Below, in pieces: positions 1 through 64,000 of a stretch of 64,000 nucleotides of DNA. Every line of letters begins with the position of its first letter. Position 1 is the first letter of the stretch. This stretch comes from Microcoleus vaginatus WJT46-NPBG5 (lineage in GTDB: Bacteria > Cyanobacteriota > Cyanobacteriia > Cyanobacteriales > Oscillatoriaceae), in NCBI GenBank assembly GCA_019359355.1, contig JAHHHM010000005.1:62001-126000 (forward strand). The letters run 5' to 3'. The notes beneath the pieces were generated by a model. The model made no database searches and was not told the origin of the DNA. It saw only the letters and a program-made list of their open reading frames with translations. Both the position numbers and the translations under genes were made by a program.

Positions 1-1153
1 AGTCGTAGTAGGGCGGAATTTCGTAATCGGTATAAACGTGGGAATCCATTCTCACGCCGGTGCCACCGGGAGGCAAGAACCCTGTGATCCGCCCTGGAGA
101 TGGACGGAAGTTGTGATCGGGGTCTTCAGCATTGATACGGCATTCGATGGAATGGCCACGCAGCACCACTTGATCTTGGGTGAGTTGGAGTTTTTCTCCT
201 TGGGCGATTTTAATTTGCTCGGCAATTAAATCGAGTCCGGTGATCATTTCTGTAACGGGATGCTCGACTTGAATCCGGGTGTTCATTTCCATAAAGTAGA
301 AGTGACCCGAATTGTCAAGTAGAAACTCTACCGTGCCGGCACCGATGTAGTTGATCGATTTAGCGACTCTAACGGCTGCCGCCCCCATTTTTTCTCGGAG
401 TTCCGGGGTAAGGGCTGGGCTAGGGGCTTCTTCTAAGAGTTTCTGATGCCGGCGCTGGATAGAACATTCGCGTTCTCCGAGATGGATCACGTTGCCGTAA
501 CTATCTGCGAGGATTTGAAATTCAATGTGGCGGGGGCGTTCGATAAATTTTTCAATATAAACGCCTGGATTGCCAAAAGCGGCTTCTGCTTCGCCTTGGG
601 CGGCTTGGAAGAGTTTAGGCAGTTGACTTTCTTCTCGCACCAGACGCATCCCGCGTCCACCCCCGCCGGCAGTGGCTTTAATCATTACGGGATAGCCAAT
701 TTGACCGGCTATTTCCTGGGCTTCCCGTTCATCTGTCAGTAATCCATTACTTCCAGGCACAGTGGGAACGCCGGCACGTTGCATGGTTTCCTTGGCGGTG
801 GATTTATCACCCATCGCGCGGATGCCATCTGGTGAAGGGCCAATAAAGGTGATTTGGTGATCGGCGCAGATTTCAGCAAATCGAGCGTTTTCGGCTAAAA
901 ATCCATACCCTGGATGAATCGCAGTGGCGTTGCGAGTCAGGGCGGCTGAAATGATATTTGGGATATTGAGATAGCTTTTGTTACTGGGGGGTTCACCGAT
1001 GCAAACGGCTTCGTCTGCCAGTTGGACATGGAGGGCGTGCCGGTCAATGGTGGAGTGAACCGCAACAGTAGCAATCCCCATCTCTTCACAGGTGCGGAGA
1101 ATGCGGAGGGCGATTTCCCCTCGGTTGGCAATCAAAATTTTTGAAAAACGCAT
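1..1153 (-). CDS. accC: Acetyl-CoA carboxylase, biotin carboxylase subunit (partial, C-terminus cut by window edge)
   Basis: Biotin carboxylase carries out the ATP-dependent carboxylation of the biotin carried by AccB, the first half-reaction of acetyl-CoA carboxylase in fatty acid synthesis. Reading down from the ATG at 1153, the protein starts [13 protein letters not shown], the classic family N-terminus. It continues with [13 protein letters not shown], the ATP-grasp glycine-rich loop GGGGRGM, and near the edge [15 protein letters not shown], which is typical of the C-terminal part of AccC. About 384 of the usual ~447 residues are present; the rest lies beyond position 1. No other acc gene is seen nearby, consistent with scattered ACC genes in cyanobacteria. 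Identification is firm. Confidence 0.96.
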
Positions 1154-1397
1154 TGGCCAGCTTTGGGTTCTGTCTGAATTGGCATGGCGTCTATAGACTG
1201 AGTCTGAGAGTTTCAGAGGCAGTGGCAGGACGCTTTGCTATCGGGTGGGAAGATGGGATTGGCATTGGGATGCCAGATCGTTAATCGTACCATGCTGGAG
1301 ACAATGGCTCGATGGTGAGGTGAGGGAGGCTGTCGGGCAAATGTTTTTAAAGCGTGCAGGGGGCTGCTTTTGAGGGTGCGGTTGGTTTTTTTTTACG

Positions 1398-1415
1398 GCA
1401 GATTAACGCAGATAA
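1398..1415. repeat. Copy 1 of an 18-bp dispersed intergenic word
   Basis: The reverse complement of this stretch reads TTATCTGCGTTAATCTGC. The identical 18-mer occurs at 53417-53434. Both copies lie just beside a homopolymer run (T's on the + strand here, A's there) between genes, so this looks like a dispersed intergenic repeat rather than chance. Confidence 0.6.
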
Positions 1416-1429
1416 CGCTAACAGTCGGA

Positions 1430-1897
1430 TTAATAGCGCTTCATGGCCCGTTCTATATCTCGCTTGTCTTCCTTCCGTCTTTCATCTTCGCGTTTGTCGT
1501 GTAGTTTTTTACCTTTGCCGAGGGCGATGTCTATTTTTACCCAACCGCGCTTGAAGTACATTTTCAAGGGCACGATGGTTAAGCCTTGCTGCTCGACTTT
1601 GCCGATTAATTTGCGGATTTCCTGCCGATGCATGAGCAGTTTTCGGGTGCGGCGGGGGTCGTGATTAAAATATTGGCTGGCTGTTTCATAGGGGGAGATG
1701 TGGACGTTAATCAGCCACGCTTCTCCGTTGCGAATTAGCACATAACCATCTCGCAGGTTGACTTTGCCGGCACGGATTGATTTGACTTCGGTGCCTTTGA
1801 GTTCAATGCCAACTTCGTAAGTTTCTAAAATTTCGTAAAGGAAGCGGGCTTGCCGGTTATCGCTAACAATTTTGAATCCTTCGCTTTTTTCTGCCAT
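1430..1897 (-). CDS. smpB: SsrA-binding protein SmpB
   Basis: SmpB binds the tRNA-like domain of tmRNA and brings it to stalled ribosomes for trans-translation. The 155-residue protein has the expected length and family landmarks: N-terminal NRQARFLYEILETYEVGIEL, the segment GTEVKSIRAGKVNLRDGY, HISPYETASQYFNHDP, and RTRKLLMH. It ends in the basic tail (KLHDKREDERRKEDKRDIERAMKRY) that enters the mRNA channel of the ribosome. The gene stands alone, between accC (downstream) and a secreted protein gene (upstream), all on the minus strand but with gaps of more than 100 bp. No tmRNA gene was seen in the window. Confidence 0.97.
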   Translation of the reverse strand: MAEKSEGFKIVSDNRQARFLYEILETYEVGIELKGTEVKSIRAGKVNLRDGYVLIRNGEAWLINVHISPYETASQYFNHDPRRTRKLLMHRQEIRKLIGKVEQQGLTIVPLKMYFKRGWVKIDIALGKGKKLHDKREDERRKEDKRDIERAMKRY

Positions 1898-2005
1898 CAG
1901 TATTTCTTTCGTGGTTTGTTGTTATAGCTGCTTGAGAGAAAGGTTAGGGGTGAAGATAAAATTGCGATTCTTTCTGGCCCCTAGACCTAACCTCTCGCCT
2001 TTGTG

Positions 2006-2800
2006 TTAGCGTTCGCGGGTGATTTTATCTACGCCTAACTGAGAGCGGCCTGGAAGCGCCCAGCGACCTGTGGCTTTGCTGCCGTTAATCTTATAGTCTA
2101 AAACACCGAAATCATCTTTTGGCCCCCAGCCGACTACGAGCCAATCGCCCGAACGCAAGCCAACTCCCCGATAAGTCTTGTCATCGACTGTCCAAGAAAG
2201 TTGGTAGGTATCACCAGATCGGCTAATGTTCATACGTCCATTGTATTCCCCGCCAATGTCCTTGCCGTTAATTTCGTACTCACCCTCGATTTTGTCTTTT
2301 CTGCCGCCGGTGGCTGTTTCTCTGCCGACTTTACCATCTGGGGCTGTGTTGTAAGTCCACCTCCCCTCTAAGGTGCCGTCTGATTGAATTTCATACAGCA
2401 GCACTCCATAAATTTCCCCTTCGGGTGCCCAGCCAATAAACAGGTGGTCATCTTCTACAAATCCCAGTCCTGAATACTCGCCCTCTGAGGTTTTCCAAGA
2501 GAAACTGTATAAGTTGTCCGCGCTGCTTTGGGCTTCTATTTCTGCGGTGCCTGTGTATTTGTCGCCCTCAAGGTTTTTGCCTTCGGTAATTTTCCAGGTG
2601 CCTTCTATCTCGTTTTCTGACCGGCTTTGCGCTAAATAAACGGGTTTTGAGGTTTCTATTTGTGCCGGCAGTCCTTGAGCCTTGGTGTTTTGCACTGAAC
2701 TATTTGAGGAATAAAGGGCACCAGCCGGCTTGAGGGCACACGCCAGAATTAGCGTCATGCTTCCTGTAACTAAACTCGCTGCAATTTGATTTCGCTTCAT
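2006..2800 (-). CDS. Secreted or lipid-anchored beta-rich protein with two tandem repeats, function unknown
   Basis: The reading frame is open to 2914, but the ATG at 2800 is the likely start because it begins a signal-peptide-like segment: MKRNQ, then a hydrophobic stretch ending LILACALKPAGA. The Cys in LILAC could serve as a loose lipobox, so either secretion or lipid anchoring is possible. The mature part holds two related units, at about residues 65-165 and 170-264. Each has a pattern of GTWKITEG/GEYEINGK, then SFSWKTSEGEYSGLG/QLSWTVDDKTYRGVG, then a W-G-P/E motif and a Gly-rich RW strand, suggesting duplicated small beta-barrels. I recognise no enzymatic motif. Such proteins are sometimes labelled fibronectin-binding in cyanobacterial genomes without experimental support. 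Confidence 0.75.
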   Translation of the reverse strand: MKRNQIAASLVTGSMTLILACALKPAGALYSSNSSVQNTKAQGLPAQIETSKPVYLAQSRSENEIEGTWKITEGKNLEGDKYTGTAEIEAQSSADNLYSFSWKTSEGEYSGLGFVEDDHLFIGWAPEGEIYGVLLYEIQSDGTLEGRWTYNTAPDGKVGRETATGGRKDKIEGEYEINGKDIGGEYNGRMNISRSGDTYQLSWTVDDKTYRGVGLRSGDWLVVGWGPKDDFGVLDYKINGSKATGRWALPGRSQLGVDKITRER

Positions 2801-3027
2801 AGTGTCTTTGGTTTTTAAACGGTTTCTGGGAAATTTTCGGCAACCATCGCCCAGAGGGCAAATGCCGACATTGGTTAAGTTGAGGCGAATTCCCCTGAGT
2901 CTGATGTGTCGCACGATATCTGGACGCCAACAGAGCTTGATGAGTTGCCCTTGCTAATCTTCTGTGGCTCGTTTCTGTGCCCGGATCTGCCGGCTTATCC
3001 CGGCAATTGTAAAGTTTTATCAGGGAA

Positions 3028-3056
3028 TTGACATTTTTCTAAAAAACGGTAACAAT
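3028..3056 (+). promoter_or_regulatory. Probable sigma-70 promoter for the glutamine-riboswitch/DUF4278 transcript
   Basis: A perfect -35 box TTGACA (3028-3033) is followed after 16-17 bases by TAACAAT (3050-3056) as a -10. Transcription would start near 3063, about ten bases before the riboswitch. No GTA-N8-TAC NtcA box was seen overlapping it. Confidence 0.55.
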
Positions 3057-3073
3057 GAATACAGAAAGTAAAT

Positions 3074-3158
3074 CGTTCATCTCTCGTTACCTCCTCAGCA
3101 AGTCGCTGCACAGAGATACAAGAGAGACGGAAGTAGGGAGTAATCCCGAAGGAACGCG
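3074..3158 (+). promoter_or_regulatory. Glutamine riboswitch (glnA / Downstream-peptide type)
   Basis: The element has the full layout of the cyanobacterial L-glutamine aptamer. P1 is CGTTC (3074-3078) with GAACG (3152-3156). P2 is TCTCTC (3080-3085) with GAGAGA (3122-3127). The conserved core CGGAAGTAGGG (3128-3138) follows, then a short P3 hairpin GGGA-GTAA-TCCC (3136-3147), then CGAAGGAACGCG closing P1. Established knowledge: glnA and Downstream-peptide RNAs bind glutamine, and in cyanobacteria they control nitrogen genes and short proteins. Here the element lies about 40 nt before the DUF4278 start codon, behind a good promoter. It could act on translation, since the ribosome site GAGG lies at 3184-3187. 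Whether the switch is ON or OFF cannot be read from the sequence. Confidence 0.88.
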
Positions 3159-3195
3159 CCTCAATTCACCCCATAGACATTAAGAGGCGAATACC

Positions 3196-3507
3196 ATGAA
3201 ACTGACATATCGCGGAACCACCTACGACTACACCCCAGCAGCCGTTGAAACAACTGAAGGCGAACTGGTCGGCAAGTATCGCGGGCTGGATTGGAGATTT
3301 TGTAATACTCACAAGGAATTGGTGCAGCAACCCACTGTTGAGCTGAAGTATCGCGGTGTTGCTCACACAACGGATTTAGAGAAAAAGTCGGCACTGTCTA
3401 CTACAGAAAAAGCTCGCACTTTGATGTTGGATCGTCAGCGTGCCGGTCAAAACCGCCAGCGCTCACTGTTGAGCCGCGTTGCCGCTGAGATTGGTCTGGC
3501 TCTGTAA
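3196..3507 (+). CDS. DUF4278 domain small protein under a glutamine riboswitch
   Basis: This 103-residue protein begins MKLTYRGTTYDYTPA and repeats the motif at ELKYRGVAHT, which marks the cyanobacterial DUF4278 family of unknown function. The middle is rich in polar and aromatic residues, and the C-terminal half is basic (QRAGQNRQRSLLSRVA), so nucleic-acid or protein binding is conceivable but unproven. There is no signal peptide or membrane segment. The start at 3196 has GAGG eight bases upstream. The gene is a single-gene transcription unit bounded by a promoter plus glutamine riboswitch before it and a strong terminator after it. Its expression therefore probably follows cellular glutamine, linking it to nitrogen status. 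Confidence 0.9.
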   Translation: MKLTYRGTTYDYTPAAVETTEGELVGKYRGLDWRFCNTHKELVQQPTVELKYRGVAHTTDLEKKSALSTTEKARTLMLDRQRAGQNRQRSLLSRVAAEIGLAL

Positions 3508-3621
3508 GACTTTCAAGGCTACGCAAACTCCATAGAAGAGAAACATGATCGATGAGTTTTCTTCTGTGGCGTTCTCTTCAGTAAATTATTAAAGTTTGTC
3601 AAACCACTCATTCCTATCAGC

Positions 3622-3646
3622 ACCCCCGTTGGGGGTGTTTTTTTTG
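3622..3646 (+). terminator. Rho-independent terminator after the DUF4278 gene
   Basis: A perfect seven-pair GC-rich stem CACCCCC (3622-3628) / GGGGGTG (3632-3638) with a three-base loop is followed directly by eight T's. Confidence 0.92.
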
Positions 3647-3803
3647 TGAGGTAATGATTGGTTAACTCGCATTGAGTCCCGGCAGTAGGAGAGTAATGCC
3701 GCCAGTTCAACAACGATTTGCTGATTACATTCGTGAGGGTAGCGATAAGATGATAAAAAACTCTTTCCAGTTGTGATAGCCTCAGCACCGGAGTCCTGCC
3801 TTT

Positions 3804-5588
3804 ATGTCTAACCCCGTCAATGTCACAGACACCCGGATTGACCAAGGCCAGCCAGAGTCTTCTACTGCGATTGTCCACAATGTCAACCAAAGCCGGCGCA
3901 GTCGCAGAGATCGCCGGCGCAATCGGCCATCTATCGATCTGGGGCGGCCTCTGGAGCAATTAATTGGTTTGACCAATTCGCTGGTTTCTCAATTTAGGGG
4001 AGAAGTCTCCGACTTAAAGCAAGGCAACAAGCTATACAGCCGAGGCAATTATAAAGCAGCAATCACCGCTTATGAAAAAGCAGTGCAACTTAAGCCAGAG
4101 TTGCATCCAGCCTGGTTGCAGTTGGGTAAGGCATTGGAAAAAGTAGGCCGGTATCAAGAGGCAGTTGCTGCTTACGACAAAGCACTACAACTGAAACCGA
4201 ATGACTTTTCGATCTGGACATCTCGCGGCAAATCGCTCTACCACTTGCAGCAGTACGAAAAGGCAGTGGCATCGTTAGATCAGGGCATTCAAATTCACCC
4301 AAACCGCTATGAAGCTTGGTATTACCAAGGCCGGTCATTTGATGCGCTGCAACAGTATCAAGCGGCGGCTGATGCCTATCGCAAAGCCAGCCAACTCCAG
4401 CCCGATTTACACGACGTTTGGTATCATCTGGGCTATGCGCTACAGCAAGTGCAGCAGTTCTCTGCCGCAGCAGATGCTTATGACCGGGCGCTTCGCCTCA
4501 AGCCGGATGATTTTGATACCTGGTTTCATCGAGGTGCGACGCTGGTAATGGTGAAGCGATATGACGCTGCAGTGGCTTCCTATAACCGGGCACTTCAACT
4601 AAACCCGAATCATATAGAGACGTGGCTGAATCGGGGGCTGGCTTTTGAAAAGTTGCAACGCTATACAGATGCAGTGGCTTCCTATGACCAAGCGATTATT
4701 ATCCAGCCGGATGTCTATGCAGTTTGGTTTCATAAAGGAATGGCGCTGAAGCATCAGTGGTATGAGGCGGCGCTGGCGTGTTTAGATAAAGCGATTGAAT
4801 TGCAACCAGAAATCCCCTTGGCATGGTATGGCCGAGGTTTGACGCTGGTTGCGGCGGGACAATATGCGCCGGCACTGACTGCATTTGACCGAGCAACGAA
4901 ACTGAATCCCAATTGGCCAGATGCTTGGGTAGGTAGAGGAAAAGCGCTTCATGGATTAGGCCGGTTTAAAGATGCGATTGTTGCCTATAGCAATGCCATT
5001 CAACTACGGCCTGATTTTGCTGAGGCATGGTTTCAACGCGGCGAAGCCTTAGAGCAACTGGATCGATATGCAGAAGCAAGCGCAGCTTATGACAAAATCA
5101 TTCAATTGCACTCAAATGATACGGATTGGGTTTCTCGCTGTTGGTGGAAACGTGCTTATGCCCTAGAGCGACTAGAGCGGTATGAAGAGGCAGCGAATGT
5201 TTATGACCAATTGATGTCATTACTGCCGAATGAGCTGGAACCAAGGCTAAAACGCGCCCGTGCCCTAGAAGAGCAGCAGCAATATGCAGAAGCCCTGGCG
5301 ACTTACGATCAAGCTTTGGGGAAATGGCCAAATCATTCCCCACTCTGGGTCAAACGCGGCCAACTGTACAGTTTAATGTCGATGCACGCAGAAGCTTTGA
5401 GTAACTACGATAAGGCGATTCAACTCCAGCCGGGTGAGTATGAAGCTTGGTTGAAGCGCGGCGAGGTACTGGAAACGTTACAGCGCTATAAAGAGGCTGT
5501 GAGTTCCTATGGCATTGCGATGGAAATTAAGCCCGACTGCTATGAAGCGATTAAAAATTACCAGCGGGTGATGAGTCAGCGTATCTAA
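3804..5588 (+). CDS. Tetratricopeptide repeat protein (about 15 TPRs)
   Basis: From about residue 70 to the C-terminus the 594-residue protein is almost entirely 34-residue TPR units, each with the W-L-G/Y-A-A-Y-A/P pattern. Examples are QGNKLYSRGNYKAAITAYEK and AWLQLGKALEKVGRYQEAV. About 15 units pack end to end. The N-terminal 60 residues are polar and basic (SRRSRRDRRRNRPS), probably disordered, with no signal peptide. TPR superhelices bind other proteins; the partner cannot be told from the context, as the gene stands alone between the DUF4278 unit and the oppositely oriented ispD. The unit with VYAVWFHKGMALKHQWYEA is shortened by about two residues, a small irregularity. Confidence 0.93.
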   Translation: MSNPVNVTDTRIDQGQPESSTAIVHNVNQSRRSRRDRRRNRPSIDLGRPLEQLIGLTNSLVSQFRGEVSDLKQGNKLYSRGNYKAAITAYEKAVQLKPELHPAWLQLGKALEKVGRYQEAVAAYDKALQLKPNDFSIWTSRGKSLYHLQQYEKAVASLDQGIQIHPNRYEAWYYQGRSFDALQQYQAAADAYRKASQLQPDLHDVWYHLGYALQQVQQFSAAADAYDRALRLKPDDFDTWFHRGATLVMVKRYDAAVASYNRALQLNPNHIETWLNRGLAFEKLQRYTDAVASYDQAIIIQPDVYAVWFHKGMALKHQWYEAALACLDKAIELQPEIPLAWYGRGLTLVAAGQYAPALTAFDRATKLNPNWPDAWVGRGKALHGLGRFKDAIVAYSNAIQLRPDFAEAWFQRGEALEQLDRYAEASAAYDKIIQLHSNDTDWVSRCWWKRAYALERLERYEEAANVYDQLMSLLPNELEPRLKRARALEEQQQYAEALATYDQALGKWPNHSPLWVKRGQLYSLMSMHAEALSNYDKAIQLQPGEYEAWLKRGEVLETLQRYKEAVSSYGIAMEIKPDCYEAIKNYQRVMSQRI

Positions 5589-5766
5589 CCAGCTCCATTT
5601 TTATTAGTTGTGAGCACTTGTTAGGCAAATAAGTTTGTCTACGAAGACAGGAGAGGGGTGTTGACAAGAGTAGGTTTTCGTTGAAAATCCAGGGACAGGG
5701 CCTAAGTAGTTGGCTAAAACATTAAGATTTTTGGTGTTTCCTTCTCCCCCCCACCCTTTCTGTAGG

Positions 5767-6495
5767 TCATAGGCGCTGGCGCAAGATAAATTCTGCTATA
5801 GCTAAATCCACCGGCGTTGTTACCTTCAAATTTGTTTCTTCTCCCTCGACAATTCGCACCGGCAAGCCGCACATTTCAAATAAAGCAGCATCATCGGTGA
5901 CTTCCCAGCCTTGGCTTTGCCCGCGATCATGGCACTGCTTCAGAAGTTTGACCTCAAATCCCTGCGGCGTCTGGGCAGCCCACAAATTCCGCCGATCCGG
6001 GGTGTGCTGAATCACTTGAGTGGTCGGTTCGACGACCTTAATTGTGTCCTTCACCGGCACCGCCGCAATCAGGCCGGTGCAATCGAGGAGGGCGTCAGCA
6101 CACCGATTAAATAATTCAGGAGTCGCCAAACACCGCGCCCCATCGTGAATCAGCACCCGTTCAGCGGAGGCCGGCAGCGCTTGCAACCCGTTGTAAACCG
6201 ACTCTTGCCTGGTTTTGCCCCCCTGAATCAACTCCACCGGCACCTTTAACGAGAGGGCTGCCAAAATTTCCTTAAAATCTGGCCAATCCTCTGGCTGACC
6301 GATAATCCCAATCCAGCTAATTTTGCCGGCAGCCTCAGCAGCTTGCAGCGTCCAGGCAATTAACGGTTTGCCTAGTAAAGTCAGCAAAAGCTTATTACGA
6401 TCACTGCCCATGCGGCGTCCCATTCCCGCCGCTGGAATTAATAAATGCACGCTTTGTTCCTCGAAAACGGCTACAGGTAACGCACCATCAGTCAT
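5767..6495 (-). CDS. ispD: 2-C-methyl-D-erythritol 4-phosphate cytidylyltransferase
   Basis: IspD makes CDP-methylerythritol from MEP and CTP, the third step of the MEP isoprenoid pathway that supplies carotenoids, phytol and quinone tails. The frame is open to 6630, but the ATG at 6495 gives the normal family size (242 residues) and avoids overlapping the divergent gene at 6615. The signature HLLIPAAGMGRRMGSDRNK carries the CTP-binding loop. VLIHDGARCLATPELF, PVKDTIKVV, AAQTPQGFEVKLL and EGEETNLKVTTPVDLAIAE are the other family motifs. It stands alone and is divergent from the GT9 gene. Confidence 0.96.
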   Translation of the reverse strand: MTDGALPVAVFEEQSVHLLIPAAGMGRRMGSDRNKLLLTLLGKPLIAWTLQAAEAAGKISWIGIIGQPEDWPDFKEILAALSLKVPVELIQGGKTRQESVYNGLQALPASAERVLIHDGARCLATPELFNRCADALLDCTGLIAAVPVKDTIKVVEPTTQVIQHTPDRRNLWAAQTPQGFEVKLLKQCHDRGQSQGWEVTDDAALFEMCGLPVRIVEGEETNLKVTTPVDLAIAEFILRQRL

Positions 6496-6614
6496 CGCTT
6501 CCGGGTCGTTGGCAGAGGAATTCGCACAACAGAGAGCCGGCAGATAGCAACAGACAACGTACAAATTACCTATCAACCTATAGAATAAGACTTTGGCAAG
6601 CTCAATCAACCACA

Positions 6615-7586
6615 ATGCGAATACTGGCACTTGTCCCCGGTGGAATTGGCGACCAAATACTCTTCTTCCCCACGCTGGACGACCTAAAGCGGTCTTACCC
6701 CGACGCCCAAATTGACGTGATTGTAGAACCTCGTGCGAAAGGAGCCTACCGCGTTTGCAAGTTTTTCCACGACAAGTCTCTTCAGCTAATTGCGTTCGAC
6801 TTTAAAGATCGCAATGGACTGGCTGATTGGGGAAACCTACTGGGCATCATGCGCGATCGCGAGTACGAAGCTGTGCTGTCTTTGGGACAGCGCCCCAGTG
6901 TGGGGCTACTGCTTTGGCTGACGGGAATTCCCCAGCGCATCGGCTACGCCGGCATCGGCAGTCCGTTTCTCACCAATCCGGTTTCTCTCAAAACTGAGCA
7001 ATATGCAGCCCAAATGTATCACGATCTGCTGCAAGGATTCGGCATTACCACTCCTTGTCCAGAGTTGGCTGTAACGTTGCTCAAGGAGGATATTCAGTGG
7101 GCGGAACAGGAACAGAAAAAGCTGGGAATTCAGGAAAGTGGCTATGTGATCGTTCACGGCGGTTCTAGCCAAATGGCCCTATCGAAAGGTCTTGACAAAA
7201 TCTATCCCGCCGCAAGCTGGCAGCAGATTATTCAAGATTTGCAGCAGCGACAGCCGCAGTTGCCGGTGGTGGTGATTCAAGGGCCAGAGGATGAGGCGCT
7301 GATTACCCAGCTTGTACAGTCGAATCCGAATCTTAAACTGACTGTTCCAGCGGATATTGGAAAGTTGGCGGCGATGATTGCCGGCGCAAATCTGATGCTG
7401 TGTACCGACAGCGCACCGATGCACCTGGCTGTAGCCGTTCAAACTTATACGATTGCCCTGTTTGGCCCCACCGATCCGCAGAAATTGCTGCCGGCTAATG
7501 ATAAATTTATCGGCATCAAATCCCCAACCGGCAAAATGGGGGATATTTCCCCAAAAATGGTGCTGGACAAAGTTTGGGGAAGCTAG
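6615..7586 (+). CDS. Glycosyltransferase family 9 (heptosyltransferase-like)
   Basis: The 323-residue protein starts MRILALVPGGIGDQILFFPTL, the GT9 N-terminal fold with its G-x-G-D motif, and later shows YVIVHGGSS, VVVIQGPEDE and the donor-site segment LCTDSAPMHLAVAV...TIALFGPTDP. These are hallmarks of ADP-heptose:LPS heptosyltransferases (WaaC/WaaF). Cyanobacterial LPS often lacks a classical heptose core, so the real sugar donor is uncertain. The next gene, a GmhB-like phosphatase, belongs to the ADP-heptose route, which supports a heptose-type nucleotide sugar. The two genes are about 90 bp apart in the same direction, probably co-transcribed or functionally linked. Confidence 0.88.
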   Translation: MRILALVPGGIGDQILFFPTLDDLKRSYPDAQIDVIVEPRAKGAYRVCKFFHDKSLQLIAFDFKDRNGLADWGNLLGIMRDREYEAVLSLGQRPSVGLLLWLTGIPQRIGYAGIGSPFLTNPVSLKTEQYAAQMYHDLLQGFGITTPCPELAVTLLKEDIQWAEQEQKKLGIQESGYVIVHGGSSQMALSKGLDKIYPAASWQQIIQDLQQRQPQLPVVVIQGPEDEALITQLVQSNPNLKLTVPADIGKLAAMIAGANLMLCTDSAPMHLAVAVQTYTIALFGPTDPQKLLPANDKFIGIKSPTGKMGDISPKMVLDKVWGS

Positions 7587-7600
7587 TTGTGCGTTCTAGT

Positions 7601-7635
7601 GCTGAGTGGTGATTTGTCCTTTGTCAGCACTCAGC
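7601..7635. repeat. Inverted repeat between GT9 and GmhB-like genes
   Basis: GCTGAGTG (7601-7608) and CACTCAGC (7628-7635) form an 8-bp stem with a 19-base loop. No T-tract follows directly, so it is more likely a dispersed palindromic repeat or a processing site than a terminator. Confidence 0.4.
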
Positions 7636-7675
7636 GGTTAGCAATAACAAATAACCTACTAACGACCATTGGAGT

Positions 7676-8272
7676 ATGGACAAAGCACAAAGGACAGCGG
7701 TATTTCTTGACCGGGATGGTGTGTTGAATGTGGAAGCCGGCTATCTCTACCGGGTGGAGGATCTGCATTTAATTGCCGGTGTGGCTGAGGCGGTGCGCCG
7801 GTTAAACGACCGGCAAATCTTTTGCTGTTTAGTTTCTAATCAATCTGGCCCAGCGCGGGGCTACTACCCTGCCGATCATGTGGACGCCCTGCACCGGCGT
7901 CTTTGCCAACTACTGGAATCCGAAGCCGGTGCTCGACTGGATGCCTTGTATTATTGTCCTTACTTAAGTGCACCGGAAGGGGGCACCGATCCAGAGTTTA
8001 CCCGGTGGAGCACTTGGCGCAAACCCAATACAGGGATGCTCGTCGCTGCCGCGTGGGAGCATAATTTGGATCTGAGTCAGAGTTTTATGGTGGGCGACAA
8101 GGCGACTGATGTTGATATGGCCCACAATGCCGGCTGTACTGGGATTCTGGTGCAAACCGGCTTTGGGGAACGTGTACTTGCCGGTGACTACCAGCACCAC
8201 ACGAAACCGGACTACATCGCCCCCAATTTACCCATAGCCGTTGAATGGATTTTAAATCGTATTTGTGCTTAG
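7676..8272 (+). CDS. gmhB: HAD phosphatase, GmhB-like (D-glycero-D-manno-heptose-1,7-bisphosphate 7-phosphatase family)
   Basis: The 198-residue protein has the HAD class III layout: FLDRDGVLN (motif I, two catalytic Asp), VSNQSG (motif II, Ser), RKPNTGML with its Lys (motif III) and MVGDKATDVDMA (motif IV). This is the GmhB/HisB-N family, which removes the C7 phosphate of heptose bisphosphate. An oddity is that the usual zinc site is degraded. The segment YYCPYLSAPEGG...RWSTWRKP keeps one Cys but has Tyr for the His and Ser/Trp in place of the C-x-C before RKP. This points to a zinc-free subgroup, possibly with another substrate. The context next to a GT9 transferase supports a role in surface-sugar synthesis. 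Confidence 0.82.
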   Translation: MDKAQRTAVFLDRDGVLNVEAGYLYRVEDLHLIAGVAEAVRRLNDRQIFCCLVSNQSGPARGYYPADHVDALHRRLCQLLESEAGARLDALYYCPYLSAPEGGTDPEFTRWSTWRKPNTGMLVAAAWEHNLDLSQSFMVGDKATDVDMAHNAGCTGILVQTGFGERVLAGDYQHHTKPDYIAPNLPIAVEWILNRICA

Positions 8273-9015
8273 TGGTCAGCTCCCGCTTTGGCCTCTTGTC
8301 TCAGGGGCTGTTATTTGGTTCCACCTATCCCTTCAACCAGAGAGCCGGTAAAGCAACTTTTTCATAGCTAGAAAAACTCATACTGTTTAGCTAACCAGTA
8401 TGCTACTTATACAGATATTTTGAATTATTTTATTAATAAGTTAAAAAAAAGATCAGGGAATTTACTGATAAAAATTTGTGCATTTGGATAGACACTATTA
8501 ATACTGTTACATTTAGCTCTCAGTGAAGCCGAACATAGTTCTTTAAGTATTTAAACTACATAAAGACGGGAGCCGTCTAGAGTCTAGATGTATAGCTGCG
8601 CTCAAACGGCTGATGGGACATCAGCAAAGCTAGATTGAGCAGAGCCTCATTCTAGAGACGGCATCCGCCAATCACTAAACTTGACAAGAAATCGTATCGC
8701 CCTTAGAAGAGCAAAGACTCTGAAAATGCCACCTTAATTCTAGAAAATTGAGTTTTATCCAGAATCAGTAGCAACACAGGTGTCAGTTAAGAGTTAGGCG
8801 AAGTCGCAATCAATCGGGTCATCAAAAACTGTTAGCCCTCAAAAAGCTAAACAGATGGGAAACACAAAAAACTGAACACAGCTTCACATCAAGACTCACT
8901 TCATTAAATTGAGCGGTTTAGGTTTATTTTGAACTTTACTAAGCTCCTCGGTGCATCTGCCTAGACTGGTTTGTCCAGTCAAATTAAGTGCTAGTCAGAA
9001 CAGGAGAATGCAATC
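8273..9015. other. 743-bp intergenic region with a structured RNA candidate
   Basis: This AT-rich gap between gmhB and the M23 peptidase gene holds no convincing reading frame. Its notable content is the nested inverted-repeat structure listed at 8564-8662. The downstream 350 bases show no further strong hairpin. Confidence 0.6.
8564..8662 (+). ncRNA. Candidate structured RNA or leader with mutually exclusive stems
   Basis: Seen directly: hairpin A, AGACGG (8564-8569) / CCGTCT (8573-8578), loop GAG. Hairpin B, GCTGATG (8609-8615) / CATCAGC (8619-8625), loop GGA. Stem C, GCTCAA (8600-8605) / TTGAGC (8635-8640), encloses B. Outer stem D pairs GCCGTC (8572-8577) and TCTAGA (8583-8588) with TCTAGA-GACGGC (8651-8662). 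D and A share bases, so only one can form at a time. It matches no riboswitch class I recognise. It could be a small RNA, a long 5' leader of the M23 peptidase gene at 9016, or a repeat. Strand is inferred from the neighbours. Confidence 0.4.
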
Positions 9016-10569
9016 GTGGAACACGCTACGCCAGGTTTTTCAGATGCCAGTCATAAAGATCGTCCTTCAGCGGCTTTAATTGGATTGGCAATTTCGATGG
9101 GGGCGTCTAGCCTAATCGTGCCGCAACAAGGTGATGCTGCTTATGCAACTGAGCCAGCAGCGCCCAAACTCACACGGGTGGTAGTTTACACACCCGACTT
9201 TATTCCCGCCTCTGACGGTGGCACAGCTCAAGAGGAACACGCAGCCACAGAGTTAACCCCAACATCACCCGTCAGGGAGTCGTTCAATGCCGATGTTCAG
9301 GCGAAGTTTAAAGATTTGATACAATCTCGGAAACTAGCAGATCGACCGGCTCTAAAAACTGTAGTGCCAAGGGTTGCCGGCAAGACTGAATCTCCACCTA
9401 CAGTCATTCCTGCAACTGCCATCCCTGCTCAACCAGCACCAGCAGCGTTGACAGTATCCGTCCTAGAAGCAACCCCCAATATCGTGGTTCACAAAGTACA
9501 GCCTGGAGAAACACTCTCGTCCATCGCCAGCGCCTATGGGGTTTCTTTAACAGAGCTGATCAAGTTGAATGACTTAAGCGATCCGAGTCGGCTCGAAATT
9601 AATCAAACTCTCAGCATTCCTCAAAAGAGTGCAATTCGTTCTGACTTTTCAGAAACAGCCTCTGATGACAGTAGTAATCAATCTTTACCCGGCACAACTT
9701 TAGCAGCAAGTTCGACTTCTGTTGCCAACGGGTATGCTAACTCTTTCGCCTCCCAAAGCGAACAACCCAATCAGAAATACGTTGAGAATTTAAGAGCGGA
9801 TCTGATGAGGCTTCGGGAAAAGTATCAGGCTCACAAAGACAGAAATCAAGCCCATCTGCCGGCACAAGAAGCGCAGGAAACCGAACAGCCGGCGGTAGTG
9901 CCGATACAGAGAAATCGCTCTCTATCCGCCTCTGGTTTCTCTGCAAATACCAACACCTCACAGGCACAGATTCAAAAGCTGCGGCAACAACAGCGGGAAC
10001 TTGCCTCTAAAACTCAAAGCAGCACTTGGGAAACAGCAGCCGCTGAATCAAGCATTGAACCGCAACAGATTGCAAAAGCCTCTCTTGGTTCCGAAGTGTA
10101 CGAATCATTAATAAACCCCTTAATGAATACGCCACAGTTACCGCCGCTCAATTCTCCAGACACATATCTACCAAAAAGTCCAGCTTATTTTAATGGATAT
10201 AACTGGCCGGCTCAGGGAGTTTTAACTTCAGGCTATGGCTGGCGCTGGGGGCGGATGCACGCCGGCATTGACATTGCTGGTCCGATTGGGACACCCATTG
10301 TTGCTGCGGCTTCTGGGGTCGTTGCTTATGCCGGTTGGGATGAAGGTGGCTATGGCAATTTAGTGGAGATTAAACATCCTGATGGCAGCATGACTCGCTA
10401 CGCTCACAACGACCGCATTTTAGTCCGCCAAGGTCAGCAAGTCGAGCAAGGTGAGCAAATTTCAGAAATGGGCACCACCGGCTTCAGTACCGGCCCTCAC
10501 TTGCACTTTGAAATTCATAACCCAGCCGGTGGAGCACAGAACCCGATGGCTTATTTGCCGCCAGCATAG
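9016..10569 (+). CDS. LysM and M23 peptidase domain protein (NlpD/EnvC-like)
   Basis: Start is GTG at 9016, with AGGAGA eight bases upstream; the ATG at 9008 is in another frame. The 517-residue protein has a hydrophobic N-terminal segment (ALIGLAISMGASSLIV), a LysM domain at about 158-201 (VVHKVQPGETLSSIASAYGV), a long Gln/Ser-rich linker, and a C-terminal M23 domain. The zinc ligands are visible as HAGID (H415, D419) and HLHFE (H495/H497), so the peptidase looks active. It probably cuts peptidoglycan cross-links or activates amidases during cell separation in the periplasm; LysM anchors it to the wall. Its long upstream region contains the structured element at 8564-8662. Confidence 0.93.
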   Translation: MEHATPGFSDASHKDRPSAALIGLAISMGASSLIVPQQGDAAYATEPAAPKLTRVVVYTPDFIPASDGGTAQEEHAATELTPTSPVRESFNADVQAKFKDLIQSRKLADRPALKTVVPRVAGKTESPPTVIPATAIPAQPAPAALTVSVLEATPNIVVHKVQPGETLSSIASAYGVSLTELIKLNDLSDPSRLEINQTLSIPQKSAIRSDFSETASDDSSNQSLPGTTLAASSTSVANGYANSFASQSEQPNQKYVENLRADLMRLREKYQAHKDRNQAHLPAQEAQETEQPAVVPIQRNRSLSASGFSANTNTSQAQIQKLRQQQRELASKTQSSTWETAAAESSIEPQQIAKASLGSEVYESLINPLMNTPQLPPLNSPDTYLPKSPAYFNGYNWPAQGVLTSGYGWRWGRMHAGIDIAGPIGTPIVAAASGVVAYAGWDEGGYGNLVEIKHPDGSMTRYAHNDRILVRQGQQVEQGEQISEMGTTGFSTGPHLHFEIHNPAGGAQNPMAYLPPA

Positions 10570-10582
10570 TTTCTTGCGGAAG

Positions 10583-10627
10583 AAGTGAAGAGTGAAAAAC
10601 TTAATGGGTTTTATTCACTCTTCACTT
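10583..10627 (+). terminator. Perfect 14-bp inverted repeat after the M23 peptidase gene
   Basis: AAGTGAAGAGTGAA (10583-10596) pairs with TTCACTCTTCACTT (10614-10627) across a 17-base loop, 14 bp after the stop codon. GGGTTTTTTAG follows ten bases later. It lies between convergent genes and may work in both directions. Confidence 0.6.
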
Positions 10628-10763
10628 TACAAGGGTTTTTTAGTGTTTAGGAAGGATCGATTTCACTGAGAGTAATTACCTGACTGTGATAAAAGACCTG
10701 TTGCTGGCTTTTTAAATTAAAATTTTCTGAGATTTTCTCTTTGTTTTTTATATTTACGCTGCA

Positions 10764-12125
10764 TTAACTGGCCTTCTGTTCTGACTCAACGGAAGGCCGG
10801 CAGGGAATTTCTATCACAAACTCTGCCCCATGCCCAGGTTCCGAAATACACTTTAGCTGCCCCCCGTGTTTTTCCACCACAATATGATAGCTGATCGATA
10901 ATCCTAAGCCGGTACCTTCACCAACCGATTTAGTCGTAAAAAATGGGTCAAATAGTCGCGCTTTGACACTTTCACTCATTCCTGGCCCATTGTCTTTGAT
11001 ACTAATGCTAACCCAATCGTAGCTGATTGCTCGAGTGGAGATTGTAATATAATTTAAAAAGTTTTGACGATTTGCTAGAGCCTTTTCTTTATCATGTTGC
11101 TGTAAAGCATCAATTGCATTGCTCAGCAGGTTCATAAACACCTGATTGAGTTGGCCGGCATAACATTCAACTACAGGCAAATCACCGTAGTCCTTGATGA
11201 TTTTAATAGTGGAATGTAATGCCTTAGTCTTAATACGACTTTGCAAAATCATGAGGGTACTATCGATTCCTTCATGAATATTGACGGCTTTGATCTCGGC
11301 TTCATCAACTCGTGAAAAATTACGCAATGTCAAAACAATCTGACGGATGCGCTCAGTTCCTACTTTCATGGAAGACAAAATTTTCGGCAAATCTTCATTC
11401 AAAAATTCTAGCTCACCTTCCTCAATTAAAGCTTTAATTTTAGGGTCAGGATTGGGGTAATACTTCTGGTAAAGGTTGATTAAATTGAGTAAAACTTTGG
11501 TGTATTCGTGAACGTGGTTGAGATTGCCGGTAATAAAGTTAACGGGATTATTGATCTCGTGAGCCACACCGGCAACTAACTGACCTAAGCTGGACATTTT
11601 CTCTGTTTGAATCAGTTGCGCTTGAGTTCGCTGCAACTTTAGTAGCGCCAGTGAGAGCTGCTGCGCTTGCTCTCGCGAGTAAGCTTCTGATTTTCGCAGC
11701 TCCTCCTCTTGCATTTGTCGCACTTGCAAGTTTTCTTTTGCCTGCTGCACATGGAGCAGTGTTTTATTAAGAGTAATTTCTAAATCTTGAAAATCTATGG
11801 GCTTAGTTAGGAAATCAAAAGCTCCACAGTTCATTGCCTTTCTGATATTTTTCATATCTCCATAGGCGGAGATAACGACTGTTTTGATCAGGGGAGCTAT
11901 ATTATTCAGATTAGCAATTAAAGCTAGACCATCCATAACCGGCATATTAATGTCGGTCAATACGATATCTATATCTGGGTTTTCTCGAAACTTTTCCAGC
12001 GCTTTTTCGCCATTAGGGGCAAAATAAATTTCTAATTCTCCAGTGCGGAGCTTTTTTTTAAATTTTTGAGAAATTAGAGATTCTAAATCAGGTTCATCAT
12101 CTACAAATAATATTTTAGCTGTCAT
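10764..12125 (-). CDS. Receiver domain-histidine kinase (REC-coiled coil-HisKA-HATPase)
   Basis: The ATG at 12125 is preceded by AAGGAG and begins [13 protein letters not shown], so it is preferred to the longer open frame reaching 12176. Residues 1-125 form a receiver domain (phospho-acceptor D58 in VLTDINMP, K108 in LTKP). A coiled coil at about 125-178 links it to a HisKA domain with H189 ([12 protein letters not shown]), then a HATPase with [21 protein letters not shown] and GTGLGLS. There is no membrane segment, so it is soluble. It is probably controlled by phosphotransfer onto its receiver from the APC-kinase fusion upstream, together with the lone receiver between them. No output regulator is visible next to it, so the downstream target is unknown. 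Confidence 0.93.
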
Positions 12126-12169
12126 TTTTTGCTCCTTCACTGATCTAAACATAATCAAACTTGAAAGCG

Positions 12170-12253
12170 CCCTCACCCTAACCCTCTCCCACAGGAGAGG
12201 AAGCCGGAAACGCTCTCCCCTTCGCTTGGGGGAGAAGAGGTTGGGAGATGAGG
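12170..12253. repeat. Palindromic intergenic repeat (CCCTCACCCTAACC type)
   Basis: The outer arms CCCTCACCCTAACCCTC and, at the other end, GAGGTTGGGAGATGAGGG are near-complementary. Inside are two hairpins, CCTCTCC-CACA-GGAGAGG (12183-12200) and TCTCCCC/GGGGAGA (12214-12235). This is a REP-like dispersed element of the type common between bacterial genes. It separates the lone receiver gene from the receiver-kinase gene and could modulate their relative expression. Confidence 0.7.
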
Positions 12254-12306
12254 GTTATCTGTTTTACGACTTTTCAAACATCCTCTTAAAACATATTGAA
12301 CTAAAT

Positions 12307-12675
12307 TCAGGTTAAATTTAATATCTTTTCTTTGAGAATCTCAAAATTCACAGGTTTTGTAATATAATCATCTGCCTTATAGGCCATTGCAATTTTATAA
12401 TTTTGCTCATCCCCATAAGCTGTAATCATAAATACTTTTAAATGAGAAAACCTTTCTTTAATTATCTTAAGTAGTTCTAAGCCATTCATTCCTGGCATAT
12501 TAATATCTGAAAGAATGAGAACAACTGAAGCTTCATGATTTTGGAGGAACTGTAGTGCTGCTTCTGCCGATAAAGCAAAATGAAAATTTATTTTACCTTG
12601 TTTAATTTCTTTTCTAAATTTTTGCTTGAAAAGCGACTCAACATCTTCCTCGTCGTCTACAACCATAATTGTCAT
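12307..12675 (-). CDS. Single-domain response regulator (CheY-like)
   Basis: The 122 residues are only a receiver domain: acidic pocket VVDDEED, phospho-acceptor D57 in ILSDINMPG, T85 in MITAYGD and K107 in ITKPVN, so it should be phosphorylatable. With no output domain it probably acts as a phosphotransfer intermediate or binds a partner. Its start lies only 11 bp after the stop of the APC-kinase fusion gene, so the two are almost certainly one operon. It is closely similar to the receiver of the next gene downstream (same DINMP and TKP context, KQKFRKE/SQKFKKK), suggesting a local duplication. Confidence 0.93.
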   Translation of the reverse strand: MTIMVVDDEEDVESLFKQKFRKEIKQGKINFHFALSAEAALQFLQNHEASVVLILSDINMPGMNGLELLKIIKERFSHLKVFMITAYGDEQNYKIAMAYKADDYITKPVNFEILKEKILNLT

Positions 12676-12686
12676 TTCTCAACTCC

Positions 12687-15611
12687 TTAAATCAAAATTG
12701 GATTTTTCGGCAATACAATAATAAACTCCGCATAATTTCCGGCTTCTGTTTCCACCTTGATTTCTCCCCTGTGCTGTCCGACGATAATCTCGTGACTGAT
12801 AGATAAACCTAAGCCTGTCCCTTTCCCCGCCGGCTTTGTTGTAAAAAATGGGTTAAAAATTTTGTTCACTACCTCTGGGGTCATCCCTTGACCATTATCG
12901 CGAATTCGGATTTCTACCTGCTCACCCAAGTTTTTAGTCCTGACACTTAGCTGCGGAGCAAATTCTTCCCCTATTTCCTGTCTCTTTTGATGAGCTGTAT
13001 AGCAAGCATTATTGATAAGGTTGAGGAAAACTCGACTCATATCTTGCGGCACAATTTCTACTTCCCCAATGGACTGATCGTAATCAGTATCTAGAGCGAT
13101 ATTAAAGGAAGCATCATTCGCCCGCATTCCGTGATACGCCAAATTGACGTATTCAGCCAATAAACTATTGATATCAGTTGCAGTCCAATGGCCCCCCTCT
13201 CCGCGAGAATGCAAAAGCATATTGCCAACGATACTATCCGCTCTTTGACCGTGATGGTTAATTTTTTGAAGATTTTGTTTGAGGTCATGCAATATCTCTG
13301 CAATGTACTCTGTTGTTCCCGAAGCTAATTGCTCTTTTTGATTTTCAATTTCTTCAAACACTTCTTGTGCTAATTCAACTGAAAGTTCGGAAAAATTGGT
13401 AATAAAATTTAAAGGATTTCGGATTTCATGAGCAATTCCGGCTGTTAAACTTCCTAGCGAAGCAAGCTTTTCTTGGACGATAATTTGGTTTTGCATCGCT
13501 CTGAGATTTTCTTCTATCCGATGGCGCTCTTCAATCTCATTTTGCAATTGCTCCACCGTATGAGTAAGTTCAGATGTACGCGCTTCGACTTTGATTTCTA
13601 GTTCCTCATTAGCCTTTTGCAGGGCTTCCTGGGCTTGCTTGCGGTCGCTAATGTCGCGCATGATCGCCACATATTCTTGCAGATCCTGATTGGTTGTCGA
13701 AGCATTTTGAGAGAACCGATCTGAGATGGCAACTTCCAAAGTACGCGAGCTTCCATCGGCCTGTTTGAGAGCTTGTTCGCTACGACTGAACCACCGCTCT
13801 GGCTGATTCCCTAATCCGGGCAGTAGTTTGTTCAGGTGATGTCCTATTAGCCCAGTGGCGTCTATTCCGAAGATGCTTTCAGCAGCGGGATTAGTCTGAC
13901 GAATTACACCCTTTTCATCCAGCACCACGATCGCGTCTAGGGCAATGGTAAATAGCTGTTCTGCTCCCTCTCGTGCTTCGTTCATTGAGACGACCTGGGG
14001 TAAGCTTGTCCAGCAGGCGATCGCCACCGCCACAAAAGCAACTAATAAAAGCAGCACCAGCAAAAGATTAGAACCAACACTAGAGTTAGCGTTTAATCTG
14101 ATCCCACAACCCCAACCGATCGCCACAGCGCTACAGACCAGTAAAATCAGGATTACCACCTGAAACGTTACAAAATCTGCGACTTGACGATTGCTGCGCG
14201 TCCTGTAAAGTTTAATCCACCACTCTGCACGGAAGGGGGGAAAGTTTATGCGTTGCATCGCCGCATCCGCTGCCCACAATGCGATCGGACAGAGCAGACC
14301 TATGATGAAATCTTGCCACCCCCAAGCCAATCCGCCGATCGTCAAAACAACCGTCTCTACTATAAAGAAGCCTAGAGACCACCACGGCCACAGAACCTCT
14401 GGCCGCTTTCTTTGCAGCCACAGGCCAAGATGGACTGCCATAATCGAGATAAGGTAACTAGCACCTGCCACGACTACTATATGAGCTAAGTCCCCCCAAA
14501 GTAGAAAGAACAGGCTGACAAACAGCGTAGTCATCAGGCCAGGGCCAAAAACGCCCCGTCGGGACACCACAGCGAAGACGGGGGAAATCTTTCCGTCTAC
14601 GGCAAGTTGATACAAAATTCGGGGACTGATGGAAATGCAACTGGCCGAAGAAAGCAGCCAGCCGGAGATGACTAGGAACGTTACGAGCAGGGGAGCTGAA
14701 TCGCCCCAGAAAGGTCGGGCTGCTACTATCAGACTCGAAAACGGATCGGCGGCGATCTCTGGAGTAATGGGCGATCGCATGATAATCCAGGAAACACCCA
14801 GAAAGGCCAGAGGCATAAAACCCGTGGCGATTCTCAAAAACCGCAGCGTTTCCCCTGGACGACGGCTATCGGCGACAAATGAGGCAGCCGTTTCACAGGC
14901 GTAAATGATATATGTTGCAAAGAAATACCATTTTACCCAGTCCACAAAGCTTACGCTCGGCATGGTGGTGGGAAAAAAGCCCGGACTGTTTGGAGAGAAG
15001 GCTAACCAGCCCAACCCTTGAACGGAAAAAGTAAATAAGAATCCAATCGCCGGGACGATAAAAAATAAATGCAGGATGCTCAACGCCCTAGTGCCGCTCA
15101 AAGCCACAATCAAGGGTAGTAATGTAAATCCAATTTGCAACAGCCGCTTTGAAAAAGTAATCCCTAATGGTTCCAAGTTGGCGGCGATCGTGTCTGTCAG
15201 CAGGATGGCGTTGAACGCCCCACCTGCAGCCCAGGCAATATAATATCCGAGGGCTGCATAAAGTCCCAGAGCCGGGTAGTTTTTCAGCAGACGAGTGGTA
15301 TAGTTGGGCGTTCCTCCGGCTATGTCTGGCCAGTGTTCCCCTAAGCGTTTCATTTGTAAGTTCAGCATCATCCCGACGAGCATTGCAGGCAAGCAGACTA
15401 AAAGCGCCCCAGTTCCGAGAGCGCCTTGGATCGCTGGGGCAAGGCTTAGCCAACCGAGATGAGAAACCAGGCCAAACCCCCAGGTTTCTAAGGAACTGAG
15501 GGTTCGCTCCAAGCGCATGGGCAATCGCTTATTGTACCCTCCATCTAGGGAAGGCTCAGACTGCTCTGAGTTGTAGCTGTTCTCAGGCTCCTGTCGGGTT
15601 TCTATCTGCAT
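12687..15611 (-). CDS. APC-type amino-acid permease fused to PAS-histidine kinase
   Basis: The ATG at 15611 has AGGTG six bases upstream; an in-frame GTG at 15620 is the alternative. The 974-residue protein starts with about 12 hydrophobic spans (residues ~45-535) that read like an amino acid-polyamine-organocation permease (GFGLVSHLGWLSLAPAIQGALG, GGAFNAILL, WYFFATYIIYACETAASFVADSRRPGETL). A PAS domain (~552-655, LDAIVVLDEKGVIRQTNPAAESIFG) follows, then a coiled coil and a HisKA domain with the phospho-His at about 728 (AGIAHEIRNPLNF). The HATPase has NLINNACY, DNGQGM, NPFFTTK and GTGLGLS. By analogy with the CbrA transporter-kinase (a different, sodium-symporter fold), it may sense or transport an amino acid and signal to the two receivers downstream. 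The ligand is unknown. Confidence 0.87.
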   Translation of the reverse strand: MQIETRQEPENSYNSEQSEPSLDGGYNKRLPMRLERTLSSLETWGFGLVSHLGWLSLAPAIQGALGTGALLVCLPAMLVGMMLNLQMKRLGEHWPDIAGGTPNYTTRLLKNYPALGLYAALGYYIAWAAGGAFNAILLTDTIAANLEPLGITFSKRLLQIGFTLLPLIVALSGTRALSILHLFFIVPAIGFLFTFSVQGLGWLAFSPNSPGFFPTTMPSVSFVDWVKWYFFATYIIYACETAASFVADSRRPGETLRFLRIATGFMPLAFLGVSWIIMRSPITPEIAADPFSSLIVAARPFWGDSAPLLVTFLVISGWLLSSASCISISPRILYQLAVDGKISPVFAVVSRRGVFGPGLMTTLFVSLFFLLWGDLAHIVVVAGASYLISIMAVHLGLWLQRKRPEVLWPWWSLGFFIVETVVLTIGGLAWGWQDFIIGLLCPIALWAADAAMQRINFPPFRAEWWIKLYRTRSNRQVADFVTFQVVILILLVCSAVAIGWGCGIRLNANSSVGSNLLLVLLLLVAFVAVAIACWTSLPQVVSMNEAREGAEQLFTIALDAIVVLDEKGVIRQTNPAAESIFGIDATGLIGHHLNKLLPGLGNQPERWFSRSEQALKQADGSSRTLEVAISDRFSQNASTTNQDLQEYVAIMRDISDRKQAQEALQKANEELEIKVEARTSELTHTVEQLQNEIEERHRIEENLRAMQNQIIVQEKLASLGSLTAGIAHEIRNPLNFITNFSELSVELAQEVFEEIENQKEQLASGTTEYIAEILHDLKQNLQKINHHGQRADSIVGNMLLHSRGEGGHWTATDINSLLAEYVNLAYHGMRANDASFNIALDTDYDQSIGEVEIVPQDMSRVFLNLINNACYTAHQKRQEIGEEFAPQLSVRTKNLGEQVEIRIRDNGQGMTPEVVNKIFNPFFTTKPAGKGTGLGLSISHEIIVGQHRGEIKVETEAGNYAEFIIVLPKNPILI

Positions 15612-16130
15612 AAATTTCACCTATCTATTTTCCGTGAAACACAGTTTGCAACCCAGTGCCGGCATAGACAGTTTCAATCTCTTTTGTTTAACTGCTTGCC
15701 CCTCGTTATTACTCATTGCTCCCACTGTGGGATTATTGCGTCAGGGTTCATTCTCTGGTTTAGAGTTCCCGTTTGTATCTGCTATCTAACACTTCTATTC
15801 TAAGTTTTGCTTTCTCAAGCCCACTTACAGGCCGGTCTGGGCTTTTCTGCAGATAGTTTTAAGATTTGGCATCAAAAATATCCAAAAACACGTCAAGCGA
15901 AAAACTGTTTATTTAGAAAAGTTTCAATAAACAGTTTTTCCCAGCCAGAAAACCTAATTTACAATAAAAGTTCTATGGGATCTGCCTTTCAAGCGAATCA
16001 ATTTTTAAAATTATCTGGAGAAGTCGTAAAACCTGCGTGTGGGTGGAGTTAAAGCTTCTTTACAGATTGCTAACAAATTTAACAATTTTATCAAGTCAAT
16101 TAACCCCACTTCAGATATACCTAACTGTCT
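15612..16130. other. Intergenic region upstream of the permease-kinase gene
   Basis: No convincing gene is seen; an 81-codon plus-strand frame here (15807-16052) lacks any family resemblance. The main content is a perfect 15-bp inverted repeat at 15899-15940. The promoter of the permease-kinase gene should lie in the first 200 bases but no clear box could be chosen. Confidence 0.5.
15899..15940. terminator. Perfect 15-bp inverted repeat, possible bidirectional terminator
   Basis: GAAAAACTGTTTATT (15899-15913) and AATAAACAGTTTTTC (15926-15940) are exact complements around a 12-base loop. The A-run and T-run at the outer ends of the arms are what a bidirectional terminator would show. It separates the kinase pseudogene (minus strand, further right) from the permease-kinase gene. 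Confidence 0.5.
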
Positions 16131-16560
16131 GTCTGAGGGGAATCTCAATCTAAAATTCTGCTTCTTGCCCTAGTTCTAATATACACTCTAGCCGCCCGCC
16201 GTGCTTGTCTACCACGATCTGATAGGTAATGGATAATCCCAAGCCGGTGCCTTCCCCCACTGCTTTAGTCATGAAAAAGCGGTCAAATATCCGCGATGGG
16301 ATGGCTTCTTCCATCCCCAGCCTATTATGACTGGGGTTGTTTTTAATTTCTGCCGGCATTAGCGAAGCTTCTCCTTTGGCGGATCGCTCTCTAGGGTGCT
16401 GCTGTAGAGCATCAATAGCATTGCTGAGGATATTTATAAACACTTGATTTAATTGACCGGCATAATGTTTTACCAACGGCAAATATCTGGAATCATCCCG
16501 GATCGTTACCGACTTCCAGACGCTCTCCCGCCTCCTCAATCATTCGTTGATACTACGATT
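16130..16560 (-). pseudogene. Broken histidine kinase (C-terminal HATPase remnant)
   Basis: The open part (16150-16539) encodes a HATPase-like piece: [25 protein letters not shown], then [31 protein letters not shown]. It is clearly related to the kinase at 10764-12125. The DNGPGM box has decayed to HNRLGM. The frame stops at TAG inside the final strand (...EAEF-stop), yet IEIPLRQ continues in frame after it, which matches the ends of the other kinases, so this is a nonsense mutation. Upstream of 16539 the frame dissolves into stops, so the HisKA part and everything before it is gone. It looks like a dead duplicate of the neighbouring kinase. Confidence 0.85.
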
Positions 16561-16883
16561 TAAATCTCTTTATTCAAGCCAGGATTTTGCCGCCAAATTC
16601 TTCATGAGTAGTGCAGGGTTTTCTGAATAAAAGTATTGACTAAGAGCTTGACATCAGTCCTTGGACAGTCGCGACTTATATGCGTCGGATTTTTGTTAAA
16701 GCCGACCTGACTTCAAGAACTGCTATGGTTGCCAGACTTCTAAAGAAAAATTTGCTGCAAAATTCACTGGCAACTTTTTATGTTTAGGATGGGGATTGTA
16801 AGCTTGGTTAACTGAAGTTAGGACGCACAGTTAGTTAACTCTGCTTATTAGCAGTTAATAACTAGCATTATAAGTCGATTTAG
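16561..16883. other. Intergenic region with no recognisable content
   Basis: This AT-rich stretch lies between the kinase pseudogene and crr6. It probably includes mutated 5' sequence of the dead kinase gene, but no protein similarity could be recognised and no strong hairpin was seen. Confidence 0.4.
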
Positions 16884-17369
16884 TCAATAATCTGGGTTGC
16901 TAATTAAATCAAATAATGACTCGTCCAAGTCATAGCCGAGCGTCTGGGACATCGACATCAACTTAGATTTGCTGGGGACACCCTGCCGGTGCAACCAGTC
17001 GGCGCTGGCAAAAATTTTCTGCATTAAGAAAATTTCTAAAGCTTCTGGGTTAAACTGAATTCCCTCAGTGCGGTGGAACTGGTGGGGCACCAGCATTGCC
17101 ACATAACGGGCTAACTCACCGGCTTTCCAATCTAGCAACACCGGCAACCAGGGATAGCGAGCGTCTAAGCGAATAAACCACAGTCGCAATTCCGGGATTT
17201 CTGAAAGTTCTCGTGGATCTTCGGGTTCTCTGGGATAGTCAATTTCAAAGCGCAGCTGCCCATCAGCCGAAAGCGCTGGCAACTGGAGCAATGAGTCAAT
17301 CGCAGTTTGAGCCGGCGACAGATCCAGCTGCTGCAAGCACTCCAAATTAAGCGGGATGGTGATGGCCAT
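16884..17369 (-). CDS. CRR6-like protein (DUF1817), NDH-1 assembly factor
   Basis: The ATG at 17369 starts MAITIPLNLECLQQLDLSPAQT, the usual N-terminus of the CRR6/DUF1817 family; the open frame continues nine codons further up without support. The 161-residue protein carries the conserved stretch FEIDYPREPEDPRELSEIP, then LRLWFIRLDARYPWLP and LLDWKAGELARYVAMLVPHQF. In Arabidopsis, CRR6 is needed to mature NdhI during assembly of the chloroplast NDH complex; cyanobacterial homologues are thought to act on NDH-1, the complex of cyclic electron flow and CO2 uptake. The protein is soluble with no signal. It is divergent from the Fur gene. The family assignment is from recollection of conserved motifs. 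Confidence 0.85.
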   Translation of the reverse strand: MAITIPLNLECLQQLDLSPAQTAIDSLLQLPALSADGQLRFEIDYPREPEDPRELSEIPELRLWFIRLDARYPWLPVLLDWKAGELARYVAMLVPHQFHRTEGIQFNPEALEIFLMQKIFASADWLHRQGVPSKSKLMSMSQTLGYDLDESLFDLISNPDY

Positions 17370-17626
17370 GAAAACAACGAAAAAAGGGAAAAACAAGAGG
17401 CGAAGAATTTTCGCTTCCCTGTAGTTTATCAGAGAGCCGAGCGCAGACCCGTGCCGGTTGACCTGATACTTGAGGCTATGATGATCACAGCTGTGCTTTG
17501 AACCCCAGTTCGCGCTAGGGTCATCCCAACCGCAAAGGCTGCATCCAGAAATCGCAGCCGGCCTTAAAAAACCTAGGATAGAATAATTAGAAAGACTCTT
17601 GAGACTGACTTTTTATAAAAAAAAGC

Positions 17627-18145
17627 ATGAAAAATGAGGCGGTAGCTGTGAAACCAATTCGCTCATTAGAAGATGCTCTGAATCGCTGTCAGACGCTTGG
17701 GATGCGTCTGAGCCGGCAGCGCCGCTTCATTCTGGAACTCCTCTGGCAGGCGCAAGAACACCTGTCAGCACGAGAGATTTATGACCGATTAAATCACCAA
17801 GGCAAAGCCATCGGTCATACATCGGTCTACCAGAATTTAGAGGCATTATCAACTCAGGGCATCATCGAGTGCATAGAGCGCTCTGACGGTCGTTTATATG
17901 GCAATATTAGCGACTCCCACAGTCACGTCAACTGTCTGGATACCAATCAGATTATGGATGTGCACGTGGAACTGCCCGAAGAGTTAATTGATCAACTTGA
18001 AAAACAAACAGGCGTGCGGATAACTGAGTATCGGATAGACTTTTACGGATATCGCTCAGCGCCGACTCTCTCCCCAGCAGACACCCTTGCCACAACAGCA
18101 CCCACTCAGACAGAGCGCTCGGCTCGCACTGATGTGTCATTTTAG
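17627..18145 (+). CDS. Fur-family transcriptional regulator (FurC/PerR-like)
   Basis: The 172-residue protein has a winged-helix DNA-binding domain (MRLSRQRRFILELLWQAQEHLSAREIYDRL, recognition helix HTSVYQNLEALSTQGII) and a metal-binding dimerisation domain (SDSHSHVNCLDTNQIMDVHVELPEEL). The structural C-x-x-C zinc pairs of classical Fur are absent; only one Cys (NCLD) is seen. The sequence is most like the cyanobacterial FurC group, described as PerR-like peroxide sensors in Anabaena, but that subgroup call is from memory. The final 25 residues (PADTLATTAPTQTERSARTDV) are a low-complexity tail outside the family core. It stands alone, so its targets are not shown by context. Confidence 0.85.
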   Translation: MKNEAVAVKPIRSLEDALNRCQTLGMRLSRQRRFILELLWQAQEHLSAREIYDRLNHQGKAIGHTSVYQNLEALSTQGIIECIERSDGRLYGNISDSHSHVNCLDTNQIMDVHVELPEELIDQLEKQTGVRITEYRIDFYGYRSAPTLSPADTLATTAPTQTERSARTDVSF

Positions 18146-18598
18146 GGGAAAAGTCTGAGTTTGTCTGGCTAGCCATTGTTCAGGCCGGTAAGGTCAAAAA
18201 AAAAATTAAGGCAATACAGACACAAATTGCGATCAATTCAGCCTAAAAACACTTTCAAGTTGCTTCTCAACCCTATAATATGACGGCAAACTGACTTGCG
18301 ATTCACAATTGACAAGCAGGAATTGAGCGACTTGGCCCTGATGGAGCCATGCTGAAAAGAGGAAGCAACGCAGGCACGCTCAACTGTCCGGATACCCAAC
18401 TTTATTGAGTGGGTATTGAAGTGAAATCAGATTGGCCTGCTGCGGCGCGTTGCTTCTGCTGGCAAGCTGCCAGTTTCCCAACCGAGTTTGGGGATCGAAG
18501 TTAAACCCAAGCAAATTGCTTCAAGCAAACTCTAAATGGCGTTTTAACTTAGACCTCCGAGGCAACAAGCGAACAAAGCGCACCGGAAAGCTGAAGCG
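18146..18598. other. 453-bp intergenic region with promoter and possible long leader
   Basis: No gene is seen. A perfect -10 box TATAAT at 18274-18279 has only a weak -35 (TTTCAA). Downstream, GACA...TTGAGCG (18311-18329) can pair with CGCTCAA...TGTC (18377-18389), with a smaller TGGC/GCCA hairpin inside. A further hairpin, ATACCC-A-ACT/AGT-GGGTAT, lies at 18392-18418. This suggests a structured 5' leader of about 310 nt for the gene at 18599, or an independent small RNA. Confidence 0.45.
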
Positions 18599-20848
18599 AT
18601 GGCGAATAGACAATTTGACCAATCCCGAACACCTACAGCCCGCAAATTCCTGATGCGACGCCGGCGCAAACCGATCGTAGGGCCAACAACGGCTATCTCC
18701 GATCCCCCCACTGCCGCGATGCCCCAACCAAGTAGTGACACGATGACTCCCGTTCAAACTGACACACCGAACCCTCACAGCCAGCCCAGACGCCGGGATT
18801 GGGGATGGCCGCTCATTTGGCTGAGCGTGCTTCTCATATTTGGGGGAAGCGCCGCTGGTGCCTTTTTCTGGTTAATCACCATGCCGCCGCCGATCAACTG
18901 CGAAAATATTTCGCCCCTCTCGCCCGATATGGAGCGGCTGCAATGCGCTCAGCAGGCTGCTGCATCCCGCAAGGTAGACGAGTTGGTAAAAGGGTTGGCT
19001 TTGGTGAAGGAGTGGCCGGCAGAACACCCGCTTTATGGTCAGGCAACCCAGATGCGGGACGAATGGTCACTATCGTTGCTAGAAATCGCCCAAAATAAAA
19101 TGGATGCCGGCGATTTAAAGGGCGCAATTGCAATTGCCGGTAATGTGCCGAAAAACAGCCCAGTCTATGCCGACGCTCAAGCGCTGGTAGCCCTTTGGCA
19201 GCAGGATTGGGATAAAGGAAAAGTTCTTTACAATAAAGCGATAGAAGCGATCAAAACCCAGCAATGGCAGCAAGCAACCGCCTATGCCCAACAAATGGTT
19301 CGCTTGCGAAATGATTACTGGGGGCAGCAACGCTACGGTGAGTTGCTCAAGCAGATCGTTGCGGAAAGACAGGCGTGGGGTCAGCTGAAAGAAGCGCGGG
19401 AATTGGCCACTTACGAGACACCAGACGACTTAGAAAAGGCACTCTCGTTGGTTCGCAAAATCGGCTCGAACAGCTACGCCTATACGTTAGCCAAAGCCGA
19501 TATTGTTAAATGGAGCCGAAAGTTGCTCGATTTGGCGGCTAAACGGCTACAAGCACGGGATTTGGATGGGGCGATTTCTATCGCTAAACGCGTTCCTCAG
19601 GAATCCTCACTTTATGCGGAGGCTCAAGACTTTGTTTTGCTCAGCCGCGCAGAAATACTTGTACCTAATACAAAAAATGGGCCTCAACAGCCGGCGGCAA
19701 CCATTGTGGCGGTTCTAGAAGCTCAAGCCGCCGCCCGTCAGATTGGGCCAGAGCGCCCCTTATACAAACAAGCTCAGGCAAAAATTACAGACTGGCAGGC
19801 ACAACTGAAAGATCTGCTTCAGCTTCAGATGGCGAGTTCTCTGGCAAGCGTGGGGCAGGGATTGACGTTCCAATTGGCCATTGACCAAGCGCAAATGGTG
19901 AAGCAGGAACGCCCCAGACGCATCTATGCACAAACTTTGATCGCCCAGTGGCGTAAGCAATTAGAACAGTCACAAGACCGGCCTTATGTCGTGCTCGCCC
20001 AGCAATTAGCGGAGTCGGGAACGATTGATGCTTTGAAGGCGGCGATCACCAAGGCGCGTCAAGTCACCCTAGGCCGGCCATTACGCATCGAGGCTCAAAC
20101 GCTGATCGCTTCTTGGAACAAACAAATTCAAACGCTGGAAGACCAACCAATCTTAGACCAGGCGCGAACGGTGGCTAAGCAGGGCAATCTGAGCAACGCG
20201 ATTCGCATCGCTGAAAAAATTGGCCAAGGGCGGGCGCTATATAAACAGGCTCGGACCTCTATTGATGAGTGGGTGGGCCAAATTCAAATTGCGGAAGACC
20301 GGCCTAAGCTGAATGAAGCAACGAAGCTGGCGGCTCAAGGCCGGCTGACAGATGCGATTCAAGTGGCATCGCAAATCGGTTACGGTCGGGCACTATATTA
20401 TGAAGCGCAGGACGGGATCGGTCGCTGGGCAGCAGAACGGGATGCTATTCGCGCGGCTCAGCAACCTGCTGCACCGGCTCAGGAAACTTATCCGGCAGAA
20501 TCTTACAGCCCACCAACACAAGAGTATTATCCCCCCGCAGAACCTTATAACCCACCGGCCCAAAATTACGCACCGCCGGCAGAACCTTATAACCCACCGG
20601 CAGAGGCTTATGTGCCGCCGGCAGAACCTTATAACCCACCGGCAGAGGCTTATGTACCCCCGGCAGAACCTTATAACCCACCGGCAGAGTCTTATGTGCC
20701 GCCAGAAGAACCTTATGTGCCGCCGGTAGAGTCTTACAGCCCACCGCCAGAAGAACCTTATGTGCCGCCGGCAGAACCCCCAGCAGCCGCGCCGCCGCCG
20801 GCAGAACCCCCAGCGACGGAACCCCTGCCTATCGATGGAATTGAGTGA
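18599..20848 (+). CDS. Single-span membrane protein with helical repeats and a Pro-rich C-terminal tail
   Basis: The 749-residue protein has a basic Pro/Thr-rich cytoplasmic N-terminus, one membrane span at about residues 70-92 (WPLIWLSVLLIFGGSAAGAFFWLI), and then some ten related units of roughly 45-50 residues. Each resembles LDLAAKRLQARDLDGAISIAKRVPQESSLYAEAQ, with the A-x-x-G-x-L/I-x-x-A-I-x-x-A core and a following W-x-x-Q/I segment. They are probably alpha-helical TPR-like hairpins. The last 130 residues are tandem PPAEPYNPPAEAYV-type repeats. I know no function; such proteins are sometimes mislabelled chromosome segregation ATPases, but no P-loop is visible. The Pro-rich tail would sit outside the cytoplasm and could contact the cell wall. 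Confidence 0.8.
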   Translation: MANRQFDQSRTPTARKFLMRRRRKPIVGPTTAISDPPTAAMPQPSSDTMTPVQTDTPNPHSQPRRRDWGWPLIWLSVLLIFGGSAAGAFFWLITMPPPINCENISPLSPDMERLQCAQQAAASRKVDELVKGLALVKEWPAEHPLYGQATQMRDEWSLSLLEIAQNKMDAGDLKGAIAIAGNVPKNSPVYADAQALVALWQQDWDKGKVLYNKAIEAIKTQQWQQATAYAQQMVRLRNDYWGQQRYGELLKQIVAERQAWGQLKEARELATYETPDDLEKALSLVRKIGSNSYAYTLAKADIVKWSRKLLDLAAKRLQARDLDGAISIAKRVPQESSLYAEAQDFVLLSRAEILVPNTKNGPQQPAATIVAVLEAQAAARQIGPERPLYKQAQAKITDWQAQLKDLLQLQMASSLASVGQGLTFQLAIDQAQMVKQERPRRIYAQTLIAQWRKQLEQSQDRPYVVLAQQLAESGTIDALKAAITKARQVTLGRPLRIEAQTLIASWNKQIQTLEDQPILDQARTVAKQGNLSNAIRIAEKIGQGRALYKQARTSIDEWVGQIQIAEDRPKLNEATKLAAQGRLTDAIQVASQIGYGRALYYEAQDGIGRWAAERDAIRAAQQPAAPAQETYPAESYSPPTQEYYPPAEPYNPPAQNYAPPAEPYNPPAEAYVPPAEPYNPPAEAYVPPAEPYNPPAESYVPPEEPYVPPVESYSPPPEEPYVPPAEPPAAAPPPAEPPATEPLPIDGIE
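20509..20822 (+). repeat. In-gene tandem repeats coding for the Pro-Pro-Ala-Glu tail
   Basis: DNA units of about 30-42 bp built on CCGGCAGAACCTTATAACC and CCGGCAGAGGCTTATGTG repeat in tandem, with some copies nearly identical. Such repeats change length easily by slippage or recombination. Confidence 0.8.
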
Positions 20849-20951
20849 GGTGAGCTACCCGGTGGCAGAATTGAGAATAGAAAGTTGAGAAAGCAATCAA
20901 TCGGTTTTTCGCTGCTTCATTCTTGATTGTTGAAAACTGAGCTTCATGTCA

Positions 20952-21000
20952 CCCTTCATCTTCCCGCTAGATCCATAGGGGATAGCGGGAAGATGAAGGG
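20952..21000. terminator. Perfect 18-bp inverted repeat between two co-directional genes
   Basis: The arms at 20952-20969 (CCCTTCATCTTCCCGCTA) and 20983-21000 are exact complements around a 13-base loop. It follows the Pro-rich protein gene and precedes the Ycf55 gene by 70 bp. No T-run follows, so it may attenuate or stabilise rather than end transcription. Confidence 0.55.
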
Positions 21001-21070
21001 CAATGACAAATAAATGTGCGACAGTCCACCCTTAAAATGCTTAAGTCCTATCTTGTCGCTGACCAGTGTC

Positions 21071-22921
21071 ATGAGCGAACGCTCCTTGAAACTGCTACTA
21101 ATTGATGATGACCCCATCTTTCGCATCGGTCTGCGGACGGTGTGTGAGCAGTTTCCTGACTTGCAAGTAGTGGCAGAAGCTGCAGAGGGTTCAGAGGCTT
21201 TACGTCTGCTAGAAGAGCGTATCAAACAGGAAACGGGGAAACCGGCAGCTCAGGTCGATCTAGTCATTTTAGAATTAGGGTCGGGCTTGTCTGCCCCGGT
21301 GGGGATGCCTGGACTGACTTTGTGCGACCGGCTGACCACTCAGTACCCTGAAGTGTCGGTGTTGGTGGTAAGTGCATTTACTGATCCGCCGGCACTGGCA
21401 GCAGCACGGCGCGCCGGCGTTAAGAATTTTTGCCCGAAAGGTACAGCCACTGCTGAGTTAATTGCTGCGATCCGTCACGTTGCCGGTGGCGGCACTTATT
21501 GGTCAGATGTCAAAAGTCTGCGATCGCTTGTCCCGCGTCAGTCTTCTGCCGAAGTCCGAATGCCGGCAAAGTCGGACGCCAGAGCAAAGCGCCCCCTGGC
21601 AAACCTGCTGCGAACCCTGAGTTTACCAGGGCTGCGACAAATTGATTCAACCATTGAGGGTTTGACAGCCCAACTGCAAAATCCGGCTCTAACAGACTTG
21701 GATCGAGCGGTTCTGCTGGGACGCAGAAGAGAACTGCGAGCCGCCCGCTGGTTGGTGAACCAAGTGCTAGCTCCAAACCCTTTACCACCGGCACCCCAGC
21801 CCACTTCTGCCTATGATTGGAGCGAGCGAGAAGACTTTTCGCCCCAAAATTCGCCTGAAGCGTCTGGACAAACTTCTTTGCAACCTATAGGGCTTGACCC
21901 GGAAGCAGGCCGGTTGCAGCGCCAAACAATCGGCTTAGAAATGAGTTATAGAGCGTTGCGCTCAGAATTATTTGAAGCGACTCTTGCCAAGCTAAATTCT
22001 AGTCTGCCCAATTTGACGAGTGTGACGCTGGAAATTGATATTTTACGCGCAGAAAAAAAACAAGAATTGCTATCTATTATCCTACGTCAGTTAGAAGAAG
22101 TGCTGGATGAACTGCGCTTTTCCGAAGTACAGACAGAGCAGCTCAGTGAGAAACAAAATGCGATTGTCCGGGATTTGTGGGAAAGGGTAACGACCGATTT
22201 TTTTGGCAAATACTATACGCTATTGCTACCTGGGGGCGAAGTGGAAGTGGTGCCGGTGTTCTTGCAAGAAGAGGCAGTTGTCCAGAGCGCTATTCTGAAT
22301 AAAATCCCTCAAATTGCTGAATTGATTGCTCATTTGCTGTTTCAAACTCCCTTAAAAATTGACAATCTTGCCTACCCTGCCGGCAGCACAGAAGCGTTGC
22401 TGCGAGCGGAGGCTTTGCTGCACAATTTAGTGATTCAAGTTGCAAATGCAGTGGTGCAACCTCTGTTGAATTATTTTCCGGATGTGGAGGAAGTTAAACA
22501 GAGTTTTTATGACCGGCGCTGGATTTCGACCCGCTCCATTGAAAAGTTTCGCAACAATTTGTCTTGGAAATACCGCCTAGAAAAATATTTTGGGGAACCC
22601 ACAGCGATTTTTGAAAGCCGGTATTGGTTGTTCTTGTTCACATATCGGGGCATCGGGAAAATTCCTATCTATGCGCCCCGCCGTGAGGAGTTAATGCAGC
22701 TGTCAGGAATTCCCCTGGCGGTAACGTTGGTACTGGAAAGCCGTGATGCGGTTGCGCCTCGCTTGCGATCAGCGGTTGCTTTTGCCGGCAACGGTGTTGT
22801 TTATGTACTCACTCAAGTGATTGGCCGGGGTCTAGGTTTGATCGGTCGCGGAATTATACAGGGAATCGGCAGTTCTTGGCAAGAAAGCAAGTTCAATAAA
22901 AGTAGCCAACGGCAGAAATAA
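21071..22921 (+). CDS. Ycf55/DUF3685 response-regulator-like protein with altered phospho-acceptor
   Basis: The ATG at 21071 (MSERSLKLLLIDDDPIF) is the natural start; an in-frame ATG at 21014 would add an unlikely 19 residues. Residues 1-140 form a receiver-like domain (acidic IDDDP, S in VVSAFTD, K in FCPKGT). The phospho-acceptor position reads LVILELG, so it is Glu68 instead of Asp, followed by an insertion before the next helix. The rest (616 residues in all) is DUF3685/Ycf55, ending with NLSWKYRLEKYFGEPTAIFE, SRYWLFLFTYRGIG and a Gly-rich amphipathic C-terminus (VIGRGLGLIGRGIIQGIG). Ycf55 is also encoded in red-algal plastids; its role is unknown. Glu at the acceptor suggests a constitutive phospho-mimic. 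Confidence 0.88.
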   Translation: MSERSLKLLLIDDDPIFRIGLRTVCEQFPDLQVVAEAAEGSEALRLLEERIKQETGKPAAQVDLVILELGSGLSAPVGMPGLTLCDRLTTQYPEVSVLVVSAFTDPPALAAARRAGVKNFCPKGTATAELIAAIRHVAGGGTYWSDVKSLRSLVPRQSSAEVRMPAKSDARAKRPLANLLRTLSLPGLRQIDSTIEGLTAQLQNPALTDLDRAVLLGRRRELRAARWLVNQVLAPNPLPPAPQPTSAYDWSEREDFSPQNSPEASGQTSLQPIGLDPEAGRLQRQTIGLEMSYRALRSELFEATLAKLNSSLPNLTSVTLEIDILRAEKKQELLSIILRQLEEVLDELRFSEVQTEQLSEKQNAIVRDLWERVTTDFFGKYYTLLLPGGEVEVVPVFLQEEAVVQSAILNKIPQIAELIAHLLFQTPLKIDNLAYPAGSTEALLRAEALLHNLVIQVANAVVQPLLNYFPDVEEVKQSFYDRRWISTRSIEKFRNNLSWKYRLEKYFGEPTAIFESRYWLFLFTYRGIGKIPIYAPRREELMQLSGIPLAVTLVLESRDAVAPRLRSAVAFAGNGVVYVLTQVIGRGLGLIGRGIIQGIGSSWQESKFNKSSQRQK

Positions 22922-23096
22922 ATAGATTTAATTTGCCTAGTTAAACATTCATCGACCTAACAGCTTTTAATGGGAATCATTTGAGCCGTTTGTTATTCCT
23001 TGCCTTTGACCCATCCTTTAGGGTGTAGGGTTTGCCAGTGTGGGAATTTAGTGGTTTCTGGATGAGAAAAGAAAACAAAAAACCATGTTGAGACTA

Positions 23097-24053
23097 TAGC
23101 ACTACGCGATAAGGTTAGGACAATGATACAATAGAGAAGAAAGCTCCAAATTCCCCAAAATAGTATGCCAGCTCCCTATAGTTATGATCTGCGAACAAAA
23201 GCCATTGAGGCGTTCAAGAGAGGACAAAGAAAAAGCGAAATATGTCGTCTGCTACAAATTAGCCGTAATAGCTTAGACTTGTGGCTAAAAAAAGAAAAAG
23301 AGACGGGAGACTATCAAGCCAATACGAACAGACAGAAAGGCCGCCCCCCCAAAATCAAAGATGAGACAAAGTTTCAAGAGTTTATCAAAGAACAGAAAGA
23401 GCTAACTCAAGGGAGAATGGCCGAATTATGGGGAGAGGGTTTAACTCAACAAAATGTGAGTTCTGCGTGTAAGAAGCTAGGCATAACTCGAAAAAAAAAA
23501 CTTACGGGTATCAAGAAAGAGATGAGGAACTGAGAGCAGAGTTCATCAAAAAAATGTCAGAAGTCGCTCAAGAAAAATTAGTCTATGTCGATGAAGCTGG
23601 ATTTGATGAACGAGAAGACTATCCCTATGGTTATAGTCCTAAAGGGGAAAGATGTTATGCACTCAAACTCGGAAGAAAAAGAGAAAGAAGTAATTGGATT
23701 AGTGCGTTAAGAGCTGGAAAGTTATTAGCGCCATTAACATTTGTGGGAGGGTGTCATCGAGATTTAGTTGAGGCTTGGCTCAAGCAAAGTCTAGTGCCTC
23801 ACTTAGAAAGAGGAGATATTGTTATTCTTGATAATGCCACATTTCATAAGGGGGGAAATATCAGAGAAATCATTGAATCAGCCGGATGTGAGGTATGGTA
23901 TCTACCGCCTTATTCACCGGATTTAAACAAAATAGAAAATTGGTGGGCTGTATTAAAAATGTGGATGAAACAGAGACTGAAAGAATTTGAAACAGTCAGG
24001 GAATGTGTAGATGCAGCTTTCAAGCAATGTCCTAACGTTTTTGCGTAGCGCTA
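23097..24053 (+). mobile_element. IS630-family insertion sequence, complete
   Basis: The element has 26-bp terminal inverted repeats, 23097-23122 and 24028-24053, matching at 22 of 26 positions and sharing GTTAGGACA at the inner end. It is flanked by TA on both sides (23095-23096 and 24054-24055), the target duplication expected for IS630/Tc1-mariner. Inside are two overlapping frames that join by a -1 shift. The transposase stop codon lies inside the right terminal repeat. Both ends and the catalytic residues are intact, so the element is probably mobile or recently inserted. Confidence 0.93.
23165..24048 (+). CDS. IS630-family transposase made by -1 frameshifting
   Basis: The first frame (23165-23533) encodes an N-terminal helix-turn-helix (YSYDLRTKAIEAFKRGQRKSEICRLLQISRNSLDLWLKKEK) and a linker. 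At a run of ten A's (23491-23500) a -1 slip leads into the second frame (continuing as TYGYQERDEELRAEF), which carries the DDE catalytic core. The acidic residues lie in YVDEAGFDER, VILDNATFHK and DLNKIENWWA. Without the slip the first frame ends soon after at LTGIKKEMRN. Joined, the product is about 294 residues, normal for the family. The shift fits the programmed frameshifting known in this family, although a simple indel mutation at the A-run cannot be excluded. Confidence 0.9.
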
Positions 24054-24058
24054 TAACT

Positions 24059-24352
24059 AAAATTTACGAAAAGATCAACGCCAAGGATTTTAAAATTACC
24101 CCAGAGATGATCGCTACAGAGGTGGGGATTCCGGCAGTGCGGATTCGGAAAATCGTCAAAAAAGATTATGTGATTTGAGTGTATCAGTGGCACTTGCCGA
24201 GCCTGTTTGTCAGCTATCGCAAGGGGTCGGATTGGCTAGAGAAGCTTGAGAAATTGATTCGCCAGTGCACCTTGCAGAGCTTTTGGGGTGGGAATGCCGC
24301 CTCCGTCTGGAGTACAAGCGCTTTAGCTTACTGGGAGGGTAAGTTGGCTTAA
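24059..24352 (+). pseudogene. Possible coding relic next to the insertion sequence
   Basis: Directly after the IS one frame reads KIYEKINAKDFKITPEMIATEVGIPAVRIRKIVKKDYVI, which looks like a helix-turn-helix-type protein tail, then a stop (24179), and then continues in the same frame as WHLPSLFVSYRKGSDWLEKLEKLIRQ up to 24352. I do not recognise the family. No start codon and no matching 5' half is visible left of the IS. The last 40 bases overlap the Uma2 relic on the other strand, so the reading is only credible to about 24315. Confidence 0.3.
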
Positions 24353-24708
24353 TAGAATACTCGCCTTCCTCTGTGCTGATAGAAACTCCATCACGATTGA
24401 GGAAACTTCGTCTTTAAGGTTGGCTGTGTAGCTGCGGCAAGGCTGAGCAGAGCCATGTGGCAGCACAGAGCGCACATAAACCCAGCCGGGGGGTTTGAAT
24501 TCACAAGTTTGCCGTTTATAGTGGCGCACAGACCGAAATTAGTGCCAATTAGCATCGCTTCTTGAATGCGCCCTGCTAATTATAAGGCTTCACTTAAGGC
24601 TGCGGCTAGCAATGGCTGGTTAAGGTTATCTGCCGGCTCCTCATCTAGTTGATAATCATCAGGCAATTTTTCCCAGGTAATACTATAGTTATTAACGGCT
24701 ACAGTCAT
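24310..24708 (-). pseudogene. Uma2-family (DUF820) endonuclease relic
   Basis: Reading from the ATG at 24708, the start MTVAVNNYSITWEKLPDDYQLDE and QPLLAAALSEAL are the typical N-terminus of cyanobacterial Uma2-fold proteins. A stop and frame change follow. In the next frame LAGRIQEAMLIGTNFGLCATINGK is readable, then in another frame WVYVRSVLP...RSYTANLKDEVSSIVMEFLS, and finally in a third STEEGEYSIKPTYPPSKL. So at least three frame breaks interrupt what was one gene, and the C-terminal catalytic part is missing. These genes are numerous, fast-evolving and often decayed in filamentous cyanobacteria. Confidence 0.8.
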
Positions 24709-25680
24709 CATTCCCTTCCTTGTAGCTTGACAATATTTTATTTCAATTTAGCTTATCTTATTTTACAAGCTGCTAGCTTTTTAACGATTTTATCTATATC
24801 GGTCTTTCCCCTATTCTTGCCGGCGTTGATATCCAAGACTTATATTGCCTTTATTAGATATAAAAGCCATAAAAGATTACTAGATAAGACCGATTACTTT
24901 TCCAGTTAGCTCAATATTTTATAGGCTTAATAACAATCCTTAAACTTACTAACTTCCGAATCAGCTTAAAAATGCCACAGCTTCCTGCTATTGAATTTTG
25001 GGAAATAAGGTTGGGAAAAAATGCCAATTTGTATTCATCGGCACAGCGAAATCCTCCTAAAACATTAGATGAACAAAGCAGAGACTTCTTCATTGGGGTT
25101 TTCTGCTCTATCGCTGCTTTCAGCTATCAGGACAATGCTTCTAAAACCGACAATTAAGCAAAATACTCTCAAATCAGCAATTTTTCGCCGATTTCCTCGC
25201 TCTCACAAACTTATGTGCTGCAAAGTGCGGAATTTTATTTTCTTGTGGATTTGGCTGAATTTGAAGATTTCGTCAAAAAAGCCTCGCGATTTGCCGCTAA
25301 TCGGCTTCTCGCTCAACAAGTCAATAATTTTTAACACATAGTGAGAGTGACGATGTTAATCTCAGGACAACACGGGGAAAACTTTAATATACCTAATTGT
25401 TCGGTATTTTCTGCTTTGCTGCCTTGAGGGTGAAAGTGGTTGCAGGCGCTCTACACGCTTCCAGCACATGATTTTCGCCAAGCTTTCCGAAACGGCTTTC
25501 TGTCGAGTGTATTTAACAAATGGAGGAATTTTTTAATTACTTTTTACATTTCGTAGCAAAAATTAATAGTTTGCATGAATTCTACTTAATTTTTGCTTGA
25601 TTTTCCTGATTCTCTTTTCTATATTCTATCCAGTTCTACCTACTTCTTCCACATGAATTATCAAATCAGAGGCTACAAAA
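24709..25680. other. AT-rich intergenic region, no gene recognised
   Basis: Several frames of 60-90 codons exist on both strands, but none has a plausible ribosome site, family resemblance or consistent codon use. The stretch follows an IS and two relics and is probably decayed accessory DNA. Confidence 0.45.
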
Positions 25681-26034
25681 ATGGACGCCAACAAGAAAAT
25701 TACGCGACTGGTCGAAAAAGATGAAAATCAAACCCAAATCGGAATTTTAATTAGCGTACATCGCCGAAAAGATAGCAATCATTTGCAAAGGCGGCAACAG
25801 CAGCGGGCGATTAGTAATGCAATGATTGAAGTCGCTCTTATGTATGGAACCAAAGGATTCAGCAGAGGGGCGCTCGTATTCACTCTGAATGATCGAAGCT
25901 TGCGACAAAGCCCTTATTATCAGTTTATTGATGTTTTAAGAGGGTTAAGAGTTGTCTGTCTTGCCGGCCCGCCCAATCCAAAAATTCTAACAGCATATTG
26001 GCACGAAAAAACGAAGCGTCGGGTTCGTAAATAA
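25681..26034 (+). CDS. Small basic hypothetical protein, DUF4258-like
   Basis: The 117-residue protein has the order RRQQQRAISNAMIEVALMYG, then GALVFTLNDRSLRQS, then GLRVVCLAGPPNPKILTAYW. This recalls the DUF4258/RelE-like fold (R-x-x-R-G-I-S-x-x-x-I-E-x-A-L-x-Y-G, followed by strands and a final V-I-T-x-Y/W). Some relatives of that fold are toxins, but no antitoxin gene lies beside it. The protein is strongly basic and soluble. It stands alone in an accessory, AT-rich neighbourhood; family assignment is tentative. Confidence 0.6.
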   Translation: MDANKKITRLVEKDENQTQIGILISVHRRKDSNHLQRRQQQRAISNAMIEVALMYGTKGFSRGALVFTLNDRSLRQSPYYQFIDVLRGLRVVCLAGPPNPKILTAYWHEKTKRRVRK

Positions 26035-26088
26035 AGCGAAACGCTATTTAATACCGCTTGTCAGAAATAAACCTACTGCTTAAACCGG

Positions 26089-26146
26089 CAATACCTACGC
26101 CCTAGAGAGTGTGGGGCGATGCTCCATGACTAGAGCAGGGGTATTG
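26089..26146 (+). other. Three-way-junction-like inverted repeats upstream of the zinc-ribbon gene
   Basis: The outer stem CAATACC (26089-26095) / GGTATTG (26140-26146) encloses two hairpins: CGCCC (26098-26102) / GGGCG (26114-26118), and GCTC (26121-26124) / GAGC (26133-26136). This could be a leader element of the gene at 26268 or a tail structure of the gene ending at 26034. It resembles no RNA class known to me. Confidence 0.3.
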
Positions 26147-26267
26147 GGAATGCGGGAGTGTGAGAATTACGGTTTAGATGGCAACTTAGGAGCAGCGGTA
26201 AACAGGAAGTCATTAAACAGAAATATAATAGGCTAATCTAATTTTTAGGTGCTATGGGACTTGGGCG

Positions 26268-26708
26268 ATGAAACGAATCGGAAAGCAGCCACGCCGCTAC
26301 AAATTCTTCTTTCAGAACCCTTACAGGGACGTGCGGTTCTCTTACTGCCCGAAGTGCGAAGGCAAAACAAAACTGCGTAAAGTACCGCTGGTGATTCATA
26401 TGGAACCGCAACAGCCAGTTGCCCTTAACAAGTCTTGTCGCTATTGCCCTGCCTGCGACTTGCTAATTGCCCATCAGGATGAAATTGAGGAGCAACTAGC
26501 CTATCTATGTAGCCAGCAGCAGCCGGATTTAACCGGCAACGAGTACCTGATTATGGGCACAATGGATCGGGCTGACTGGCAGCGCAGTTGCGAACAACCG
26601 ATGAAGCCGGCGGAAATGTTCGATTGCCTGTATGTCTTCAAGCAGGTGTTAAAGTTTGAGCCAAATAAGTGGATCAAATTAAACGTGGAATGGAAAGCTG
26701 TCGATTAA
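26268..26708 (+). CDS. Conserved hypothetical protein with zinc-ribbon Cys pairs
   Basis: The 146-residue protein has two Cys pairs, CPKC (about residue 29, in FSYCPKCEGKTKLRKVP) and CPAC (about 64, in CRYCPACDLLIAHQDEIE), spaced as in a zinc ribbon. The N-terminus is basic (MKRIGKQPRRYKFFFQNPY). The C-terminal half ends with a YVFKQVLKFEPNKWIKLNVEW stretch. I recognise no named family, but the composition and a clean start suggest a real, soluble, possibly nucleic-acid- or protein-binding cyanobacterial protein. Its 3' neighbour lies on the opposite strand. Confidence 0.65.
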   Translation: MKRIGKQPRRYKFFFQNPYRDVRFSYCPKCEGKTKLRKVPLVIHMEPQQPVALNKSCRYCPACDLLIAHQDEIEEQLAYLCSQQQPDLTGNEYLIMGTMDRADWQRSCEQPMKPAEMFDCLYVFKQVLKFEPNKWIKLNVEWKAVD

Positions 26709-26736
26709 TTGAAGGCTTGAGATTGAAAATTGAGAA

Positions 26737-27138
26737 TTAATCTGAGCTATCACCCTTATCCCCTTTGCCATGCCCTCTATCGAAACTGGAAGAATGCTGA
26801 GAAGTCAGCGTTTCTGAGATGGGCTTGCCGGCAGACTCTGAGGCAAAATTCCTTAACAGCGATTGTAGCTTCATGCGAGGAATATAAGGCCACCCGCCAT
26901 CAGCTTCTATGTCGCGCAGCAGGGCGTATAGCGCCTGCCGATTATCGGGTAAAGACGGTTGAAACACATTATCTTGAACCTCTCGATGCAGAGTCTCTAG
27001 CAGCCGCAATAGCTCTAAAATCGCCAGTGTATCCCCTTGCCGGTGTTTGGCTAAGGTACGGATCTCAGTGGCAAGGGCTTGCAGTTCAACCGGCAATTGT
27101 TCTGAATCAAAATTTTGGCCACTGTTCGTGCTGCCCAT
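26737..27138 (-). CDS. Small hypothetical helical protein
   Basis: The 133-residue protein is mainly helical (LPVELQALATEIRTLAKHRQGDTLAILELLRLLETLHREVQ), then has a segment FQPSLPDNRQALYALLRDIEADGGWPYIPRMKLQSLL, and ends in a low-complexity Ser/Asp/Gly tail. The minus-strand frame is preferred to the 144-codon plus-strand frame on the same DNA because its product has ordinary composition and conserved-looking helices, while the other is rich in Cys and Trp. The function is unknown. It lies convergent to the zinc-ribbon gene, with 28 bp between the two stop codons. Confidence 0.6.
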   Translation of the reverse strand: MGSTNSGQNFDSEQLPVELQALATEIRTLAKHRQGDTLAILELLRLLETLHREVQDNVFQPSLPDNRQALYALLRDIEADGGWPYIPRMKLQSLLRNFASESAGKPISETLTSQHSSSFDRGHGKGDKGDSSD

Positions 27139-27336
27139 CTGTCTTAGTTAGGTCAAAAATATAAAACGTTTAAACATTATTGCAGGTCTGCTCGATCAGA
27201 TGGGCTTGCTAGTAAAGTATTACCGCACACTGGCTCAACATCTTTCCCACTCAAACGCTAAACCGGCAATCTTGGGTTAGCGTGCTGAGCAATGCCAAAT
27301 GCCGGCGAAAACTCCCAATTTTTTGAGATCAAAATT

Positions 27337-28146
27337 TCAACACGTTCCTTCTGATGCTCGCTTTAACCTGGAAGCGGTTCTCAGAATTTGCCCAGCCAAA
27401 ATCGCCGCACCAAAGCCATTATCGATATTCACCACACCTACACCGGCAGCACAAGAATTTAACATTGTCAACAGAGGCGCGAGGCCACCAAAACTCGCAC
27501 CATAGCCGACACTGGTGGGAACAGCAATCACCGGACAATCAGCGATCCCGGCAACGACACTCGGTAAAGCGCCTTCCATGCCGGCAACGACAATTAGCAC
27601 ATCGGCGGCGTCAATCACATGACGGTTACTCAGCAGCCGGTGAATGCCGGCAACCCCGACATCCCAGAGGCGAAGCACCTCGAAGCCACAGAGGCTGGCA
27701 GTGCAAGCGGCTTCCTCCGCCACCGGCAAATCCGCTGTGCCGGCACTCAAAATGCCAACTACGCCTAGATTTTGAGGTTGGAGGGGTGCCGGCACAGTGG
27801 CGCAAATTCGAGCTTCTGGATAGTAATAAAGACCCCTAACTTTCTCCTGTAGTTGAGCGCAGACAGCCGGTTCAATGCGAGTCGCCATCACAACCGGATG
27901 ATTGCGGCGCATGGTTTCGATAATCTGAGCAATTTGCTCAGGGGTTTTACCCGGTCCCCAAATCACTTCGGGAAAGCCGGTTCTCAAGCTGCGGTGATTA
28001 TCAATTCGCGCAAAATCACCCACCGGCTCAAAATCAAAATGCTTCAGTTTATCCAGGGCATTTTCTGGCGTTACAGTGCCGGCGGCAACCGCTTTGAGTA
28101 AAGATTGTAAAGCTTCAGGTTGAGTCACAGTATCAGCTATCAGCAA
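27337..28146 (-). CDS. larB: LarB-type carboxylase (pyridinium-3,5-biscarboxylic acid mononucleotide synthase)
   Basis: LarB carboxylates and hydrolyses nicotinic acid adenine dinucleotide, the first step toward the nickel-pincer cofactor of lactate racemase. The 269-residue protein has the AIR-carboxylase-like core: GFPEVIWGPGKTPEQIAQI, VGILSAGTADLPVAEEAA, VGVAGIHRLL, VVAGMEGALPSVVAGIADCPVIAVPTSVGYG and the end NIDNGFGAAILAGQI. The frame begins with TTG at 28146 and no clear ribosome site; GTG at 28128 is an alternative start. No larC, larE or larA is near, though cyanobacteria often carry larB alone or scattered. The actual product pathway in this organism is therefore unproven. Confidence 0.9.
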   Translation of the reverse strand: MLIADTVTQPEALQSLLKAVAAGTVTPENALDKLKHFDFEPVGDFARIDNHRSLRTGFPEVIWGPGKTPEQIAQIIETMRRNHPVVMATRIEPAVCAQLQEKVRGLYYYPEARICATVPAPLQPQNLGVVGILSAGTADLPVAEEAACTASLCGFEVLRLWDVGVAGIHRLLSNRHVIDAADVLIVVAGMEGALPSVVAGIADCPVIAVPTSVGYGASFGGLAPLLTMLNSCAAGVGVVNIDNGFGAAILAGQILRTASRLKRASEGTC

Positions 28147-28530
28147 AGACAGTATTGGAGGGAGAGAATTTTATATTGACATCCGATTGCTAGCTTAGTT
28201 GAATTTTTCTACCAGAAAGCAGCACTAAACGCAAAGTCTTTAATTCTGCCAGACTTACCCAACCGAGGTGCCGGTTCACAGAGATAACTGAACCCGGCTG
28301 GCAGCAATTTTTAAGAAACTCATGATTTGGCAATTTTCAATTGTTCACTAATGAAAATACTTTAGATTTTTAAAGAACAAGAATCAGAACAGTAAAAAAA
28401 TAGAATCAAGGAGAGTTTTTACCAGAGAAACCGTAAAAATCAGAAAAACAATCAGTTGCGGCCGCTAAAAATGAGGAACATAAAACCCAATAAAACACGT
28501 TAAAAACAGTTTTTTTGCTCCTGTATTATT
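28147..28530. other. Intergenic region without recognisable content
   Basis: This AT-rich gap lies between two minus-strand genes, downstream of the kinase and upstream of larB. It should hold the larB promoter, but no boxes could be assigned. No strong hairpin or frame was seen. Confidence 0.4.
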
Positions 28531-30723
28531 CTACTGCAAGCGCCAAATTTTAATTGTATAGTCCTCACTGCTGCTCGCAAGGGTTTGGCCATCCGGGCCG
28601 AGGGCGAGGTCATGAATCGAGTCTGAATGTCCTTTTACAGTCGCCAGTAGCTGACCCGTAGCCAAATCCCACAATTTTATTGTGCCGTCCACACTGCCCC
28701 CCCCACTAACCACAGTCTTGCTATCTGGAGTAATCACAACCGCATTGACTGCATCTAAATGTCCCAGAAATGTGCGCTGTAACTGGCCGAGACTGAGATC
28801 CCATACATTAATGCTGCCATCCACGCTGCCACTAGCGAGGGTACGGCCATCTGGGCTAAAGGCAACAGATTGGACGCGGCGTGAATGACCCTCAAGGGAT
28901 TGAATCGGACTGCAAGCCTGTGCGCCGGCACAACTCACTTGCAGATCCCACAACTTAACCGTGCTGTCAAAGCCGCCACTGGCTAGCATCCGGCCATCCG
29001 GACTAAAGGCAAGGGCATTCACCCCGCCTGCGTGGCCCGAAAGCGTACTGCCCACTTGGCCGGTGCCTAAATTCCATAACTTAACCGTGCTGTCGAAACT
29101 GCCGCTGGCTAAGGTTTTGCCATCAGGACTGAAAGCAATGGTGTTGACCGAACCGGAATGCCCATCCAGCGTGCTTTTCAGGGTGCCGGTGCCGAGATCC
29201 CACAATTTAACTGTTTTATCGCCACTGCTGCTGGCTAGGGTTTTGCCGTCGGGACTGATGGCAACCGACCAAACCTCATTAGTATGGCCTGTGAGGGTGT
29301 GAAGCAGTTTACCCGCCGGCAGGTTCCAAATTTTCACCGTCTTGTCAACACTACCGCTGACAAGTGTCTGGCCATCTGAGCTAATGGCAACGCTTGTCAC
29401 ACCCCATAAATGATCAGCAAGGGTAGTGGCGAAAACAGCCTTTTTCCAAAGGTTTTCTGGCCGACGCACAGCTTTGTCACTCTGGAATTCCTTCGCAGAA
29501 ACGGCTTCCCTTTGCCCCGAACTGGCAGCCGGCAGATTTACCTGAGCAGGAAAATACTGATAAAATTCCATTCCTGCCCCAGCAAATAGCAGGCTAGCAC
29601 CCACACCGGCAACGACTAGGAAAACAAGGCCACCCACTAATTTCTGGTGAAGCGGGCTGAGCTTTTTGTTTTTAGAATTAGCGAGTGTCGCAGACCGTCT
29701 TTTGCTTTTCCCTCGGCGCAAGCTAGCCAGGGGAACCGCCGCGCCTCGGTATTGTGGAACTCCCCGATGGTTGGCTGGAAACTGCGCCGGCTGATAAGAA
29801 ACCTGAGGTTGAGGTGCGGCGCGTTCTAAATCTATGAGGCGCTGTAAAATGACTTGCGTATTTTGAGGCCGATTTCCTGGAAACGGTGCCATCAAATAAT
29901 CAATTAAATCGGCCACTGGCTTGGAAACTTGCTTAGCCCGATCTCGCCACATTAACTCCCCTGTTAAGGGACTTTCGGGGAAATCATTGGGATCGTGGCC
30001 GGTTAATAAATAGACAAACGTGCGTCCCAAGGCAAAGAAATCAGACTGAGGAACAGCTTTGCCATTGGCTTGTTCGGGTGGAGTATAGCCTGGTGAAACA
30101 ATGCCGGTGACTTTATGGCCGCCGCCGCCAACTTTAGCCAGATAGGTGCCGGTGACTTCGCGAACGGTGCCAAAGTCAATCAACACCAACTGGCCGTTGG
30201 GGCGCAGCATAATGTTAGACGGCTTAATATCGCGATGGAAATACTGCTGCTGGTGGACTTGATGTAAAATTTCTGCCAGCTGTTTTAACCAGATTAGCGC
30301 CTGATTTTGCAAGATGGGTTGGTTGGCCCGACCGCTTAGCCATTCTTCCAAATTAGAGCCTTCTATTTTCTCCATCACCAGGCAGTGCAATGGCTGCGGG
30401 CTGTTTCTCGGCAAAAAAGTAAAGTAGCCATCTGGCTGCACTTTGGGAATGCCGGGATGCTGCAAGTGTCCTAAAACATGGGCTTCGCGCTGAAACAGAG
30501 AGACGGCTTTGGGGTTGTTGCCAATCAGAATTTTTAAGACTTTCAGCGATCCTCGGTCATCTTCGACTTCAAAAGTTTTGCCGAAGCCGCCTTCTCCCAA
30601 AAGATGCTTGACTCGATAATTTCCTCGCACTACCAGCAATGAGCCGCAATGCCGGCAAATGCGGTTTTGAGCGTTCAATGAGTCAGCTGGGTTGGGACAG
30701 TTGGGATTAAGGCAGTAACTCAC
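28531..30723 (-). CDS. Serine/threonine protein kinase with Cys4 head, one membrane span and seven WD40 repeats
   Basis: The start is GTG at 30723. Residues 1-30 carry two Cys pairs (CLNPNCPNP, CRHCGSLL), a small zinc-binding head common in cyanobacterial kinases. The kinase domain (~32-300) shows GEGGFGKTFEV, LKIL (Lys), HRDIKPSNIML, DFGTVREV and SPGYTPPEQ, so it should be active. A membrane span follows near residue 365-385 (LVGGLVFLVVAGVGASLLFAGA), and then seven WD40 repeats with SPDG-x-T-L-A-S-G-S and V-K-L-W-D/N motifs form a C-terminal propeller outside the membrane. This would let an outer propeller sense a ligand and control the inner kinase, which is inference. The gene stands alone. 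Confidence 0.94.
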   Translation of the reverse strand: MSYCLNPNCPNPADSLNAQNRICRHCGSLLVVRGNYRVKHLLGEGGFGKTFEVEDDRGSLKVLKILIGNNPKAVSLFQREAHVLGHLQHPGIPKVQPDGYFTFLPRNSPQPLHCLVMEKIEGSNLEEWLSGRANQPILQNQALIWLKQLAEILHQVHQQQYFHRDIKPSNIMLRPNGQLVLIDFGTVREVTGTYLAKVGGGGHKVTGIVSPGYTPPEQANGKAVPQSDFFALGRTFVYLLTGHDPNDFPESPLTGELMWRDRAKQVSKPVADLIDYLMAPFPGNRPQNTQVILQRLIDLERAAPQPQVSYQPAQFPANHRGVPQYRGAAVPLASLRRGKSKRRSATLANSKNKKLSPLHQKLVGGLVFLVVAGVGASLLFAGAGMEFYQYFPAQVNLPAASSGQREAVSAKEFQSDKAVRRPENLWKKAVFATTLADHLWGVTSVAISSDGQTLVSGSVDKTVKIWNLPAGKLLHTLTGHTNEVWSVAISPDGKTLASSSGDKTVKLWDLGTGTLKSTLDGHSGSVNTIAFSPDGKTLASGSFDSTVKLWNLGTGQVGSTLSGHAGGVNALAFSPDGRMLASGGFDSTVKLWDLQVSCAGAQACSPIQSLEGHSRRVQSVAFSPDGRTLASGSVDGSINVWDLSLGQLQRTFLGHLDAVNAVVITPDSKTVVSGGGSVDGTIKLWDLATGQLLATVKGHSDSIHDLALGPDGQTLASSSEDYTIKIWRLQ

Positions 30724-31328
30724 GGAAGGTACATTAACCTTAAGTTAAGTTTTGAAGATTATTACAAATAGAGAGGGGAAAGATCAGCACCTCTGTAACA
30801 AGTCATATTAAATCATTGCGCTAACCGTGTTTTTCCCGGAAATTAAAATATCCTGTTGGGCCGGGACGGCATTAGGGTTCTCAGTGTTAGTGGTTATCTA
30901 TTTTAAAGGCTTTTTCCTGTATAGTACAACAGTCTTGAAAATTTGCCGACTGCTGAGAAACCTGGAAGCCTGGATTAGGAAATTCAGGGATTAAAAATTG
31001 TGCCGCTTGTTAAGGAAAAATTGACAGAATGAAGTTTTTGGTCCCCAAATGAGCCAATTTTAAGATAATGGGCAGTTGCTACCGGCAGCCAACTGGTGTA
31101 GGGAAATCTTCACAGGGCCGGCCCACTGAGTCAAAGCCGCTGCCGGCTCTGCGGGTAATTCTCTCAAAATTTGGGGGCGGTCGCTCAACCGGCTGCACTT
31201 TTGGATGGAACAATGGGTTTGGTTTGCCAAGTTGCTCCCATCCGTTTTTGCTCGAAATGGTTGAGCGATTTCCCGCCGGCACTCTCAGATCAGAATCGAG
31301 TTTTTATTTAACTCTTTTCTTTTTAGAA
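30724..31328. other. 605-bp intergenic region, no gene recognised
   Basis: It separates the kinase start from the end of the CobW gene, both on the minus strand. A 109-codon plus-strand frame overlaps it and the CobW 3' end but has no family resemblance and is biased by antisense coding. No terminator-grade hairpin was seen. Confidence 0.45.
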
Positions 31329-32450
31329 TTACTTGCCAAAACCCTTACCGCGATTGGTAGAAGGAAGACAGACACAAGATTGAATTTGCGAGAGTAATGT
31401 TTCGCGATCTAAATCTTGGCCAATTAAAACCAGTTGGTTCTTAGGCTTACCATTCCACTCGTCATCATCAATTGAGAAACGCTTGCCGCTGAGGTGAAAA
31501 ATATGACGTTTGGGGCTTTCATCAAACCACATAATTCCCTTAGCGCGGAAGACATTAGCGGGCAGTTGATTGTCTAAGAAATATTGGAATCTTTTAATGG
31601 ACAAGGGTTTGTCTGTCTCAAAAGAAACAGAGATGAATCCGTCATTTTCTAAATGATTCGAGTGATGATGGTGGTGTTCGTGGTCATGGTCGTGAGTGCA
31701 ATGACCATGATCGTGATCGCATTCGGCATGGTCATCGTGATCGTGGTGATCGTGATGTTCGTGGTGTTCGTGCGCCGGCTCGTTGGTTTGGAAATACTTA
31801 TCAGTCTCAAACAAACCCACGCTGAGAATTAAGGGCAGAGGCACTTGTGAGTGTTTAGTGCGAACAATTCTCGCGCCGGCTTTAACATCGCGAATCTTAA
31901 CTTCTAAAAGATCCAAATTCGCTTCATCGACCAAATCGGCTTTGTTGAGCAAAATGATATCGCCATAGGCAATTTGACTATAAGCGGCTTGGCTATTGAA
32001 TAAGTCAAGGCTAAAATTTTCTGCATCTACGACGGTAACGATGGAGTCTAAGCGTGTTAAATCGCGTAGTTCCGTGCTTAAAAACGTGAGCGCCACCGGC
32101 AACGGATCGGCTAGGCCGGTTGTCTCCACAACCATATAGTCCACTTTGTCCGGTCGCTCTAAAATCTTGTAGACGGCTTCGAGTAAATCATTGTTGATGG
32201 TGCAGCAGATGCAGCCGTTGCTCAGCTCCACCATATCATCGCCGGTGGCGACAATCAGCTCGTTATCGATGCCAATTTCACCAAACTCATTCACCAAAAC
32301 CGCTGTTTTTACGCCTTCCTGGTTGGTTAGGATGTGGTTGAGTAGGGTCGTCTTGCCGCTGCCAAGGAAGCCGGTGATGATCGTAACCGGCAAGCCGTGT
32401 TTGGGAGTCTCTATCGTCGGTGAGTTGTCGGGGGTGACTGCTGATTGCAT
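31329..32450 (-). CDS. CobW/COG0523 family GTPase with His-rich metal-binding stretch
   Basis: COG0523 GTPases are metal chaperones that insert zinc or cobalt into target proteins. The 373-residue protein has the P-loop GFLGSGKTTLLNHIL, the metal motif GCICCTI (C-x-C-C), Walker B-like VVETTGLADP, and the NKAD guanine-specificity motif (LLNKADLV). Between the GTPase and C-terminal CobW_C domains is a very His/Asp-rich loop of about 45 residues (runs such as HEHHEHHDHHDHDDH). Such a loop usually indicates zinc or nickel storage or delivery. No classical Zur box (TGATAAT-type palindrome) was seen in front, and no cobalamin genes are nearby, so a zinc role is more likely than cobalt but not shown. 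Confidence 0.92.
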   Translation of the reverse strand: MQSAVTPDNSPTIETPKHGLPVTIITGFLGSGKTTLLNHILTNQEGVKTAVLVNEFGEIGIDNELIVATGDDMVELSNGCICCTINNDLLEAVYKILERPDKVDYMVVETTGLADPLPVALTFLSTELRDLTRLDSIVTVVDAENFSLDLFNSQAAYSQIAYGDIILLNKADLVDEANLDLLEVKIRDVKAGARIVRTKHSQVPLPLILSVGLFETDKYFQTNEPAHEHHEHHDHHDHDDHAECDHDHGHCTHDHDHEHHHHHSNHLENDGFISVSFETDKPLSIKRFQYFLDNQLPANVFRAKGIMWFDESPKRHIFHLSGKRFSIDDDEWNGKPKNQLVLIGQDLDRETLLSQIQSCVCLPSTNRGKGFGK

Positions 32451-32590
32451 AGCGTCGCTGTCAAAAACGTCAGAAAATGGGAGGATAGCGTTACGAGGAT
32501 GTTGGCTGATATCCCAGCTAACCTCATTATTGCCGATCTAAAGGTTGTTCTTGCCGGTTTCAGCCCAGCTGTTTTCACGATTGCTTTGTT

Positions 32591-34051
32591 ATGGCCCTTA
32601 CAATTTACAACACCCTGACTCGTCGCGACGAACCGTTTGAGCCGCTAGAAGCCGGCAAGGTGCGGATGTATTGCTGTGGCGTCACGGTTTATGATTACTG
32701 CCATTTGGGCCATGCCCGCTCTTATATTGTTTGGGATACGGTGCGCCGGTATTTAAAATGGCGGGGCTACGATGTGCGCTATGTGCAGAATTTTACTGAT
32801 ATTGATGACAAAATTCTCAACCGCGCCAGGGAACAAGGATCTTCTATGGAAGAAGTGGCCAATCGGTTTACGGAAGCCTATTTTGAAGACATGAAGCGGC
32901 TGAATGTACTGGAGGCGGATGAGTATCCCCGCGCCACTCACACCCTGGATGGAATTAAGCGCCTGATCCACGAGTTGGAGAACAAAGGTTTTGCTTACCC
33001 AGCAGCCGGGGACGTTTACTTTGCCGTGCGGCGGTTTGGAGAGTATGGCAAGCTGTCGGGACGCAAGCTAGACGATATGCAAGCCGGCGCGAGTGGACGC
33101 GTGGGTGTGGAAGATCCAGAAGCGCAAAAGAAGAAAGATCCGTTTGATTTTGCCCTGTGGAAGGCAGCAAAACCCGAAGAACCGGCTTGGGAGTCGCCTT
33201 GGGGTGCCGGTCGTCCGGGATGGCATATAGAATGCTCTGCAATGGTGCGCGATCGCTTAGGAGAAAGCATTGATATCCATGTCGGCGGCGCAGATTTAAT
33301 TTTCCCCCACCATGAGAATGAAATTGCCCAATCTGAAGCAGCCACCGGCCAACCTTTAGCGCGTTACTGGCTACATAATGGCATGGTGAATGTGGATGGT
33401 GAAAAAATGTCTAAATCATTGGGCAACTTCACCACAATTCGGCAGTTATTAGATGCGCCCAATGCACCAGATCCAATGGCAGTGCGGTTATTTGTTTTGC
33501 AAGCACACTACCGCAAGCCGGTTGATTTCACCGGCGACGCGATGGCTGCGATTCAAAATGGTTGGAATACGCTTAAAGATGGCTTGTTGTTTGGTTATGA
33601 GTGCGGGGATCGACTCGGCTGGGAGAAAGCAGCAGAGGAGAATTTACTAAACACTGAACAAGTTGAGAGATTCCTGGCGGCGGTGGATGAGGATTTTAAT
33701 TTCTCAGGCGGTTTAGCGGTGCTGTTTGAACTCGCAAAAGAGTTACAAAAAGAGGGAAATATTCTGGTTCATGAGGGGAAAACCAAAACGCCAGCCGATG
33801 AGTTAAAGCAAAAGTGGCACACGCTCGTGGAATTAGCGCAAGTGTTGGGTTTGGAAGCGCTGCCGGCGGAAAAAACTGAGGCTGCCGGTGGTTTAAGTGA
33901 TGCGGAAATTGAAGCTTTAATTCAGCAGCGCAAGGATGCTCGTAAGGCGAAAAACTTTGCTGAGGGTGATCGCATCCGCAATGAACTTCAAGCCCAAGGA
34001 ATTACTTTAATTGATCAGCCGGGAGGTGTAACCCTCTGGCATCGCAGTTAA
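32591..34051 (+). CDS. cysS: Cysteinyl-tRNA synthetase
   Basis: Class I aminoacyl-tRNA synthetase charging tRNA-Cys. The 486-residue protein shows the zinc-ligand Cys and HIGH-like motif in [20 protein letters not shown], the substrate segment [41 protein letters not shown] with further zinc ligands, and the KMSKS loop ([11 protein letters not shown]). The C-terminal anticodon-binding part ([20 protein letters not shown]) is intact. The length is normal for the family. It is divergent from the CobW gene and followed 43 bp later by a glutathione transferase gene, possibly one transcript. Confidence 0.97.
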
Positions 34052-34094
34052 AGGATAATTTCTGAATTTTTAATCAAAACTAAGAGGTCTTTTC

Positions 34095-34760
34095 ATGTTA
34101 AAGCTTTATCACACTCCGATTTCCCCCAACTCTCGCAGAGTCTGGATTACGTTACTGGAAAAAGAAGTTGAATTTGAGCTGGTGAAACTCAACTTAGATG
34201 GGGATCAATTTCAACCAGATTTTTTAAAACTTAATCCCTTTCACCATATTCCTGTATTAGTGGATGGGGATTTTAGCGTGTTTGAATCTTTAGCAATTTT
34301 GGATTATTTAGAAGCAAAACACCCGAATCCCCCACTGTTACCAACCGAGGCTAAATCTTTAGCAACCGTGCGAATGGTGGAATTAGCGACGGTTAATGAA
34401 TTGATACCGCTTTTATTACCATTAGCCACACAAGCCTGGGGGATTGCTGAACCTGATACCGAGAAACAGGAAAAGGCAAAGCAGCAAATTAATACAGGGC
34501 TAGGTTTTTTTGAGAGCGTGTTAGGGGATTCTCAGTTATTTGGTGGCGAACGCGTCAATCGAGCGGATATCGTCGCCGGCACAGTGGTGACTCAGTTGCC
34601 TGGGATTGGTATGCCTCTAGATAATTACCCAAAACTAAGTGCGTGGTGTGAACGATTAACGCAACATCCTAGCTGGCAAAAAACTCAAGTCAGTCAGCAA
34701 GAAATGGTAGGGTTTATCTCTCGATTGAAAGCTAGAATGCAAGGGTTTTCTAATCGCTAA
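34095..34760 (+). CDS. Glutathione S-transferase family protein
   Basis: The 221-residue protein has the thioredoxin-like N-terminal domain (MLKLYHTPISPNSRRVWITLLEKEVEFELVKL, with catalytic Ser/Tyr candidates in ISPNS; LNPFHHIPVLVDGDFSVFESLAILDYLE, the glutathione-binding cis-Pro and E-S). It also has an all-helical C-terminal domain with the conserved N-capping stretch (GGERVNRADIVAGT). GSTs conjugate glutathione to electrophiles or act as peroxidases or isomerases; the subclass cannot be told. The start at 34095 has AAGAGG upstream. The close spacing to cysS may be chance. Confidence 0.92.
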   Translation: MLKLYHTPISPNSRRVWITLLEKEVEFELVKLNLDGDQFQPDFLKLNPFHHIPVLVDGDFSVFESLAILDYLEAKHPNPPLLPTEAKSLATVRMVELATVNELIPLLLPLATQAWGIAEPDTEKQEKAKQQINTGLGFFESVLGDSQLFGGERVNRADIVAGTVVTQLPGIGMPLDNYPKLSAWCERLTQHPSWQKTQVSQQEMVGFISRLKARMQGFSNR

Positions 34761-34819
34761 AAGTTGTTAAACACAATTGCTTTTCGGAATCGGAGTGTCA
34801 GGAATCACCTAATCTGTTT

Positions 34820-35926
34820 ATGTCAGAGCAGCGCATTACCGTTTCGATATCTAATCTGTTGGTAATTTTAGCCACCGGCTTATCGCTGGTGCTACTTTGG
34901 CAGTTGCGAAGTTTGTTGGTAACGCTGATGGTTTCAGTGGTGCTGGCAGCTTCAATTGTGCCGGTGGTTAATTGGGCGGAAAAGTTTGGCATTCCGCGTT
35001 GGGTAGCGACAATTTTTACTTATCTGACTTTGATTGGCGGATTAACAGGGGTGGGTTTGTTAATTGGGCCGACTGTAATTGAGCAAATTGATCGCTTGAT
35101 TCGTCAATTGCCGGTTTATTTGGAAGCGCTGCGACTATTGGTTGAAAATATAGCGGTTCGACTCAGTGACAATAGTCCTGATTTAATCCGTCAATTTTTT
35201 AATACTCAAGCGCTGACAAGTTGGGTATTTCGTTCTAGCCAACAGCTACTACTGCGTTCTTATGGAATTACGCGGGGTATTGTGGGCGGGTTTTTTAGTT
35301 TGATTTTGTCTCTGTTTCTGTCAGGTTATATGGTTGCAGACAGTCGCACTTTAATTAAAAGTTTAGTGCGGTTGTTTCCGAAGCCTTGGGATGAACGCTT
35401 AGAGGCTCAAGTTGTGCCGGTGAGTCAGCGAATGGGCAGTTACATTCGAGGGCGAGTTTTGGTTTCGGGGATTTTGGCTTTGGGGACAACTGTCGGCTTG
35501 AGTTTTTTGGGACTGCAAGATTTTGCCTTGGGTTTAGGTGCCATTGCCGGCGTGACAAATTTGATTCCGTTTTTAGGCCCAATTTTAGGAGTAGTGCCGG
35601 CGCTAATTGTCGCTATTTCCCAAGGCGGCTTGCTGTTCCTGTGGGTGTTAATTTTGTTTGTGGTGATCCAAAATCTGGAAACTTATGTGCTTGATCCCTT
35701 GCTGGTAGGGTCTTCTGTAGGGGTGCATCCACTATTTCAACTGCTTTCGGTGCTGGGGGGTGTTCAGCTTTTGGGCATTATTGGGGCGCTCATTGTGCCG
35801 CCTTGGTTTGCCGGCGCGGCTGCGTTGGTAGAAAATCTTTATCTCAGACCGAAGTTGATGGCGGAAAGGCGAGAGGCACACGCTCAAGCAAAGGCAAATG
35901 CGGTGCCGGTGGCTCCTTCAACTTGA
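34820..35926 (+). CDS. AI-2E/TqsA (UPF0118) family permease
   Basis: The 368-residue protein has about eight membrane spans: a pair at the N-terminus (LVILATGLSLVLLWQLRSLLV, TLMVSVVLAASIVPVV), a cytosolic helical loop, and the C-terminal family core. That core includes MGSYIRGRVLVSGILALGTT, GAIAGVTNLIPFLGPILG and DPLLVGSSVGVHPL. The family (AI-2E) includes the autoinducer exporter TqsA and sodium-proton antiporters, so the substrate here is not defined. The start at 34820 (MSEQRITVSISN) is supported by the transmembrane pattern. It lies 59 bp after the GST gene in the same direction. Confidence 0.92.
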   Translation: MSEQRITVSISNLLVILATGLSLVLLWQLRSLLVTLMVSVVLAASIVPVVNWAEKFGIPRWVATIFTYLTLIGGLTGVGLLIGPTVIEQIDRLIRQLPVYLEALRLLVENIAVRLSDNSPDLIRQFFNTQALTSWVFRSSQQLLLRSYGITRGIVGGFFSLILSLFLSGYMVADSRTLIKSLVRLFPKPWDERLEAQVVPVSQRMGSYIRGRVLVSGILALGTTVGLSFLGLQDFALGLGAIAGVTNLIPFLGPILGVVPALIVAISQGGLLFLWVLILFVVIQNLETYVLDPLLVGSSVGVHPLFQLLSVLGGVQLLGIIGALIVPPWFAGAAALVENLYLRPKLMAERREAHAQAKANAVPVAPST

Positions 35927-35957
35927 AAGGGGTGTAAAGCGACCCCTCTAAAACTGC

Positions 35958-35973
35958 TTCCGTAATAATACGG
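35958..35973 (+). terminator. Small hairpin after the AI-2E permease gene
   Basis: TCCGTA-ATAA-TACGGA forms a perfect six-pair stem about 30 bp after the stop codon. It has no T-run, so it may be a weak terminator or mark the left boundary of the AT-rich island. Confidence 0.35.
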
Positions 35974-36086
35974 AGTTTGCTGCTCGAACTTAAAATAAGT
36001 TCCGTGCTTTTATCATCACGCCTATATACATCAGCATTCCATATTGAGTGGAGAGATTAATTGCTCCTCTAGGGGATAAGTAAAAA

Positions 36087-36620
36087 ATGACAGGACAAAC
36101 ATTATCTCAAGCACAAGCCAACTTTAAGATGGCTCTATGGCAAGCAGATGCAGGGTCGATGAGTAGTAGTAACCTGTATGTGTGGTTAAACGATAGTGGA
36201 TTGCCCTACGAAGTAACGATTAGATTACATGAACTAGCTAACTACACTAAGAAAATTGGAAATAAAGTATTTGATTGCGGCAAAATTATCGTTATCAAAA
36301 TCATTGAGTTTGTTAAGGCACATCCTAATTTAGTTGCAGGAGTTGGAATAGGTATGACTCTAGGATTTGCTGTCAACTACTTGGTAAGCTCTATTCCCTT
36401 TATAGGAACGTTGTTAACACCTTTAGCAGCAGCATTAGCAGCAGCAGGAATAGTTGTGTTTGCAATAGCTGGACATAGGGTAGACAAACGCGCTCAAGGG
36501 AAAGAAGTACAGAACGGACTTATGGGATTTGCAGAGGACATTGTTGAAATAGTCCAAGCCTTTTTTCAATTAATGGTTGATGTTTTTAATGTTTTCTTCC
36601 AAAACATTGTAACTGCCTAA
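36087..36620 (+). CDS. AT-rich membrane protein of unknown function (first of a pair)
   Basis: The 177-residue protein has a polar N-terminus, an amphipathic Lys-rich segment (YTKKIGNKVFDCGKIIVIKIIEFVK), then a hydrophobic Gly/Ala-rich hairpin at about 78-128 (VAGVGIGMTLGFAVNYLV...TLLTPLAAALAAAGIVVFAIAG). A second hydrophobic helix near the end (IVEIVQAFFQLMVDVFNVFFQNIV) follows. I recognise no family. The shape recalls pore-forming or holin-like proteins, but that is only a resemblance. The coding DNA is clearly more AT-rich and less GCCGGC-rich than its neighbours. The next gene, 36 bp on, encodes a protein of similar size and hydrophobic layout, so they probably form one operon. Confidence 0.7.
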   Translation: MTGQTLSQAQANFKMALWQADAGSMSSSNLYVWLNDSGLPYEVTIRLHELANYTKKIGNKVFDCGKIIVIKIIEFVKAHPNLVAGVGIGMTLGFAVNYLVSSIPFIGTLLTPLAAALAAAGIVVFAIAGHRVDKRAQGKEVQNGLMGFAEDIVEIVQAFFQLMVDVFNVFFQNIVTA

Positions 36621-36656
36621 ATACAAACATATTCAAGTAATTTCAAGAGGTCTAAT

Positions 36657-37187
36657 ATGTCTGACACTAAAACCCTGACCAAAGAGCAAATTCTTAAAGC
36701 TATAAATAAATTAAAAACAAACCCTCACGATAAGATAGGAATCTTATCTGATATTGGAATCGGAGCAGTAGGTGCTGCTGGTGCTGGTTATGCAGCTTCT
36801 ATCTTTGGAGCTAGTACCTTTCTTTGGCTAATTCCGATTACTGCCCCAATAGCAGTAGTTGCTGGAGGTGCTGCATTAGGTGGACTAGCTCTTGTAGGAG
36901 TAAAGAAAATACTGTTTGATGGGAGTTTTAATGACGGAAAAAAAGCAGAAATGCTGAAGCAGTTGGAACAGCAATTAAGGGAAGTGGAAGCTAAAGAAAG
37001 AGCATCTGAAATTCAAGCTATTGACAAGACAAAATTTATTATTCTCTTGGAGGAACCAATAAGTCTTGATCTAATTAGCCCTGAAGATGCTCAGAATTTA
37101 ATGGCGAATATAGAAAATGGGAAAACCTCTTTAAAAGAAGCGTATAAATTAGTGCAAGATTTAATTAAATCAGCACCTACACGGTAG
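36657..37187 (+). CDS. AT-rich membrane protein of unknown function (second of a pair)
   Basis: This 176-residue protein has a short helical N-terminus (TKEQILKAINKLKTNPHDKIG) and a Gly/Ala-rich double membrane hairpin at about 37-90 (IGIGAVGAAGAGYAASIFGA, LIPITAPIAVVAGGAALGGLALVG). A cytosolic C-terminal half with a coiled coil (KKAEMLKQLEQQLREVEAKERAS) and a helical end follow. AAGAGG precedes the ATG at the right spacing. It is the partner of the gene before it; both lie in the same AT-rich block, left of a recombinase relic and tRNA-Pro, so horizontal acquisition is likely. The function is unknown. Confidence 0.72.
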   Translation: MSDTKTLTKEQILKAINKLKTNPHDKIGILSDIGIGAVGAAGAGYAASIFGASTFLWLIPITAPIAVVAGGAALGGLALVGVKKILFDGSFNDGKKAEMLKQLEQQLREVEAKERASEIQAIDKTKFIILLEEPISLDLISPEDAQNLMANIENGKTSLKEAYKLVQDLIKSAPTR

Positions 37188-37234
37188 GAAAGCGCTGCAC
37201 ACTTTGTAGAGCAACTTAACGAGGCACCACACGC

Positions 37235-37405
37235 TTAAGAGCGATCGCTCCGATACTCCTCTAACCATTGCCTCAACTCCGGGGACACCGGCACTGATCG
37301 TGTTTGCTGCTTCCCCTTGGTTGTGGCTCGCCTAAAGGTAATGCGATCGCTCACCAGCCCATCTGCTGAAAAAATACTCCTGCTGAGGAATCTTTTTTGT
37401 ATCCA
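37235..37405 (-). pseudogene. Tyrosine-recombinase (integrase) remnant
   Basis: On the minus strand an uninterrupted piece reads ...FSADGLVSDRITFRRATTKGKQQTRSVPVSPELRQWLEEYR before a stop at 37235. R-x-A-T-T-K-G-K-x-x-T-R-x-V-P-V is the beta-hairpin at the entrance of the catalytic domain of tyrosine recombinases, with its conserved Lys. The N-terminal domain and the R-H-R-Y part are missing, so it is dead. It lies 96 bp from the 3' end of tRNA-Pro, the classic insertion site of such enzymes. The family call rests on this motif only. Confidence 0.55.
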
Positions 37406-37500
37406 AAAGCCAATAATTTGTCAATTCAGACAAAAATCTGTCATTGCCGGCAAATGATTTGACATTCGATCAAACCGGCTTGTTTAGAGGTTTTTTGAAA

Positions 37501-37574
37501 TCGGAGCGGCGGGATTTGAACCCACGACCCCCACTACCCCAAAGTGGTGCGCTACCAAGCTGCGCTACGCCCCG
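37501..37574 (-). tRNA. tRNA-Pro(GGG)
   Basis: The reverse strand folds into a 74-nt cloverleaf: acceptor CGGGGCG/CGCTCCG plus discriminator A; anticodon stem CCACT/AGTGG with loop TTGGGGT, giving anticodon GGG; and T loop GGTTCAAATCC. CCA is not encoded. Its 3' end faces the integrase relic at 37235-37405. Confidence 0.95.
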
Positions 37575-37622
37575 TTACGAATTCCTATAATAGCACATCT
37601 TCCACGGCAAGCAAGCACAAAA

Positions 37623-37988
37623 TTAAAAAACTTTGAGTGCTTGGGCGGCTTGAACCAAACTCGGAACTGCAGACGCCGGCCATTTTCCTTCTGCGCCGCG
37701 TCCTGAATATAGGATAAAGTGCAGGCTGTAGGCATGAGGCCGGCCTTCCACTTCTAGCCAGATTAAATCACTTTCGGCTTCACAGGCGATGTTCTCTTCA
37801 TCCATCAATTCCCCAGCCATTTGGCTCATTGTCGCCGCCAGTTGCCCTAGAAGCCGGCAAAAATCATTCAACTCCGCCTCTGTCAACTCTAGCGCCCAAT
37901 CTTCCCCCCCCACTAAACCTTTATATTCAGCGGCGCTGGGATTCCAGCCTAAGCGCCAACCTGTGCCACTCTTGACGAGACGATCCAT
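37623..37988 (-). CDS. DUF1818 family protein
   Basis: The 121-residue soluble protein starts MDRLVKSGTGWRLGWNP and has WALELTEAELNDFCRLLGQL, followed by SDLIWLEVEGRPHAYSLHFIL and the end VPSLVQAAQALKVF. These match DUF1818, a small cyanobacterial and plant-plastid family of unknown function. No catalytic motif is seen. It lies 48 bp beyond the 5' end of tRNA-Pro, on the same strand, so it could be transcribed into the tRNA. Confidence 0.85.
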   Translation of the reverse strand: MDRLVKSGTGWRLGWNPSAAEYKGLVGGEDWALELTEAELNDFCRLLGQLAATMSQMAGELMDEENIACEAESDLIWLEVEGRPHAYSLHFILYSGRGAEGKWPASAVPSLVQAAQALKVF

Positions 37989-38055
37989 GAAATTCTGCCG
38001 GCTTTTTTATTTCAAGGTTTAAGCAATGCCAGTGTTTGAAATCTTTACAAAAACC

Positions 38056-38376
38056 TTATGTATTTAAGATTGTTTGGCGAAGATCATCGAGACTACTCTC
38101 TTCTAGCAAGAGTCGCTTGCCATTCGCCACCACTACCACCTTATCAATTGTTTTAGCCAACAATGCTTCTTGATATTTTTGATACCAATTATTAATTCGT
38201 TGGGATAAAGCTTCTCCGCTTGCGGCTGATAGAATGTGTACAATCACTGACACGACCTTATCGGGTCTTGTCGCTTCGACAGGTTGCCAAGTTCCTTGTA
38301 TGTCAGGACTGCTTAACAGCGCTTCTGCAGCTTCAACTGCGCCTTTTCCCTCAATTGCCATAGTCACTTCTGCCAT
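38056..38376 (-). CDS. Small protein resembling effector-associated constant component EACC1
   Basis: The ATG at 38376 (MAEVTMAIEGKG) is preferred over the one at 38391. The 106 residues run AVEAAEALLSSPDIQGTWQPV, then a hydrophobic helix VVSVIVHILSAASGEALSQRINNWYQKYQ, then two strands IDKVVVVANGKRLLLEESS and a last helix LDDLRQTIL. This layout (degraded WL/EL-x-G strand, S-G-E/G-A-L helix ending in W-Y/L, and final V-x-V-x-x-N/D-G strands) recalls EACC1, described with effector-associated domains in bacterial conflict systems. The resemblance is by eye only, and no caspase, CHAT or trypsin effector lies next to it. Confidence 0.5.
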   Translation of the reverse strand: MAEVTMAIEGKGAVEAAEALLSSPDIQGTWQPVEATRPDKVVSVIVHILSAASGEALSQRINNWYQKYQEALLAKTIDKVVVVANGKRLLLEESSLDDLRQTILNT

Positions 38377-38517
38377 ATATTTTCCTGCCAATTACTCTCC
38401 TTTAATTTTACCTTTATTTTGTCTATTTTTCGAGGAATTCTGTTGTATCAGTTTATTTTTGAATTCAAGCTTTAATAGTTAAAATATTTGGAAATTTAGC
38501 CGATTCCAGCTAACTTC

Positions 38518-39438
38518 CTAATTTATTAGTGTTGGTTTTTCCTCAGCTAGATTAACGTGAGCATTAGGTGAGAGGGAAATTAAATCTTCTATGTTGCGGA
38601 GCATAGTCGCGCAAATAGTATCTAAAGGTAAGTCGTTGAAATCATGACCAAAAGGATTTTCGATTTCAATGCCAATTTCTTCCACCCCAAACAATATAAA
38701 ACTCACTAAAGCAACCAGCGGCCCTGTCCACCACTGCACGTTATCAACAACTTCAAAAGGCAATAACAAGCAATAAATTAACAGTAATTGCTTCAGATGA
38801 ACGGCATAAGCTAAGGGAATCGGGGTTTTTAAAATCCGTTCACATCCCCCTAAAACGTCTACCATATTATCTAGTAGCTTGTGCATCGCCGCCAGTTGGT
38901 AGTTATTGATGCAACCCCGCTCATTTTGCTTTTGTAAGTAGTCTCCAATCCAGAAAGCAACTTCCAACGGAGGATTGTTCATGCTTTTCAGCTTGAGATA
39001 CTGTTCCGGAGATACTAACGCCTCTATCTCACTGTTAAGCGCCTCTTGCCGCAAATGCAATTTTGTTGCAACAGCAAAAGCAACCAAGAGCCTCAAAGCT
39101 GCTATTTTCTCTTGTGTATCCTGCGGTTCTTTTGCATTAATCGCCACCCAAATTTGCCGAGCAAAGTTGCGGACAGTATTGACTAAAGTTCCCCAAAGTT
39201 TGCGACCTTCCCAAAATCGCTCGTAAGCTGTATTTGTACGAAATACTAATAATAAACCTAAAATAATATTAGGAACAAACCCAATTATGTTCCAGCCCAC
39301 AGGTACTTTAAGATGATAGAGTATAGAAATAAGAAAGCCAAACACTCCACAAAAAATCACCTGACCAAAAATTGCTGGAGCGACTGACCCTTTTAACCGT
39401 AAACTTATTCGCCACCAGGTCAGTTTTTCAAGTGTCAT
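38518..39438 (-). CDS. Bestrophin-family anion channel
   Basis: The 306-residue protein has the bestrophin layout: W-W-R-I near the start, membrane spans (FCGVFGFLISILYHL, NIIGFVPNIILGLLLVFRTNTAYERFWEGRKLWG with its conserved F-R-T-N-x-A-Y-x-R-x-W-E-x-R), and a late pair of spans (LKQLLLIYCLLLPFEVV, WTGPLVALVSFILFGVEEIG). It ends with IEIENPFGHDFNDLPLD, the calcium-clasp-like segment. Bacterial members form pentameric channels; in algae and plants bestrophins pass bicarbonate or chloride across thylakoids. In a cyanobacterium, thylakoid ion balance is a reasonable guess. It is a single-gene unit. Confidence 0.93.
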   Translation of the reverse strand: MTLEKLTWWRISLRLKGSVAPAIFGQVIFCGVFGFLISILYHLKVPVGWNIIGFVPNIILGLLLVFRTNTAYERFWEGRKLWGTLVNTVRNFARQIWVAINAKEPQDTQEKIAALRLLVAFAVATKLHLRQEALNSEIEALVSPEQYLKLKSMNNPPLEVAFWIGDYLQKQNERGCINNYQLAAMHKLLDNMVDVLGGCERILKTPIPLAYAVHLKQLLLIYCLLLPFEVVDNVQWWTGPLVALVSFILFGVEEIGIEIENPFGHDFNDLPLDTICATMLRNIEDLISLSPNAHVNLAEEKPTLIN

Positions 39439-39492
39439 AAAACTTCTATTGAGGAGTTTTCTAGAGGTATGATTTTAAAAAATTTCACGATA

Positions 39493-39542
39493 AGTTGCTA
39501 ATCGCTAAAATCTCCAGAATTGACCTTTAGCGATTAGCAACT
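39493..39542 (-). terminator. Perfect 17-bp inverted repeat after pheS
   Basis: AGTTGCTAATCGCTAAA (39493-39509) and TTTAGCGATTAGCAACT (39526-39542) are exact complements around a 16-base loop, directly after the pheS stop. On the minus strand a T-run (ATTTTTT) follows about eight bases further on, consistent with a terminator. Confidence 0.75.
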
Positions 39543-39548
39543 AATTGC

Positions 39549-40553
39549 TTAAAATTGTCGCAAAAAGCGCAAATCGCTGTTATAAACCCGGCGAATATCG
39601 TCGATTTGGTGCAGCACCATTGCGAAGCGTTCTACCCCAAAACCGGCAGCAAACCCTGTGTATTTTTCCGGATCATAACCGACCATTTTCAAGACGTTTG
39701 GATCGACCATACCGCAACCCAAGACTTCTAACCATTTGCCTTGCCACTGCACATCCACTTCAGCAGAAGGTTCAGTGAAGGGGAAATAACTTGCACGGAA
39801 ACGAATCGGCAAGTCAGCACCAAATATCTGCTGTAAAAATTCTTTGAGGGTGCCTTTCAAATCTGTAAAGGTTAGCCCTTCATCAATTGCTAAAAGCTCA
39901 ATCTGATGGAAAACTGCCGCATGAGTCGCATCCACGGTATCGCGCCGGTAAACGCGTCCGGGTGAGACAATTCGGATCGGCGGCTGGTGTTTTTCCATGT
40001 AGCGAATTTGCACCGAGGAAGTGTGGGTGCGTAGCAGGTTGCCATCTGGTAAATAGAAAGTATCCTGCATATCCCGCGCTGGATGATCCGGTGGGGTATT
40101 TAGCGCCTCAAAATTGTAATAATCGGTTTCCATTTCCGGGCCGGTGGCCACGGTGTAACCGAGTCCGACAAAGATATCCACAACCCGATCAATCATTCCA
40201 TTCAAGGGATGAATTCGACCTTGAGGACGATAAACCCCAGGCATGGTGACATCCAAAGTTTCTGATTCTAGCTTGGCTTGAATTTGAGCGGCTTGCAGCG
40301 CTGTCCGCTTGGAATCCAGGTCTGTTTGCACCGCTTCCTTGACCTCATTGGCCATTGCACCAATGCGAGGCCGGTCAGCTGGACTTAATTTGCCCATGCT
40401 GCCTAATACTTGAGACAGTTGGCCTTTTTTGCCTAGGTAGCCTACTCTGAGTTCCTCTAGGCGTTCGAGAGTGCCGGCAGTGGTGATTGCACTTTGCGCT
40501 TCCTGCCGCAGTGTTTCTAGTTGAGCCTCAATATCGCTAATCTGAATCGTCAT
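39549..40553 (-). CDS. pheS: Phenylalanyl-tRNA synthetase alpha subunit
   Basis: Class II synthetase subunit that charges tRNA-Phe as a PheS2-PheT2 tetramer. The 334 residues include an N-terminal coiled coil ([34 protein letters not shown]), the catalytic core with [19 protein letters not shown], the motif 1-2 region ([28 protein letters not shown]) and motif 3 ([22 protein letters not shown]). Length and motifs are normal. PheT is not adjacent, as usual in cyanobacteria. The ATG at 40553 follows a region without obvious leader structure. Confidence 0.97.
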
Positions 40554-41146
40554 GCTAGGGGTTGCAAAGGGAATGGAGTTTTTGAATGCAGCCCATTTAT
40601 ATTAGTTTAGAGGCTACAGCCAGATTTCGTGATCATGCTGAGTTTATCGCAATTTGCCCTGACAATTGCCGCTGCTGTTGGGGGTAAACCGGCAAATTTA
40701 GTAGCCGGCCAAACGAAGCTAGCTGCTGACCCTGCCACGATCTGCACCCTAGAACAAAGTAGCCGATCGGTATCGTTCCTGTGCGTTGGTCGCCTCAAAT
40801 TCGATAAAATTCCGATCAATCTGCCGGCACCACAAGCTTTGATAGCCCGTTAAAGTCATTTATTAAACTATATTGGCAACTCCCATTCATTCATCTTTAA
40901 ATGAAAGGGCAAATTTGATAACGCTTTGCCACAAAAGTCAGATATTGGACAAAGGTTGGACAAATTCCGCCGCCTCAAGTCAGTTCTGAAAGACAAAAAA
41001 GTTACAACATCAGCGATCCGTAAAAAAGCAACTTCTACAGGTCAATTCAACCGGCATCTGAGTTGTTGAGGCACAGTTACCCCGCCAAATCGATAGACAC
41101 TGATAGGATCTAAGTAACGATAAGTTAACATCTGAGCCATCCCATC
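40554..41146. other. 593-bp intergenic region with one doubtful small frame
   Basis: This is the divergent gap between pheS and sufU. A 74-codon plus-strand frame (40629-40853) begins with a hydrophobic signal-like segment (MLSLSQFALTIAAAVGG) and contains two Cys residues. It has no clear ribosome site and no recognised family, so it is not called as a gene. Confidence 0.45.
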
Positions 41147-41626
41147 ATGTCTCTCGGCAATCTGCGCGACCTCTACCAGCAAGTTATTCTGGAACACTAT
41201 AAAAAACCCCGGCATCGCGGTAAAACCGAGCCGGCACATCGGCTGCAACGGGGTCATAATCCTTCCTGTGGCGATACGATTGAGCTAACCCTGCGGTTAA
41301 ACGATGCCGGTGATCGCATTGAAGATGTCAAATTTGAGGGAGAAGGTTGCGCCATCGCAATGGCTTCTGCTGACTTGATGGCTGATGCCTTACGGGGGCG
41401 CGGCGTTGCAGAAGCCCTTGAAATGGTGCAGCGCTTTCAAGGCATGATGAAAGGCGAAGCCGAATTCCCCAAAGAGTTGCGGAAGTTAAACGTCATGCAA
41501 GGCGTCTCACAATTTCCCGTGCGAATCAAATGCGCCACCCTCACCTGGCACACCCTCAAAGCGGCCCTCGAATCATCGGGCGATCCTGAGTCCAACGGGT
41601 TTGTTACCAACGAAAAAGAATCTTGA
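41147..41626 (+). CDS. sufU: SufU/NifU-N type iron-sulfur scaffold protein
   Basis: The 159-residue protein begins LGNLRDLYQQVILEHYKKPRHRG and carries the three conserved Cys in NPSCGDTIEL, GEGCAIAMASADLM and RIKCATLTWHTL, plus the Asp next to the first one, as in SufU. SufU-type proteins hand sulfur from SufS into the SUF iron-sulfur pathway as zinc-bound sulfurtransferases; IscU-like scaffolds share the fold. The 18-20 residue insert typical of SufU (the AEALEMVQRFQGMMKGE region) supports SufU over IscU. No other suf gene is adjacent. The next gene (ycf51) is 64 bp away in the same direction. Confidence 0.9.
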   Translation: MSLGNLRDLYQQVILEHYKKPRHRGKTEPAHRLQRGHNPSCGDTIELTLRLNDAGDRIEDVKFEGEGCAIAMASADLMADALRGRGVAEALEMVQRFQGMMKGEAEFPKELRKLNVMQGVSQFPVRIKCATLTWHTLKAALESSGDPESNGFVTNEKES

Positions 41627-41690
41627 ATTGCCAGCTTGTTCATTGTTTATTGTTCACGAACAGTGAACTACAGATCGCGAAATAACTCCT

Positions 41691-42212
41691 ATGCCAACAA
41701 TTGCTGAATTTATCACCGCTACCCAGTGGGCAGCCATTCTCACCTTAGCCTGTGGCATTCTCACTGGGCTGGCTTTTGTCTTTAAATGGGACATCCGATT
41801 TCGCCTAGTGGGTGCCACCGGCTTTATGGGCGTCCTAACTGCCGGTTTATTCTCTCTCACCCTCGTCCCCATCAGTCGCACCTCAATTCCTGGTGCAATT
41901 CGCTTTTCCACTGTCTATGATGCCAGTGGGCCTTATGCGGTGATCGCGGTTCCACCCACCATCACCGAGTCGGAACTAGACGCGACTCTGCGTCAAGCGG
42001 CAAGCAACTTGTTTACACCAGGCCGGCTCGGTCAAAATGAAAATCAGCTAACCATCCGCGCCCGCACCATTATTCACCCAGAAACCGGCGTGTCAAAACC
42101 GCTCTACATCGGTCAGGTGAAGCGTTCACTTTATAATCGCAACGACGAGAACATGAGCGTTGAAATCTTCCCAGACAAATTCGCCCAACTGCCCCAGCCA
42201 GAGAAAAGTTAA
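41691..42212 (+). CDS. ycf51: Ycf51 family membrane protein
   Basis: The 173-residue protein matches Ycf51 (DUF2518), found in cyanobacteria and algal plastids and of unknown function. It has two N-terminal membrane spans (WAAILTLACGILTGLAFVF and LVGATGFMGVLTAGLFSLTLV) followed by a soluble C-terminal domain with FSTVYDASGPYAVIAVPPTIT and RARTIIHPETGVSKPLYIGQVKRSLYNRNDENM. The length is normal. It is co-directional with sufU and may share its transcript. Confidence 0.88.
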   Translation: MPTIAEFITATQWAAILTLACGILTGLAFVFKWDIRFRLVGATGFMGVLTAGLFSLTLVPISRTSIPGAIRFSTVYDASGPYAVIAVPPTITESELDATLRQAASNLFTPGRLGQNENQLTIRARTIIHPETGVSKPLYIGQVKRSLYNRNDENMSVEIFPDKFAQLPQPEKS

Positions 42213-42451
42213 AACCCTAGTGTGCGAGATAGGTAAGGCGGCGGGTGGGAATTTGGCAAAATTCTAGTCTCTAGCGCCAGTGACGCTTCAGTGCTTTTTC
42301 TGCCACTCGACCGTTCGCTAACCGGCTGCCCGCCGATTTACCTTAAGTTAAGGTTAAGAACTTCACTGAGTTAGCGGATCAGTGTGACACACTCACTGTA
42401 AAAATTTGTAGACTGATTATTCCTATTACTCAACCCACAAGGCGTTGCCGT

Positions 42452-43624
42452 ATGACCCATCCCGCTGCTTCTAACGTCACAGACGCCTCTAAGGGTGTCT
42501 CGATGCTTTATTCGATGAATGTTGCGCCGGCTCAAGTGATTCGCGGTTCCCAAGCCCTCAGTGGCGAAGCAATCGCACGTTTGGGAGTTAGGCCGTTAGT
42601 TGTGGCCGGCGAACGCACTCTGACAAGTGCCGGCCAGCCCTTGCTGGCAGTGCTAGAACAGCAGAAATTAGCCGTGGCGCAAGCTTCTTACAGCCCGGAT
42701 TGCTCTGAGATGTCCTTGGCCTCCCTGGAAGAAGCGGTGAAGTCCCATCAAGCCGATGTGGTTATTGGCTTGGGCGGCGGCAAGGCACTGGATATGGCCA
42801 AACTCCTGGCTTATCGCTGCGGGCTGCCGGTGGTGACGATCCCCACATCAGCGGCCACCTGTGCCGCCTGGACAGCCCTCTCCAACGTTTACTCTAACGA
42901 AGGTGCTTTTCTGTATGACGTTGCTCTAGCACGCTGCCCGGACTTGCTAATCCTTGATTATGACTTGATTCAAACTGCTCCCCAGCGCACGTTAGTTGCC
43001 GGCATCGGGGATGCCCTCGCTAAGTGGTATGAGGCGTCAGTTAGCAGTGGTCACTCGGATCAAACCCTGCTAATCGCCGCCGTTCAACAAGCCAGGGTTC
43101 TGCGGGATCTCTTGTTTCAAAAGTCTGTGGATGCCCTTCAAGAACCGGGGGGTGCAGTGTGGCGAGAAGTTGTGGATGCAACGGTTTTACTCGCCGGCAT
43201 CATTGGGGGAATTGGCGGTGCTCAGTGTCGCACGGTGGCCGCTCATGCGGTACACAATGGTTTAACGCATTTGCTAGCCAGTCATGGCACTCTGCACGGC
43301 GAAAAAGTCGCTTATGGCATTCTTGTACAGTTGCGCTTGGAAGAAACCATCCAGGGCAACCAACTGGCGGCGTCAGCGCGGCAACAGCTTTTAAAGTTCT
43401 ACGCAGAAATCGGCTTGCCGCAAACCCTCAGCCAGTTGGGTTTGGCCAATATTACCCTAACTCAGTTGCAGCAAGCGGCTGAAATTGCCTGTCAGCCGGC
43501 TTCCGATATCCACCGGCTACCCTTTACGGTAGTTCCGGAACAGCTGATGGCGGCAATGGTTTCTACAACCGTGCCAGTGGACTCAGGACGAACTTTGCTG
43601 GGAATTGAAGAAAAGCTTTGTTAA
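42452..43624 (+). CDS. Iron-containing alcohol dehydrogenase family (glycerol dehydrogenase-like)
   Basis: The 390-residue protein has a Rossmann-like NAD domain (VVIGLGGGKALDMAKLLA, TIPTSAATCAAWTALSNVY) and a helical metal domain. Visible metal ligands are Asp in GIGDALAKWYE and His in TVAAHAVHNGL and ASHGTLHGEKVAYG. This is the GldA branch of the family, which oxidises glycerol to dihydroxyacetone with NAD in other bacteria; cyanobacterial members are not well characterised, so the substrate is open. The frame starts at ATG 42452 (MTHPAASNVTDAS); a later ATG at 42503 (MLYSMNVAPAQVIRG) is an alternative closer to the family core. Confidence 0.88.
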   Translation: MTHPAASNVTDASKGVSMLYSMNVAPAQVIRGSQALSGEAIARLGVRPLVVAGERTLTSAGQPLLAVLEQQKLAVAQASYSPDCSEMSLASLEEAVKSHQADVVIGLGGGKALDMAKLLAYRCGLPVVTIPTSAATCAAWTALSNVYSNEGAFLYDVALARCPDLLILDYDLIQTAPQRTLVAGIGDALAKWYEASVSSGHSDQTLLIAAVQQARVLRDLLFQKSVDALQEPGGAVWREVVDATVLLAGIIGGIGGAQCRTVAAHAVHNGLTHLLASHGTLHGEKVAYGILVQLRLEETIQGNQLAASARQQLLKFYAEIGLPQTLSQLGLANITLTQLQQAAEIACQPASDIHRLPFTVVPEQLMAAMVSTTVPVDSGRTLLGIEEKLC

Positions 43625-43910
43625 TTCTCATCACAGATAGCTGATAAGCTAATAATCCAGCGTGTTTGCCAGACTCAAATTTATCCTCGGAAAGATTTAG
43701 CCGGCTGCCGCTGCAACTTCAAAGTAGAGCAAATCGCCGCTCTGGGTGGCAAGTTCAGTAAAGCCTTTGTCGTGGCGGATTTAGCCAATCATTTTTCACC
43801 CTGAGCGAGAATGTTTGGCTCAAAACCCACCCTGACAGCCGATCGGTTTGCTCAAAACTCGCTTCTCAAATTAGTGTTTTTTTGATTAATCAGAAGAGTG
43901 CGGCAATTTA

Positions 43911-45098
43911 ATGACGTTGGATTGGATCGAGCCAGCTAACCGGCTGCAAGCATTACCGCCCTATGTGTTTGCCCGACTGGATGAACTTAAAGCCAGGGCG
44001 CGAGAACAGGGGCTGGATTTAATTGATTTGGGCATGGGAAATCCAGATGGCCCGACGCCCCAACCCGTGATTGATGCGGCGATTGCGGCGATGCAAAATC
44101 CTGCCAATCATGGCTATCCTCCCTTTGAAGGCACCGCCAGCTTCCGCCGCAGCATTACCAGTTGGTATAAGCGCCGGTATGGGGTTGAACTCGATCCCGA
44201 TAGCGAAGCGCTGCCCCTCCTCGGTTCTAAGGAAGGTTTAACTCACTTAGCCATTGCTTATATTAATCCTGGGGATTTGGTGCTGGTGCCCTCCCCAGCT
44301 TATCCGGCCCATTTTCGCGGGCCGGTGATTGCCGGCGGCAAGGTTCACAGTTTAATGCTGAAACGGGAAAACGGTTGGCTGATTGATGTCACCGCGATTC
44401 CTGATTCGGTGGCAGAACAAGCCAAGATTCTGTATTTCAATTACCCCAGCAACCCCACCGGCGCAACCGCACCCCGCGAATTTTTTGAGGAAATTGTTGC
44501 TTTTGCCCGCCGGTATGAAATCTTGCTTGTCCATGACTTGTGCTATGCAGAACTGGCTTTTGATGGCTATCAGCCCACAAGTTTGCTGGAAATTGAGGGG
44601 GCTAAGGACATTGGGGTTGAGTTTCATACCTTGTCCAAAACTTACAATATGGCCGGCTGGCGAGTGGGTTTTGTGGTGGGCAACCGGCACATTATTCAAG
44701 GACTGCGGACGTTAAAAACGAATTTGGATTACGGTATTTTTGCCGCACTTCAATCGGCTGCGGAAACTGCCCTGCAATTGCCAGATGTTTATCTGCATGA
44801 AGTACAAAATCGTTACCGAACCCGGCGGGATTTTCTAATTGAAGGATTGGGTAAACTCGGTTGGGATGTTGACAAAACGCTGGCGACGATGTATCTCTGG
44901 GTGAAGTGTCCCCCCGGTGCCGGGTCAACGGATTTTGCCTTGACGGTATTGCAGCAGACAGGTGTGGTTGTGACCCCAGGCAATGCGTTTGGGCAAGGCG
45001 GTGAGGGTTATGTGCGCGTCAGTTTAATTGCGGATTGTGATCGCCTTGGCGAAGCCTTGCGCCGCTTTGAAGATGCCGGTATCCGCTATCAGCCGTGA
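43911..45098 (+). CDS. Class I/II pyridoxal-phosphate aminotransferase (aspartate/alanine aminotransferase type)
   Basis: The 395-residue protein carries the fold-type I signatures: LIDLGMGNPDGPTP, HGYPPFEGTASFR, YFNYPSNPTGATAP with the Asn that contacts the cofactor, LVHDLCYAELAFDG, and the cofactor Lys in FHTLSKTYNMAGWRVGF. It resembles the AlaC/LL-diaminopimelate aminotransferase branch more than AspC. Substrate choice cannot be settled from sequence alone; LL-DAP aminotransferase (DapL), aspartate and alanine specificities are all possible. It is a single-gene unit, convergent with the DUF4335 gene, with a strong terminator between them. Confidence 0.9.
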   Translation: MTLDWIEPANRLQALPPYVFARLDELKARAREQGLDLIDLGMGNPDGPTPQPVIDAAIAAMQNPANHGYPPFEGTASFRRSITSWYKRRYGVELDPDSEALPLLGSKEGLTHLAIAYINPGDLVLVPSPAYPAHFRGPVIAGGKVHSLMLKRENGWLIDVTAIPDSVAEQAKILYFNYPSNPTGATAPREFFEEIVAFARRYEILLVHDLCYAELAFDGYQPTSLLEIEGAKDIGVEFHTLSKTYNMAGWRVGFVVGNRHIIQGLRTLKTNLDYGIFAALQSAAETALQLPDVYLHEVQNRYRTRRDFLIEGLGKLGWDVDKTLATMYLWVKCPPGAGSTDFALTVLQQTGVVVTPGNAFGQGGEGYVRVSLIADCDRLGEALRRFEDAGIRYQP

Positions 45099-45145
45099 AG
45101 GAACGGGATGATGATCCCTTTCTTGGGCTGAGGAATACCTGTGGC

Positions 45146-45186
45146 AGAGAGGGGAGGATAGCAAAATTTGCTTTCATCCCCTCTCT
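45146..45186. terminator. Bidirectional terminator between convergent genes
   Basis: AGAGAGGGG (45146-45154) pairs with CCCCTCTCT (45178-45186), with an inner AGCAAA/TTTGCT helix (45160-45172). TTTAT follows on the plus side. It sits between the aminotransferase and DUF4335 genes, so it can serve both. Confidence 0.78.
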
Positions 45187-45225
45187 TTATAAACTGGAGT
45201 TCCCCCTGCAAGCGGGAACTCTCGG

Positions 45226-46599
45226 TTAACGGTATCCTTTCCAAGGGCTGACTTGAAGCACGCCTCTGGGAGTAAAAACGACTCTAAATTGAGCCAGCTG
45301 CTGCTGGGTGCCGGCACCCTCCGCTGAGTTGCCGGCAGCCGATGCCGGTTGTTGCAATTTCTCCAGGGGCGTTTCCTGAACGTAATCAAAGGCAGGTTGA
45401 TTCAGCGGCGTGAAGTTGGCGATGGTGCCATCTGGGTTAATACCCACGCGGTAGATTAACTCACGCTCAAACGAGGGAGAGTTTTTCCAGTTTCGATCAA
45501 TTTCCTTGTACAGCTGATCCTGCAAATCTTCTAGCTGTCCGGGATCAGAAATATCTGGGGGTTGGCTGGGATCTGCGGTGTAGCCTTTCCAGGGACTGAC
45601 TTGGAGATCCCCTCCCTCGCTCAACACGACTTTGAACTGGGCCAGAGATTCTGGAGTGGCTTGACCGCCGCCTGGGGGAATGTAAACTAAGTCTGACAAA
45701 GGGGTTTCCTTGGCATCTATCGCGCCCTGGTTCGCCGGCTTATAGCCGACAATTGCACCGTCTTGGCCCACACCAACACGATAAACAAGTTCCTGCCCAA
45801 ACGAGTTGTCGCGTTTCCAAGCGCGATCAATTTGGTCATAAAGTTTCCACTTTAACCCTTCGAGTTGGTTGGGATCGGTAATTTCCGGCAAGGTTGAGAG
45901 GGCAGTTTCTAACTCTGACGCCGAAGGAGGGGAAGCACCGGCATTAGAATTCGCGCTGGTGTTGGTTAACGTATTATTGCTAGAACCCGATTGTTGCACC
46001 GGCTCTGTGGGGCGTCGCACGTCGGGAATCGGAAAGAAAGAAGCCGCGATCGCTGCAGCGGCTAAAGTTGACACCCCAATGGCTGCCGGCATAGCACGGC
46101 GGGCTACCGGCTGGTAGGTTTGGGCAGATTTCTTAGAAACGGGTGTCAAGCGTAGAGACAACTCTGGCAGCGTCCGAGAGTCTGCAAAGAACTGATCGAC
46201 TGCCTCTACCAAATCAAACAGCTGTACGGTTGTCAGATCAAAGTGTGTGGGAGATGCCGGTTTGGCGACACTGTGCCCATCCGGCGAGTGTAGAGTCAGC
46301 CGGTGCAAGTTGCCTTCAATTTTTCGCACCTCTACCAAGGAAGGCTGAGCTGTCGGATCGATGGGGTGGGGCACTCCGCTCAAAACTTCTTGGGCGTAGC
46401 GGCTAAGTGCGGTGACTAAGCTTTCTAAAAACTCCCGTCCCCCGCTCAGTGTCTGCTCTCGACCGGCAAACCGGCATTCCGCACCGATTAGAAGCGACAT
46501 CAAAGGGCGACTGTCTGAGGGGCTGCTAGAAACACTCTCACTCATTCCTTCCAGGAGCAAGGTGCAATTCGGTAAATTGTATTGGCGTAGAATTGTCAT
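45226..46599 (-). CDS. DUF4335 family protein with one membrane span
   Basis: The 457-residue protein begins MTILRQYNLPNCTLLLEGM and continues with a soluble N-terminal domain (LSGGREFLESLVTALSRYAQEVLSG, RKIEGNLHRLTLHSP) that defines DUF4335. It has a membrane span at about 178-196 (AAIGVSTLAAAAIAASFFPI), a low-complexity Ser/Asn linker, and two copies of a C-terminal domain of about 115 residues. The paired motifs are LEGLKWKLYDQIDRAWKRDNSF/LEDLQDQLYKEIDRNWKNSPSF and LIYRVG, and the copies end VSPWKGY. The function is unknown. It overlaps the upstream DUF3038 gene by four bases (ATGA), so translation is coupled. Confidence 0.85.
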   Translation of the reverse strand: MTILRQYNLPNCTLLLEGMSESVSSSPSDSRPLMSLLIGAECRFAGREQTLSGGREFLESLVTALSRYAQEVLSGVPHPIDPTAQPSLVEVRKIEGNLHRLTLHSPDGHSVAKPASPTHFDLTTVQLFDLVEAVDQFFADSRTLPELSLRLTPVSKKSAQTYQPVARRAMPAAIGVSTLAAAAIAASFFPIPDVRRPTEPVQQSGSSNNTLTNTSANSNAGASPPSASELETALSTLPEITDPNQLEGLKWKLYDQIDRAWKRDNSFGQELVYRVGVGQDGAIVGYKPANQGAIDAKETPLSDLVYIPPGGGQATPESLAQFKVVLSEGGDLQVSPWKGYTADPSQPPDISDPGQLEDLQDQLYKEIDRNWKNSPSFERELIYRVGINPDGTIANFTPLNQPAFDYVQETPLEKLQQPASAAGNSAEGAGTQQQLAQFRVVFTPRGVLQVSPWKGYR

Positions 46600-47222
46600 G
46601 CCACCTCTCCATCAAACAGACTAATCCAAAATCGTTGCATTCCAGCGGTGCCGGTGCAAAACAGTAATTTACCCAGCAATTCTAGTGCCAGCTGGTTCAA
46701 TTTTTCATCCGTGTTGTACACCATAACACCGGCTCTGCGGGGATTCATCCGGCTGCGGAAATGCGCCCGGAAGCGTTCTAAATAATCAGACAGCCGCAAA
46801 TGGTGTTCTAGGGGAACTTGCTTGTCTCGAAGTTGCTGGTAGTCCATGAGCAACTGACGAATTAATACAGTCATCCGACGCGCTAAGTGGCAGGCAATCA
46901 GTACCAGCGCTTTGGCTTCTTCCAATCTCAGGGGACGCCGCTGGCTATAACGCCTCAGAGGGTTGGTGCTGCGAAGTCGCCACAAAACAACCCGATTTTG
47001 AATAATTTCGTCGATCTCCAGTTCTTTGGCCAGGGCTAAGATGGCTTCAGAGCCTTTAAGATCCAAGGCTTCAATGGCCAGTAAAATCAGGTCTACTTGC
47101 AACCGTGTGCGACGGGGACAGCCCAGCTCAGAGATGAGAGGGTTCGGCAGACTGTCCAAAATCAGCGGGGTTGACCGTTCGGGCGGACTGTTGGATTGCA
47201 TTACGCTTACTGGACCATTCAT
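46596..47222 (-). CDS. DUF3038 family protein
   Basis: The 208-residue soluble, helical, very basic protein has LQVDLILLAIEALDLKGSEAIL, LEEAKALVLIACHLARRMTVLIRQLL and a C-terminal NQLALELLGKLLFCTGTAGMQRFW. These match DUF3038, a cyanobacterial family of unknown function. It is the first gene of a two-gene operon with the DUF4335 membrane protein (ATGA overlap). The pairing of these two families is seen repeatedly in cyanobacteria, as I recall, suggesting that they work together, perhaps as a soluble partner bound to a membrane protein. An internal ATG at 47201 is a possible start. Confidence 0.82.
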   Translation of the reverse strand: MNGPVSVMQSNSPPERSTPLILDSLPNPLISELGCPRRTRLQVDLILLAIEALDLKGSEAILALAKELEIDEIIQNRVVLWRLRSTNPLRRYSQRRPLRLEEAKALVLIACHLARRMTVLIRQLLMDYQQLRDKQVPLEHHLRLSDYLERFRAHFRSRMNPRRAGVMVYNTDEKLNQLALELLGKLLFCTGTAGMQRFWISLFDGEVA

Positions 47223-47643
47223 GCTAACTGCCTGGGGGGGTCAACTGGACTAATCAAGACTAAATTTATAATGGCTTGCAAACAAAAATACCTAAGTTTT
47301 ACTATTGACATTGATGCCCTTTTCTACTATCGGCGCGAACCCATCTGTGTGCTACCAAAATTCAGCACTGGAAATTAAAAATCCGGGGACAAACAAACAG
47401 TCAATTTTAGCAAGATTTGTGCACAGTGATCCGTAAGGGCAGATAAGAGAGCTGGGCATTTTGATGGGTGTTGGCGGTGAGCCGGTGCTAAATTCTAGTG
47501 TAGGGGATCACAGCAAGATTGCTTGACAAACGCACCATGAAGAGCTGTACGATTTTGTCGCAACCCCTGTCAGGCTAGAGGATAGTTCCCGAACCGGCAG
47601 ACACGACGATACTGATGCCAAACTCACCCTCAATCATCAACTC
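47223..47643. other. 421-bp divergent intergenic region
   Basis: Between the DUF3038 operon and apt; both promoters should lie here. A TTGACA at 47523-47528 in front of apt has no convincing -10 at the right distance. No coding frame of note and no strong hairpin were seen. Confidence 0.45.
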
Positions 47644-48156
47644 ATGGATTTGAAGTCTCTGATTCGCGACATCCCAGATTTTCCGAAACCGGGTATTTTG
47701 TTTCGGGATATTACGACGCTCTTGCGCGACCCACAGGGGCTGCGCTACACCATTGACACGATGTCAGAAAAATGTGCCGATTTAAAGCCTGATTATATTG
47801 TTGGCATGGAGTCACGAGGCTTCATTTTTGCAGTGCCGATGGCTTATAAAATGGGTGCCGGTTTTGTGCCGGTGCGGAAACGGGGCAAGTTGCCGGCGGC
47901 GGTTTATGCTGTGGAGTATGAGCTAGAGTATGGGACAGACCGGCTCGAAATGCATCAGGATGCCTGGGAACCGGGCAGTCGAGTGCTAGTTGTGGACGAT
48001 CTGATGGCAACCGGCGGTACGGCAAAGGCAACGGCGGATCTGGTGCAGCAGACAGGCGGCGAATTGGTTGGTTTTGGCTTTATTCTAGAGCTAGCGGCTT
48101 TGGGCGGTCGTCACAAACTGCCAGATGTGCCGGTGGTGAGTTTAATCGAGTATTAA
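47644..48156 (+). CDS. apt: Adenine phosphoribosyltransferase
   Basis: The enzyme salvages adenine by making AMP from adenine and PRPP. The 170-residue protein shows family motifs [52 protein letters not shown] and the PRPP-binding loop [16 protein letters not shown]. The length and C-terminal end ([12 protein letters not shown]) are typical. It is followed by a permease gene in the same direction but with a 119-bp gap. Confidence 0.97.
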
Positions 48157-48275
48157 GGCGTAGGGGGCAAGGCTGCGCCAACCTAAAGGCAGAAGTAGAG
48201 AAAATCGGTTATTGGTCATTTCTCGGCTTCTGTGCTGTCTTGCCCCTGCCTCGCTCTCTATCTAATCGTTTTTTT

Positions 48276-49337
48276 ATGACTTCTACTAAGCATTCTTCAG
48301 ACAGCCGGGGGCTAGAATCTTTTACAAATAAAATGGCGGCGTTCGCCACTAGCGAGACGCTTTTATATGTGCTAAAGCGGCTGTTACAGGCACTTTTAAC
48401 GCTGTTTCTGGCATCGGCATTATGCTTTGCCATTATTCAACTGGCACCAGGGAATTACTTGGATACGCTCCGGCAAAATCCCAAGATTTCTCCCGAAACT
48501 CTCAAACAATTAAGTGTTAATTTTGGTTTAGATAAGCCGCCGTTGGAGCAATATGGGCGCTGGTTAAGGCGGATTGTTACAGAGGGAGATTTTGGCACGA
48601 GTTTTGTTTACCAACGCTCAGTGGCATCTCTGTTGTGGGAACGCATACCGGCAACACTATTGCTAGCCATTTCATCGTTAATTTTGACTTGGGCAATTGC
48701 CATTCCTCTGGGGATTATTGGCGCGGTTCAGCAAAATGATCTAACTGATCGCATCCTGCGCGTCATTAGCTACATCGGGCAAGGTTTCCCCAGCTTTATC
48801 ACGGCGCTGGTACTATTGTTTTTTGCTCAAGTTACGTCCCCCCTGTTTCCAGTCGGCGGCATGACTAGCATTAATTATGCGGATTTAACGCCGTTGGGTA
48901 AAGTTTTGGATATTGGCTGGCACATGATTTTACCGACAATTGCGCTCAGTGTTACCAGTTTTGCCGGCTTGCAGCGAATTACGCGCGGACAATTACTAGA
49001 TGTACTGCGCCAAGATTATATCCGAACCGCTCGTGCAAAGGGGTTACCAGAAAATCGAGTTATTTATGTACACGCTCTGCGAAATGCGGTGAATCCTCTA
49101 ATTACATTATTAGGATTTGAGTTTGCCGGCTTGTTGGGTGGGGCATTTATTGCAGAATTTTTCTTTAATTGGCCCGGATTAGGACGGCTGATTTTGCAAG
49201 CGGTAACGAATCAAGATTTGTATTTAGTAATGGCGAGTTTGATGATGGGTGCTGTCATGCTCATTTTCGGAAATTTGCTAGCAGATTTACTCCTAAAAGT
49301 TTCTGATCCCCGAATTAAACTGGAAGATATGAATTAA
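48276..49337 (+). CDS. ABC transporter permease, DppB/OppB type
   Basis: The ATG at 48276 (MTSTKHSSDSRG) is preferred; the open frame starts at a TTG 36 bases earlier. The 353-residue protein has about six membrane spans and the BPD_transp_1 signature. YVLKRLLQALLTLFLASALCFAIIQLAPGNY is the usual DppB N-terminus, LSVNFGLDKPPLEQYGRWL follows, and the EAA-like loop YIRTARAKGLPENRVIYVHALRNA contacts the ATPase. It should carry peptides, nickel or similar substrates, together with a second permease, ATPases and a binding protein that are not in this window. Cyanobacteria commonly scatter these subunits. Confidence 0.92.
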   Translation: MTSTKHSSDSRGLESFTNKMAAFATSETLLYVLKRLLQALLTLFLASALCFAIIQLAPGNYLDTLRQNPKISPETLKQLSVNFGLDKPPLEQYGRWLRRIVTEGDFGTSFVYQRSVASLLWERIPATLLLAISSLILTWAIAIPLGIIGAVQQNDLTDRILRVISYIGQGFPSFITALVLLFFAQVTSPLFPVGGMTSINYADLTPLGKVLDIGWHMILPTIALSVTSFAGLQRITRGQLLDVLRQDYIRTARAKGLPENRVIYVHALRNAVNPLITLLGFEFAGLLGGAFIAEFFFNWPGLGRLILQAVTNQDLYLVMASLMMGAVMLIFGNLLADLLLKVSDPRIKLEDMN

Positions 49338-49358
49338 GATGAATAAGAGGGGAGAATT

Positions 49359-49643
49359 ATGTTTTCACAAATTCACTATTTAGTTCGTTCTAAAGCTGAC
49401 GGTAGCTATTTGGCGGCTCATCCCAATACTAGCGGCGGAAAAGGCTATTTGCTGATGTTTCAAGAGCATTCTGACGCGCTGAGCTACCTCAATACACATG
49501 GTGCTGATGTTGCTGATAAGTTTGGCGTAGAGTCAATCACCGGCTCTCAGTTGAAGGGTTTGCTGACTCGCTGGGGGTTTGCCGGTGTGGGAATTGTTAA
49601 AGATCCGCTTTTGCCAACGGTTGATTTTTTATCTAACAGTTGA
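49359..49643 (+). CDS. Small conserved hypothetical protein
   Basis: A strong ribosome site (GAGGGGAGA) precedes the ATG at 49359, only 21 bp after the permease gene. The 94-residue protein reads HYLVRSKADGSYLAAHP, then YLLMFQEHSDALSYLNTHGADVADKFGVESI, then LKGLLTRWGFAGVGIVKDP. This layout (a short strand-rich N-terminus and an A-L-x-Y-L-N helix) is seen in small cyanobacterial proteins of unknown function. There is no membrane segment or signal. Spacing suggests the same transcript as the permease, but a functional link is not evident. Confidence 0.75.
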   Translation: MFSQIHYLVRSKADGSYLAAHPNTSGGKGYLLMFQEHSDALSYLNTHGADVADKFGVESITGSQLKGLLTRWGFAGVGIVKDPLLPTVDFLSNS

Positions 49644-49718
49644 AATTATCACCCATTTAGAAGTAAAAAAAGATAGTTTTATCTTCTTTGCGGCATGACG
49701 AGCGCCGAGTCTGAATTT

Positions 49719-50879
49719 TCATGAAATTAATTCTACGACGCGCTCGACTTTACTGATTTCTAAATAATCCAAAATTGTCTGAGCGAGTGCTTGTGCAGCT
49801 AAGTAAGGAACCCCGTTTCCTACAGTTTTAAATAAAATATTTAAAGGTAAGTAAGGCGGCAGATAAAAGTTTTTTGGCAAAGATTGTATTGCCAGCGCCT
49901 CAGCTACAGAAATTCTGCGGGTTTTGTAGGGATGTAAATGAACTTCGTTATTTCCGTAGCAAGCGGTTGGAGAATAACGCCATCGGTGAAGACGTTTGTA
50001 AGATTTTTTGGACGTATCACCTTCTTCGACAGATTGAAATCGGTTGAGACCGGCTCTCGGTTTAAAATGATGTTGAGCATTTAGATGGTTAAGTACCTCA
50101 TTTTGCTGAAACCAATATTCAACGGTTAGCTCTTGTGGAATATTACCCGGAAAAGGCAGTTTTGAATCTTCCTGAAATGGGTTGGTTTGCAACCAAGGGA
50201 AGGACAGTATTTCTCTCTTTGAATATCTAATATACTTTTTCCAAGGAAAAGCGCTCTCAATAATATTTTTTTGCAGATCAATATGATTGCTTTTGTCAAT
50301 CATCAATTTTTCACGAAATCCTAGAAGAATAATTCTGTCTCTATCTTGAGGAACTCCATATTCTAAGGAGTTAATAAGACGTTCGGTTAAAATATAGCCG
50401 GCTTCTTGCGTTTTAGATTTGAGTTCGTCAAAAAACAATCGATGTTTTTTGGTCTGCCACAGTCCTTTAACATTCTCGAAAAGAAAGAAGTCTGGTTTCT
50501 GCTGACAAATTAATTCAATGTAGGCAGCAGACAGTTTACCACGCTCTCCTTCTCCTCCTTGATTTTTACCGCCTATCGAGAAATCAGGGCAAGGCGGGCC
50601 ACCAATAAACCCAATAATATTACTCGATTTGCGAGCATCTTTGATTAATTCTTCGAGCTTTAATTTATCTTGACCTTCGGTTAGTTTAATTACATCTTCT
50701 TGAAAGTAACCGAATTTTGGCTCTGGCAAATTAAGATGTTGCCGAGAATAACGGTAGGCTTCTAGAAAAGCTGGGTGAATTTCGTTCACATAAACGATAT
50801 TGTAACCGCTCAATTCAAACCCTAAATCGAGAAAGCCGGTTCCTGAGAAAAACGAGAAGATACTGGGACGTTGACTCAT
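49719..50879 (-). CDS. C5-cytosine DNA methyltransferase, orphan
   Basis: The enzyme transfers a methyl group from S-adenosylmethionine to C5 of cytosine. Motifs are in the normal order: FSFFSGTGFLDLGFE (I, SAM binding), GGPPCPDFS with catalytic C97 (IV; the residue after Cys is Pro, where many relatives have Gln), FLFENVKG (VI, E135), QDRDRIILLGFR (VIII) and VGNGVPYLAAQALA (X). A variable target-recognition region of about 120 residues lies between VIII and X, so the target sequence cannot be read. The 386 residues are complete. The gene is more AT-rich than its neighbours and no restriction enzyme gene is beside it. It lies 177 bp from the 3' end of tRNA-Gly. Confidence 0.94.
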   Translation of the reverse strand: MSQRPSIFSFFSGTGFLDLGFELSGYNIVYVNEIHPAFLEAYRYSRQHLNLPEPKFGYFQEDVIKLTEGQDKLKLEELIKDARKSSNIIGFIGGPPCPDFSIGGKNQGGEGERGKLSAAYIELICQQKPDFFLFENVKGLWQTKKHRLFFDELKSKTQEAGYILTERLINSLEYGVPQDRDRIILLGFREKLMIDKSNHIDLQKNIIESAFPWKKYIRYSKREILSFPWLQTNPFQEDSKLPFPGNIPQELTVEYWFQQNEVLNHLNAQHHFKPRAGLNRFQSVEEGDTSKKSYKRLHRWRYSPTACYGNNEVHLHPYKTRRISVAEALAIQSLPKNFYLPPYLPLNILFKTVGNGVPYLAAQALAQTILDYLEISKVERVVELIS

Positions 50880-51056
50880 GCAATGACCTGCAACCGCAAA
50901 AGAGATAACACGAATCTGACAAGTAATAAAACTCTAGCTTACTGCCTCGCTCGGCAGGAAGTTGATAGAACTGTTGCAGATGCCATGTCAATTTAGACTG
51001 AAGCCGGCCTCGGAAGTAAAGCCTGAATGCCTTGGTTTTATTAGGTTTTACTTAAA

Positions 51057-51127
51057 AGCGGGCAGCGGGAATCGAACCCGCGTCTTTAGCTTGGAAGGCT
51101 AAGGTTTTACCATTAAACCATGCCCGC
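51057..51127 (-). tRNA. tRNA-Gly(TCC)
   Basis: The reverse strand gives a 71-nt cloverleaf: acceptor GCGGGCA/TGCCCGC with discriminator T; anticodon stem TTAGC/GCTAA around loop CTTCCAA, anticodon TCC; and T loop GGTTCGATTCC. CCA is not encoded. Its 3' end points toward the orphan methyltransferase gene. Confidence 0.95.
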
Positions 51128-51202
51128 AATCCAACGCATTTTTAAATATATCACGATTTTGCCAGATGTAAACAAAATTTGAAAAAACTCTTTTTTCATG
51201 TT

Positions 51203-52480
51203 CTAAAGTGGATCAATTCTAAGCCGCACCTCCAGCTCACCGGCAACGGGTTGACCGCCTTGGTATGCCGGCTCAAATTCCCATTGTGCCATTAGGTTTT
51301 CCGCCCACTGATCATAAGCCGGTGATTGACTACCTTGCCTCACCTGTATCACTTCAGCCCTTCCTGTAGCACTCACCATCACATACAAGGTGACCTCCTG
51401 ACCAAGAGCGATTTTATCAATTTGCGGCGGATAGGCCAAATCAGGAAACTCGTCAGAAAGCCTAATGGGTTTGGCTTCTCTACCGGCATCAGGAAGATCC
51501 TTGTCTGGGTTCGCTTGGCTAACCCCCACAACACTGACTCTAACGCCGGCAGCGTCACCCTCTGAAGGTTCTGGTTCCCCTGCCGGTTCCGATGGAGTCT
51601 CCGGCTGCTGAGCTGTTTCTGTGGGTTGCTCGTCCTTTGGCGGCGGTACGGGTGGCAACTCTTCGCTAGAGGTTGCCGGCCCACTCGGTTCAGGTTCGGG
51701 TTCTGGCGTTGGCGTGGGAGTTGGTTCTGGAGTCGGTTCGGGTTCTGGCGTGGGCGTGGGGGTCGGTTCTGGTGTGGGTTCTGGCGTGGGCGTGGGGGTC
51801 GGTTCTGGTGTGGGTTCTGGCGTGGGCGTGGGGGTCGGTTCTGGTGTGGGTGTGGGAGTTGGCGTGGGTGTGGGAGTTGGTTCTGGAGTCGGTTCTGGAG
51901 TGGGTGTGGGAGTTGCTGCCGGCGCGGGTGTGGGTTCCGGACTCGGTATGGGCGTTGGCTTTGGCGTGGGAACTGGTGCCGGCGTTGGCTTTGGTGCTGG
52001 TGCCGGTGTTGGCTTTGGTGCTGGTGTAGCTGTAGCCGTGAGTTTAGGCGTCGGAGTCGGTGTTGGCTTTGGTGCCGGTGTAGCTTTAGCAGTGGGTTTA
52101 GGCGTCGGAGTTGGTGTCGGCTTGGGAACTGGCGTTGGAGTGGCTGCCGGCAGCAGCGCCGTGTTACCTGAAGCAGAAGAAACAGCCGGTTTACTCGCCG
52201 GCGTCGGAACTGCTTTAGCCGGAGTTTTTGGGGGTGCTGGTGGCTTCGCCTTTTGTTGAGGCGCTGCTTTTGGCGTTTCTGTTTTTGGAGTCTCTACAAA
52301 CAGATCAATTGCAATTGGCTCATCCCCCGACTGAATGAGAAGCGGCAAGCTGAGAGATCGTGCCAACCAGAAAACGAGCAAATGCAGAAAAACAGAACCA
52401 AGAAACACCCCCACCCAGAGTGCCGGTGGATCGGTGTGTCTGCGCCACTTCGGTGGATCAGTTGGAGCAGTTGAAGTCAT
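51203..52480 (-). CDS. TonB-like energy-transducer protein with very long Pro-Thr-Glu linker
   Basis: The 425-residue protein has a cytoplasmic N-terminus, a single membrane anchor at about 21-45 ([21 protein letters not shown]), a roughly 250-residue periplasmic linker of [11 protein letters not shown] and [11 protein letters not shown] units, and a C-terminal domain of about 90 residues. That domain ([35 protein letters not shown]...[23 protein letters not shown]) matches the TonB C-terminal fold that contacts outer-membrane receptors. Such proteins carry proton-motive energy to siderophore or vitamin receptors; no ExbB/ExbD or receptor gene is adjacent. The linker could span the thick cyanobacterial periplasm. 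Confidence 0.88.
51690..52140 (-). repeat. In-gene tandem repeats coding for the Pro-Thr linker
   Basis: The minus strand repeats units of about 6-42 bp built on CCCACGCCCACGCCAGAACC and GAACCGACCCC, several nearly identical in tandem. These produce long antisense Gly/Ser/Val-rich frames that are not genes. The tract is likely variable in length. Confidence 0.85.
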
Positions 52481-52515
52481 TGAGCTTTAGATTCTAGAGT
52501 TTGTCATTGTCCGTT

Positions 52516-52549
52516 GTCATTTGTCCTTTGAAAACTTGACAAATGACAG
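52516..52549. repeat. Perfect 11-bp inverted repeat upstream of the TonB-like gene
   Basis: TGTCATTTGTC (52516-52526) and GACAAATGACA (52539-52549) pair around a 12-base loop. It lies between the end of modB and the start of the TonB-like gene, so it may end the modB transcript; no T-run follows on either side. Confidence 0.5.
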
Positions 52550-52626
52550 ATAACTCTTGACCAATAACGAAAAGAGCTATTCTTGAATCCCAAACCCATT
52601 ATGATAAACCGTTAACTTTTCCTTTT

Positions 52627-53352
52627 CTATTGTGCGTGACGTTGTTCTAAGTAATTGGTGAGCGAGACAACCGCTAAGGAAATGAAACTGAGAATCACCA
52701 CTAAAATCAATGCCAGCCGCTCATTGCCGGCAGTCATCGCCTCATAAATCGCCATTGGCATCGTTTGTGTAGCCCCCGGAATATTGCCGGCAATCATCAG
52801 TGTCGCACCAAATTCACCTAAAGCTCGCGCAAAACTGAGAACAACCCCTGCAAATATCCCCTTCCACGCCAAAGGCAGCCAAACTCGCCAAAAAACTTGC
52901 CATTCAGATTGGCCCAAAGTTTGAGCCGCCTGTAAATAAATCGGATCGACACTTTCCAAAGCCGCCCGCGTTGTTTTCACCATCAGCGGCAGCGCCATCA
53001 CCGCCGCCGCCACCACAGCGCCTTGCCAGGTAAAAACTAAAGTCCAGCCGGTTATTTCATAAAGAGGCCGGCCTACAAACCCACTACGCCCAAATAAAAC
53101 TAATAAATAAAAGCCCACAACCGTTGGGGGTAATGTCAGAGGCAGGGTAATTAACGCTTCAAATACAAACAACAAAAAATTAGAAGAGAGAAAGCCAAAC
53201 CGCTTTTCCTGCTTTTCCCTTTTTTTTTGTATATTATGCCGCGCCAATAAGTAGCCGATAAGTCCCCCAAAGAGCGCTACAAAAAATGTTGCCAACAGCG
53301 CCACCTGCAACGACAAGCGCAAAGAACTGAGAATTGAGAATTGAACATTCAT
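52627..53352 (-). CDS. modB: Molybdate ABC transporter permease ModB
   Basis: The 241-residue membrane protein has five spans (SLQVALLATFFVALFGGLIGYLLA, EALITLPLTLPPTVVGFYLLVLFG, FTWQGAVVAAAVMALPLMVKTTRAAL, GIFAGVVLSFARALGEFGATLMI, ALILVVILSFISLAVVSL) and the ModB signature GEFGATLMIAGNIPGATQTMPMAIY. It forms a dimeric channel for molybdate or tungstate. Cyanobacteria often have modB fused to or followed by modC; here the protein ends after the permease domain (EQRHAQ), and neither modA nor modC is adjacent. The partner subunits must lie elsewhere. Confidence 0.92.
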   Translation of the reverse strand: MNVQFSILSSLRLSLQVALLATFFVALFGGLIGYLLARHNIQKKREKQEKRFGFLSSNFLLFVFEALITLPLTLPPTVVGFYLLVLFGRSGFVGRPLYEITGWTLVFTWQGAVVAAAVMALPLMVKTTRAALESVDPIYLQAAQTLGQSEWQVFWRVWLPLAWKGIFAGVVLSFARALGEFGATLMIAGNIPGATQTMPMAIYEAMTAGNERLALILVVILSFISLAVVSLTNYLEQRHAQ

Positions 53353-53416
53353 TTCTGAATTTAACCTCTTGCAAAAATCTTAAAAACCAACAAATAAACG
53401 CCTTAAACAGTTAACC

Positions 53417-53434
53417 TTATCTGCGTTAATCTGC
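53417..53434. repeat. Copy 2 of the 18-bp dispersed word, with a tandem extension
   Basis: TTATCTGCGTTAATCTGC is identical to the copy at 1398-1415 on the other strand. Here it is extended to three tandem ATCTGCGT/GTTA-type units, followed by a run of A's. Confidence 0.6.
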
Positions 53435-53484
53435 GTTAATCTGCGGTTAAAAAAACCTTTTGCCAGAAGTTCACTCCCAACTCT

Positions 53485-56400
53485 TCACTCCTGAGAATTC
53501 ACCACAAAAGTGAGAACCGTCTCATCAATTCCCTTTAGTTTTAGGGGACGGAATTTTGTAATTTCCTCCTCATCTAGATAATCTGCAACTGCTGCTGAAA
53601 CCAGAATACTCCCCGGATCTGCCGCCTCTTGTAATCGTGCCGAGATATTAACCGAAGGGCCAATCGCCGTATAATCCGCTCGATTAGCCCCACCAAACAT
53701 TCCCACAACAGCCGTGCCCTGATGAATACCACAGCGAAACTGGATCGGTGCCACACCTTGCGCCCCAACCAAACCTTGCTCTTGCCAGCGCTGGTTTAGA
53801 ATTGCCAAATGATGCTGCATTTGCCGTGCTGCTGCCACCGCTCGCCGCACCTGCTCATTAGGCGTCAGTTCCTCCGGTGCCCCAAATAAAGCCATCACAG
53901 CATCTCCCACAAACTTATCCACCGTACCGCCACTATCAAACACCGCTCGCGTCATTTCCGCTAAATATTCATTGAGCACTTCTGCCACCCGGCGCGAGCG
54001 CAATGTATTCGCTAACTGAGTGAATCCCACAATGTCACTAAACAAAATCGTGATTAAACGGGGTTCTGGACGCAGATCGAGCAACAGCTCACCGGCAGCC
54101 GCTTTAATCACCATTGAAGGCGGCAAAAACCGGCGCAACACAGACTCAGTTAGATAGGTATTGAGTTCTTGTATCCGCCGCTCATTTTCCTTCAGTGCCA
54201 AGAGATTTCGCACAGATGCCAGCAATTCGCGATCATTAAACGGCTTTGCTAAATAGCCATCCGCCCCTCCTTCCACACCTTCAAGCCGAGTGTCTTCATT
54301 AACTTTTGCAGTCAGCAAAATGATCGGGGTTCCTTTTAAACTTTCCTCCTCCCGAATCATGCGAATCATATCCAAACCCGACACCAAAGGCATCATCAAA
54401 TCCGTCACAATTAGGTCAGGATGTTGTTCTTTTGATAGCGAGAATCCCTCCGCTCCATTGCGAGCCAGAATGACGTGATAGCCTTTTTGCTTGAGAATGC
54501 CAGAGACATAGGTACGCAGATCAGGATTGTCATCGACAAATAAAACCGACTGTTGAGCTTTCGGCAGTCCACCTTGTGCCGGCACAGATGGTTGCGTTGG
54601 CGATGCAGAAGTCTTGCGAGTAGCTTCTTTTAACTCTTCACTTAACTCTAATAAATCATGGGTTTCTTGCTCAAACTCCACATCTGCTAACTCAACTGCA
54701 GCGCGAGAAGGCAGCACCCCAGTTGGCACTTCAATAATTTGTTCAGGAGGCAGGTGAGCCGTTCCGATTGGCAGCCAAATCGTGAAAGTCGCCCCTTGCC
54801 GGTAAACCGATTCAACCGCAATTTGGCCCCCGTGGAGTTCAACCAGTTCTTTCACCAAAGCTAAACCCAAACCACTGCCCTCATAAGACCGGCTCGCCGA
54901 TCCTTCCGCCTGACGGAAGCGCTCAAACAAATGAGGAATCTGGTCAGATCGAATGCCAACGCCAGTATCTTTCACTTGCAAAAGACAATGATCCCCCGCC
55001 CGTTGCAAGGTAACAATAATACTGCCGCCTTTCGGCGTAAACTTCATCGCATTGGACAGTAAATTGTAGAGTACCTTATCAAATTTTTCTAAATCTAGAT
55101 AAACTGAGGAACACTCGCTTAAATGCGTGTAAACCCCCACTCCCTTTTTGTCGCAATAAGGACGGAACGAATCTACGGTTTGGTTAACAAAATCCACCAA
55201 ATCGCAGGGACGGAATGTCGGTTGCATCCGACCGGCATCAATGCGCTGTAAATCTAGGAGTTGGTTCACCAATCGCAACAAACGACGGGAATTTCGTAGC
55301 GCAATCGCTGCTTGCTCATAGGGTAAATCTCCCTGCTGGGCCACAACTGATTCTAGTGGCCCGATCATCAGCGTCAGCGGCGTGCGAAACTCGTGAGAAA
55401 TATTTTGGAAGAACTCGGTTTTAAGTCGGTCAAGTTCCAGTAACCGTTCCGCCTGCTGCCGTGTTTTTTGATAAAGTCGGGCTTGCTGCACCGCGATTGC
55501 CGCCTGCGCCGCCACTGCCTGCGCCAGCTCGATTTCTGATGCCTCCCACTGTCTGGCTGCGTGAGTTTGGCGCAGAGAAATACTGCCAATAATCTGCCCG
55601 TCTGAAATCAGGGGCACCACTAACAGCGCCCGTGCTGCCGATCTCAGCGGCATATCGAACACATTCAGTTCTGGCTTGGTTTCCAGATCGCTCACCACCA
55701 CCGGCTGTTGCGTCATTAGCAGCTGGAGCAGCACAGGATTGCCCCGAATTGGCACCACAGAGCGGGGCAACAAAGAAGAGGGTGTAGGGGAGTTTTGTGC
55801 GCCCTTGGCGTTGCTAGAAGCCGCAGGTGCTCCGCTGTTACCGGCTTGGGTATTTTCTGAGGGCAGGTTTGAGGTTCCAAGCCGGTAAGATGGGTTTGCC
55901 GGGTGGTGTGAACCTTCTAGGGTCTCTTTGTGGTACGTGTCTTGCAACGAGTCGTATAACCCCACACACTGAACATACTCATCTTCTTCCGTCCACAAAG
56001 ATAGGGCGCAGCCATCCGCATGAAGGGCTTGTCCCAGCTGTTGGGTGATGGCGGCAAAAATGTCTTGAGGGTTGAGGCTGGAGCGAATTGCGGTTGTGAT
56101 CGTGTTGATCAGCGCCTCGCGTTTGGCTAGCGCCCGCACCTGTTCGTAAGCCCGGGCTTGGGCCAGCGCAAAGGCAGCTTGGTCGGCCACCATGATCACC
56201 ATCTGGACTTCGTCATCCTGCCACACACGCGGCGTCCCGAACTCGTGTAGTGCCAGCACTGCCATGAACTCGAGCCGACAGAATAGCGGGACAACTAAGC
56301 TAGAGCGAATATTTGCGGCTTGGTAAATGGCGGCACGCTGTCTGCCTTCTTCGGTTTCGCTAAACCGCTCATCCGCCAATACATCATTCATCACCTCGAC

Positions 56401-57099
56401 ATCACGGGTGTCCCAAACTGTCTGGGATAAGGATGAACCGGGAAGGGTGGAAGATGAATGAGAATTGCCTTTTTCCTCCCTCCTCTTGCCATTTTCATCC
56501 TTTTGATAGATAAAACACTCGGCTGCTAGTTGGTCCTCATGAACCGGACGCAGGATGCAGCAGCTGACCTCAAACATTTGGCCAACGGTTTCTACGATCG
56601 TCTGGAGAATCTGCCGGTAGTTGGTGCGCGAACGAATAGTATTGGTGACTGCATTGAGCAGTGATTCTTGACGGAGCGTGCGGCAGAGTTCTCGTGTACG
56701 AGCTTTTAGTACATTGTGAGTATCTACGGCTTGTCGCACAAGGGCTAGAAGCTGTTCAGCATCCCAGGGCTTGGTAACGTATTTGAACACCTTACCGGAG
56801 TTAATTGCTTCCACCAAATCTTCCACATCGGTGTAGCCGGTGAGAATAATTCGGATCACATCCGGATACTGGGTTGCGGTGAGGCTGAGGAATTCAGTTC
56901 CGCTCATCAGGGGCATCCGCTGATCGGAAATGATCACAGCAATATCACCGGCTGTGGCGAGAATATCCAGCGCCGCCGGCCCACTTTCTGCCCTCAGCAC
57001 TTGGTATTCCTCATGGAAGGTGCGGTAAAGCAGATCTAGGTTATCTGGTTCGTCATCGACAACCAGTATTTTAGTTTTACTGTTTCCTTGGGATGTCAT
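53485..57099 (-). CDS. Hybrid receiver-kinase-receiver-adenylate cyclase (REC-GAF-GAF-HisKA-HATPase-REC-CYC)
   Basis: The ATG at 57099, preceded by GGAGAG, starts MTSQGNSKTKILVVDDEPDN; the longer frame to 57138 is not needed. The 1204-residue soluble protein has an N-terminal receiver (D59 in IISDQRMP, K110 in VTKPWD) and two GAF domains (~140-315 and ~330-545). A HisKA with H569 (NISHEFRTPLTL) and HATPase (NAMKFTPKGG, DTGVGI, GSGLGLALVK) follow. A second receiver (D900 in VTDLMMP, K952 in LAKPFND) leads to a class III nucleotide cyclase (~1015-1200) with metal Asp D1022 (FSDIVGFT) and D1066 (DKFVGDAVMALFG). The Lys in DKFVGD and Thr in DYTAIG favour ATP. It resembles the CyaC-type cyclases of cyanobacteria, turning phosphorelay input into cAMP. 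Confidence 0.93.
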   Translation of the reverse strand: MTSQGNSKTKILVVDDEPDNLDLLYRTFHEEYQVLRAESGPAALDILATAGDIAVIISDQRMPLMSGTEFLSLTATQYPDVIRIILTGYTDVEDLVEAINSGKVFKYVTKPWDAEQLLALVRQAVDTHNVLKARTRELCRTLRQESLLNAVTNTIRSRTNYRQILQTIVETVGQMFEVSCCILRPVHEDQLAAECFIYQKDENGKRREEKGNSHSSSTLPGSSLSQTVWDTRDVEVMNDVLADERFSETEEGRQRAAIYQAANIRSSLVVPLFCRLEFMAVLALHEFGTPRVWQDDEVQMVIMVADQAAFALAQARAYEQVRALAKREALINTITTAIRSSLNPQDIFAAITQQLGQALHADGCALSLWTEEDEYVQCVGLYDSLQDTYHKETLEGSHHPANPSYRLGTSNLPSENTQAGNSGAPAASSNAKGAQNSPTPSSLLPRSVVPIRGNPVLLQLLMTQQPVVVSDLETKPELNVFDMPLRSAARALLVVPLISDGQIIGSISLRQTHAARQWEASEIELAQAVAAQAAIAVQQARLYQKTRQQAERLLELDRLKTEFFQNISHEFRTPLTLMIGPLESVVAQQGDLPYEQAAIALRNSRRLLRLVNQLLDLQRIDAGRMQPTFRPCDLVDFVNQTVDSFRPYCDKKGVGVYTHLSECSSVYLDLEKFDKVLYNLLSNAMKFTPKGGSIIVTLQRAGDHCLLQVKDTGVGIRSDQIPHLFERFRQAEGSASRSYEGSGLGLALVKELVELHGGQIAVESVYRQGATFTIWLPIGTAHLPPEQIIEVPTGVLPSRAAVELADVEFEQETHDLLELSEELKEATRKTSASPTQPSVPAQGGLPKAQQSVLFVDDNPDLRTYVSGILKQKGYHVILARNGAEGFSLSKEQHPDLIVTDLMMPLVSGLDMIRMIREEESLKGTPIILLTAKVNEDTRLEGVEGGADGYLAKPFNDRELLASVRNLLALKENERRIQELNTYLTESVLRRFLPPSMVIKAAAGELLLDLRPEPRLITILFSDIVGFTQLANTLRSRRVAEVLNEYLAEMTRAVFDSGGTVDKFVGDAVMALFGAPEELTPNEQVRRAVAAARQMQHHLAILNQRWQEQGLVGAQGVAPIQFRCGIHQGTAVVGMFGGANRADYTAIGPSVNISARLQEAADPGSILVSAAVADYLDEEEITKFRPLKLKGIDETVLTFVVNSQE

Positions 57100-58322
57100 G
57101 CACCGCTCTCCTGCTGCTGAGGCAGTTAGATCTAACATCGTCTCATCAGGCTAAATAAATTTCCCAGTCGAAATTGCCCTTTGGGGCAAAGACATTTTAA
57201 CGGGCGGATTTGGGATTTGAGAAAGCTCAAATCTTTTTAAACCCAATCAATCGGAATGGAGCTTTTCGGGCCATCCGAGCGACCGGACGGATGAACCCTA
57301 ACGCTTGTAGTGCAAGCATTTCCCTGGTATCCAAGCCAAAAAAAGCCGGCATTCCTAAGAAACAGCCGGTGGCTGAGGAGAGGCACAGGGGTGCAGATGA
57401 CGACCCTTAAATTGAGACACAACAAAACCCATCGCTTGATCGCGGCAGCAGTTGTCTTGAGAGAATTAACTACATCTTGCCATAAGGTTTGGGAGTGAGC
57501 TTTGGTCATTATGATAGTTAGCACATTATGGCTTAGCCACGAGCAAGAGCGCTCCGAACACCTCCGGGTTTCTGCAAAAGCTGAAATCAGCGTTGTCTAT
57601 CCGGACTGGATTAACAGCACAATAGCGCTGGGAAGGTGCTTGTACAGGGCAAAGGAGTTGGCGCTTGCACTCCGACGAAGGTTGATGCACTCCTTCAGTA
57701 TGATCCTAATACACCGTTACATAAGAGCGACTCAACGCTATTCAACACACTTGCTTTTCTATACTAGATAACAGACGCTAGGTTTAGCTTCAAAGCTTAC
57801 TTCGGAACGTTTTAACCTTTATAGAGTCATCAGCCGTGAAGCTGCCCGACTGACCTTTTTTCTTGAATTTGGCTGGCTTCTCACCAATTCTCAGCATGAC
57901 GGACAGCGCCACAATGTTTAGCTAATTGAGCGCGTAGAACCTTGTTGAGTTTTAACTCGATTTTGAAGCCTAGAAAAATCGTTGAGCATCCTTCATGACT
58001 TGAGTCATGCCGGCAATTCGTTTCGGCTTTTTCTGACTTCTATAGCAATCCTAAATCGGTTGGATATTCCTAGGGTGCAGGATGTTTGTGCTGACGCACA
58101 CGCTACGCGAACGCACGCCAAGCTTTTGGGGGGAATAATTATTAACCCTCCACCGATTAGAGCTAGATGTTGAACTTTCTGTGGAAGAATTCGTTTATTA
58201 TCTTTTCAATCTGGAAGAGATGACAAGAGAGAAATAGGAATTTGATTCCAGTTTTTTACCCCCACAGATTAGAGGGCGGTGTTAGAAGATGAAAGGAAAA
58301 AGAGAAAATTTTGCCTTTGCCT
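57100..58322. other. 1.2-kb intergenic region without a recognised gene
   Basis: Frames of 60-90 codons (for example 57210-57410 and 57502-57771 on the plus strand) show no family resemblance. A perfect short hairpin CATGACT-TG-AGTCATG lies at 57994-58009. The size is unusual for this gene-dense stretch and the region may be decayed sequence. Confidence 0.45.
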
Positions 58323-60815
58323 TTACTGCCGCAGCGGTAATTCAATAAAGAATTCTGTCCCGCCCCCAACAGTTGATTCACACCAGAGTTTTCCCTGATG
58401 CTTGTGTACTACGATTTTGTAGGCGATGGATAAGCCCAAACCCGTGCCGGTGCCCACCGGCTTGGTGGTGAAAAAGGGATCAAAAATTTTGGCTTGGTGT
58501 TCTGGGGCTATGCCTGTGCCGGTGTCTCGAATTCGGATTCGCACCTTGTTCTGTGCGAGGCGATGTTCTTGCAGATTGGTTGAGTCCTGTAGGATATCAG
58601 CCAGACAGCATTCGGCGTTGGAGATCAAGTCTGTACTAATGCTTAGCTGCCCGATAGAGACCTGTTTGGCCGGCTCTGAGTCCTCGCCTTCCTCTGTTTT
58701 AGCAGACTTCAAACTGGCTTTTTGCGCTTCTTTGATCGCATCAATAGCGTTGCAAAGAAGATTCATAAACACTTGATTGAGCTGGCCTGGATAACAATCA
58801 ACACGAGGAATCTCGCCGTACTGCCGCACAATCTCTATGCCATGCAGGCGGTTGTTTAGCAAGATCAAGGTACTTTCTAACCCTTCATGGACATCAACGG
58901 CCTTCTTTTCCGCTTCGTCTAGACGGGCAAAGTTGCGTAAAGTCAGGACGATTTCTCGCACTCGCTCAGCCCCTTTGCTCATGGAGTTGAGAATTTTGCC
59001 CAGATCCGATTGAATAAATTCAATATCAATTTGGGACTCAAACTCAGCAAGGGCTGCCGGTGGGTTGGGAAATGCGTTTTGATAGCGGCAAACTAACTCC
59101 AGAAGGTCGTCAGTGTAGTTATTGATATACGGGATATTGCCGTAAATAAAATTAATTGGGTTATTGATCTCGTGAGCAACACCGGCAACCAGTTGCCCCA
59201 AGGAAGACATTTTTTCTCGGTGAACCAGTTGTGCCTGGGTGGCGTGTAAAGAGGCAATTAATTGGGTTTTTTCCTCAAGGTTTTTAGCAAGCTGCCGGCC
59301 CCAAGCTTTGGCTTCCTCTGCTTGTTGCTGGGTGCGTTTGTACAGTTGGGCTTGGGTAATCGCAATGGCAAGTTGATTCGCTAGCGCTTCCACTGCCGCT
59401 GTGTCATCTTCCGTCCAATCGTAGGGTTGCTGTTTAATCGCCAAGATGTGACCCAGCAAGGTGTCCTGATAGCAAATAGCCGTATCTAGCAACGCTCCTA
59501 TTTGCATCTGCTGAAACAGCGCGCGTTCCCGCTCATCCAAGTCGGCTGTTTGGGTATTGGGAACCACGTTCACGATTTGGCCAGATAAACTGTTGCTACA
59601 ATACTGCCCACCGCCTTTAAATTCAATAGTTGTACCGACTTCTAGCCACGTATCACTGGAGTGCCGGCGCTGCGGCTGGGACACTTGGTTTCGGCAAGCT
59701 TGGTGGGTGATTTGCAGGCTGCTAGGGTTGTGGGGATGCGGGACGGCAAAAATCATTAAATCCGCTTGAGTGAGCTGCAGCAGCTCGGCTAGGGCGGTGT
59801 TAATCGTGGTGTCGATATCTAAAAAGGTACGAATCCGATGGGCGATGCGATTTAGCGCTTGCTCGCGCTGGGCTTGTCGCTGGGATTCACTGTAAAGGCG
59901 GGCGTGGTTGAGGGCGAGGGCGGCTTGTTGGGCCACCAGTTCGGCCAGTTGCATTTCTGCGGCACTCCACAGCCGGCAAGAAGTGTACTGGCTGATGTAG
60001 ACGCTGCCCAGTAAATTCCCCTCATAGACAATCGGCACCATTAAGGTTGAGTGGAGTCCGGAGGCTTGCAACAGCAGGCGCTCGACTTCTGAAATTTCGG
60101 CGGTGTCTACATCCTGAGCGATCCAAGGTGAGTAGTGTTTCCAGCAGGTATCGCGATCTAAGCCCGATCCTAGCCGCAGGGTGAGACCCTCTGGGGTTTC
60201 GCCCGGAGAAAAGGGTGCGCCGATGGCTTCTGCCCGGTAATAGGTGGCGACGACGGCGAGGGTTTGGGCTTGCCGGTTGTAGAGGATTAAGCCGGCACAG
60301 TCTGCACCTAAAAGGCTGCACAACTGTTGCACAATTGCCTGACGCACCTCGGTTTCGTCTAGGGACTGATGGATGTGGCTGGTAATTTGGTGTAAGCGCT
60401 GCGCTTGATAAAGTAGCGGGTTGTCAGGTTGTTTGGGGTTGCGAGTTGCGGTGTGGGGGGAGTGCGGGTGTTCGTGAGAAAGTTGCTGTAGTTGTTTGCC
60501 TGTTTCCGGGTCGATATGACCCAGAAATTGCAAACATTCAACCCAGCCTTTTGTCCAAGCTTGGATCTCGGCTTGGGGTGTTGCGCTATCGTTACAGGAG
60601 AGCCGGTGAAATAGTTCTGTGATGGCAATGTCTGCTCCATTCTTTGATAGGGCTTCAAAAAGTGGCTGACTCGCCGCTTGTTGGTTGGTTGTTAATTTTT
60701 CTTCATGATCTCGCCATGTGTGGGAAGGCGAAATCTTTCGTCTTAAGTGACGTCGTTTGATTGCAATGGGTACTTTACCTCTAGGGGATTCAGCCGGATA
60801 AGGGTTAATCGCCAT
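58323..60815 (-). CDS. Cytosolic sensor histidine kinase with two GAF domains
   Basis: The ATG at 60815 (MAINPYPAESPRG) is chosen; the frame stays open to 61298 but the added 161 residues look non-coding. The 830-residue protein has a variable N-terminus and two GAF domains (~140-305 and ~320-490; LCSLLGADCAGLILYN and LLQLTQADLMIFAV). A coiled coil leads to a HisKA with H548 ([12 protein letters not shown]) and a HATPase with NLLCNAIDAI, DTGTGI, DPFFTTKPVGTGTGLGLS and the end FFIELPLRQ. No tetrapyrrole-binding Cys typical of phytochromes is evident in the GAFs. No response regulator is adjacent; the kinase core is closely related to the kinases at 10764 and 16130, so these may share a partner. 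Confidence 0.9.
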   Translation of the reverse strand: MAINPYPAESPRGKVPIAIKRRHLRRKISPSHTWRDHEEKLTTNQQAASQPLFEALSKNGADIAITELFHRLSCNDSATPQAEIQAWTKGWVECLQFLGHIDPETGKQLQQLSHEHPHSPHTATRNPKQPDNPLLYQAQRLHQITSHIHQSLDETEVRQAIVQQLCSLLGADCAGLILYNRQAQTLAVVATYYRAEAIGAPFSPGETPEGLTLRLGSGLDRDTCWKHYSPWIAQDVDTAEISEVERLLLQASGLHSTLMVPIVYEGNLLGSVYISQYTSCRLWSAAEMQLAELVAQQAALALNHARLYSESQRQAQREQALNRIAHRIRTFLDIDTTINTALAELLQLTQADLMIFAVPHPHNPSSLQITHQACRNQVSQPQRRHSSDTWLEVGTTIEFKGGGQYCSNSLSGQIVNVVPNTQTADLDERERALFQQMQIGALLDTAICYQDTLLGHILAIKQQPYDWTEDDTAAVEALANQLAIAITQAQLYKRTQQQAEEAKAWGRQLAKNLEEKTQLIASLHATQAQLVHREKMSSLGQLVAGVAHEINNPINFIYGNIPYINNYTDDLLELVCRYQNAFPNPPAALAEFESQIDIEFIQSDLGKILNSMSKGAERVREIVLTLRNFARLDEAEKKAVDVHEGLESTLILLNNRLHGIEIVRQYGEIPRVDCYPGQLNQVFMNLLCNAIDAIKEAQKASLKSAKTEEGEDSEPAKQVSIGQLSISTDLISNAECCLADILQDSTNLQEHRLAQNKVRIRIRDTGTGIAPEHQAKIFDPFFTTKPVGTGTGLGLSIAYKIVVHKHQGKLWCESTVGGGTEFFIELPLRQ

Positions 60816-61617
60816 ATCTATTTGAGTTTTGCTATTTTGGTTTTTGAATGTTAAGAGCGCAAAGTTTGACGATTTTACGGCAAAACGTGAGCCTCTAACT
60901 TTGCACTTTTTATTAAGACTGTCACTTTTAAAGAGTGACTTCACGAATACTTCAGCACTTTGCGGAAATATCATGAAAAGGGAGAACATAACTGGCAATT
61001 TTGATATGCCAAGCTGCACTTCGCTCTGTCTTAAGAGAAATGCGGACTGTTTTTTTATAGATGCATTGTGGCAGCCATCAGGCTTAGCTGACTGCGAAGG
61101 AGTCAGCGAAAACGCTTTTGGCGTGATCGATAACCTCTTGAGGCTGGCGTCACCTCTGAATGGAAGATGGGTTGAGATTGTATAGAGATTTGTCTCATTT
61201 GTTGCATCGCAACGAAATAAGTTGACCTGATATACTGCTTGCGGTAGATGCCCTTGAGGTCTCGATCCCCATCTGCATAAAGCTATTTTGACCGGCAACC
61301 TGAAATTTTGAGCAAAGGTTTTCCCACAGGGCGTCCAAGTGGCAGATCATCATGCCGGTGTACGCTTTTTGCCCCAACCCTGCTTATAAGAGCTTACTGT
61401 TTAGTATAGTGCGTTATATTTTTATACTTTCTTTATTTTTAACTTCCAAGTGTCTTAAGCGGTTTTTTTGACGAATGAGGTCAGAGAAATTTGAGTAAGA
61501 TAGTGGTAGAACCCCAAAAACTCAGAAAAAAGCTGGAAATTAGCGAGTTCACCCTCACCACACAAGCCTGTTATCGTTAATAAAATTTGACATTTCAGTG
61601 GTGATGGAACGCCGCTG
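60816..61617. other. 802-bp intergenic region
   Basis: Divergent gap between the GAF kinase and the acetyltransferase. The minus-strand frame that continues upstream from the kinase to 61298 is stop-free but its composition (many Ser, Lys, Cys, no domain) argues against translation. No strong structure was seen. Confidence 0.45.
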
Positions 61618-62292
61618 TTGCCGGCTCAATCAATTAGGATAAATTTTGCGCTCCTACCCTCACCAGTTGTGAACCCTTGCTTTTCTTCCCCGACGCATGG
61701 CCAGCCAGGACGCTCCGGCCCCGCCGCCGATCAGACGCGTTTCATTATCCGTGCGGCCCAGTCCCCGGATCTGATAAGCTTAGCTGAAATTTTGACGGAT
61801 AGCTTTCACTCTCGCGTCGGTTTGATGGGCTGCGTGTATCCGTTGTTGCGGATGGGTATTTATGAGGATATACGACACCGGCTCCGCACAGCCGGGGGTC
61901 ACTACGTGTGCTTTGTGGCGGTCGATCCCGCTGTGGGAGAATCTACAGATGGCCCTGCTTACATTGTCGGCACTGTCGAGATGACCCTGCGATCTTCCTA
62001 TTCTTGGCAGTGCAAATCTTTTCAATATCCTTACTTGTCAAACTTGGCAGTGCGGAGATCTGCTCGCCGGCAAGGAGTAGCGCGGCAATTGCTGACTGCC
62101 TGTGAAGCCAAGGCTTTAGAATGGGGATTTCCAGACCTTTACCTCCATGTTTTAGAAAATAACAATCAAGCGCGACGGCTTTATTTCAAGGCCGGTTATC
62201 GGCTACAACAAGTTGAGGCCGGCTTGAATTCTTGGTTACTCGGTCAGCCTAGACGAATTTTGTTACGCAAGCGGCTCGAAACCAGCCATTAA
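61618..62292 (+). CDS. GNAT-family N-acetyltransferase
   Basis: The 224-residue frame starts at TTG (61618); GTG at 61669 is another choice, and no ATG lies before the domain. From about residue 42 it reads RFIIRAAQSPDLISLAEILTDSF, then YIVGTVEMTLRSSY, YLSNLAVRRSARRQGVARQLLTACEAKALEWGF with the acetyl-CoA pyrophosphate loop (R-x-x-G-V-A-R), and YLHVLENNNQARRLYFKAGYRLQ. These are the GNAT motifs of RimI-like protein or small-molecule acetyltransferases. The substrate is unknown. The ~40-residue Pro-rich N-terminus is atypical and may not be translated. Confidence 0.88.
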   Translation: MPAQSIRINFALLPSPVVNPCFSSPTHGQPGRSGPAADQTRFIIRAAQSPDLISLAEILTDSFHSRVGLMGCVYPLLRMGIYEDIRHRLRTAGGHYVCFVAVDPAVGESTDGPAYIVGTVEMTLRSSYSWQCKSFQYPYLSNLAVRRSARRQGVARQLLTACEAKALEWGFPDLYLHVLENNNQARRLYFKAGYRLQQVEAGLNSWLLGQPRRILLRKRLETSH

Positions 62293-62542
62293 ATCAATCT
62301 GAGGCCGGTTGCCGTTTCACTTCGACCGCCCCGTCGGTCGCCTTCTGATCTGAAATGGTTAGGAACGAGGAAACTGCTTTAGACAAGCCGGCTGGATGAA
62401 CCAAGAATCCGCCTTCCCTTGGAGGCGCGGATCTTCAAAGAATCTTGTCTTTTTTGATAACTAAATTGCGTCATCATAAGAAGTAGAGAGAACGATCCCA
62501 TCGGTCGTTAACTAACCGCACCCTCAGCCGGCTTTTGACGCA

Positions 62543-63088
62543 ATGGATAACTTCAGCACTGACCCGCCCGCCTCCAAATCTGATGAAGTTCAGGGGAGGA
62601 AAAATGAAAGTACAAAATCTTCTCAGAGCTTGATCCGGTACGCTCACGGCTCTGAAATCCTGACGCAGCTCAATAGCGGACAGTTGCTAGTGGTGGACAG
62701 CCATCAGCGCAGTGGCTTAATTCTTTATAAACGCTTTCACACAGAATTTGCTGGGCCGGGAGCAGCGGTTGGCGGTTTTTTTGATATTGACTGTCAGCGC
62801 ACAGTGCCGGTAGGCAACCTGAGTTTGGTTTATCCAGAAACTCACGAGGCGAGACAGAAGGCTTTTTGGACTCGGCGGCATTGGATTCGGCTGATGGAAC
62901 AGCTCACGGAAAAATCAGGGCCACTGCAGCGAGCGCAGATGCTTTTGACGCAGTTTGAATATTATTTTGACCCAGAGACGGTAGCGCAAATACAGGATGA
63001 GGCTTTAGCCGGCTTGGTGGGTGTTTTACCGCAAACGCTGCGGATGGTGCGCCAGAGTCTTAAAAAGCCGGCAGTCGTGAGAGCGTAG
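62543..63088 (+). CDS. Conserved hypothetical cyanobacterial protein
   Basis: The 181-residue soluble protein has a polar N-terminal 30 residues, then SLIRYAHGSEILTQLNSGQLLVVDSHQ, RTVPVGNLSLVYPETHEARQKAFWTRRHWIRLMEQLT and a helical end YYFDPETVAQIQDEALAGLVGVLPQTLRMV. No membrane segment or catalytic motif is apparent and I do not recognise a named family. The ATG at 62543 fits the beginning of a normal coding frame. The gene stands alone between the acetyltransferase and hisC genes. Confidence 0.7.
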   Translation: MDNFSTDPPASKSDEVQGRKNESTKSSQSLIRYAHGSEILTQLNSGQLLVVDSHQRSGLILYKRFHTEFAGPGAAVGGFFDIDCQRTVPVGNLSLVYPETHEARQKAFWTRRHWIRLMEQLTEKSGPLQRAQMLLTQFEYYFDPETVAQIQDEALAGLVGVLPQTLRMVRQSLKKPAVVRA

Positions 63089-63140
63089 ATGGGACTGCTG
63101 AGTTTTGAGTGAAAGAGGGGAGAGAGGGAGCAATCATCTT

Positions 63141-63182
63141 GATGCCCCATGCCCCATACCCCATGCCCTATTTCCCATTCCC
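63141..63182. repeat. Short tandem heptamers (CCCCATG/CCCCATA)
   Basis: The units CCCCATG, CCCCATA, CCCCATG follow one another, then degenerate versions (CCCTATTT, CCCATTCC). This is the short tandemly repeated repetitive type well known between genes of filamentous cyanobacteria. Confidence 0.8.
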
Positions 63183-64000
63183 CTACAAAATCGCTTGCAA
63201 CCGCTGAAGTGTGCGCGTATTCTCTTCAGGGGTGCCAACGGTGATGCGAATGCCGCCGCCGGTGTGACGGATTAGCGTTCCTTGAGTTTTAAGTTGCTGA
63301 ATCAGGTGACTGAGGGCTGCATCCATGTCACCGGCATCTTTGAGGCGTAGGTAAATAAAGTTAGCGTTACTGGGCCAAACTTGCAGCTGCGGGATTTGGT
63401 TGAAAGCGTTAATTAACCGGCTGCGCTCGTCTAAAATTTGGGGAATTATGCCTAAGAGTTGTTGCCGGTTCGTCAGGGCAACTTCGACCGCAGCTTGAGT
63501 AAAACTCGGCAAGTTGTAAGGCAAGCGGACTTTTTCGAGGGCGCTGATCAGTTCTGGATGGGCAACCGCATAACCGGCTCGATGGGCAGCTAAACGGAAG
63601 GCTTTGGAGAAGGTGCGTAAAATCACCCAGTTTGGTCGCTGGGGCAATTCTCCGACAAGGGTTGTCTGACTGAATTCAAAATACGCCTCGTCAATAACTA
63701 CCAAGATATTTGCCGGCAAACTTTTGAGCCAGTCGATTTCTGTTGGGGTTAAGGCGTTAGCAGTGGGGGAATTGGGATGGACGACAAACACCGCGCGAAT
63801 CGGTGGATTTTGCGTTTGTTCAATCGCCTTTTGAGCTGCTGCCAAGTCGATTTCAAAATTCGCTTCAGATCGCCCAACAGATACCACTGGAATGTCTAAA
63901 GTTTGCGCCAAAATCCCGTACATAGAGAAGGTGGGGTTGGCAACGAGAATCGAGCCTTCTCCCCCCAGACAAGTGGCAATTAATAAAGAGCGAATCAGTT
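63183..64000 (-). CDS. hisC: Histidinol-phosphate aminotransferase (partial, N-terminus cut by window edge)
   Basis: HisC converts imidazole-acetol phosphate and glutamate into histidinol phosphate in histidine synthesis. The visible ~270 residues, in frame to the window edge ([29 protein letters not shown]), include the cofactor-contact segment [13 protein letters not shown] and DEAYFEF. The lysine that binds pyridoxal phosphate lies in [18 protein letters not shown]. The end is [18 protein letters not shown] with the substrate Arg. The first ~80 residues lie beyond position 64000. The branch typical of cyanobacteria (HisC with F-S-K-A-F) is clear. No other his gene is in the window. Confidence 0.94.

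Follow-up and report, generated by a model that had tools for sequence, protein, structure and literature searches.

What does a glutamine riboswitch control when the gene behind it encodes a DUF4278 protein? The question is raised by a short transcription unit in a 64,000-nucleotide stretch of the genome of Microcoleus vaginatus WJT46-NPBG5 (hereafter the window, located on contig C34 of this 6.46 Mb genome, G000). An earlier note on this DNA had listed a promoter, an aptamer and a ribosome-binding site, followed by a DUF4278 gene of 103 codons and its terminator, and each of these was found at the place it had given (Table 1); the entire unit is conserved in two genomes of the same genus, G001 and G002. 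The parts listed are real, and the added statement that the unit held nothing else overlooked both an NtcA-type site and an IF7-like C-terminus (residues 68-101) of the protein. We conclude with good confidence that the unit is a short variant of the gifB type, in which a glutamine riboswitch and putative NtcA control would govern a protein predicted to inactivate glutamine synthetase (GS), and the idea that its product is a nitrogen-status effector resembling the GS-inactivating factors was thus right in direction and already known.

Table 1. Features of the transcription unit, in window coordinates
Feature	Position	Strand	Basis
Sigma-70-type promoter	3028..3056	+	-35 TTGACA 3028-3033, weak -10 AACAAT 3051-3056; 10/12 matches
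NtcA-type site GTAACAATGAATAC (GTAN8TAC)	3049..3062	+	Sequence; identical in G001 and G002
Type 1 glutamine riboswitch aptamer, RF01739	3072..3160	+	cmscan, 55.3 bits (gathering score 35)
Anti-ribosome-site strand CGCCTC	3157..3162	+	Directly 3' of the P1 3' strand; pairs with 3184-3189 in predicted fold
Ribosome-binding site AAGAGG(CG)	3182..3189	+	AAGAGG 3182-3187; covered by 3157-3162 in predicted off state
gifB-type gene	3196..3507	+	ATG 3196, 103 aa, predicted pI 9.6, stop TAA 3505-3507
DUF4278 (residues 1-56)	3196..3363	+	PF14105, 87.1 bits (cut-off 25.3)
IF7-like GS-inactivating motif (residues 68-101)	3397..3498	+	NF052599, 36.5 bits, profile 2-35 of 66
Intrinsic terminator	3619..3646	+	Stem 3619-3639 (9 bp) and T-run

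Promoter, leader RNA and terminator

Both promoter hexamers are kept in G001 and G002; a scan of a 1.1 kb region on both strands returned three such sites against 1.2 expected, so that the scan alone is weak. The NtcA-type site overlaps the -10 hexamer, and NtcA binding there would consequently repress transcription. Its form, GTAN8TAC, is what we take to be the NtcA consensus. Of 80 distinct DUF4278/IF leaders, 56 have it no more than about 190 nt ahead of the aptamer core, as against 4.6 in shuffled sequences; the 24 leaders without it include most of those ahead of IF-pirA pairs. This conserved consensus site makes the window promoter a putative target of NtcA repression, the form of control that passages of PMC6316151 describe for both gifA and gifB. 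At the other end of the unit, the terminator scan found one structure against 1.3 expected in shuffles, and we call a terminator here because of its 9 bp stem and its retention in the two sister genomes, where stem and T-run are both preserved and the loop of G002 differs by a single base.

The aptamer aligns with the full RF01739 model (positions 1-53, E 1.9e-9), above the threshold of the family and with 33 additional bases in one hairpin loop, and it is the only RF01739 match found in a search of the genome. The glutamine-riboswitch assignment of the earlier note was upheld; the Downstream-peptide model, with which a search had also been proposed, gave no match at its gathering score in the window leader (cmscan). 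The gifB riboswitch has been proven in Synechocystis (Klaehn et al., 2018, NAR, as described in PMC6316151), and by analogy the window riboswitch probably binds glutamine and raises expression.

How the aptamer might act on translation is suggested by a possible regulatory pairing, a predicted 6 bp helix between 3157-3162 and 3184-3189 that lies over the ribosome site (z-score of the fold -2.1; 6 of 200 shuffled sequences fold equally well) and abuts P1 without overlapping it; P1 itself is not formed in the predicted minimum-energy fold of the leader. The helix is perfect (6/6) in 59 of 80 distinct leaders, and paired changes occur as CACCTC/GAGGTG (three cases) and CGCTTC/GAAGCG (one case). 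When the whole set was shuffled, the pairing was beaten in 0 of 2000 trials (446 against a shuffled maximum of 445); among the variant leaders alone it was not significant (880 of 2000).

The encoded protein and its half-length IF motif

AlphaFold models the DUF4278 part as three YRG beta-hairpins with low confidence (pTM 0.35 overall) and the IF motif as a single helix, residues 69-99, which bears R74, R87 and R94 (mean pLDDT above 90 for residues 71-100). The order of parts is that of IF17/gifB, namely DUF4278 followed by an IF7-homologous C-terminus with conserved arginines. A complete IF7-like domain was not found: the second half is absent and the IF part stops after about 35 of 66 positions, which is why we call the protein a short variant. 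Because half of the domain is missing, its NF052599 score falls below the equivalog cut-off of 70 bits, and for this reason we do not file the protein as an IF7A equivalog; a local model of the IF N-half built from 29 gifA proteins nevertheless gives 42 bits, and the best score of any local IF model on 365 shuffled ORFs was 4.0. Structure searches with the window protein, an IF7 or the profile returned no convincing relative of solved structure (best E 0.52). The presumed target, GlnA, has one match in the window genome (691 bits).

The three arginines of the helix correspond to what we take to be the conserved IF7 arginines, R8, R21 and R28. They are the only invariant columns in an alignment of 24 proteins chosen to include DUF4278-bearing, DUF4278-less and full IF7 forms, and with them the 149 aa IF17-like protein L039. 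Among the matches listed, every one of 16 DUF4278-less peptides has all three, as have 32 of the 33 DUF4278-IF proteins that were aligned; 16 of 17 DUF4278 plus half-IF proteins have them, the exception being the short-form L049, with Q for R74. L039 carries K102 and R110, the residues named as important in IF17 in passages of PMC6316151, and window R94 aligns with its R110.

The short form is recurrent, with at least 17 riboswitch-driven DUF4278 plus half-IF proteins, including that of the window and two from its genus. NF052599 matches 17 of these 17 and 15 of 16 distinct DUF4278-less riboswitch peptides (both among the matches listed, and both groups pre-picked with the local IF model); the one peptide that it misses, L168, scores 13 bits with the local model. 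A half-length IF is not known to have been assayed, and we infer that this length would suffice for GS inactivation. In G001 (contig C3; L024, L093) and G002 (contig C26; L023, L094) a full gifA is directly followed by a half-length IF frame (profile 1-39). Searches of G000 had pointed to a loss of gifA and of DUF4278-PirA. At both loci of G001, however, the alignment with G000 breaks off where contigs C33 (to base 164) and C11 (to base 133) end, shortly before the genes are reached. An assembly gap is consistent with this, and we claim no loss of either gene from the window species. By this comparison a separate full gifA probably exists there, and hence the window gene need not be the main GS inactivator.

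Which part of the protein is the effector is best judged from the window's own family. In four of its genomes (G003 to G006) the gene has both the riboswitch and GTAACAATGAATAC and encodes an IF-motif peptide of 48-53 residues without DUF4278, a domain that all four carry in other genes. Its first codons in G003 and G006 retain a likeness to the DUF4278 start, as they would after an in-frame deletion; no riboswitch was found in a fifth genome, G007, which is 66% complete. Since the gene drops DUF4278 and keeps its riboswitch, its NtcA-type site and its IF motif, the likely effector of the window protein is the IF motif, and not DUF4278 as had been supposed.

DUF4278 among the genes behind glutamine riboswitches

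The treatment of DUF4278 as a family of unknown function overlooked a published link to GS control: passages of PMC6316151 state that glnA aptamers lie mainly ahead of DUF4278 genes and that the domain spans the N-terminal portion of IF17. We surveyed 60 genomes, the window's own and 59 relatives; an IF match was found in 52 of them, a riboswitch in 39, PirA in 56 and DUF4278 in 49. Downstream of the 60 riboswitch matches (one below the gathering score) lie DUF4278 with IF in 22 cases, IF without DUF4278 plus a separate pirA in six, IF alone in five, DUF4278 without an IF match in six, DUF4278-PirA in one and none of these in 20. Local models, with classes that rest on thresholds of 12-15 bits, divide the same 60 into DUF4278 with half IF (16) or full IF (7), IF plus pirA (6), IF alone (5), DUF4278 only (5), DUF4278-PirA (1) and none (20). 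A pattern scan of named genomes gave at least 119 stretches; going by their titles, 56 are cyanobacterial, and these hold 57 aptamers. With two duplicates removed, the cyanobacterial matches listed comprise 13 with DUF4278-PirA, 12 with DUF4278 only, nine with DUF4278 plus full IF, one with DUF4278 plus half IF, three with IF plus pirA, two with IF alone, one with a pirA-like frame further down and 14 with none, while the 63 non-cyanobacterial stretches had no match among those listed.

DUF4278 itself has 124 matches in the 60 genomes. An IF match stands behind 23 of them (22 with a riboswitch), and PirA follows in frame behind about 41, a count that a reading of some of the frames corrected from 43, two of them (61 and 64 aa) being separate small genes just upstream of a fusion. 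The survey of other DUF4278 genes that had been proposed found riboswitches upstream of a number of them; in the 60 genomes only one of the 41 DUF4278-PirA genes has one. Riboswitch-driven fusions number at least 14 when both searches are taken (L074, L097, L112, L114, L116, L120, L124, L140, L154, L172, L196, L200, L204 and L211), and among the matches listed all 14 match PF14105 and NF050139 with E 0.001 or better; against the PirA cut-off of 50 bits, the first fusion member scores just below (49.3) and L074 above (65.6). A third partner is an N-terminal membrane module, present in 16 of 21 DUF4278 loci without IF or PirA, chosen for mostly long frames (13.4-39.4 bits; 420 shuffles reached at most 10.0). 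It is homologous to small riboswitch-driven proteins by profile comparison (probability 98.1%, E 8.4e-14), a score that hydrophobic composition may inflate. The second DUF4278 protein of the window genome (contig C10; L002:1249-1695) is of this kind, a membrane module plus DUF4278.

Several other arrangements were seen behind these riboswitches. Nine loci (L038, L045, L046, L050, L054, L076, L098, L113, L169) are apparent IF-pirA operons, in which the riboswitch is followed by an IF-motif peptide of about 46-56 aa and, some 18-127 nt further on, by a separate pirA frame. At 13 loci (L053, L061, L067, L068, L073, L082, L084, L088, L092, L127, L132, L174, L202) the riboswitch precedes a conserved two-helix membrane protein of 64-75 aa, and the one member scanned, that of L082, reached no Pfam or NCBIfam cut-off. 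Two further small families occur (L065 and L072; L036, L142 and L177), whose scanned members likewise reached no Pfam or NCBIfam cut-off. Marine alphaproteobacterial records (L102, L104, L108, L123, L156, L157, L170 and others) have tandem glutamine aptamer cores, some of them ahead of genes that we take to resemble those for glutamine synthetase or ammonium transporters.

As judged from these domain arrangements, DUF4278 is not one functional family, being joined to at least three different modules, and DUF4278 proteins do not form the single effector class that had been proposed. Each output module is fused to DUF4278 in some genes and elsewhere stands under a glutamine riboswitch without it, PirA doing so as the second gene of the IF-pirA operons. 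We tentatively suggest, as an idea that may well prove wrong, that DUF4278 is no effector but a regulatory module, for example a tag that sets stability according to nitrogen, shared by a group of small proteins under the glutamine switch, with the IF motif (GS), PirA (PII and arginine synthesis) and the two-helix membrane module (perhaps nitrogen uptake) as outputs; the riboswitch would then keep nitrogen entry, GS and arginine synthesis in step with one another, and the IF half, at about 35 residues, would be the minimal GS inactivator. The existence of a natural half of this size makes a minimal GS-inactivating element directly testable.

These architectures bear on published annotations. 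The function of N-terminally extended PirA proteins is called elusive in passages of PMC8092223, and DUF4278-PirA is a suggested identity for them, with a glutamine switch in some lineages. Calling gifB by DUF4278 alone, as in passages of PMC11288750, may lump IF17 together with PirA fusions and with membrane proteins, given that 23 of the 124 DUF4278 matches have IF. Of the two Limnospira gifB genes described in passages of PMC8400943, one with and one without a riboswitch, the one without is perhaps a DUF4278-PirA or a membrane protein. A riboswitch is mentioned for gifB in passages of PMC7760959 and PMC13362535; in the available text of three PirA papers (PMC8092223, PMC9196836, PMC10609283) the word occurs only within a reference title. 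No open-access paper was found with PirA and DUF4278 together, and neither a DUF4278-PirA fusion nor a riboswitch-driven pirA was seen in the available open-access text; subscription papers lie outside this scope and we make no claim to a first report.

Competing readings and known systems

Taken as a short gifB-type unit, the locus would work as follows, where the Synechocystis literature is our source for which way the switch works, for repression by NtcA and for the inactivation of GS. When nitrogen is short, NtcA would sit on the promoter and repress it; when nitrogen is plentiful, NtcA would leave and glutamine would bind the leader RNA, whereupon the hairpin over the ribosome site would open and the protein be made. 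The protein would bind GS through its basic C-terminal helix with R74, R87 and R94 and so turn it off, while DUF4278 at the N-terminus probably adjusts stability or affinity, a role reported for the corresponding end of IF17, whose contribution to stability is described in passages of PMC6316151. Half-length IF7 domains of this kind are found repeatedly among related cyanobacteria, in some cases joined to DUF4278 and in others not.

Alternatively, the protein could be an IF17 relative that no longer inactivates GS, its truncated IF being a competitor or buffer that binds GS without inactivating it or protects the full IF7, so that the switch would relieve inhibition and not apply it. Consistent with this are the second half of IF7, for which none of the 17 DUF4278 plus half-IF proteins has a match among those listed, and the half-length frames that adjoin full gifA in G001 and G002; we nevertheless consider it unlikely, as the three arginines are kept in nearly all half-length proteins of both kinds, and many half-IF genes retain the NtcA-type site together with the riboswitch. 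That DUF4278 itself is the effector, with the IF motif an accessory, was the view of the earlier note. At least 17 distinct DUF4278 genes (56-143 aa) without IF or PirA do stand behind riboswitches, and for marine picocyanobacteria an IF-like action of proteins with DUF4278 alone has been suggested (passages of PMC6316151), but the four same-family genomes that keep everything except DUF4278 in this gene, and the presence of DUF4278 on PirA and membrane modules, which makes it unlikely alone to specify GS, leave this reading very improbable.

We give almost no credence to the further alternative that a full IF domain is made because the stop is either read through or erroneous. It draws on a six-frame IF7 profile match that passes the TAA (45 against 36.5 bits) in all three same-genus genomes; the 45 codons beyond the stop, however, score -2.3 bits with the C-half model, where other frames of the same set reach 2.5, which likewise led us to reject a vestigial C-half. 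The stop is identical in the three genomes, and the three codons that differ before the next stop are all replacements (S/A, E/A, R/Q), as against three silent changes and one replacement in the IF motif. In view of the low C-half score and these replacements, we take the 103 aa protein to be the product and return to the short gifB-type unit as our reading.

Among known systems, the closest is gifB/IF17 of Synechocystis sp. PCC 6803, which shares the NtcA-type site, RF01739, the DUF4278 N-terminus, the IF7-like C-terminus and the conserved arginines, whereas the window protein has 103 rather than 149 aa, a shorter linker and about 35 of 66 IF7 positions. With IF7/IF7A (gifA; NF052599) it shares residues 68-101, which align to IF7 2-35 with all three arginines, but it does not have the second half of the domain, carries DUF4278 in front and has a riboswitch in its leader. 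In other members of the DUF4278/glutamine-riboswitch group PirA takes the place of the IF motif or accompanies it; the window protein, in contrast, has no PirA match, and its genome has one stand-alone pirA match. The gifB-type arrangement is thus one already described in Synechocystis, and what differs here is the half-length IF domain.
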